A stretch of DNA of 20,777 bases from a virus, in the IMG/VR virus record IMGVR_UViG_3300025009_000403, positions 1 through 20,777 of that record. One strand, written 5' to 3'. Both the position numbers and the translations under genes were made by a program. The notes beneath the pieces are model-generated. The model saw only the letters and a program-made list of their open reading frames with translations. It was not told where the DNA came from and searched no databases. Shown piece by piece: positions 1-20,777 of this stretch. Positions within the stretch are counted from its first letter, which is position 1. The number at the start of each line of letters is the position of its first letter.

Positions 1-494
1 TTATTATCGGCGGGATGATAGGTGGAGTAATTATCCGCACAGTTACAGGCCGCAAGAGAAATGAATATGACCCGTTAGAAATTCTTATGTGGACACCTGG
101 CGGGCTGGCATGGGGCACTATAGACCTACTCTCGAACGTTTATATGAATATCCTGATGGCTCTGAAAGGTGACGAAAAAGGGCTAAATGCTTTGACCATC
201 GCCATACCCCAAATCCCTTATATGTTCGTCCCGTTCTACTCTTATTTCATCAGAAGTATTGAAGCGGCCACAGACCAGAAGAATATCGACCGAAAGGCAC
301 TACGCCAGATAAGAGAAATGATTGATAATGATTATAAAATGCAAGGTGGAGCGTACAGATTGCAGCGGGATACCTTGCAGGCTTGGCAATATATTCTATC
401 AGGCAGAAGCGTTGATCTGACACCGGAAGAAAAAAGGAAACAAAAGAAACAACGCGGCAAATCTGGTTCTATGATTCAAGATATTAAGGAATAG
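1..494 (+). CDS. C-terminal end of a late phage protein (partial)
   Basis: The reading frame is open to the left edge, so the ATG at 15 is probably internal and only the last 163 or so residues are seen. The visible part begins with a Gly/Ile-rich hydrophobic stretch, continues through a second hydrophobic segment (about residues 60-80 counted from the ATG) and ends in a Lys/Arg-rich tail. A strong intrinsic terminator follows 20 bases after the stop, so this is the last gene of a rightward transcript. From position, opposite to the early operon and with terminase at the other end of the window, it is probably the last gene of the structural module. No family is recognised; it could be the C-terminus of a very large virion protein. 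Confidence 0.7.
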   Translation, partial: IIGGMIGGVIIRTVTGRKRNEYDPLEILMWTPGGLAWGTIDLLSNVYMNILMALKGDEKGLNALTIAIPQIPYMFVPFYSYFIRSIEAATDQKNIDRKALRQIREMIDNDYKMQGGAYRLQRDTLQAWQYILSGRSVDLTPEEKRKQKKQRGKSGSMIQDIKE

Positions 495-513
495 CCTTCT
501 TCCTTCTCTCTCG

Positions 514-547
514 CCCGGCTGTCTCTTTTGCAGGCAGCCGGGTTTTT
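514..547 (+). terminator. Rho-independent terminator of the rightward late operon
   Basis: A perfect 8-bp GC-rich stem (CCCGGCTG at 514-521 with CAGCCGGG at 535-542) has a 13-nt loop and is followed at once by TTTTT. It stops rightward transcription at the meeting point with the leftward early operon. On the other strand there is no T-run after the stem, so it should act in one direction only. Confidence 0.9.
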
Positions 548-734
548 ATTCCCACTGATTATTAGATTTGTATTTCGACTGTCGGGCTATGCCTGTATTT
601 GTATCCTGAGCAGTAAATCTATCCTGCGGTCCGAAGAAGCGGTCAGGAAGAAATTGGCCGTGATAATTTCTCTTGTATGCCCTAGCTTTTGCCAGCCTAT
701 ACTCAATATCTCGCGGAATGTTTTTGACGACCAC
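546..734 (-). CDS. Small hypothetical protein, last gene of the leftward operon
   Basis: Encodes 62 aa, basic and polar, with no recognised domain. Two GTG codons in a row (737 and 734) can start it. The AAAGGAG site lies 3 bases before the first and 6 before the second, so the GTG at 734 is preferred. The stop codon touches the right arm of the late-operon terminator, so the two transcripts converge with almost no spacer. The upstream gene ends 25 bases away. It is probably real because it has a good ribosome binding site and fills the space exactly. Confidence 0.6.
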   Translation of the reverse strand: MVVKNIPRDIEYRLAKARAYKRNYHGQFLPDRFFGPQDRFTAQDTNTGIARQSKYKSNNQWE

Positions 735-759
735 CACTTACTCCTTTGGCGAAAAGAAG

Positions 760-927
760 TCAACCCTTAATTTCTTTCAACTCTCTTATTGGCAAAACAA
801 TTCTCAGTTTATCTTCAAATTCCACCAAAGCCAAATCCCTCGATTTCTTGATTATCTGACAGGATTTGCCTTTCCGTTTGAAAAGCCAACTGCCAACATA
901 TTTGTACTGTTCAGGTCGTATCTGCAT
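760..927 (-). CDS. Small basic hypothetical protein
   Basis: Encodes 55 aa, Lys/Arg-rich, with a beta-strand-like pattern (DLALVEFEDKLRIVLP) near the C-terminus. The frame could begin at 942, but GAGGAG lies just before the ATG at 927 (GAGGAGCCGGATG), so that start is chosen. It overlaps the end of the RusA-like gene by 17 bases, suggesting translational coupling. The compact fold resembles small SH3-like barrel proteins common next to phage resolvases, but that is only a guess. Confidence 0.6.
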   Translation of the reverse strand: MQIRPEQYKYVGSWLFKRKGKSCQIIKKSRDLALVEFEDKLRIVLPIRELKEIKG

Positions 928-1405
928 CCGGCTCCTCATCACCCGTTTGATTCACATTCCTTTGCCTTATTATCGTTTTTGCCGATGTTCGATAAGAAGA
1001 TTTGTACATAGCTTCTTCCCGTTCCCACGGCGGGACATATTCGCTTATTTCGATGCGCACGGCATAATGTCTAGCTTTGCTTTTTTCCTGCGAGTATTCC
1101 CAACCTACCAGACCTGAATTATCCTTTACCCCCCAGGCATCGGCGATACCGTCAACAATGGCCTTGAGACTGGAACAGAGATTGTCGTGTGCATCAAGCA
1201 TCCGTGGTGCAATTCTGGTAAGTCTAACCGTAACAGTTCCCGCATAGTTTTTCAACGGGTCTGATTTCTTGAGTCTGGCCCTGGCCTCCAGCACTTCAGC
1301 CCAGGCCCGCATCCGCTGCGCCTTGACACGTTTGGCCTTCACGGTCCAGTGGTCCCTCCGGTTAGATTCGCTGAATAGATGCACAGCATATTCTATTATT
1401 ATCAA
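911..1405 (-). CDS. rusA: RusA-like Holliday junction resolvase
   Basis: RusA enzymes are homodimeric, metal-dependent nucleases that resolve four-way DNA junctions arising in phage replication and recombination. The frame is open up to 1474, but a TTG at 1405 has GGAG seven bases upstream and lies 20 bases after the previous stop, giving a 164-aa protein. With this start the acidic cluster falls at D71, D74 (DAHDNL), D85 (KAIVDGI) and D95, close to the D70, D72 and D91 catalytic set of E. coli RusA. An N-terminal beta strand followed by a basic segment, and the alternation after the acidic motifs, also fit the fold. The C-terminal 30 residues are polar and extra. The same operon holds RecT and a YqaJ-type exonuclease, a sensible recombination set. 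Confidence 0.72.
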   Translation of the reverse strand: MIIIEYAVHLFSESNRRDHWTVKAKRVKAQRMRAWAEVLEARARLKKSDPLKNYAGTVTVRLTRIAPRMLDAHDNLCSSLKAIVDGIADAWGVKDNSGLVGWEYSQEKSKARHYAVRIEISEYVPPWEREEAMYKSSYRTSAKTIIRQRNVNQTGDEEPDADTT

Positions 1406-1425
1406 TTCTGGTCTCCGAAAAGGGA

Positions 1426-2226
1426 CTACGTGGGAGCCTCTGGATATTGTCGTATGCGTAAATCTTCCGGCCATTCTGCGAGGTTATGCGACACTTTGCC
1501 ATTTAGCGAAAGCTGTTTTATAAATAAACTTACATCAGCTGCTTGGCACTGACGCACTATATCCCGCACCCATTCGATTTTGCAGGGCCTACGGTTGGGG
1601 CCGGATTCGCAACCGATAACCACAAAATCAATACCGGGACAAACTGGCTTTGCCCCCGGTCTGCCAAGTGGCGTAAGCCAATCCCTTTTCTCGTTAAACA
1701 GGCTCATCGATCCTAATAACGGCTCCAGCGACAACCAGTGAATAGCGGCGGGAATGTCCAGCAATTTCGGTATCCGCTTTTCTGCCCATTCCTGATTTTC
1801 GCAGGATACTCCAAGCCAGACATTATCCATTTGCTCGGCAAAATTATTGTCGTAAAAATACTTGAGGGAAATGCCCATTCTTTCTGGCCGCTTGGTTAGC
1901 AATAAAAAGGTGTGTTCACAGCAACTCATTATTCTGAAAATATCTTCTATCTCTTTCCCACGCATATTTATTTGTTCGTGGAATAAGTCGCCCATGCTGC
2001 AAACGAAAATCCGGCAAGGTTTTTTCCAGCGCAAAGGCTGTTCAAATCTATCAGGCCAAATTCTAATATCAAAGGGATGTCTGCTATCATCAGGATAAGT
2101 CCCCATTTCCCGCAAACGACAGGCAAATCTCTTGGCGTAACAATTCTGACAACCAAGACTGACCGGCGTACAGCCAGTTACCGGATTCCAAACCTTGTCC
2201 GCCCATTGTATTTTTGTATTAGCCAT
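1426..2226 (-). CDS. Phage Gp37/Gp68 family protein (DUF5131)
   Basis: Encodes 266 aa with the family opening MANTKIQWADKVWNPVTGC. Three early cysteines (C19, C26, C29, in TGCTPVSLGCQNCYAKR) form the hallmark C-x6-C-x2-C cluster, followed by the conserved FVCSMGDLFHE, LLLTKRPER, WLGVSCENQ and VIGCESGPNRRPC blocks. The cluster resembles an iron-sulfur site of radical-SAM-like enzymes; the true activity of the family is not known to me. The frame extends to 2250, but the ATG at 2226 matches the family start and overlaps the upstream stop by 8 bases (ATGGCTAA). Length is normal and all motifs look intact. Confidence 0.9.
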   Translation of the reverse strand: MANTKIQWADKVWNPVTGCTPVSLGCQNCYAKRFACRLREMGTYPDDSRHPFDIRIWPDRFEQPLRWKKPCRIFVCSMGDLFHEQINMRGKEIEDIFRIMSCCEHTFLLLTKRPERMGISLKYFYDNNFAEQMDNVWLGVSCENQEWAEKRIPKLLDIPAAIHWLSLEPLLGSMSLFNEKRDWLTPLGRPGAKPVCPGIDFVVIGCESGPNRRPCKIEWVRDIVRQCQAADVSLFIKQLSLNGKVSHNLAEWPEDLRIRQYPEAPT

Positions 2227-2515
2227 TTTTCTTTTTCCATTCAATTTCACAATCGGTACTGCACCAGGTTAGATTCGGATTGCAAAGTTTATGACATTGT
2301 GGACAAGTCTTTTTCACGTTCCATTGGTCCATCGGGACCAGCTTTTCATACCAGCCTTTGTATTTCCAACGGTCGGATTGCAGCCGAGCACGCAAAGACC
2401 AAACCAGCCAAAGCAACAACAAAAGTAGAGCGGCCCAAATAGCAATCAAAACCGAGAATAACCATTCGCCACCCTCTGCAATTCTCTCCAGCAGTCTGTA
2501 GGTTTTATCATTCAC
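2219..2515 (-). CDS. Membrane-anchored small protein with a C-terminal zinc-ribbon-like motif
   Basis: Encodes 98 aa. One long hydrophobic segment (WLFSVLIAIWAALLLLLLWL, about residues 18-37) is followed by a basic stretch and four cysteines near the end (CPQC, C and C in a CPQCHKLC...WCSTDC pattern) that could bind zinc. The frame is open to 2659, but the GTG at 2515 has AAGGA eight bases upstream and overlaps the previous stop by 8 bases (GTGAATGA), so it is chosen. It probably sits in the inner membrane with the cysteine domain in the cytoplasm. Function unknown. Confidence 0.65.
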   Translation of the reverse strand: MNDKTYRLLERIAEGGEWLFSVLIAIWAALLLLLLWLVWSLRARLQSDRWKYKGWYEKLVPMDQWNVKKTCPQCHKLCNPNLTWCSTDCEIEWKKKNG

Positions 2516-2780
2516 TGTGTTGGTCCTTGAGGTCGTGAAACATCTCCAGCGGGCCAATAAATTCACGCCGGTTGGCCCCGTCTTTATAAACACCAGTTTC
2601 CGGTAAGAGATTAGCACTGATTTTATTAAGCTCTTTGAGAAGAACTTCAGGGGTTGCATAATAAACTAGAGACTTACTTAACCACCTCTCATTAGATTTG
2701 CCCAAATGGTCTATCAAATACCATAGCCAGAATCTGCCAACAGGACAGATAACCAGCGACAGGTGTATTTCTTTAGACAT
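2508..2780 (-). CDS. Hypothetical protein, 90 aa
   Basis: Begins MSKEIHLSLV and contains an amphipathic middle (STPEVLLKEL-like helix near residues 47-57). No domain is recognised. It overlaps both neighbours by 8 bases, at GTGAATGA downstream and ATGTCTAA upstream. The ribosome binding site is weak (AAGAGAAG), which fits re-initiation after the upstream stop. The first residues MSKE match the start of the upstream broken gene, again through the shared ATGTCTAA junction. Confidence 0.65.
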   Translation of the reverse strand: MSKEIHLSLVICPVGRFWLWYLIDHLGKSNERWLSKSLVYYATPEVLLKELNKISANLLPETGVYKDGANRREFIGPLEMFHDLKDQHSE

Positions 2781-2999
2781 TTCGCTTCTCTTTTATTATT
2801 AGTTTCGCCTTCGGCATCCAATACTTCCAATGGGCAACAGCTTCTAGTGCCCCTTTCTTGTTATCGAAACTTTATAATAGCCCTCCTTACAATTGGGCAT
2901 ACTTACAGACACCAACCATTGAGGCAGATATTTAGGATTGCCTTTGGGAAAAAACGGGCCAGCCGTAATAATTGGTTCAAATCCTTTTTCTTTAGACAT
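2773..2999 (-). pseudogene. Small phage gene broken by a one-base frameshift
   Basis: The ATG at 2999 opens a frame that stops early at 2844 after 51 codons. From about 2870 a different frame continues without a stop to 2773 and is clearly protein-like (NKKGALEAVAHWKYWMPKA). The second frame ends in the same 8-base overlap (ATGTCTAA) with the next gene that other junctions here show, so the two halves were once one gene. The span is 227 bases, one short of the 228 needed for a 75-aa protein. The break lies between about 2860 and 2880, near the run reading TATAAAGTTTCGATAAC. It may be a real mutation or an assembly error. No function is recognised. Confidence 0.65.
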
Positions 3000-3309
3000 T
3001 TTGCTTTCCTTTCGCAGAGGAGATTGCGGTTTCTAGTTCTTCTCGTACGGGCAAGGTTCGGTGCACCAAATCCGTAGTATATGCCAGCATATTTAAGACA
3101 GACAGCGAATGCTTACACGCCTTCAGCAACTCCTGGGCATGGTCGCAGGCGGGATACTTTACTGCCAACTCATCCGCTATTTCACGCTTTGTTTTTGTAA
3201 GTTTCTCATTACAGCAATATCTCAAGCAATCGTGCCATGCCTGACGATAAAGCCCAATGGCCACTTCCTTAAACGGTGTGTCAGTATATTTTTCTGTTTC
3301 CAGTGTCAT
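2992..3309 (-). CDS. Hypothetical protein, paralogue of the gene at 3983-4249
   Basis: Encodes 105 aa starting MTLETEKYTD. The start at 3309 has AAGGAG seven bases upstream in the repeated GGAGCCGGCAAATG cassette; the longer open frame to 3384 lacks a site. The last 60 residues (from CDHAQELL onward) are nearly identical to those of the gene at 3983-4249, with the shared core CKHSLSVLNMLA; the N-terminal halves differ. The shared half is predicted helical. It overlaps the next gene by 8 bases (ATGTCTAA). Function unknown. Confidence 0.7.
   Translation of the reverse strand: MTLETEKYTDTPFKEVAIGLYRQAWHDCLRYCCNEKLTKTKREIADELAVKYPACDHAQELLKACKHSLSVLNMLAYTTDLVHRTLPVREELETAISSAKGKQNV
3027..3157. 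repeat. Direct repeat copy 1 (second copy at 4024-4154)
   Basis: About 131 bases are repeated in the same direction 997 bases further right with roughly a dozen mismatches and no gaps. Both copies encode the 3' half of a small leftward gene, so this is a gene-internal duplication. Confidence 0.85.
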
Positions 3310-3320
3310 TTGCCGGCTCC

Positions 3321-3755
3321 TTATTCTAAAATCGTTTTGCCGTTCCATTTGCAGTCTTTGACCAGGGCCAGAAGGGGTTTCCAAGCCACAGCGTGGCTAT
3401 CATCGTAGATTTTCCAAGCCGCAGCGCAGCTGTCATTGTAGGTTTTCCAAGTCGCAGCGCGGGCGTCCTCGTAGATTTTCTTAGCCGCAGCGCAGCTTTC
3501 CAGGTAGATTTTCCAAGCCGCAGCGCGGCTGTCCTCGTAGGTTTTCCCAGCCGCTGACGGCACAGACCAAATGTGGCGCAGGCGGATCAATATCTCTTTT
3601 TGCGGCTTTTTGTTAACTATGTAATACACCCGCTCCATCAAGTTATGGGTCAGTTCCGCGACCGGCCCGTCGTGGTGTAAAAACGTGAACCAACCTTTCT
3701 GCGGACCCCTTTTCAGGCGGTTGTACTCGGCTTGCTGTGTTTTGGTCAGTTTCAT
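3321..3755 (-). CDS. Protein with five alanine-rich 11-residue repeats
   Basis: Encodes 144 aa. The N-terminal 65 residues are a globular-looking segment (KGWFTFLHHDGPVAEL, then a helical part). Residues about 70-125 are five tandem 11-residue units of the type AAAWKIYDDSR, then a short tail ending WNGKTILE. The pattern of A, A, W/K, I/T and Y every 11 residues suggests a long right-handed or hendecad coiled coil; repeats rich in AAW-AR units are common in phage proteins of unknown role. The start at 3755 has AAAGGAG with good spacing and follows the previous stop by one base. Confidence 0.75.
   Translation of the reverse strand: MKLTKTQQAEYNRLKRGPQKGWFTFLHHDGPVAELTHNLMERVYYIVNKKPQKEILIRLRHIWSVPSAAGKTYEDSRAAAWKIYLESCAAAKKIYEDARAATWKTYNDSCAAAWKIYDDSHAVAWKPLLALVKDCKWNGKTILE
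3379..3543. repeat. Five tandem 33-bp repeats inside a gene
   Basis: Five consecutive 33-base units, each starting TTCCAAGCCGCAGCGC or a close variant, begin at 3379, 3412, 3445, 3478 and 3511, with part of a sixth after 3544. Units differ at several positions but keep length and frame, so they encode 11-residue protein repeats. Copy number could change by slippage or unequal recombination. Confidence 0.9.
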
Positions 3756-3756
3756 T

Positions 3757-3990
3757 TTAGGCTCCTTTTAGCTTCTGTAGCAATAACTCAATCGCCAATC
3801 GTGCGTGGGCAGACTTATGTAGGGGGTCAAACACAGCGTCGCCTTCTTCATGGCTTGCAATCCACCATTTCTTGTTCCGATAAAACGAACCAACTATCTG
3901 ATTGTTGTACAAGAACGCATCTGAACATTCATCGTCCATATCCCAGCCCAAAGCCTCAGCCAGTTTAGCGATAAGTTTGCTGTCAGTCAT
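3757..3990 (-). CDS. Hypothetical protein, 77 aa
   Basis: Starts MTDSKLIAKLAEALGWDMDD, followed by beta-like segments (NNQIVGSFYRNKKWWIAS), a DP motif (FDPLHKSAHARLAIELL) and a C-terminal helix. The order helix, strands, FDP, helix is reminiscent of phage ABA-sandwich proteins, but the match is too loose to name. The start at 3990 overlaps the upstream stop by 8 bases (ATGACTGA), with AAAGGG as ribosome binding site. Confidence 0.7.
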   Translation of the reverse strand: MTDSKLIAKLAEALGWDMDDECSDAFLYNNQIVGSFYRNKKWWIASHEEGDAVFDPLHKSAHARLAIELLLQKLKGA

Positions 3991-4249
3991 TTGTCGGCCC
4001 TTTCGGCTGAGCAGAGGCGATGGCGGTTTCTAGTTCTTTTCGTACGGACAAAGTTCGGTGCACCAAATCCATAGTATCCGCCAGCATATTTAAGACAGAC
4101 AGCGAATGTTTACACGCCTCTAGCAACTCCTGGGCATGGTCGCAGAGGGGATATGCATTGGCAATTTGGTTAACTGTTTTGTGCATGCGATAATAAAAAG
4201 GGCCGCCTCTCTTGAAGGTTTCAATTAACGCCTCCCTAAACTGAGTCAT
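3983..4249 (-). CDS. Hypothetical protein, paralogue of the gene at 2992-3309
   Basis: Encodes 88 aa, starting MTQFREALIE at 4249 with GGAG seven bases upstream. From residue 34 on it matches the paralogue almost residue for residue (CDHAQELLEACKHSLSVLNM); the first 33 residues are unrelated. One copy therefore arose by duplication of the 3' half or by recombination onto a different 5' half. It overlaps its downstream neighbour by 8 bases. Confidence 0.7.
   Translation of the reverse strand: MTQFREALIETFKRGGPFYYRMHKTVNQIANAYPLCDHAQELLEACKHSLSVLNMLADTMDLVHRTLSVRKELETAIASAQPKGPTND
4024..4154. repeat. Direct repeat copy 2 (first copy at 3027-3157)
   Basis: Second copy of the 131-base duplication, at a constant offset of 997 bases from the first, roughly 92 percent identical by eye, within the 3' half of a small leftward gene. 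Confidence 0.85.
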
Positions 4250-4439
4250 TTGCAGGCTCCTTTGATTCATTTTGAGTACACAGAACATCTTTTTGCGGTT
4301 CAATAGGAATCAATAGTAAGTAATAACTCCTCGCCGCAGCGACTTTACTTAATTTGACCGCATGAACCGGGCAGCAAAATGATTCATTCTGTCCTGCCCA
4401 GGTGTAACGATGTGAGGCTACCGCTCCGCACTTAGTCAT
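4236..4439 (-). CDS. Small zinc-finger-like protein
   Basis: Encodes 67 aa. The N-terminal half has the pattern C3-...-H, then C22-C23-x2-H26 in MTKCGAVASHRYTWAGQ followed by FCCPVHAVKL, like small phage proteins with a C, C, H zinc knot. The C-terminus ends in KEPANDSV because the ribosome binding cassette of the next gene is translated in this frame. The start at 4439 has AAGGAG in the repeated cassette and sits in an ATGA overlap with the upstream gene. Role unknown. Confidence 0.65.
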   Translation of the reverse strand: MTKCGAVASHRYTWAGQNESFCCPVHAVKLSKVAAARSYYLLLIPIEPQKDVLCTQNESKEPANDSV

Positions 4440-4549
4440 TTGCCGGCTCCTTGGTTCCAACCAGACGCCCCTGTGCTTAGAGTTACGAGTATCAATAACA
4501 CCATCCCTGCCAACACAAACACGCCAACGGCAAGCAACAAATCAGTCAT
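4436..4549 (-). CDS. 37-aa single-pass membrane peptide
   Basis: The protein starts MTDLLLAVGVFVLAGM and continues with more hydrophobic residues (VLLILVTL), so residues 3-24 form one membrane helix, followed by a short polar tail. It has AAGGAG in the repeated cassette upstream, overlaps the previous stop by 8 bases (ATGACTGA) and the next start by 4 (ATGA). That tight packing makes it likely real despite its size. Confidence 0.65.
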   Translation of the reverse strand: MTDLLLAVGVFVLAGMVLLILVTLSTGASGWNQGAGK

Positions 4550-4922
4550 TTGCCGGCTCCTTTGCGCTGGCTTGCATTTGGTCCAGAAACTCACTAGCAT
4601 ATATTACCCCAAGTGGTCCGCTGGAGGCTTTTATCCAATACCGCATCTGCCCAATCGCCGCGAGATAGCCCGCGCAGTAAATAGTTTTTGGTTTTGCATC
4701 CCCCGTCAAACATAATCGGTTGTTATCATTGTCCCGCGCCTGCTCGAACAGACCAGGCTTGGAAAGTTTGGCGGGTTTAGGAACAGGATAGAGCTTGCAA
4801 ATCGCGGCCAAAGTATAAGCCCAATGCCTTTGAAATAGATGCCCCGCTTTGCTGCAATAAAAAGTATTCAGCGTCGTTCCGGCACAAGAAGCTCCGCAAT
4901 TATCACAACTAATCTCATTCAT
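4542..4922 (-). CDS. Cysteine-rich protein with an N-terminal zinc-binding motif
   Basis: Encodes 126 aa. C6, C9, C13 and C23 (SCDNCGASC, then FYCSKAGH) look like a treble-clef or zinc ribbon that reads like a small binding domain. The middle is mixed and a second pair of cysteines lies near residues 71-83. The C-terminus KEPAND is encoded by the cassette of the next gene. The start at 4922 has AAAGGAG seven bases upstream. No family is recognised. Confidence 0.7.
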   Translation of the reverse strand: MNEISCDNCGASCAGTTLNTFYCSKAGHLFQRHWAYTLAAICKLYPVPKPAKLSKPGLFEQARDNDNNRLCLTGDAKPKTIYCAGYLAAIGQMRYWIKASSGPLGVIYASEFLDQMQASAKEPAND

Positions 4923-5007
4923 TCTGGTCTCCTTTTATCAATCCCTGTAGGCCGGATTCCCTGCACTTTTTATGCGCCTTTATGGTGCAGCCAACCCATT
5001 TATTCAT
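4915..5007 (-). CDS. 30-aa hypothetical peptide
   Basis: A short frame starting MNKWVGCTIKAHKKCRES with two cysteines and many lysines. Its stop overlaps the next start by 8 bases (ATGAATGA), the same geometry as neighbouring junctions, and its last codons carry the AAAGGAG of the next gene. No good ribosome binding site precedes its own ATG, so it could also be a leader for the downstream gene. Confidence 0.45.
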   Translation of the reverse strand: MNKWVGCTIKAHKKCRESGLQGLIKGDQNE

Positions 5008-5015
5008 AGATGACT

Positions 5016-5219
5016 TTAGTACCGGCGGGTGGGAATTAATCCTCGTAGGTACGCCGTGAAACTTGCCCTACGATTCGTCATCGTCCCCGGTTCACGCCGC
5101 CACAGGGATTCTACTTTACTAGGCCCGCTGGCTATTGTAACTTCTGGCTCGTTCAATAGCTGGATTACCTCGGCATATTGCCTCGACCAGTATCACGGCA
5201 TTTTCGCCGCAGCGGGCAT
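5016..5219 (-). pseudogene. Small gene with an in-frame TGA at codon 9
   Basis: The ATG at 5219 follows the recT stop by 10 bases and has GGGAG upstream. After eight codons the frame meets TGA (5193-5195), then runs open for 58 codons with protein-like sequence (YWSRQYAEVIQLLNEPEV) to TAA at 5016. Changing the TGA to CGA would give an unbroken 67-aa protein, so a single C-to-T change is the simplest cause. Initiation at a TTG near 5169 could still make a shorter product. Other genes here use TGA as a normal stop, so general reassignment is unlikely. Confidence 0.5.
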
Positions 5220-5229
5220 TACTCTCCCA

Positions 5230-6486
5230 TTACTCCCCTTGGCTGTTTCTTCCTAAATGCTTGGTCAACTGATCTGTCAACTGTTCCGTCCGGTTCTCGA
5301 CATCTTCGACCTGAATATCTACCACTGAGCCAAAATCAAATTCTCCCGATTTGTCGTCGAGTTCCAAGGCTTTTTCCAGCTCGGCGCTCATGGGCAGATA
5401 CTTGCACAGCCGCCTAACCACTGTCTTGCGCCCCATCTCGCTAAAGTGCTGTTTCCAAGGACCATCGGGTGCATTACCCATCTTGCTCATGCCTTGGATA
5501 CGCTTGACATCGGAAACAGTCATCATCTCGATTTGCTTGCTTCCACCTTTTAATCCGGCGACACCATAGAAGGCAATAAATTCCTCTTTGCGGTCTGCAC
5601 CCAGATATGGTTCATGCTCAACCATTGGATTTGTTCCGAATTTGACTGTAAATTTATCCTGAGCATAGACCGGGTGGACCTCGATATAGTCTATCTCATT
5701 AGACCTTCGGGCCAAGTCGATAAGGCCTCGGTAGCCAGGTATGAGCTTACATTCCGTTCCATAGGGTATTAGGTAAGCTGCACCGAGCGTACCCGAACAA
5801 TCCAAGCCCAGCTCAGAGGCTTCCATAAGGGCCTTGCCTATCGACTTCTCATCACATTTGAACAGTTTTGGTGTCTTGGAAAAGGCCACATAAAGAGCCT
5901 TAAACATTCTCTCTGGGGTAATATGCTGCGGGAGCATACCAGCGATACTTTCCCTCATGCCTTCCGCCAGACTTTTCAGATTCTTGAAGTTTTGTATGGG
6001 AGCATCGGGCTTAAAGTGATGTTTGACAATCTGGGTTGCCTGCTTTGGAGATTCTTCAGGGGCTTTTTCTACGGATACTGTTCTGGCGGCTTTCCTAGTT
6101 TGGGGCTTAGGCTTTAGGGCTTCAATCTCCTCATGGCTCAGGCGTGGTGGCTTTGGCACATAGGGGTCTTTGCGGTTCATCGGCGGCATGTCCGCAGGCT
6201 CCCCAAACTCGTCTGTAGGGTCCTCGCCGGCCTCTGCCGCTTGCTCAGCTTGTATAGCGTCATATTCAGCCTTTAGCTCGTCCTCAGTCATTTGATGCCC
6301 AGGCGGGGCCGGGACAAAATCTTCCCGTTCTGACGGTGGCACATCTTGGTCAGGCGGTGGTTCTTGGTCTTCACTAACCGCTAATCTCGCCTTCTGCTCC
6401 TGAAGTTTGGCTTTGGTTTCCGCCGCCTGCGGTTGATTCGAGAAATCGGTCAGGTGCTTCTGTGCTGCTGGGGTACGGCGATACAT
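5230..6486 (-). CDS. recT: RecT-family single-strand annealing protein with a long acidic N-terminal extension
   Basis: RecT proteins anneal complementary single strands made by a partner exonuclease, driving phage recombination and repair. Residues about 165-395 carry the family core: ITPERMFKALYVAFSKTPKL, LGLDCSGTLGAAYLIPYG, LIPGYRGLIDLARRS and the late segment around WKQHFSEMGRKTVVRRLCKY. The preceding 160 residues are Pro/Glu/Asp/Lys-rich and likely disordered, so at 418 aa the protein is well above the usual 270-320. The C-terminal tail is acidic. The start at 6486 has AAAGGAG seven bases upstream. Its exonuclease partner lies upstream at 7301-8239, separated by an HNH gene that looks inserted between the pair. 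Confidence 0.92.
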   Translation of the reverse strand: MYRRTPAAQKHLTDFSNQPQAAETKAKLQEQKARLAVSEDQEPPPDQDVPPSEREDFVPAPPGHQMTEDELKAEYDAIQAEQAAEAGEDPTDEFGEPADMPPMNRKDPYVPKPPRLSHEEIEALKPKPQTRKAARTVSVEKAPEESPKQATQIVKHHFKPDAPIQNFKNLKSLAEGMRESIAGMLPQHITPERMFKALYVAFSKTPKLFKCDEKSIGKALMEASELGLDCSGTLGAAYLIPYGTECKLIPGYRGLIDLARRSNEIDYIEVHPVYAQDKFTVKFGTNPMVEHEPYLGADRKEEFIAFYGVAGLKGGSKQIEMMTVSDVKRIQGMSKMGNAPDGPWKQHFSEMGRKTVVRRLCKYLPMSAELEKALELDDKSGEFDFGSVVDIQVEDVENRTEQLTDQLTKHLGRNSQGE

Positions 6487-6513
6487 GTTTAGCTCCTTTT
6501 ATTATTATGGTCT

Positions 6514-7158
6514 TTATCCAAACAATCGTAATTGACTGGGTATTCTTCCTGATCCTTTTTGTATATTGCATCTTGGGCAGGTTACGGCAACGTTTCGATA
6601 ACTATGTTCGCCACCTTTAGAAAGCGGGATGAGATGGTCTAAATGCCAAGCATCAGATTTCAACTTTTTTCCGCATAAATGGCAACATCCACCATCGCGC
6701 TCAAAAACAATTTTATAATCTACATGTTCAACAGCCACTTTTCTTTTTCGTGCCTGATATTCTATGCAGTACGCTTTTACTTTTTCAGGATTCCTTTGTC
6801 GCCATTTGACGCCGTTAATATATTGCTTTTCACGATTGTTTTTACGCCACTTAGCTGTTTTTATTTTTATTGATTCCCTGTGTGCTTTTGCCCATTTCTC
6901 GTGAGATTGTTTGTATTTTTCCGGATTAGCAGTTGCCCATTTCCTCCAAGAATTCTTGGCTTTTTCAGGATTTTCATTTCTCCATTTAAGGCGTTTTGCC
7001 TTGACGAATTCGGGATTTGCGTGTCTCCATTTAGCACTAAATATGTGTTCGCAATCTTTGCAATAAAAACCAAGACCATCTTTCATAGATCGGTTTTTAT
7101 TAAACGCGTTTATAGGTTTGGTTACATGACATTTTGGACAATGTTTTTCGGCAACCAT
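6514..7158 (-). CDS. HNH endonuclease with zinc finger and NPEK repeats (HNH-1)
   Basis: Encodes 214 aa. An N-terminal zinc finger (C7, C10, C33, C36) is followed by about seven 13-residue units of the type KWRxxNPEKxKA (residues 42-140), then a C-terminal HNH domain with C159, C162, the H172-L-D-H175 active-site motif, N-rich loop and C194, C197. It should be a site-specific nuclease; the basic repeats probably grip DNA. It lies between yqaJ and recT, typical of a free-standing homing gene. The start at 7158 has no AAAGGAG, unlike most genes around it, and lies 23 bases after structured element E1. The open frame upstream of 7158 is the RNA element, not coding. It is closely related to HNH-2 in the HNH domain. 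Confidence 0.88.
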   Translation of the reverse strand: MVAEKHCPKCHVTKPINAFNKNRSMKDGLGFYCKDCEHIFSAKWRHANPEFVKAKRLKWRNENPEKAKNSWRKWATANPEKYKQSHEKWAKAHRESIKIKTAKWRKNNREKQYINGVKWRQRNPEKVKAYCIEYQARKRKVAVEHVDYKIVFERDGGCCHLCGKKLKSDAWHLDHLIPLSKGGEHSYRNVAVTCPRCNIQKGSGRIPSQLRLFG

Positions 7159-7181
7159 ACTATTAAGACTCAATAACAAAA

Positions 7182-7275
7182 GAGGCCCTAGACCGTGGAC
7201 AAGCCTCAGCCGATGAGGTAGGACGGTTTCGGGCCTCGATTTTGTCTGGCAATTAATTCGGCTTTCAGCTTGTCC
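7182..7275 (-). ncRNA. Pseudoknotted leader RNA element E1 upstream of HNH-1
   Basis: On the minus strand, in order: GGACAAGC (7275-7268); a 30-base loop ending CAAAATC; GAGGCCC (7237-7231) and ACCGT (7227-7223); hairpin CCTCA/TGAGG; GCTTGTCC pairing site (7204-7197); ACGGT (7196-7192); GGGCCTC (7188-7182); then TTTTGTTATT. The first strand pairs with a site enclosed by the second stem, so this is an H-type pseudoknot. The outer stem plus U-rich tail looks like an intrinsic terminator or attenuator. The same order and spacing recur at E2, E3 and E4 with unrelated stem sequences. Confidence 0.7.
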
Positions 7276-7283
7276 ATACCTGT

Positions 7284-7311
7284 AAGTTATCATAATGATT
7301 TCATTTGTCAA
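7284..7311 (-). promoter_or_regulatory. Promoter in front of element E1
   Basis: The -35 TTGACA (7311-7306) lies inside the last codons of yqaJ. A 16-base spacer leads to a weak -10 TAACTT (7289-7284). The expected start point falls 1-3 bases before the first pairing strand of E1. Confidence 0.55.
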
Positions 7312-8239
7312 GAGTGTTTTCGGAATTATTTGATGATTTTTCTTGTTCGAGTAACATTTTCTTCAAAGGTTCCGGCAAACCTTTGGGCAATACCCGCAAG
7401 GTGCGTACCGTAGTCGCCTTGACTTCGTAACCTTTGCGGTTTGATTCGAGATAGGTTAAGGCCCCTGATTCGCCCATATCTGCACATTCCGCATCGCCGA
7501 GATAGGACAAGACTTGGGCCTTGAGCGTATCGGCGTATTTTTCTGCATCGCCGGCTAGGGCTTTAGCAGCCTGCCAGTTATCAAAGGTGGTAAATTGTTC
7601 AGGACCAAAGACCACAATTTTATTGGGCGTGCGTATTACCCGCCGGATAAGGTTCAGCGAGGGAATTGAACCTGTCGGCGGTATATCGGGGATAACGTGC
7701 TTCATCCAGAAGTCCTGCGCCGCTTCCAGTAATACGGCGATAAGCTGCTCGTTGCGAGGCACTTGGTACATGCCAAATCCTCTACCACCCAAGAAGGTTG
7801 ATACCCAGCATAGCTCTTGTTCCAAGGCTTTCATGTGTATCTGAGCTTGGCAGATAACCCGGTCCGGCACTTGATCTGTCCCCGTATCGCCCCAGTCCTC
7901 AGTCAAAGGTCCGTATAAACCGGCAGTCTTAGCCTCGACAGGTTGGCCGCTTTCGACCACAATAGCATCAATGGAAGTCCTTATCATCGTACCTTCTATA
8001 GCTCGCCGCTGATTGCGTTTGATTTTGCCAAGCTGTTCCTGGGTATAATTCAGCAAGGCTTCCTCGAATACCGTCCCAGCTTTGGCAGGTTCGCCAATAT
8101 CTTCCTTGACCACCTTGCCGGTCTTTTCTAAAAAGACATCGAAACTGGTTTTGAATTTATCCATGCCAACTAAAGCAGCTACGTCTGAGCTACCAATATA
8201 ATTCTTACGTCTTTCTTTCTCGAAAATTGTGATGGGCAT
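7301..8239 (-). CDS. yqaJ: YqaJ-type viral recombinase exonuclease
   Basis: A PD-(D/E)XK nuclease of the lambda-exonuclease-like fold that digests one DNA strand to feed RecT. Visible motifs: RKNYIGSSDVAALVG (residues 11-25), the conserved GTVFEEALL (E59/E60), SIDAIV (D91), the VEAKTA motif (E102, K104) and the CQAQIHM helix (Q131, Q133). Length of 312 aa is normal. The start at 8239 has AAAGGT seven bases upstream and follows the previous stop by three bases. Its last codons carry the -35 box of the HNH-1 promoter, suggesting that the HNH unit was inserted or has adapted right at its 3' end. Confidence 0.93.
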   Translation of the reverse strand: MPITIFEKERRKNYIGSSDVAALVGMDKFKTSFDVFLEKTGKVVKEDIGEPAKAGTVFEEALLNYTQEQLGKIKRNQRRAIEGTMIRTSIDAIVVESGQPVEAKTAGLYGPLTEDWGDTGTDQVPDRVICQAQIHMKALEQELCWVSTFLGGRGFGMYQVPRNEQLIAVLLEAAQDFWMKHVIPDIPPTGSIPSLNLIRRVIRTPNKIVVFGPEQFTTFDNWQAAKALAGDAEKYADTLKAQVLSYLGDAECADMGESGALTYLESNRKGYEVKATTVRTLRVLPKGLPEPLKKMLLEQEKSSNNSENTLDK

Positions 8240-8242
8240 GGC

Positions 8243-8446
8243 TTACCTTTCAATACTTATTCCCATGAACAGCAGAAAAATAAAAGTAAAGACGATATTA
8301 AATAATCCCATAGAACTAATATAAAACTCTTCTATATTCTCCAAGGTTCCCTCAGTAATCAAGACCACACCAATTATCACAGCGTGGGTGAAACCAAAAG
8401 CTAATAATCCTTTTCCAATGCCTGCAAGTATTCTATTTATGGGCAT
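8243..8446 (-). CDS. Small two-helix membrane protein
   Basis: Encodes 67 aa with two hydrophobic segments (ILAGIGKGLLAFGFTHAVII, about residues 5-29, and LFNIVFTFIFLLFMGI near the C-terminus), separated by an acidic loop. The start at 8446 has AAAGGAG six bases upstream and lies one base after the previous stop; the longer frame to 8482 lies inside the neighbour. Function unknown; small membrane proteins in early operons sometimes affect host entry exclusion, but nothing here proves that. Confidence 0.65.
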   Translation of the reverse strand: MPINRILAGIGKGLLAFGFTHAVIIGVVLITEGTLENIEEFYISSMGLFNIVFTFIFLLFMGISIER

Positions 8447-8447
8447 A

Positions 8448-8732
8448 TCAATCTCCTTTCCTCTCCGCCAACAATGAGCCAATATGTTTATACAAAGACT
8501 CTACCGATAATCGTAATGATTTGTAGCTAACGGAATATGACTTAAGAGATTTTCTGACATATCTCAAGGCTAATTTGGCTTCCGCTTTTGTATGCCAACG
8601 ATATGTTCCTATCGGCCAAGCTGGACTTGGTGTGTCAAAAGCAAGCACGTAAGGTTTTTTGTTCTTACCCTCCTCTCCACCGGATATTTTCCATATACCC
8701 AGGCTAATAATTACAAATTCATCATCAGGCAT
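8448..8732 (-). CDS. Hypothetical protein, 94 aa
   Basis: Acidic start (MPDDEFVIISLGIWKI), a strand-rich first half (PYVLAFDTPSPAWPIGTYRW) and a helical second half with TKAEAKLALRYVRKSL. The layout resembles small phage proteins of mixed alpha/beta type, but no family is recognised. The start at 8732 has AAAGGAG seven bases upstream. The 3' end carries the AAAGGAG of the next gene. Confidence 0.7.
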   Translation of the reverse strand: MPDDEFVIISLGIWKISGGEEGKNKKPYVLAFDTPSPAWPIGTYRWHTKAEAKLALRYVRKSLKSYSVSYKSLRLSVESLYKHIGSLLAERKGD

Positions 8733-8735
8733 TTT

Positions 8736-8902
8736 TAATCTCCTTTCCTAATAGCGAAGCCCTGTGGGTTATGCTCACTTTCTTCGCAGGATCGCTTTGT
8801 AAGGATTGCCGCTTGCAAATCAGTTTTCCTATCGCCTGCTCACGGGTGCATTTGACATAACGCTGACTACCGCTTCCAGTCCCTTTCGGGTTCCACAGGG
8901 CT
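8736..8902 (-). other. Degenerate coding-like stretch bounded by a 10-bp inverted repeat
   Basis: No intact gene is seen in these 167 bases. AGCCCTGTGG (8757-8766) and its perfect complement CCACAGGGCT (8894-8903) lie 127 bases apart, and GTTATG/CATAAC (minus strand) can pair just inside, so a branched RNA could form. One minus-strand frame is protein-like (DLQAAILTKRSCEESEH, then NPQGFAIRKGD) and ends two bases before the next ATG, but it meets TGA and TAG further upstream. It may be a decayed gene, or a shorter peptide starting at a TTG. Confidence 0.4.
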
Positions 8903-9118
8903 TTACTCGTCGCTCATTAATTCAAAACCGTTTGCCAATTTGTCATCTAATGACTGTTTTACCTCTTTATGCTTTTTGCATTTGTGCAGCCGAGGATAAG
9001 ACTTTATACTTGCTCCGGTATTTGGGTTTTTCAATTTTATTCCTCTATTGGTCGGAAATACTAAGGCGAATTGTTCCTCATTGATAAATTCGCCACACTT
9101 TGGACAATAATGCTGCAT
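8903..9118 (-). CDS. Small zinc-ribbon-like hypothetical protein
   Basis: Encodes 71 aa starting MQHYCPKCGEFINEEQ; C5 and C8 form a CPKCG knuckle, and a second C with H residues follows (LHKCKKHKE), so a zinc ribbon is possible. The tail is acidic. The ribosome binding site is weak (GGATGAAAG). It lies just downstream of HNH-2. No function is recognised. Confidence 0.6.
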   Translation of the reverse strand: MQHYCPKCGEFINEEQFALVFPTNRGIKLKNPNTGASIKSYPRLHKCKKHKEVKQSLDDKLANGFELMSDE

Positions 9119-9188
9119 TAATTTGTTCTTTCATCCATGTAATTTTTGACATCTCGCCAATACTTTTCCGTAGATTGCTTTTTTTTAG

Positions 9189-9851
9189 CTATCCAAATAA
9201 GCGAAGTTGACTTGGCAATCTTCCTGGTCCTTTTTGCATATTACATCGTGGACAAGCTACCGCCACATTCCGATAAGAATGTTCGCCGCCCTTTGATAAT
9301 GGGACAATGTGGTCCAGATGCCAGCCATTTATTTTTACTTTCTTCCCACAAAGATGACACCGGCCTTCGTCTCGTCTGAAAAGTATAGTTCTCTCTACCT
9401 TTTCACAGGTTGCCCGTCGTCGCTGTGCGCGGCGCAAAGCAACAGCGGACCGTACTTTATCCGGATTAGCTTTTCGCCAAGCCCGCCAAAGGGCTTTTAT
9501 TCGTTCTGGATGAGCTTTCCGCCAAGCGAGGTTATTGGCTTTCACTTGTTCTGAATTATCTTTTTTCCATTTGGCATAATTTGCTTTCACTTTTTCTGGA
9601 TGAGCTTTTTTCCATTTATTACATGCAACGCTTCGCTTTTCTGGGTGGGCTTTTCGATATTTAGCATCACTTATTCTAGCCTTTTCTGGATTAGCTTTCC
9701 GCCACTTCTTTAGATATTCCGGATGAACTTTTCGCCAGGCAATCGCTGCTGCTTTAACCTTATCCGAATTAGCTTCTCGCCATTTTTTACTCGCAGCCCT
9801 TGACTTGTCAGGATTGTCCGCTACCCATTTTCGTAAGCGCTCAATTGACAT
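9189..9851 (-). CDS. HNH endonuclease with about ten NPEK repeats (HNH-2)
   Basis: Encodes 220 aa. Nearly the whole N-terminal 155 residues consist of 10-13-residue basic units (WRKAHPEKVKA type), then an HNH domain with C165, C168, the H178-L-D-H181 motif and C200, C203, ending QLRLFG exactly as HNH-1 does. It lacks the N-terminal zinc finger of HNH-1 and has more repeats, so the repeat number evidently changes. It is likely a mobile, free-standing site-specific nuclease. The start at 9851 lies 17 bases beyond element E2 and has no strong ribosome binding site, only GAG. The open frame upstream to 9956 is the RNA element. Confidence 0.88.
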   Translation of the reverse strand: MSIERLRKWVADNPDKSRAASKKWREANSDKVKAAAIAWRKVHPEYLKKWRKANPEKARISDAKYRKAHPEKRSVACNKWKKAHPEKVKANYAKWKKDNSEQVKANNLAWRKAHPERIKALWRAWRKANPDKVRSAVALRRAQRRRATCEKVERTILFRRDEGRCHLCGKKVKINGWHLDHIVPLSKGGEHSYRNVAVACPRCNMQKGPGRLPSQLRLFG

Positions 9852-9868
9852 ATCATAACTCAAAAACA

Positions 9869-9972
9869 CTAAGCCCCACGGTTGTGAAAACAATACAGAC
9901 CAGAAGGCGTGTATTACCTTGGGGCTTAGGAAATTTCTTGAGATTGCACGGTCCATACTATTTTCACAACCG
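9869..9972 (-). ncRNA. Pseudoknotted leader RNA element E2 upstream of HNH-2
   Basis: On the minus strand: CGGTTGTGAAAA (9972-9961); 31-base A-rich loop; CTAAGCCCCA (9929-9920); hairpin AATACA/TGTATT; TTTTCACAACCG (9890-9879); immediately TGGGGCTTAG (9878-9869); then TGTTTTTGAG. Both stems are perfect (12 and 10 bp) and interlock as an H-type pseudoknot with no base between the last two strands. A U-run follows, so the 10-bp stem is terminator-like. This is the clearest copy of the family. Confidence 0.8.
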
Positions 9973-9973
9973 T

Positions 9974-10002
9974 AATATAAAAGACTTATTACTCTGTGTC
10001 AA
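9974..10002 (-). promoter_or_regulatory. Promoter in front of element E2
   Basis: TTGACA (10002-9997), a 17-base spacer, then TATATT (9979-9974): a good sigma70 match. The -35 box is inside the last codons of the transglycosylase-like gene, as with E1 and yqaJ. The expected start point falls within the first pairing strand, leaving about 7 bp of that stem. Confidence 0.75.
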
Positions 10003-10504
10003 GAGAATTTAATATTTTTTCTATGTCTTTCCAATAATTCAAAGTACAAGAGTTATAAGGTCCTTTTGGGCCTCCTGCCCAAGCTCGGCTCCAGATTTCG
10101 GGATTGCCTTGCGGATAGTAATGATTCTGGTAAATCTCAAACATTTGGCGGGCCTTAGACGGGCTAAAAGCATCATCATGACTATAGATTTGACGGCCTA
10201 ATATCCGGTTCACATCTGCCACCATAATCGGCCTTATCTGGGCTATCCCCCAAGCCTGCTCCGATTCGTTCACGGCATCGGGCCGGTTGCTTGATTCCTG
10301 CTGACAAATGGCTTGCCATGTTAGTTCAAAATCTAAGACTGGCGGTTCGGCGGTGGCTGTGGGGATAACAGCCGAGGGAGCTTTCCCGCCAGTCTTTATT
10401 TTCGCCGGACTGCTGCGGATTACACGCGGTTCCGACAACAGCCCGGCCACAATGATAAGAGTGCAACCGATAACAATGTAGATGATGATTGCTGTTTTGT
10501 TCAC
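9989..10504 (-). CDS. Membrane-anchored lytic-transglycosylase-like protein
   Basis: Encodes 171 aa from a GTG at 10504 (GTGA overlap with the previous stop); an ATG at 10519 is the alternative. A hydrophobic segment at residues 5-24 (AIIIYIVIGCTLIIVAGLL) is a signal anchor, followed by a Pro/Ala/Lys linker. The domain from about residue 62 has WQAICQQESSNRPDA, where E70 is the expected catalytic glutamate, then AWGIAQIRP and later a YN/WK segment. These fit the SLT/lysozyme-like fold that cleaves peptidoglycan glycan chains. The second half is divergent. Placement in an early operon is unusual; it may help entry or act on the host wall. Confidence 0.65.
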   Translation of the reverse strand: MNKTAIIIYIVIGCTLIIVAGLLSEPRVIRSSPAKIKTGGKAPSAVIPTATAEPPVLDFELTWQAICQQESSNRPDAVNESEQAWGIAQIRPIMVADVNRILGRQIYSHDDAFSPSKARQMFEIYQNHYYPQGNPEIWSRAWAGGPKGPYNSCTLNYWKDIEKILNSLDTE

Positions 10505-10686
10505 GGCCAATCTACCCATCGCTGGATCATGACTTCGACTAAACTTTGACGGGATTGACTATTGTATTCGACCACATCTATCCTCTGCACTTGGCCTATC
10601 TCATCCAGACTGCCGCGCGGCACAGCCTCGTCAAAGAGGTTCAGAATTACATCATCTTCCGGTACTGATAAGTTTAATCTGTTCAT
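10501..10686 (-). CDS. Small acidic hypothetical protein
   Basis: Encodes 61 aa, starting MNRLNLSVPEDDVILNLFDE, acidic in the first half and ending in RWVDWP. The ATG at 10686 has AAAGGTG a few bases upstream; an ATG at 10701 would overlap the alpha-CTD-like gene and has no site. No domain is recognised. Confidence 0.6.
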   Translation of the reverse strand: MNRLNLSVPEDDVILNLFDEAVPRGSLDEIGQVQRIDVVEYNSQSRQSLVEVMIQRWVDWP

Positions 10687-10690
10687 GTTT

Positions 10691-11065
10691 TCACCTTTCA
10701 TTTCGCAGCACCAACCCTAAACGAGCTACGCTGGCTTCGATTATGCCTAACCGAGCCGGTCCGATGTCGCGGATACTTAGCACCTCTTGGCGAGTCAAAT
10801 TGACAAGCTGACACACTCTGTTTATATTGGCCCTTTGTAATTTATAACGTATTACCGGCTGATTAATGATGGGCGAATCATTAAATTTTTCCCATAGTCC
10901 GCGAGAAAGTTTCGTCTGTTCTTCGAGAATAGCAGCTACCAAGTAGAGAGCGAATTCTTGTTTGTTCTTTATCAGGTTATTCGGTGTTAGACATTCTTCG
11001 TTGGAATATCCCCAGCTGTTCTCAATCATATATCGCCCAAGTTGTGCGAAATTAGAGTGGCTCAT
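10691..11065 (-). CDS. Protein with an RNA polymerase alpha-CTD-like domain
   Basis: Encodes 124 aa. Residues about 72-120 (KLQRANINRVCQLVNLTRQE, then VLSIRDIGPARLGIIEASVA and RLGLVL) follow the helix-hairpin-helix pattern of the C-terminal domain of bacterial RNA polymerase alpha subunit: RANIN, then LxxLxxxEL, the I-R-x-I/F-G turn and the LxELGL-like end. In the cell this domain binds promoter UP elements and activators. The first 70 residues are unrelated and helical. It lies directly downstream of an HTH gene, so a role in transcription control is plausible, though HhH folds also bind DNA nonspecifically. The start at 11065 has AAAGGA seven bases upstream. Confidence 0.7.
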   Translation of the reverse strand: MSHSNFAQLGRYMIENSWGYSNEECLTPNNLIKNKQEFALYLVAAILEEQTKLSRGLWEKFNDSPIINQPVIRYKLQRANINRVCQLVNLTRQEVLSIRDIGPARLGIIEASVARLGLVLRNER

Positions 11066-11076
11066 ATTGTTTTCCT

Positions 11077-11277
11077 TTACTCGCTGGGAAATAGATCGTC
11101 TATCGAACAGCCGAACAGATGAGCCAGCCTACGGGCGGCCTCCAGATTCGGCAACGTTTCACCATTTACCCAGCGGCTCATGGTATCTTCGGTTACGTCT
11201 AGTTTTTCAGCCAGCCACTTTTGCTTCAGGCCCCGACTGTCGATCATTTTTTTGAGATTGGTAGGTTGGTCCGACAT
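11077..11277 (-). CDS. Cro/CI-type HTH regulator
   Basis: Encodes 66 aa, a lone HTH_3 domain: LKQKWLAEKLDVTEDTMSRW (residues 17-36) is the helix-turn-helix, then NGETLPNLEAARRLAHLF. It matches Cro-like or XRE repressors that bind inverted operator repeats as dimers. The start at 11277 has AAGGAG eight bases upstream. Right before it lies a promoter framed by a large inverted repeat (11290-11341), the likely operator, so it probably controls its own transcript and that of the genes to its left. Confidence 0.9.
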   Translation of the reverse strand: MSDQPTNLKKMIDSRGLKQKWLAEKLDVTEDTMSRWVNGETLPNLEAARRLAHLFGCSIDDLFPSE

Positions 11278-11289
11278 TATTTGTGCTCC

Positions 11290-11341
11290 TTTTTACCCTT
11301 AGACATCATAACTTCTGTTACTAAGCTGTCAAGGGTAAAAA
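11290..11341 (-). promoter_or_regulatory. Promoter with inverted-repeat operator of the HTH gene
   Basis: On the minus strand TTGACA (11332-11327), a 16-base spacer and TATGAT (11310-11305) form a near-consensus promoter. TTTTTACCCTTAGACA (11290-11305, plus strand) and TTTTTACCCTTGACA (11341-11327, minus strand) are the same motif in opposite orientation; one covers the -35 box and the other begins at the end of the -10 box. A dimer of the adjacent HTH protein bound here would block the promoter. Confidence 0.8.
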
Positions 11342-11361
11342 CAAGATAAATGCAAATTATT

Positions 11362-11679
11362 TTAACTAACATTAACCTCGAACCCCTGTTCCTCGTTGGC
11401 TTGCTCTAACTGCCGGACGGCCTGTATCTTAGCTTCCGCTTTTTCTGCCGCCGCCCGCGCGTCCTGGTCTAGATGCTGGAACACCATTACCTCTTTGCAG
11501 AGATTCCATGCTTCTTGAAAAATCTCCGCCGGGCGTAAATCCAAAACACCGTCAATTAACTCGTTATTTGCCCATCGCCAATAACCATCCATTAGTCGGG
11601 ATAGACGTATTTCGCTTGGCAAGGCAATCACCTCTGAGATACTCAAACCGTGAATGTTTCGATATTCCTCAAAAGTCAT
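11362..11679 (-). CDS. Hypothetical protein with C-terminal coiled coil
   Basis: Encodes 105 aa starting MTFEEYRNIHGLSISEVIAL. The first 60 residues appear globular and helical; residues about 70-95 (ARAAAEKAEAKIQAVRQLEQ) are a coiled coil. The ATG at 11679 has AAAGGAG six bases upstream, so the longer frame to 11718 is rejected. It is the last gene before the HTH promoter. Function unknown. Confidence 0.7.
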   Translation of the reverse strand: MTFEEYRNIHGLSISEVIALPSEIRLSRLMDGYWRWANNELIDGVLDLRPAEIFQEAWNLCKEVMVFQHLDQDARAAAEKAEAKIQAVRQLEQANEEQGFEVNVS

Positions 11680-11788
11680 TTTCAGCTCCTTTATTCCAGA
11701 ATCGTTTCCCCGTTCCATCTTCGGCCATCAGGTCCTTGCGAGCCAAACTTACGACCTTACCATCTTCAGTCAAATGCTTATTTCTCAT
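11669..11788 (-). CDS. 39-aa hypothetical peptide
   Basis: A short frame starting MRNKHLTEDGKVVSLARKDL. It overlaps the upstream stop as ATGA (11785-11788) and the downstream start by 11 bases, and its codons carry the AAAGGAG of the next gene. No ribosome binding site of its own is seen, so it would depend on translational coupling. No domain is recognised. Confidence 0.5.
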   Translation of the reverse strand: MRNKHLTEDGKVVSLARKDLMAEDGTGKRFWNKGAENDF

Positions 11789-12030
11789 AGGCTGCCCATG
11801 AAATCTTTTACATTTATCAAACAATCAATACTCCAAGCCGTATTTTCAAAGGGAATAAAAACCCACTGTTTCCATAAGCCATAATAGGATATTTCTCCCA
11901 ATAAATCCCCTGACCGATTATTGATTAAATCATAAACTGGTCGTGGACACTCCGGGCGGTTGTGTTTTTCTACGCGAAAATATCTATACCGTTTGCTTAT
12001 ACCCGCGAAAGTTGTCTTGTTTATCTTCAA
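11785..12030 (-). CDS. Hypothetical phage protein, 81 aa
   Basis: Starts at a TTG (12030) with AAGGAG eight bases upstream. The second half (GEISYYGLWKQWVFIPFENT, then CLINVKDFM) is a pattern seen in small phage proteins, with an aromatic WKQWVF strand and a terminal helix. Function unknown; the fold looks like a compact alpha/beta unit. Confidence 0.65.
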   Translation of the reverse strand: MKINKTTFAGISKRYRYFRVEKHNRPECPRPVYDLINNRSGDLLGEISYYGLWKQWVFIPFENTAWSIDCLINVKDFMGSL

Positions 12031-12063
12031 TTATTAGCTCCTTCAGGCCCGGTGATACAAGCC

Positions 12064-12465
12064 CTAATCTTCAGTCGGCAGCATAATCGTAATCACTGGC
12101 TCGGCATTGTCGCCTGGCCCGACAAGTAACTTGAAATCATAAACAGATTGGCGACCGGCCCCGGTGATTTTGACCTGGAAAATCACTGTTGATTCATCCA
12201 GTTTACGGCAGTATTTCCGGCTCATCCATAACATATCATGCAGAACACCGGCGAAATCGTTGCCGTGTCGCTTGTTAGCCACTGCCCGCTCCATAATGCC
12301 CCAAACAGCCGCCGTACACGCTATGGGATGTTTATAGTGCTGCTGGCACACTTCTAGCATTTTATCTTGCCCCAGGTCAACCAGGACTCCGTCTTCGATA
12401 GCCCATGCTCGGCTATAAGAGTAAATCGGCCCGCCAAATACTTTTACCGTTTCTGCTGTGTTCAT
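12064..12465 (-). CDS. DUF6573-family protein
   Basis: Encodes 133 aa. The stretch YSYSRAWAIEDGVLVDL near the N-terminus, the AVWGIMERAV helix, VLHDMLWMSRKYCRK and the final strand-rich segment match the small phage-associated DUF6573 family, whose function is unknown. The ATG at 12465 has AGGAG nine bases upstream; the frame to 12513 has none. Length and motifs appear intact. Confidence 0.75.
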   Translation of the reverse strand: MNTAETVKVFGGPIYSYSRAWAIEDGVLVDLGQDKMLEVCQQHYKHPIACTAAVWGIMERAVANKRHGNDFAGVLHDMLWMSRKYCRKLDESTVIFQVKITGAGRQSVYDFKLLVGPGDNAEPVITIMLPTED

Positions 12466-12509
12466 GTTTTGATCTCCTATCCTAAAAGTGATGTTCGATA
12501 CTGCCCGAA

Positions 12510-12761
12510 TCATACTTGGTTGAAGCTATGATAGTAATTACACTCTGACTGATCCCGGGCAGCAGCAGCCGCAACAGGCTGAAACGCCGGGTTATTTTTA
12601 TTGTTTTCACAGACTTCTCGGAACAGCCGCTCAGCAGCGTGAACGTGGTAAGGACACACAGCCAATCCGCCGGCTATCATGCCTGCGGGTAGTCGGCACC
12701 GTTTGCCAGTCTTCGTATCCATTGTGCATCGCTGGCCGATGCTTCTGTAATTGAGTTTCAT
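12510..12761 (-). CDS. Small cysteine/histidine protein, first gene of the leftward operon
   Basis: Encodes 83 aa from the ATG at 12761 with GAGG upstream. RCTMDTKTGKRC (C12, C22) and VCPYHVHAAE (C35, H38) could make a zinc-binding site; the second half is helical and polar. The strong promoter at 12789-12817 lies just upstream, so this is the first gene expressed leftward. The longer frame to 12875 would run back through the promoter and is rejected. Confidence 0.7.
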   Translation of the reverse strand: MKLNYRSIGQRCTMDTKTGKRCRLPAGMIAGGLAVCPYHVHAAERLFREVCENNKNNPAFQPVAAAAARDQSECNYYHSFNQV

Positions 12762-12788
12762 GATTTGTACCTCGCTTTCTGATCTTGA

Positions 12789-12817
12789 ATCATAATATAT
12801 GTTATCGTCAATGTCAA
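12789..12817 (-). promoter_or_regulatory. Main leftward early promoter
   Basis: TTGACA (12817-12812), a 17-base spacer and TATGAT (12794-12789) give a near-perfect sigma70 promoter. The transcript would begin near 12782, about 20 bases before the ATG of the first early gene. The region around it is AT-rich. No clear operator repeat was found here, unlike the promoter at 11290-11341. Confidence 0.85.
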
Positions 12818-12928
12818 TTATAAATCTTGAGACAAAATGATATATATTTGATAGAGATTGACTAAGCATCGCCAAACAATAGACTTATGGCTAAAAAGAA
12901 TCTTCAGAATTGTTGAAGGATAAATTTC

Positions 12929-12957
12929 TTGACTTCGTTCAGGATTCCCCTTATCAT
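12929..12957 (+). promoter_or_regulatory. Promoter in front of element E3
   Basis: TTGACT (12929-12934), a 17-base spacer and TATCAT (12952-12957). The expected start point coincides with the first pairing strand of E3 (12964). Confidence 0.75.
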
Positions 12958-12963
12958 ATTGAT

Positions 12964-13061
12964 ATGCAAGCTATCTTTCCGATCCCCTTATACAAAATAT
13001 GCCAAACCTGCGCCAGTGCTATTCCTTCGGGACTATAGCTTGCATCCTGGCCGGGTTTGGC
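12964..13061 (+). ncRNA. Pseudoknotted leader RNA element E3 upstream of HNH-3
   Basis: In order: ATGCAAGCTAT (12964-12974); 26-base loop ending CAAAATAT; GCCAAACC (13001-13008) and GCCAG (13012-13016); a small TTCC/GGGA hairpin; ATAGCTTGCAT (13035-13045); CTGGC (13047-13051) and GGTTTGGC (13054-13061); then TTTATTGATT. The 11-bp and 13-bp stems interlock as a pseudoknot. The HNH-3 ATG lies 19 bases after the last stem. Confidence 0.75.
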
Positions 13062-13080
13062 TTTATTGATTAGTAGAAAA

Positions 13081-13491
13081 ATGCCTAAAAGATTATCGGC
13101 CCAAGTAAAAACCATAATCTGGCGTGCCGGACCGGATTTTGGCACACTAAAGCTAAAAAGTCTGTATGCACTATCAAAAGACGATCAGGCTGTAATATGG
13201 AGAAGAATTAAGCGATATGAGACTGGCAAAAAATATGTAGCTCGACATAGAGCCTTATATCGTCGGCATTTACCTGTTTTAGACAGGCGAGAGATATATG
13301 CCAGGGGTAAGGGAAAATGCTATTTATGCGGTCAGAAAGTCCTATGCGATAAATGGGAAATGGACCATGTCTGGCCATTGTCTAAAGGTGGAGAACATTC
13401 TTACCGAAATATAAGAGTCGCTTGCTCAAAATGTAATAAACACAAATGGACAAGAATCCCTGTTAATTTTCAGTTTGGTTTGTTTGATTAG
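13081..13491 (+). CDS. HNH endonuclease (HNH-3)
   Basis: Encodes 136 aa. The C-terminal half is an HNH domain with C80, C83, the E-M-D95-H96 motif, the PLSKGGEHSYRN block shared word for word with HNH-1 and HNH-2, and C115, C118. The N-terminal half is basic and helical and lacks NPEK repeats. A frame start at 13057 lies inside element E3, so the ATG at 13081 is chosen; it has no AAAGGAG. It is the first gene on the rightward side, between the leftward promoter and the replication genes, probably a mobile homing-type nuclease. Confidence 0.85.
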   Translation: MPKRLSAQVKTIIWRAGPDFGTLKLKSLYALSKDDQAVIWRRIKRYETGKKYVARHRALYRRHLPVLDRREIYARGKGKCYLCGQKVLCDKWEMDHVWPLSKGGEHSYRNIRVACSKCNKHKWTRIPVNFQFGLFD

Positions 13492-13545
13492 CTGTCAAAC
13501 CCCTTGCCAAACCTGTAACGCCCCGAAGAAAATATAAAAAGATGC

Positions 13546-13574
13546 TTGACACGCAGGATGAGACCACGTACCAT
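13546..13574 (+). promoter_or_regulatory. Promoter in front of element E4 and the replication genes
   Basis: TTGACA (13546-13551), a 17-base spacer and TACCAT (13569-13574), with the first E4 pairing strand at 13582, where transcription should start. This promoter probably drives the rightward replication operon. Confidence 0.75.
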
Positions 13575-13581
13575 GTCCGTT

Positions 13582-13690
13582 ATGACTCGGATAACGGAAT
13601 ATCACCAATACCGAAAAATGCCAGGCCCGGACAGTCAAACATGCCTTAACCGTATGTCTGAGTCATCTGTTTCGGGCTTGGCCTGTTTTT
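13582..13690 (+). ncRNA. Pseudoknotted leader RNA element E4 upstream of the replication genes
   Basis: In order: ATGACTCGGA (13582-13591); 28-base A-rich loop ending CCGAAAAAT; GCCAGGCCCG (13620-13629); hairpin ACAT/ATGT; TCTGAGTCAT (13657-13666); six bases; CGGGCTTGGC (13673-13682); CTGTTTTT. One G-U pair in each stem suggests RNA rather than DNA pairing. It has the same order and spacing as E1-E3, but the gene 19 bases downstream is not an intact HNH gene. Confidence 0.75.
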
Positions 13691-13701
13691 AGGATCCGAC
13701 T

Positions 13702-13830
13702 ATGACCAATTCAACAACATACCTGCAAAAGCTGAAAGACCCGCGATGGCAGAAGAAAAGATTACAGGCGTCTGAAATTCAACGGTATTTGTTAGATATT
13801 TATCTGAAGGGAGGTAAAAATGCGAATTAG
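13702..13830 (+). CDS. 42-aa peptide resembling the start of an HNH endonuclease
   Basis: Starts MTNSTTYLQKLKDPRWQKKR. The part YLQKLKDPRWQKKRL is the usual opening of a common family of phage HNH nucleases, in which a RD-x-TC zinc motif follows next; here the sequence instead diverges and stops. AGGA lies seven bases upstream, and the end overlaps the next gene by 11 bases and carries its GGGAGG. It is likely a truncated HNH remnant now serving as a leader gene in front of the replication operon, though it might be an unrelated small protein. Confidence 0.55.
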   Translation: MTNSTTYLQKLKDPRWQKKRLQASEIQRYLLDIYLKGGKNAN

Positions 13831-14566
13831 AAGCCTCCGTCCAGAGTTTTGGGCAGGGAAAAGAGTACGTCAACTGTCGCCGTGGGCACGACTTTTACTT
13901 TTAGGTCTCAATAATTACTGTGATGATGAGGGAAGGGGTGAATGGGATGAGGTACTCATCAGGAGCCTAATCTTCCCCAGTAACAAGGTAAAGATCGGTC
14001 TATTATTGACAGAACTGGTACGGGTAGGCTCTATCATAAAGTACGCCGTCAATGACACTTACTATCTAGCTATCCCCAATTGGAAAGATTTGCAATATAT
14101 CCAGAAACCACGTCCCAGTAAATATCCTAATTACGATAGCAGTACGATAGACCTACCGGAATCCTACAATAGCAGTAAATCCCTTCTTTCTGTTAAAGGA
14201 TTGGTTAAAGGAAAGGATAGTATAGTAATGGGGTCGGATTATGGTAATCCTCCTGTACCGACCTACTTAGTTTTCGATAGTTGCCAAGCTGTCAGACTAA
14301 CACAGACCGACTATGACTGGCTGTTAGCAAAACATACTAAAATCGCCATAGACGAAATGATATTGGAGCTGGAGGACTATCTGCTACAGCATCCCAAAGA
14401 AGTTAAAACCAGAAACCATAAACTCACCATCAATAACTGGCTTACCAGGCGAATCCGGGAAGCCAAGGCTCTACCAACCAGGCTAACCGTCGAACAGGAC
14501 GCAGCAGCAATAACCGAAAGACTCGAACAACGTGATAAACTCAAAAAGGCAGGGAAAATACTATGA
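13820..14566 (+). CDS. Phage replication initiation / replisome organizer protein
   Basis: Encodes 248 aa. The N-terminal 100 residues begin MRIRSLRPEFWAGKRVRQLS and continue ARLLLLGLNNYCDDEGRGEW, the standard winged-helix start of phage replication initiators. A polar linker follows. The C-terminal part (LTQTDYDWLLAKHTKIAIDE, then LELEDYLLQHP and INNWLTRRIREA) matches the conserved domain seen in DnaB-loading primosome proteins, with the NWL/RR end. It probably binds the phage origin and recruits helicase. The start at 13820 has GGGAGG with good spacing. The downstream gene overlaps by ATGA. Confidence 0.78.
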   Translation: MRIRSLRPEFWAGKRVRQLSPWARLLLLGLNNYCDDEGRGEWDEVLIRSLIFPSNKVKIGLLLTELVRVGSIIKYAVNDTYYLAIPNWKDLQYIQKPRPSKYPNYDSSTIDLPESYNSSKSLLSVKGLVKGKDSIVMGSDYGNPPVPTYLVFDSCQAVRLTQTDYDWLLAKHTKIAIDEMILELEDYLLQHPKEVKTRNHKLTINNWLTRRIREAKALPTRLTVEQDAAAITERLEQRDKLKKAGKIL

Positions 14567-15336
14567 ATAAAGCAGATACAGGAAAGGTGATAGCTAGACT
14601 CAAGTCTTTATGGCCCCGCTGGACAGCCAATACCGATCAAGAGGCTATATGGGCTGATATTCTCTTGCCCTACGGCCTGGGAGCTGCCCTGGCTTGCGTA
14701 GAGCGTTTCTATAAGATCAAAGGTGGGCAAAGGATAGAACCGCCACTCCCGGACTTCCTAGACCTGCTCAAAGACTGGCAGACCGACAGCCCGCAACGCG
14801 GAATCCCGAAAAAACTCTCTTATATCTGCTTTATATGTGAGCGATTAGACGAAAATGGCAAAGGACATATTGGAGACATGGAAACCTATGAATGGCTGGC
14901 TAAGCTAAACGAAAACGGCGAATGGATGGTTCCGAGCCAGGATTACCTACACCGCCATTGCCAGGATTATACCCATAGACGAGGTGGACACTGGATAGCT
15001 TATGTCAGCCCAAACGACCTGGACGCCAAAAACAAGGCCCGGCAAATACTCCACGACGCTAAACTTTGCAATCCCCAAACCTGTTTTATCTGCCTACACA
15101 AAGCCGGAACCTGCAGGCAATTCTGTTACCAGTGCTATCTCGACAGAATCAAAAATGGATCGCCAGCCAGCATCAAAACAATCTTGGCCAAATGCGAACA
15201 AAAACGGGGGAAGGAACCTACGGAAGATAGGGGGGTTCTTGGTAGTATAATAACTCAAGGATTGCAAAAAACAGTAATCAATCAAGACGCTTTCAATCCT
15301 AATTCGCTGATGAAAGGCGACCTTATTCCCTTTTAG
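14563..15336 (+). CDS. Probable helicase-loader-like protein with C-terminal zinc cluster
   Basis: Encodes 257 aa. Residues 1-75 (RLKSLWPRWTANTDQEAIWA, then a helix and PPLPDFLDLL) follow the helical pattern of G39P-like helicase loaders. The middle has a CFICERLDE knuckle, and near residues 168-192 a cluster (C-x4-C-x2-C, then C-x3-C-x2-C in CNPQTCFICLHKAGTCRQFC) should bind zinc. It overlaps the initiator by ATGA, so the two are co-expressed. No ATPase motifs were seen, so it is not the helicase itself. The role as loader is inferred from position and N-terminal pattern only. Confidence 0.5.
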   Translation: MNKADTGKVIARLKSLWPRWTANTDQEAIWADILLPYGLGAALACVERFYKIKGGQRIEPPLPDFLDLLKDWQTDSPQRGIPKKLSYICFICERLDENGKGHIGDMETYEWLAKLNENGEWMVPSQDYLHRHCQDYTHRRGGHWIAYVSPNDLDAKNKARQILHDAKLCNPQTCFICLHKAGTCRQFCYQCYLDRIKNGSPASIKTILAKCEQKRGKEPTEDRGVLGSIITQGLQKTVINQDAFNPNSLMKGDLIPF

Positions 15337-15337
15337 T

Positions 15338-15946
15338 ATGGAAACGGAAAACGAAAAAACAAGTCAGGATGATTCAGCTAGAACTTATTGGAGAATAGCA
15401 AAACGTCTTTATCGCAGGCGAAAACGCGAAAAACAGCTAAAGACGTCTCAGGACGAGTTGCAATCTGAGCTAACAACGGCTAACAATGGGCAAATTATAG
15501 AAGGGAGAAAAGATGGTAGAAGCACGGTTTCTAGCGATATTACGCGTATTAGTGGTGTCGGCGTTGAGCCTTGTGATGTGGTGGGCGGCTTTCATGGTGC
15601 TGGGGGTTTTCGTCGGGATGTTTCTCGATCTGATGCGAGCAATCTCGAGACAATTTCCCGCCTGGATGCGTTAGATAATATAGGCAAGATAGAGTACGAT
15701 ACCTTCGTGCAGTCAACCCAGAGCCTACTCCCAGCGTGTAACCAACTAGCAACCATCGCCGACAGCCTGTACGCCTTCATCGACTCCAGACGGCTCGAAG
15801 CCCCAGCCCACAACAGCCAGCTTGTCCAGGCCACGACCATGTTGGCACAGCTCATCGCCAATCCAGCCATAAGCAAGCCCATCGAGTCTTGGATCGCCAG
15901 CTTGCAACGCACACATCGCGGCTGGATACCGCCACACACGCTCTGA
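15338..15946 (+). CDS. Hypothetical protein overlapping a small membrane gene
   Basis: The frame is open for 202 codons and begins one base after the previous stop (TAGTATG). The first 45 residues are very basic and helical (RIAKRLYRRRKREKQL). The middle, residues 58-112, lies over a second frame that encodes a convincing membrane protein and has a Gly-rich unusual composition itself. The last 90 residues look helical and ordinary. The frame may be one protein with an embedded gene, or two genes with an accidental open stretch between them. No family is recognised. Confidence 0.45.
   Translation: METENEKTSQDDSARTYWRIAKRLYRRRKREKQLKTSQDELQSELTTANNGQIIEGRKDGRSTVSSDITRISGVGVEPCDVVGGFHGAGGFRRDVSRSDASNLETISRLDALDNIGKIEYDTFVQSTQSLLPACNQLATIADSLYAFIDSRRLEAPAHNSQLVQATTMLAQLIANPAISKPIESWIASLQRTHRGWIPPHTL
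15513..15674 (+). CDS. 53-aa membrane protein in an overlapping frame
   Basis: An ATG at 15513 with AAGGGAG six bases upstream opens MVEARFLAILRVLVVSALSL, followed by VMWWAAFMVLGVFVGMFLDL and a basic tail: two or one long membrane helices. Its site and hydrophobic content are stronger than the other frame of the same region. It lies wholly inside the frame at 15338-15946. A role in lysis or membrane attachment is possible but not shown. Confidence 0.6.
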   Translation: MVEARFLAILRVLVVSALSLVMWWAAFMVLGVFVGMFLDLMRAISRQFPAWMR

Positions 15947-15948
15947 CT

Positions 15949-16101
15949 ATGCCGCTACGTCTGCTCTTGGCTGGCGTAGTAGGGCCTAGCGGTGCCCTTG
16001 CGAGAGAAATAGGTGGCCCGTATGGGTATGTGTTTTTCAATCGCTGTAATGCAGTATTTTATGTAACCTATGGCGTGTCAGATAATAATAGCGACTTATG
16101 A
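15949..16101 (+). CDS. Possible 50-aa peptide
   Basis: A frame starting MPLRLLLAGVVGPSGALARE two bases after the previous stop. It has no ribosome binding site and no recognised domain. It is the only sizeable frame in the 185 bases before the next gene, so it may be coding or chance. Confidence 0.25.
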   Translation: MPLRLLLAGVVGPSGALAREIGGPYGYVFFNRCNAVFYVTYGVSDNNSDL

Positions 16102-16131
16102 TTACCAGTAACCCTCGATATTGAGCTAATA

Positions 16132-16296
16132 ATGGACAAATCAGATGCAAAAAAAACAAAAACTTCAAAACAAGAGATAATCAACAACGAACAACGTATA
16201 TTCAAACGATTATGGGCTGACTTAGTACGCACACAAGATCACGCAGAATATGGCAAGCAGTTTCGATTACAGATTGGTCGCAAGATGACGATGTAG
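16132..16296 (+). CDS. Small basic hypothetical protein
   Basis: Encodes 54 aa starting MDKSDAKKTKTSKQEIINNE, Lys-rich at the N-terminus, then a helix (RIFKRLWADLVRTQ) and a basic tail. Codon use and composition look coding. Only a weak GAG precedes it. It is the last gene before a 310-base gap. Function unknown. Confidence 0.5.
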   Translation: MDKSDAKKTKTSKQEIINNEQRIFKRLWADLVRTQDHAEYGKQFRLQIGRKMTM

Positions 16297-16606
16297 CCAC
16301 TGCACAGGCCCTATAGACTGCCTATCTTACCCAAACCCTCCAGCTTACCAAATACTAAAGCATGCTTTCCCAGCCGAGGCCCCCCCCCACCCCCAGGTTT
16401 GCGGCCCCCGACTTGCATCATAGTACCCCCTCCGTGGAAATTTTGGGGGATTTTTGGGAAATAGATGTTTAGTAGTCTTAGCATTGGTACTACGATTGCT
16501 GTAGGCTGTCCAGGATTGCGTAGGATGAAACAATATTCTTGACAAGGCGGATGGGGGACCACTTACCATAAAATAATCGTTTATAGGCCAAAATTAGGAG
16601 TTTTAG
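16297..16606. other. 310-base non-coding gap with G/C homopolymer tracts and an inverted repeat
   Basis: No gene is seen on either strand. Notable contents: a run of nine C, an A and five C (16380-16394) followed by GGCCCCCG; TAGTACC (16421-16427) and GGTACTA (16486-16492) inside a longer imperfect inverted repeat; GGGGG tracts at 16445-16449 and 16552-16556; and a promoter near the right end. On the minus strand the G-tracts at 16380-16409 could form a G-quadruplex. It might hold an origin, a packaging signal or an insertion boundary; nothing decides this. Confidence 0.5.
16539..16569 (+). promoter_or_regulatory. Possible promoter of HNH-4
   Basis: TTGACA (16539-16544) and TACCAT (16564-16569), with a long 19-base spacer. 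Unlike E1-E4, no pseudoknot lies between this promoter and the gene. Confidence 0.4.
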
Positions 16607-17026
16607 ATGTTAAAAAGACGGGATGAATTTCCAGGTATAGATTTTACAATAGGCTTACCGAAATGTGTAATGTGCCATTCGTACATTTCGACATCCACTA
16701 AAATCCGTAGGCCAGGGCAGAAATACTGTTCGGACAAATGCCGAGGCGAGGCAGCCAGATTTCGCCGTAAAATTTCGCCTGCTAAAGAACCGGCATATTT
16801 ATCTTTGCGATTTAACATACTTGCCAGAGACAATTTTACATGCCAATATTGCGGAAAAACACCTCAAGACGGAGCAAAACTCGTTGTTGACCATATAAAT
16901 CCACAAAGCAATGGTGGTAAATCTATAGAAACCAACCTTGTAACGGCTTGCCAGGAATGTAACGGCGGCAAAAAAGACATTTTATTGACAGAAAGACAGT
17001 CTCGCAAGTTAAGATTAGGCAAATAA
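16607..17026 (+). CDS. HNH endonuclease of a different family (HNH-4)
   Basis: Encodes 139 aa. An N-terminal zinc finger (C20, C23, C41, C45) is followed by an HNH domain of the common type: RDNFTCQYCG (C79, C82), VVDHINPQSNGG (D95, H96), N110 and C115, C118. It is not closely related to HNH-1, -2 and -3, having a different block after the catalytic histidine. AGGAG lies six bases before the ATG, unlike the other three. It is likely a free-standing homing-type nuclease or a packaging-linked HNH protein; its place shortly before the late module and terminase allows either. Confidence 0.85.
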   Translation: MLKRRDEFPGIDFTIGLPKCVMCHSYISTSTKIRRPGQKYCSDKCRGEAARFRRKISPAKEPAYLSLRFNILARDNFTCQYCGKTPQDGAKLVVDHINPQSNGGKSIETNLVTACQECNGGKKDILLTERQSRKLRLGK

Positions 17027-17041
17027 CAAATTTTGGGGCAT

Positions 17042-17069
17042 ACTATATATTGTGTGTAGCATATATAGT
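17042..17069 (+). repeat. 9-bp perfect inverted repeat
   Basis: ACTATATAT (17042-17050) and ATATATAGT (17061-17069) with a 10-base loop, in the gap after HNH-4. No T-run follows, so it is not a standard terminator; it may be a protein-binding site or a weak hairpin. Confidence 0.6.
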
Positions 17070-17130
17070 GTAACAAAAGGCGTGAGGTAACATTTAGCGT
17101 TAGGGTTAATTTTTTTTTTGGATTTTTTAT

Positions 17131-17158
17131 TTGACTTGGGAATTAGGAAGTGTATAAC
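17131..17158 (+). promoter_or_regulatory. Promoter of the late module
   Basis: TTGACT (17131-17136), a 16-base spacer and TATAAC (17153-17158), preceded by long T-tracts (17110-17130) that resemble an UP element. It lies about 40 bases before the lipoprotein-like gene and probably starts the rightward late transcript. Confidence 0.65.
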
Positions 17159-17200
17159 ATGGGGGTAGATGGGGGATATGGTCAAAGTGGAGGTTCTGTA

Positions 17201-17437
17201 ATGGCAAAGAATATTGGTTGTTTTGGGGTGATGATTGTTTTGATAATTTTGATGTCTGGGTGCGTTTATATGTCGAGCGAGTATTCTGACTTGCTGGACC
17301 GTACGGCGGCCTTGTCGCAAGAGACGGCCCTTAGAGCGACCCAAGGTACACTGAGCCAGCCAGAGATGGTCAACGCCTTGAATTTGCAGGCGGCGACATG
17401 GCAGCGGTTTCGTGATGCCAGGGACAGAAAGGAGTAA
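17201..17437 (+). CDS. Small putative lipoprotein
   Basis: Encodes 78 aa from the ATG at 17201 (GGAGG seven bases upstream). MAKNIGCFGVMIVLIILMSG followed by C21 is a signal peptide with a lipobox-like LMSGC. The mature part is helical, with Q/E/A-rich stretches and a basic end. It should be lipid-anchored in a membrane; an outer spanin-like role is possible but not proven. First gene of the late module. Confidence 0.6.
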   Translation: MAKNIGCFGVMIVLIILMSGCVYMSSEYSDLLDRTAALSQETALRATQGTLSQPEMVNALNLQAATWQRFRDARDRKE

Positions 17438-17440
17438 TAA

Positions 17441-17617
17441 ATGGCCTTGGTTAACAAACCCCTACGAGGTGAATACCAACTAGCGCCGCCTAAAAGGAGT
17501 AGGTGCAACGGATGTCTGCGTCAATTGGACGCTTATGTTTTCAAACCAGAAAAAGGCGGTTTATTTTGTGAACGGGATTGCGCCTACCTCGCCTACAAAA
17601 AGAGGAATTTGGCATGA
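17441..17617 (+). CDS. 58-aa zinc-ribbon-like protein
   Basis: Starts MALVNKPLRGEYQLAPPKRS and carries C22-x2-C25 and later C43-x3-C47 (RCNGCLRQL, then FCERDCAYL), a likely four-cysteine zinc site. AAAGGAG lies seven bases upstream. The stop overlaps the next start as ATGA. Function unknown. Confidence 0.65.
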   Translation: MALVNKPLRGEYQLAPPKRSRCNGCLRQLDAYVFKPEKGGLFCERDCAYLAYKKRNLA

Positions 17618-17943
17618 TGTTAGACGAGTTAAAAGGGAAACTACCTCCGGAGCTATCGAGTTGGGCTGTTACTTACGGGCCGGCGTTTCTGTCGATGACG
17701 GCCGAGGAACTTCAGGCTTGGCTTTCCAAGATCATTTCCGGGGATATTTATACGGCTTATACCGATGTTCTCAAAAAACTGCCAAATTCAGATTTACTGA
17801 CGGAATGGGGAAAGATCAATTCAGAATGGCAGGCGGCGAATGTAGAGAACAAGGCCCAGAACGACTTGGGGAAAGCGGCGTTAATGGGCCTGATGAAGAT
17901 ACTCTTGACCATAGCTTTGGCGGCTGCTGGCGTGAGTCTTTAG
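17614..17943 (+). CDS. Hypothetical protein with C-terminal membrane segment
   Basis: Encodes 109 aa starting MMLDELKGKLPPELSSWAVT. The body is helical and acidic (TAEELQAWLSKIISGDIYTA), and the last 20 residues (ALMGLMKILLTIALAAAGVS) are hydrophobic, a possible tail anchor. Two ATG codons in a row (17614, 17617) can start it. It lies in a string of small, mostly membrane-linked genes, so a lysis or membrane role is possible. Confidence 0.65.
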   Translation: MMLDELKGKLPPELSSWAVTYGPAFLSMTAEELQAWLSKIISGDIYTAYTDVLKKLPNSDLLTEWGKINSEWQAANVENKAQNDLGKAALMGLMKILLTIALAAAGVSL

Positions 17944-17977
17944 TGGTTTTCTTAAACTCGCTTGGGAGGCTTTTAAG

Positions 17978-18193
17978 ATGGACAACAAAGTTTTGATAGC
18001 TTGGGTCATTGGTTTGGTAACTCGCGGAATTGCCTGGGTTCTGGCTGCTAAACTGGGTATGGATTCTTTGGAAAGTCAAAGTTTGGCCGGTCAAGCCGCC
18101 AACGGCATAGGTGCGATTCTGTTGGTAGCTATCAGCGTTTATTCGTCAGTGAAGGGCCGGAAAACGCTGTTGGCCACCCCGCCTCCGAAATAG
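17978..18193 (+). CDS. Holin-like small membrane protein
   Basis: Encodes 71 aa with two hydrophobic segments (VLIAWVIGLVTRGIAWVLAA and ANGIGAILLVAISVYSSV) and a basic tail ending TPPPK. Size, two helices and charged C-terminus match many holins, which open the inner membrane at lysis. GGGAGG lies eight bases upstream. The name rests on topology and position, not on a recognised family. Confidence 0.5.
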   Translation: MDNKVLIAWVIGLVTRGIAWVLAAKLGMDSLESQSLAGQAANGIGAILLVAISVYSSVKGRKTLLATPPPK

Positions 18194-18295
18194 GTGCGAA
18201 ATTGTATTTCTACTGGCAAAAAATAACTCCCCTGCAAATTGTCTCTGGTTTTTTTTTGGATGGCTGATAAGTTTCCTGTCTGTTTTGCTTATGGT

Positions 18296-18373
18296 TTTTC
18301 TTGAAAGTTGATAACCCAAGGGGCCAACGGAGCAATGTTCCCCAAGAAAATAAAGTCCCAGGCCCCAAGGGTT
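18296..18373 (+). other. Terminator-like stem-loop before the terminase genes
   Basis: AACCC-aa-GGGGCC (18313-18325) pairs with GGCCCC-aa-GGGTT (18361-18373), followed by TTTTC. TTTTCTTG (18296-18303) can pair with CAAGAAAA (18343-18350) inside that loop, giving the same strand order as E1-E4, but with a short 9-base loop and no promoter. The surrounding gap 18194-18408 holds nothing else except a T-run at 18249-18257. Confidence 0.4.
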
Positions 18374-18408
18374 TTCTGAGAACCGAAAATGCCGGAGCTT
18401 AATCAAAG

Positions 18409-18603
18409 ATGCAGCCTTGTCCTTGTCCGAACAAGCAAGCTAGTAGTTGTGGCTATCGAGAATGGCGCGGGCGAAATTGGTGGTGTCTGCGAAATAAACC
18501 TGAGTCCGCTTGTCCAGTGCTTGCTCCGGCAAATCAGAACCCGCAGGATAAACCTGATGATGCTAAAAGTCTCGGAGAATTAAAAGATGCCTCCTCTGAG
18601 TAA
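18409..18603 (+). CDS. Cysteine-rich small protein
   Basis: Encodes 64 aa starting MQPCPCPNKQASSCGYREWR, then WWCLRNKPESACP. Six cysteines in the first 36 residues suggest a metal-binding knuckle; the tail is acidic and polar. It overlaps the terminase small subunit by 17 bases. An alternative frame from 18389 covers the same stretch but is less protein-like. The ribosome binding site is weak. Confidence 0.5.
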   Translation: MQPCPCPNKQASSCGYREWRGRNWWCLRNKPESACPVLAPANQNPQDKPDDAKSLGELKDASSE

Positions 18604-19051
18604 AATCCGCCATGAACGCTTCGCGCAATCCTACGTCAAGGATTTTAATGGCAAGCAGGCGGCTATCAGTGTTGGCTACAAACCTTCGGTGGCCGGCAAA
18701 AAAGCGAAGGAATTGCTGGCCCTTCCTCAAATCCAGGAACGGCTCGAAGAATTGAACAATGAACTCTTGGCTGAATTAGGAATCAACGCTAGGTACGTTC
18801 TTGGAAAATTAAAAGAGATGGCCGAATACGGTTTGGAAATCAAGGAATATAAAAGGCGAGATGGTTCAATTACCCTTTATCGCAAAGACCCTAAAACCGC
18901 CCATGCCGCCCTGGAACTTCTAGGCAAACACCTGAAAATGTGGACAGAAAAAGTAGAAAGCTCGATGACCATAACAACCCTTGCATCTGCCTTTAACTCG
19001 CTGGACGAAATAGATGCCGCTAGAAACCATAAGCCCGCAGAGCCTCTCTAA
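18587..19051 (+). CDS. terS: Terminase small subunit
   Basis: Encodes 154 aa of the Terminase_2 type. RHERFAQSYVKDFNGKQAAI followed by SVGYKPSVAGKKAKELLALP is the DNA-binding helix-turn-helix core; a long helix and oligomerisation region follow (QIQERLEELNNELLAELGIN). Small subunits recognise the packaging site and form a ring that loads the large subunit. It overlaps the large subunit gene by 38 bases. Confidence 0.9.
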   Translation: MPPLSKIRHERFAQSYVKDFNGKQAAISVGYKPSVAGKKAKELLALPQIQERLEELNNELLAELGINARYVLGKLKEMAEYGLEIKEYKRRDGSITLYRKDPKTAHAALELLGKHLKMWTEKVESSMTITTLASAFNSLDEIDAARNHKPAEPL

Positions 19052-20552
19052 ACGCCGGAAGATTTGGAGAGACAATCCTATCAGGTTCCTGACCGAAGCC
19101 TTGGACGTGGCCCCTGGCCATGTCTGGAGCAAAATGGCGGAGATCGCCGAAAGCGTTAGAGACAATCCACGCACCGCCGTCCGTGCGGGGCATAGCGTGT
19201 CAAAAACTTTTTGTGCTGCCAGGTTGGCTTTATGGTTTCTTTATTGCCATAATCCAGCCACGGTAATAACTACCAGTCCCACATTTCGTCAAGTAATCGA
19301 AATTCTCTGGCGTGAAATTCGTCAAGCACATTCCAACGCTAAAATACCACTGGGCGGACGAATCAGCCGGTGTAAATTAGACCTTCAGGACGAAATAGGC
19401 AAGAAATGGTACGCCCTGGGCTTCGCCGCCAAACCTGATACGGTTACGCTCGAAGCCACCGCCTTTCAAGGCTATCACAATGATTCCGTAATGGTTATTT
19501 TTGACGAGGCTGCCGGGATCATGCCCCAACTCTGGAAGGCCGCACAGCACCTCTTGACTTCTGGTTTTACCCGTTGGCTGGTTATAGGCAACCCCACCAG
19601 TCCGCAAGGAAACTTCGCCGAGTGCTTCCAGCCGGAAAGCGGGTGGAACCAAATAGCCATCGCCGTCAAAGATACCCCTAACTTTATTACCGGCCAGGAA
19701 CTCATACCCGGCGTCGCTGGTCGCCAATATGAACAAGACCTCCGTGAAAAATATGGTGAAAATTCCAATGAATATCGCGTTCGCATCATGGGCGAACTGC
19801 CTGACTACGGCGAAAGCACCTACTTCGGCAAGGAAATGAACGCCATCATGCTCAATGGCCAGATAGGTTTCTATCCCTACGAACCTACAGCCAAAGTCTA
19901 TACCTTCTGGGATATAGGCCATGTCCATACCGTCATCTGGTTCGTTCAGTTTGTCCGAGACCATATCCGCATTATCGACTTCTATTATGATTCCAAAGGA
20001 CTGGGTTTACCCGAACATGCCGCTATGTTGCAACGCCAACCTTATGTCTATGCCCATCATTTCGCACCTTGGGATGTCAAAGGCCCTAATGCCAAAAACA
20101 TACAAACCGGCAAATACCTAATTGATACCGCACATGAATTAGGCATAGATTTTCAAGTCAATGAAAAGTACGACTTGAAAGATTCCATCGCCGCCGTCAG
20201 AGATTTGCTCTACCTCTGCCAATTCCATCAGCCCAAGTGCGAAGAAGGCATCGAAGCTATGCGCAGTTTCAGACGGCAGATAAACAACAACCTCTCCACC
20301 ACCGATAGGCCCATATATTTTGAACATCCCATCCGAGATTGGACGGAACATGTCAGTTCCGCTTTCAGAGTCCTAGCCATGACCTACCGCTATGAACTGC
20401 TGGTCAACAATGTCCGCATCGGCTATCCAGCCCCCTTGCGGGCCGTAGAGGATTATTCGCCGGCTGATAATTACAACCCCCTGACCTACAGTTTGACCAG
20501 GTACGGGCCAGGACATGCTGATTTATTGGAAGCCGGAAGGAGAAGGATATGA
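19014..20552 (+). CDS. terL: Terminase large subunit
   Basis: Encodes 512 aa. The ATPase half has a Walker A-like RAGHSVSKT (residues 57-65), Walker B VMVIFDEAAG (D164, E165) and the coupling motif GNPTSP (192-197). The nuclease half has TFWDIGH (D300), IIDFYYD (D322) and RDWTEHVSSAFR (D442), the three acidic positions of the RNase H-like fold. Length is normal. It cuts concatemeric DNA and drives it into the prohead through the portal. The start overlaps the small subunit, and the next gene overlaps its stop by ATGA. Confidence 0.95.
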   Translation: MPLETISPQSLSKRRKIWRDNPIRFLTEALDVAPGHVWSKMAEIAESVRDNPRTAVRAGHSVSKTFCAARLALWFLYCHNPATVITTSPTFRQVIEILWREIRQAHSNAKIPLGGRISRCKLDLQDEIGKKWYALGFAAKPDTVTLEATAFQGYHNDSVMVIFDEAAGIMPQLWKAAQHLLTSGFTRWLVIGNPTSPQGNFAECFQPESGWNQIAIAVKDTPNFITGQELIPGVAGRQYEQDLREKYGENSNEYRVRIMGELPDYGESTYFGKEMNAIMLNGQIGFYPYEPTAKVYTFWDIGHVHTVIWFVQFVRDHIRIIDFYYDSKGLGLPEHAAMLQRQPYVYAHHFAPWDVKGPNAKNIQTGKYLIDTAHELGIDFQVNEKYDLKDSIAAVRDLLYLCQFHQPKCEEGIEAMRSFRRQINNNLSTTDRPIYFEHPIRDWTEHVSSAFRVLAMTYRYELLVNNVRIGYPAPLRAVEDYSPADNYNPLTYSLTRYGPGHADLLEAGRRRI

Positions 20553-20752
20553 GTTTCGGCGGCGGTTCCAAACCCAGAGTGCCACCCCCGACCATGATAC
20601 CGGCAGAAACCACCGGCGGTAAACTGGAAGAAATTATCCGCCGCAAGAGGGCTATGGCCAGAAGTGCCAGTCTAGTGAGCCGAGGATTGCTTTTTGAATC
20701 CCCGGCCCTGCTTAATCCTAAACTGTTTGGGAAATTGAAACTGGGAGAATAA
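20549..20752 (+). CDS. Small protein between terminase and the next gene
   Basis: Encodes 67 aa, Gly/Pro-rich start (MSFGGGSKPRVPPPTMIPAE), then a basic helix (LEEIIRRKRAMARSASL). Similar small genes with a GGG-x-K-PPP start commonly lie between terminase and portal in phages; their role is unclear. ATGA overlap with terL and GGAG upstream. Confidence 0.75.
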   Translation: MSFGGGSKPRVPPPTMIPAETTGGKLEEIIRRKRAMARSASLVSRGLLFESPALLNPKLFGKLKLGE

Positions 20753-20777
20753 ATGCCGGAATCCGAAAACAATCTTT
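20753..20777 (+). CDS. Start of the next late gene, probably portal (partial)
   Basis: An ATG directly after the previous stop with GGGAG upstream begins MPESENNL and runs off the window. Portal is suggested only by gene order after terminase. Confidence 0.45.

Follow-up and report, generated by a model that had tools for sequence, protein, structure and literature searches.

Selfish endonucleases need to be expressed at a low level without being lost. Transcription attenuators governed by a leader peptide are known from the trp and macrolide-resistance types, the latter exemplified by mef/mel, and the HEARO/OMEGA RNAs represent structured RNAs associated with HNH proteins. According to the available part of PMC2988022, endonucleases of T4-type phages are restrained through the choice of promoter and through hairpins at the ribosome site, RNA hairpins holding down their expression; mobE and segF have terminators at their 5' ends, and the endonuclease promoters of T4 segA, segG, mobC and mobD are situated within the 3' part of the gene ahead. 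Here we analysed a viral stretch of 20,777 nt (one strand, 5' to 3'; positions 1 to 20,777 of IMGVR_UViG_3300025009_000403; hereafter the window), which carries units that would each consist of a promoter, a free-standing endonuclease gene of the HNH type and, between them, a leader of about 120 nt that is folded and probably translated.

Endonuclease genes and promoters in upstream gene ends

The products of HNH1 (6514-7158, minus strand, 214 aa), HNH2 (9189-9851, minus strand, 220 aa) and HNH3 (13081-13491, plus strand, 136 aa from the ATG at 13081) match PF01844 with E-values of 3.8e-12, 2.6e-13 and 2.3e-10, respectively, and the Pfam search of these three proteins returned only HNH families; for HNH3, PF14279/PF01844 were found on the frame from 13057. 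HNH1 is located between yqaJ, coding for a RecE-like exonuclease (7301-8239, minus strand), and the downstream recT (5230-6486, minus strand), outside an intron (Rfam returned no intron at E-values up to 5). The units appear to be free-standing HNH endonuclease genes, for which homing is predicted. In three named phages yqaJ and recT are 3, 5 and 44 nt apart, which supports the location of HNH1 in their junction.

As an earlier note on this DNA had claimed, the -35 boxes ahead of HNH1 and HNH2 (leaders E1 and E2) lie within the final codons of the upstream genes. The TTGACA of E1 (minus strand, 7311-7306) is inside yqaJ, which ends GAA AAC ACT CTT GAC AAA TGA (ENTLDK and stop), and that of E2 (minus strand, 10002-9997) is inside an SLT-domain, transglycosylase-like gene (9989-10519, minus strand), which ends AAT TCT CTT GAC ACA GAG TAA (NSLDTE and stop). 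The codons likewise agree with the claim that the endings TLDK and SLDTE arise from CTTGACA being read as Leu-Asp; "LD" stands at both protein ends because the box is read in that frame. That both boxes belong to promoters holds for E2, with TATATT (9974-9979, minus strand) after a spacer of 17 and a promoter match of 11/12, but is less secure for E1, whose best -10 box, TAACTT (7284-7289, minus strand; spacer 16), is weak (3/6), was unlisted by the promoter scan and leaves the whole promoter at 9/12. TTGACA is enriched in the window (20 copies versus 10.4 expected; 20 was reached in none of 100 shuffles). The promoter scan of 5500-12500 yielded 15 promoter-like sites versus 11.6 +/- 3.6 in shuffles, and hence one such site alone carries little weight.

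Within a frame, CTTGACA can be read as Leu-Asp, Leu-Thr or a stop, and the identical frame at E1 and E2 is weak evidence. Among the leaders of other contigs described below, the -35 box of L116 is also read as Leu-Asp (..GLDNDEQMW and stop), while in L144 the TGA within TTGACT is the stop codon of the preceding gene. The "LD" ending as such was rejected as a mark of common origin, being explained by the in-frame reading of CTTGACA. For annotation this calls for caution, as last residues shared by unrelated phage genes can be an in-frame -35 box.

The earlier note had further proposed that the HNH unit entered together with its -35 box and took the place of the 3' ends that yqaJ and the SLT gene originally had. 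Both genes end with the 9-mer CTCTTGACA, which occurs nowhere else in the window, HNH1 occupies a site where yqaJ and recT nearly adjoin in the three named phages, and the -35 box marks where a recurring unit begins: from this box to the downstream start the nine leaders have a similar layout of 151-174 nt, whereas the sequence upstream of it differs. Thus, the assignment of the -35 box to the HNH unit was retained, but a fixed insertion border is absent, since the offset of the upstream stop from the -35 box varies from -57 to +23 (+8 in E1, +11 in E2, +23 in L116, +1 in L144, -14 in L014, -6 or +20 in L176b and -57 in E5; no upstream-gene stop was found near E3 and L211). Replacement of the 3' ends is opposed by these offsets and differing flanks, by the T4 parallels and by Cellulophaga phage Calle_1, whose SLT homologue ends ..KVREKLDSRIN and stop, aligned to ..IEKILNSLDTE and stop of the window, with CTAGACA in place of CTTGACA; the gene following this homologue starts 14 nt past its stop and is without HNH annotation. 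An HNH-free homologue ending in LD-x with the same bases, which the note itself had named as contrary evidence, is therefore nearly in hand for E2, in a single alignment of 30% identity; LD is absent from a second SLT homologue (Mel-JY01). The sole close relative spanning E1 and E2 (IMGVR 3300025117_000200) contains both units, and searches of viral contigs with yqaJ and the SLT gene gave only the near-identical relative and no empty, HNH-free site. The tails of yqaJ did not align with those of three homologues, and a blastn comparison of the 4.2-kb region with phage records found no match. Taken together, we regard replacement of the gene ends as improbable.

A recurring leader with crossing helices

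Our analysis revealed that E1, E2, E3 (the third HNH unit) and E5 (a fourth copy) share a leader of 116-121 nt, and five further leaders were detected in four other viral contigs (L014, L144, L211, L116 and L176b). Each starts with a sigma70-type promoter; an RTG codon near +1, the strands of two crossing helices in similar register (A1-B1-A2-B2), a T-rich tail and the gene follow in this order. The register of A1/B1/A2/B2 is +2/41/74/90 in E1, -6/39/67/90 in E2 and +1/38/72/89 in E3. Crossing helices are present in all nine leaders, with fold z-scores of -1.6 to -9.3, and this anatomy, comprising promoters, helices, register, reading frames and HNH adjacency, is well supported.

In E1 (minus strand), the leader frame begins with an ATG at about +1 (7206-7277; MDKLKAELIARQNRGPKPSYLIG and stop) and stops right before A2; helix A is formed by TGGACAAGC (7268-7276) and GCTTGTCCA (7196-7204), and helix B by GAGGCCC (7231-7237) and GGGCCTC (7182-7188), followed by TTTTGTTATT. 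E1 is the weakest leader, with its poor -10 box, a z-score of -1.6 and a score of 22.6 versus 22.8 for one random window of the same phage. In E2 (minus strand), the 5' strand of helix A (25 nt, 9950-9974) overlaps the -10 box by one base and its 3' strand lies at 9877-9901, while helix B consists of CTAAGCCCCA (9920-9929) and TGGGGCTTAG (9869-9878), then TGTTTTTGAG. The RTG near +1 of E2 yields 13 codons; the long frame begins 11 nt further on, at the ATG at 9956, from which the HNH2 frame is open, the leader being readable in frame with HNH2 (255 aa).

E3 and E5 are on the plus strand. The promoter of E3, TTGACT-17-TATCAT (12929-12957), has no same-strand gene just upstream; its leader (12964-13061) contains the frame MQAIFPIPLYKICQTCASAIPSGL and stop (12964-13038) and the strands A1 (12964-12974), B1 (13001-13010), A2 (13035-13045) and B2 (13052-13061), then TTTATTGATT. 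E5, with the promoter TTGACA-17-TACCAT (13546-13574), has a leader at 13582-13692 with a 36-codon frame from the ATG at 13582 and the strands A1 (13582-13593), B1 (13620-13631), A2 (13655-13666) and B2 (13671-13682), then CTGTTTTTAG. It is followed by a 42-aa frame (13702-13830) and a replication initiation gene (13820-14566). The 42-aa frame, which to us looks like a truncated HNH protein, was rejected as a proven HNH remnant, as searches gave no support. HNH4 (16607) was rejected as a leader-bearing member: TTGACA is present at 16539, and the crossing leader is absent.

An ATG is found 4-7 nt past the -10 box in seven of the nine leaders versus 28 of 197 other promoters. Frames of 13-48 codons opening with RTG near +1 occur in 8/9; L144 has just two codons from its ATG at offset 4, and its 27-codon frame begins at offset 0, probably ahead of the transcript. 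In five of the nine, the leader frame (36-48 codons) either ends 8-10 nt ahead of the following start or has an overlap of 8 with it. The leader peptides have no obvious mutual similarity by eye, and the nine leaders are too unlike to align. The T-tract after B2 is good in some leaders, broken in E1-E3 and poor in L176b (TGCGTTCT). Behind seven leaders lies an ORF that matches an HNH family of Pfam; the remaining two, E5 and L176b, stand ahead of replication initiation genes. An ATG right behind a promoter is itself not unusual in these loci (14%), which counts against the reading proposed below.

The scan rules were fixed after E1-E3, L014 and L144 were known, which leaves E5 and L211 as the only blind finds: scanning about 1.3 Mb of loci returned E5 in the window, besides L014 and L144, and additional loci added L211. 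L116 and L176b were gained under looser rules. The last scan under strict rules, which covered 245 records (1.87 Mb), gave eight matches scoring at least 22, one of them doubtful, and none in reversed sequence; in 212.7 Mb of dinucleotide-shuffled loci there were 33 such matches, so that about 0.29 would be expected in the length scanned, a roughly 27-fold excess. Scores of at least 28 were absent from the 212.7 Mb null and reached by four real leaders. The strict match L195 was rejected as probably a chance hit, with poor boxes and an outlying register. The leader was seen in few of the 119 distinct HNH-like ORFs scored, most of the HNH genes examined, including HNH4, being without it. Searching bacterial genomes with an HNH alignment turned up HNH genes of a general kind but no leader under the strict rules, extra HNH loci obtained through the L211 and L116 proteins gave no new strict member, and blastn of the L014 leader region gave no match. 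Rfam searches, which would cover HEARO, introns, ribozymes and riboswitches, returned no overlapping match for the four window leaders (E up to 5) and no match in L143, L144, L147, L150, L152, L155, L134 and L135 (E up to 1).

Proposed translation-gated attenuation and competing readings

We infer the start of transcription, the translation, the termination and the switching of the leader from its layout as follows. The transcript would begin at, or a few bases from, the RTG codon. Helix A would join the 5' end to A2, just before B2, and helix B would pair B1 with B2, the T-rich stretch behind it resembling an intrinsic terminator. When no ribosome occupies the 5' RTG, the A1-A2 pairing would bury this codon and B1-B2 would form, so that transcription tends to stop ahead of the endonuclease gene. 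A ribosome on the leader frame would break the pairings and let the polymerase pass; as it would often finish no more than 10 nt from where the endonuclease gene begins, it might be handed over to that gene. The -35 box would fall in the last codons of the upstream gene because the leader frame begins about 35 nt after it and the genes are tightly packed. That leader-frame translation gates the following gene in this manner is, in our judgement, an evenly balanced proposition.

Alternatively, the leader may be a pseudoknot or small RNA acting as one folded body, e.g., a protein-binding operator for HNH autorepression, with no translation gate. Helices A and B could indeed coexist (the gap between A2 and B2 is -2 to 10 nt, with long loops elsewhere), and crossing pairs were also seen in another compact HNH leader. 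In the available part of PMC2988022, I-TevI of T4 represses its own promoter, and regulatory hairpins occur in several T4-type endonuclease messages. Frames that cross the leader and stop at the next start (5/9) are, however, unexpected for a plain RNA, and we consider this reading possible but rather unlikely. Similarly doubtful is the view that the leader serves phage operon heads in general, with HNH genes standing behind it only incidentally: the positions of E5 and L176b ahead of replication initiation genes fit it, whereas seven of the nine leaders directly precede HNH genes, a proportion that applies to loci picked for HNH genes. Finally, B as the terminator of the upstream gene, with A as a DNA operator or chance pairing, is suggested by B and its T-rich tail close behind the upstream gene in several cases and by the operator-like overlap of helix A with the E2 promoter, but is improbable given the same layout in E3 and L211, where no same-strand upstream gene was found, and the excess of strict crossing matches over the shuffled null.

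The translation-gated attenuator can be extended to a portable and previously undescribed phage RNA module, in which a promoter and a near-leaderless short frame within a crossing (pseudoknot-type) attenuator would be common to several HNH subfamilies and replication genes, both released only upon active translation of the 5' codon. We put this forward tentatively, at somewhat less than an even chance; a literature search of titles and abstract openings gave no description of such a leader at HNH genes.

Comparison with described systems

The HNH genes are placed between phage genes like the free-standing seg/mob endonucleases of T4-type phages, with which they share promoters located, in some cases, toward the 3' end of the preceding gene (PMC2988022, available part). 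The T4-type promoters are middle or late, whereas the leaders here have sigma70-like ones, and the T4-type structures covered there are hairpins hiding ribosome sites or terminators in coding regions, with no description of crossing helices combined with a 5' frame. If the proposed gate is true, a portable leader that joins a 5' frame to an attenuator-like fold might be a further solution to the restraint of endonucleases, one that the mobile unit itself carries along, and would account for a promoter that reaches into the upstream gene. As with HEARO/OMEGA, a structured RNA adjoins an HNH-containing gene, but the leaders are without an Rfam match and HNH1-HNH3 without a non-HNH Pfam match. 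The leader-peptide attenuators have a succession of promoter, short frame, competing helices, terminator-like last helix and structural gene that the present leaders would share; the frame described here differs in starting at about +1 with no upstream ribosome site, and the helices cross instead of forming the simple 1:2, 2:3 and 3:4 alternatives.

Putative promoters at the ends of yqaJ and the SLT-domain gene

A sequence check placed two TTGACA boxes, as claimed in the earlier note, in the last codons of yqaJ and of the SLT-domain gene (minus strand), whose proteins end in NTLDK and NSLDTE, in both cases from an in-frame CTT GAC. As a promoter, the unit before HNH2 (E2) is good on paper, with TTGACA-17-TATATT (11/12). 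The unit before HNH1 (E1) held up only in its perfect -35, since its -10 is poor (TAACTT, spacer 16; 9/12 in total), and it is absent from our general promoter-scan list. TTGACA occurs 20 times in the window versus 10.4 predicted by shuffles (about 2-fold). The HNH3 gene (13081, plus strand) has the promoter TTGACT-17-TATCAT in its own unit, E3.

It had further been proposed that an HNH insertion including the -35 box replaced the 3' ends of both genes, with homologues lacking the HNH unit as the check, and these were compared for each gene. Nine phage records match the SLT-domain gene and two were aligned. The Calle_1 homologue ends in KVREKLDSRIN, aligned to IEKILNSLDTE of the window, with CTAGACA opposite CTTGACA; after 14 nt comes the next gene, whose annotation is hypothetical protein. 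The C-terminal end of the Mel-JY01 homologue differs. Because Calle_1 carries Leu-Asp and CTAGACA at the aligned place, its homologue speaks against replacement at E2: the -35 may have arisen inside the codons of a Leu-Asp that may well be native, as suggested, and not proven, by one alignment of 30% identity.

For yqaJ, 222 phage records match, every one below 60% identity, and 10 of them cover at least 80% of the query. The tails of the three aligned homologues (Cafasso, TripleJ and ThulaThula) could not be aligned with the last ~20 residues of the window protein. In these phages the gap from the RecE-like gene to recT is 44, 3 and 5 nt, respectively, while HNH1 occupies the yqaJ-recT junction of the window. 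Since the two genes are normally near-adjacent and HNH1 fills the gap, its insertion at this junction appears likely.

Both units are also present in a close relative, IMGVR 3300025117_000200 (99.9% over the region), leaving no empty site from which to map a border. Its match breaks at window position 10506/10507 and picks up again slightly displaced, which marks a small polymorphism in the 5' part of the SLT gene. In two further relatives, L074 (98.2%) and L075 (99.6%), the match to the window begins at 11715 and extends to the right; both have E3 and E5, the fourth window copy (plus strand). Left of 11715 their sequence is different, and the contigs stop short of any E1 or E2 site.

A leader with two crossing helices

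E1, E2 and E3 each contain two long crossing inverted repeats (A1-B1-A2-B2), followed by a T-rich tail and the HNH start. Counted from the seventh base after the -10, the segments start at 2/41/74/90, -6/39/67/90 and 1/38/72/89, respectively, and alignment of the leaders revealed low mutual identity.

A general detector applied to the DNA upstream of 119 distinct HNH-like ORFs pointed to a further leader, L014 (virus IMGVR 3300025030_000184), and L144 (3300033153_003840) likewise came to light before the fixed-rule scan. The strict rules (promoter at least 9/12, spacer 16-18, crossing helices, at least five T in 8 nt past B2) were written after five members had been seen, so that E5 and L211 alone count as found blind. 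The first strict run (1.29 Mb) gave six distinct matches, namely these five and the new E5 at window position 13546, and none in reversed sequence. The second (1.73 Mb) added L211 (3300022874_000129) and L195, with one match in reversed sequence (score 21.0); L195 was dropped for poor boxes and an outlying register. Looser rules yielded L176b, in the virus of L014, and L116 (3300017593_000873), whose A helix, weak in the scanner, was re-read from the sequence as a 13-bp pair. The final strict run on 245 records (1.87 Mb, with 1.52 million distinct 31-mers) left the eight matches scoring at least 22 unchanged, with none in reversed sequence. Shuffled loci (212.7 Mb) produced 33 matches at 22 or above, two at 26 or above and none at 28 or above; real scores exceed 28 in E2 (39.9), L211 (31.5), L014 (29.4) and E5 (28.4).

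A Pfam HNH match lies directly behind E1, E2, E3, L014, L144, L211 and L116, a count that holds for loci collected for their HNH genes; the majority of the collected HNH genes are without the leader. L176b precedes a DnaD-like helicase loader gene (PHROG 2514, 8e-35). Behind E5 are a 42-aa frame and a replication initiation gene (PHROG 1408, 2.5e-27). This frame may resemble truncated HNH proteins; searches with it gave no support for this. In the region 16539-17026, the further window gene HNH4 has TTGACA 68 nt upstream and no crossing leader.

Leader reading frames and putative attenuation

An ATG lies 4-7 nt past the -10 in 7/9 leaders versus 28/197 other promoters (at least 10/12) of the same loci; GTG and ATG lie at 6 and 17 in E2, and at 5 and 12 in L116. 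The leader frames of E5 (9 nt from its end to ATG 13702), L014, L116 and L176b stop 8-10 nt ahead of the next start and have 36-48 codons, as does that of L211, which overlaps the next start by 8. Those of E1 and E3 stop 42-47 nt ahead, at the A2 segment, where the L144 frame ends only if ATG at offset 0 is taken, and that of E2 is in frame with HNH2. Where these frames start and end suggests, from sequence, that the leader is translated.

The frame starts ~35 nt past the -35 (~46 in L116 and for the long frame of E2) and genes are tightly packed, so the -35 is pushed into the upstream gene. Measured from the -35 start, the upstream stop lies at +8 (E1), +11 (E2), +23 (L116) and +1 (L144); in L014 (-14) and L176b (-6, in one of two possible frames) it falls shortly 5' of that point. 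PMC2988022 places the promoters of T4 segA, segG, mobC and mobD likewise within the upstream gene, in its 3' region.

We infer that the leader is a translation-gated attenuator, in which A1:A2 pairing would bury the 5' codon and, in the absence of a passing ribosome, B1:B2 would work as a terminator. Each helix is computed to be stable alone (-7.5 to -35.7 kcal/mol for A, -13.7 to -26.5 kcal/mol for B). The main rival is that helices A and B coexist in one folded body. The T-tracts of the proposed terminator range from good (L014, L144, E5 and L211) through broken (E1-E3 and L116) to poor (L176b).

Other HNH leaders and known systems

A second, compact leader precedes other HNH genes (L143:952-1041, L147:2384-2473, L150:1160-1247, L152:2414-2497 and L155:2086-2175), with a GTCG..CGAC helix near the transcript start, two hairpins, and a hairpin loop pairing with the ribosome-site region right before the start codon. 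The loop and its partner vary in concert, with pairs kept in 7/7, 7/7, 6/7, 6/6 and 7/7, respectively; these five had no Rfam match. In the virus of L014, two further HNH genes (L135:2501 and L134:5146) have upstream of them a promoter and, reaching the HNH start, a short leaderless frame that, translated by eye, would encode a zinc-ribbon-like 41-residue protein. The window also holds a 143-nt direct repeat, 91% identical (3014-3156 and 4011-4153).

The crossing leader with its 5' frame had no match in Rfam, as searched with the four window copies and L144, and searches of the open-licence literature turned up no such leader. The HNH genes behind the leaders are free-standing HNH genes of known kind, and in T4-type phages regulated leaders of free-standing endonuclease genes are known, in the form of hairpins and terminators.

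Follow-up and report, generated by a model that had tools for sequence, protein, structure and literature searches.

Phages often redirect the host RNA polymerase via the tail of its alpha subunit (PMC7552054). What, then, is the role of a small viral protein that ends in a domain resembling that tail, and that is encoded directly behind a helix-turn-helix (HTH) regulator? We address this question for P0001, a protein of 124 residues encoded in an IMG/VR virus record of 20,777 bases, the whole of which was analysed and is referred to here as the window. A preliminary description of this DNA had recognised in the last 50 residues of P0001 the pattern of the C-terminal domain of the alpha subunit (alphaCTD). 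We examined how far that resemblance goes, which features of the alphaCTD have been lost, and which functions are compatible with what remains.

Genomic context of P0001

The preliminary description had located the gene correctly at 10691-11065 but gave no strand; it lies on the minus strand (Table 1). Its ATG is preceded by a plausible ribosome site, AAAGGA, and the start lies 11 nt past the stop of the HTH gene, which is read in the same direction. The same DNA, identical over P0001, is present in a second viral contig (IMGVR_UViG_3300025117_000200), and one distinct P0001 sequence is known. Searches for relatives returned only the near-identical contig among the viral contigs and none among the phages or the genome contigs, while a search of plasmids matched Listeria rpoA at E=0.2. 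The assignment of P0001 to a phage is borne out by the RecT protein, the YqaJ-type exonuclease, the terminase and the replication initiation protein encoded on the same contig. When the terminase was used to search for a host, the genome contigs gave no match, and the phages gave only distant terminases with 25-28% identity and very mixed hosts. Neither tRNA genes nor Rfam families were found in the window.

Two sister contigs, L014 and L015, share 99.5-99.9% identity with the window on the right-hand side of position 11715 and are unrelated to it on the left, with a sharp junction, indicating that the HTH-P0001 region borders a variable segment. P0001 is therefore probably, though not provably, accessory; L015 ends about 1.8 kb beyond the point of divergence, too early to show the presence or absence of P0001.

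The adjacent HTH regulator named in the preliminary description was confirmed, and it belongs to the Cro/CI type. The HTH-P0001 pair is preceded by a near-consensus sigma-70 promoter, in a region where other sites score equally well against the consensus. A perfect inverted repeat flanks this promoter, its arms touching the -35 hexamer and the start region. The repeat, which falls within 11278-11361, is likely to be the autoregulatory operator of the 66-residue HTH protein. Further copies of the putative operator in the window were no more frequent than expected by chance. At the other end of P0001, the overlapping ORF of 66 residues is likely to be translationally coupled to it. The near-identical contig (L016/L002) carries about 75 extra bases at window positions 10503-10507, together with many differences in the adjoining 100 bases; this position coincides with the junction of the 66-residue ORF and a lytic-transglycosylase-like ORF (9989-10519).

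Table 1. Positions of P0001, its parts and the neighbouring features in the window, with the basis of each assignment
Feature	Position	Strand	Basis or remark
RecT single-strand annealing protein	5230..6486	-	PF03837 1.7e-38
YqaJ/RecE-like exonuclease	7301..8239	-	PF09588 1.7e-14, phrog_434 1.1e-47
66-aa ORF overlapping the end of P0001	10501..10701	-	no Pfam, PHROG or NCBIfam match
P0001, 124-aa ORF with alphaCTD-like C-terminal domain	10691..11065	-	ORF and ribosome site; same DNA in second viral contig
alphaCTD-like segment, P0001 residues 76-123	10697..10840	-	phmmer, NCBIfam and Pfam matches to RpoA CTD; AlphaFold2 and Foldseek
P0001 N-terminal residues 1-63, predicted helical, without detectable relative	10877..11065	-	
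Cro/CI-type HTH regulator, 66 aa, directly upstream of P0001	11077..11277	-	HTH_3 45.6 bits against cut-off of 23; phage repressor PHROGs
Left arm of perfect 11-nt inverted repeat, TTTTTACCCTT	11290..11300		downstream side of promoter
Near-consensus sigma-70 promoter TTGACA-16-TATGAT, before the HTH-P0001 pair	11305..11332	-	11/12 matches, consensus match only
Right arm of perfect 11-nt inverted repeat, AAGGGTAAAAA	11331..11341		touches -35 hexamer

Some features elsewhere in the window are recorded here in their own right. The ORF at 3321-3755 (minus strand) contains in-frame 33-bp repeats of the A-A-W-K-I-Y-x-D-S-x-A type, visible in blastn self-comparison as offsets at multiples of 33 bases. 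A duplication of 143 bases with 91% identity (3014-3156 and 4011-4153) lies inside the ORFs 2992-3384 and 3983-4303, both on the minus strand. Four ORFs appeared HNH-endonuclease-like by eye: 13057-13491 and 16607-17026 on the plus strand, and 6514-7311 and 9189-9956 on the minus strand, the latter two having long repeats of the K-x-N-P-E-K-x-K type in common. Finally, the ORF at 1426-2250 (minus strand) gave a distant match, far below the model's cut-off, to a radical-SAM mobile-pair family (TIGR04471, E=1.3e-13).

The C-terminal part of P0001 resembles the alphaCTD

The resemblance of the P0001 tail to the alphaCTD is beyond chance, though weak in score. A phmmer search of all PDB chains matched residues 76-123, without gaps, to the alphaCTD of B. 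subtilis (E=1.9e-4), and residues 60-124 submitted alone gave E=5.3e-5. Seven NCBIfam models matched P0001, six of them RpoA models and the seventh a model for a short hypothetical protein (best E=2.7e-4). In Pfam, PF03118 was the sole family at E<=1, with E=0.0095 and 16.1 bits, which is under its gathering threshold of 23.8 bits. Against an alphaCTD profile built from 63 phage and bacterial sequences, P0001 scored 19.0 bits; the highest score among 10,000 shuffles of its sequence, matched in composition, was 10.7 bits. The stretches RANIN and IRDIG, on which the preliminary description had relied, are both present in P0001, and its alphaCTD call is upheld by these profile scores and by the predicted structure. 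Only what follows the first helix is covered by the sequence match; the first helix itself does not match. It is in this helix of the alphaCTD that the main DNA-contact residues of alpha are found.

AlphaFold2 run without an alignment gave P0001 a pLDDT of 39, with the tail helices nonetheless placed in alphaCTD order; this model was left out of the fold search. When P0001 was aligned with 17 full-length viral proteins carrying an alphaCTD (A7) and this alignment was supplied, the pLDDT rose to about 80-91 in the tail and 53-68 in the N-terminal half. A different alignment, in which P0001 was combined with tail fragments, put the first helix in the wrong place and was discarded in favour of A7. 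In a Foldseek search of the PDB with this model, ranks 1-46 were occupied by RNA polymerase alpha or complexes containing it, and isolated alphaCTD domains superposed with an rmsd of 1.6-2.7 Å, or 1.6-2.3 Å in the top matches, and a TM-score, normalised by target, of about 0.6-0.8. The first match of another kind was a RAD51-paralogue complex at rank 47 (E=0.13). A better structural match to a repair-type helix-hairpin-helix (HhH) domain, which the preliminary description had named as the result that would speak against its call, was thus not seen. In a library of viral structures, the two best matches were phage proteins of 128-133 residues annotated as "RNA polymerase, alpha subunit, C-terminal". 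The model has the compact four-helix fold of the alphaCTD, towards which it was biased by the choice of alignment. Since A7 is made of alphaCTDs, the prediction is not independent of the fold assumption; what the model shows is that the sequence of P0001 can be accommodated by the alphaCTD fold.

P0001 has lost the known DNA contacts of the alphaCTD

In structures of the alphaCTD with DNA, N294, G296, K298 and S299 belong to the same DNA-contact surface as R265 and N268. The last two make the contacts to the backbone and the minor groove of the DNA (PMC11434276). In P0001, R265, N268, N294, K298 and S299 are all replaced, and G296 is the only one of the contact set to be retained. The ungapped match places D at 294, G at 296, A at 298 and R at 299. 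In all alignments made, the positions of R265 and N268 were unmatched or replaced, and R73 of P0001 could be aligned to R265 only in a gapped alignment that deletes two residues of the helix.

Proteins with an alphaCTD are also encoded by annotated phages, namely Bacillus phage Goe8, Microbacterium phages such as Mazun, Mycobacterium phage Marley1013 and Ruegeria phage vB_RpoS-V16. The alphaCTDs of Goe8, Mazun gp26 and RpoS-V16, which were found without using the contact motif, retain R265, N268, N294, G296 and S299. A scan of viral contigs with bacterial alphaCTDs gave 64 loci, including proteins of 115-124 residues and longer fusions with sigma-70 region 4. These loci also retain the contact residues, a conservation that is partly built in, because the collecting patterns contain these motifs. 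P0001 is not alone in its loss, as Mecenats66 ORF34, a Morganella phage protein, and some others are also without R265. We conclude that P0001 is probably the docking module of a divergent regulator, and not a promoter-competing copy of the alphaCTD.

The preliminary description had called the N-terminal 70 or so residues of P0001 of unknown type, and in agreement with this, no relative of that part was detected in Pfam, PHROG or NCBIfam. Only 75 residues precede the alphaCTD-like match, and they do not include an alpha N-terminal domain attached by a linker. The net charge is -2 in the N-terminal 63 residues and +6 in the C-terminal 61. A homology of the N-terminal part to a family of phage alphaCTD proteins of about 120 residues, which a helix of the "AY..A..ML.R" type had suggested by eye, was rejected, as P0001 scored in the middle of the shuffles. 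A comparison of P0001 with this family alone in hhalign was weak (E=0.021, probability 2%).

Possible functions of P0001

The reading that we prefer, with a probability of roughly 0.4, is that P0001 is an early accessory regulator, in which a degenerate alphaCTD fold serves as a docking module in partnership with the HTH protein. P0001 would be a small early, and probably accessory, phage protein composed of a helical N-terminal part and a four-helix domain of the alphaCTD type, related to HhH domains. It would be co-expressed with the Cro/CI-type protein from the promoter at 11332-11305, and the latter protein probably regulates this promoter by way of the inverted repeat around it. The tail of P0001 may offer a docking surface for the HTH protein, for host sigma region 4 or polymerase, or, more loosely and through an arginine-rich face, for DNA. 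In this way the pair could adjust transcription of the leftward early operon, without P0001 acting as a functional substitute for the tail of alpha itself. Bridging with the HTH protein, as the preliminary description had suggested, is plausible. A functional link between the two genes is suggested mainly by analogy: in three of the viral loci an HTH, sigma-70 region 4 and an alphaCTD occur in a single protein (L023:2946-3803, L029:3335-4198 and L063:3179-4207). The genes immediately adjoining 22 other viral alphaCTD genes, 44 in total, gave no match to an HTH family, so that proteins of this kind are not generally encoded beside an HTH gene.

The same survey of neighbours bears on a serious rival, in which P0001 is an HhH-type accessory DNA-binding protein of the recombination module, aiding the YqaJ exonuclease and RecT. 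Recombination families were matched by 10 of the 44 neighbours, at 6 of the 22 loci (YqaJ 5, ERF 3, Sak 1, RecT 1), although this is a raw count without a control rate and the contigs are partly redundant. It is this count that makes the rival serious. YqaJ and RecT are encoded on the strand of P0001, about 2.5 and 4.2 kb further downstream. In loci L055, L057, L066, L070, L048 and L034, small alphaCTD genes lie beside, and several times between, an annealing protein (ERF, Sak or RecT) and a YqaJ exonuclease, and the P0001 hairpin "DIGPARLGII" resembles the general HhH hairpin. Both types of gene are, however, typical of early regions, and in the window P0001 does not directly adjoin the recombination genes. 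Moreover, no Pfam HhH family (e.g. PF14520, HHH_5) matched P0001 at E<=1, in a search where the HMMER filters drop weak matches. On balance we regard a role in recombination as unlikely.

P0001 might also be purely an adaptor between proteins, which mimics the activator- or sigma-contact faces of alpha and sequesters host activators or sigma, its DNA binding having been lost. The disappearance of the DNA-contact residues from a domain that has kept its hydrophobic core, and a "RA-IN" stretch in common with the B. subtilis alphaCTD, speaks for such an adaptor, and phages are known to have several routes onto alphaCTD-dependent transcription (PMC7552054). We nevertheless consider this unlikely: the matched part of P0001 does not include the alpha segment before the first helix, and the recognition of a contact face needs conservation, whereas P0001 is one sequence. 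A broader form of this idea would take P0001 as the representative of a class of phage regulators whose alphaCTD fold no longer binds DNA but mimics the protein contacts of alpha, and thereby links an HTH repressor to the host polymerase or shields it from the polymerase. This is a long shot, but if true, it would show, with the fusions of HTH, sigma region 4 and alphaCTD as further examples, that regulators have repeatedly been assembled from polymerase parts in phages.

The preliminary description had put forward, among other possibilities, a decoy or substitute alphaCTD, with P0001 competing for UP elements or tethering the polymerase to phage promoters. The predicted fold would suit this, and there is an AT-rich stretch upstream of the operon's own -35 hexamer. 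Competition for UP elements is nevertheless not supported, and an UP-element decoy is unlikely, because of the replaced contact residues. The contacts lost in P0001 are kept in Goe8, Mazun gp26 and RpoS-V16, and P0001 is without the alpha N-terminal domain for polymerase assembly, so that we consider this reading very improbable. No more credit can be given to the possibility that P0001 is an unrelated small helical phage protein with a fortuitous likeness to the alphaCTD. The Pfam score under the cut-off, the weak hhalign result and the single distinct sequence could be invoked for it, but independent searches all select the RpoA CTD over the same residues and the profile score exceeds that of every shuffle.

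Comparison with known systems

Small phage proteins ending in a domain of the alphaCTD type are already annotated in databases and are fairly common in viral contigs. Their presence in the 64 viral loci and in annotated phages suggests that P0001 belongs, as a divergent member, to a kind of protein that is known but uncharacterised; our search of the literature found no functional work on any alphaCTD-like protein encoded by a phage. P0001 itself, one sequence from an uncultured source, is a modest find. Being divergent and without the known DNA contacts, it could help to separate the role of the fold from that of its DNA-binding face.

Compared to the alphaCTD of the polymerase itself (PF03118; best matched by B. 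subtilis RpoA, PDB 1z3e_B and 3gfk_B), P0001 has its predicted helices in the same order and a TM-score, normalised by target, of 0.70-0.76, but it lacks the alpha N-terminal domain and the motif of the first helix, and its score remains under the family cut-off. In size, and in the layout of a short N-terminal part with the alphaCTD at the end, P0001 corresponds to the phage proteins annotated as alpha C-terminal (BFVD A0A6J5QDR9 and A0A6J5MNY7, and the family L039-L061 of 115-124 residues). Unlike P0001, the L039-L061 family matches PF03118 strongly (E=4.5e-20; 71.6 bits for L039) and retains the DNA-contact residues, and its N-terminal sequence is unrelated to that of P0001. The ORF34 of Morganella phage Mecenats66, annotated as DUF2591, shares with P0001 a C-terminal alphaCTD-like domain without R265, ending in "...PGIGTGLLRLINDDLKRFGLKL", but it has 188 residues and a different N-terminal half. 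Direct similarity searches between the two gave nothing significant.

A close parallel to the gene pair is provided by the HTH_3 - sigma-70 region 4 - alphaCTD fusions L023, L029 and L063, an architecture of which we found no description in the literature. Seven more proteins (L019, L025, L028, L030, L032, L035 and L058) combine sigma region 4 with an alphaCTD. We consider the viral family of HTH - sigma region 4 - alphaCTD fusions a better lead than P0001. These fusions carry in one chain the Cro/CI-type HTH and the alphaCTD that are encoded by two neighbouring genes in the window, and they differ from P0001 in having sigma region 4 between the two, and an alphaCTD that is normal.
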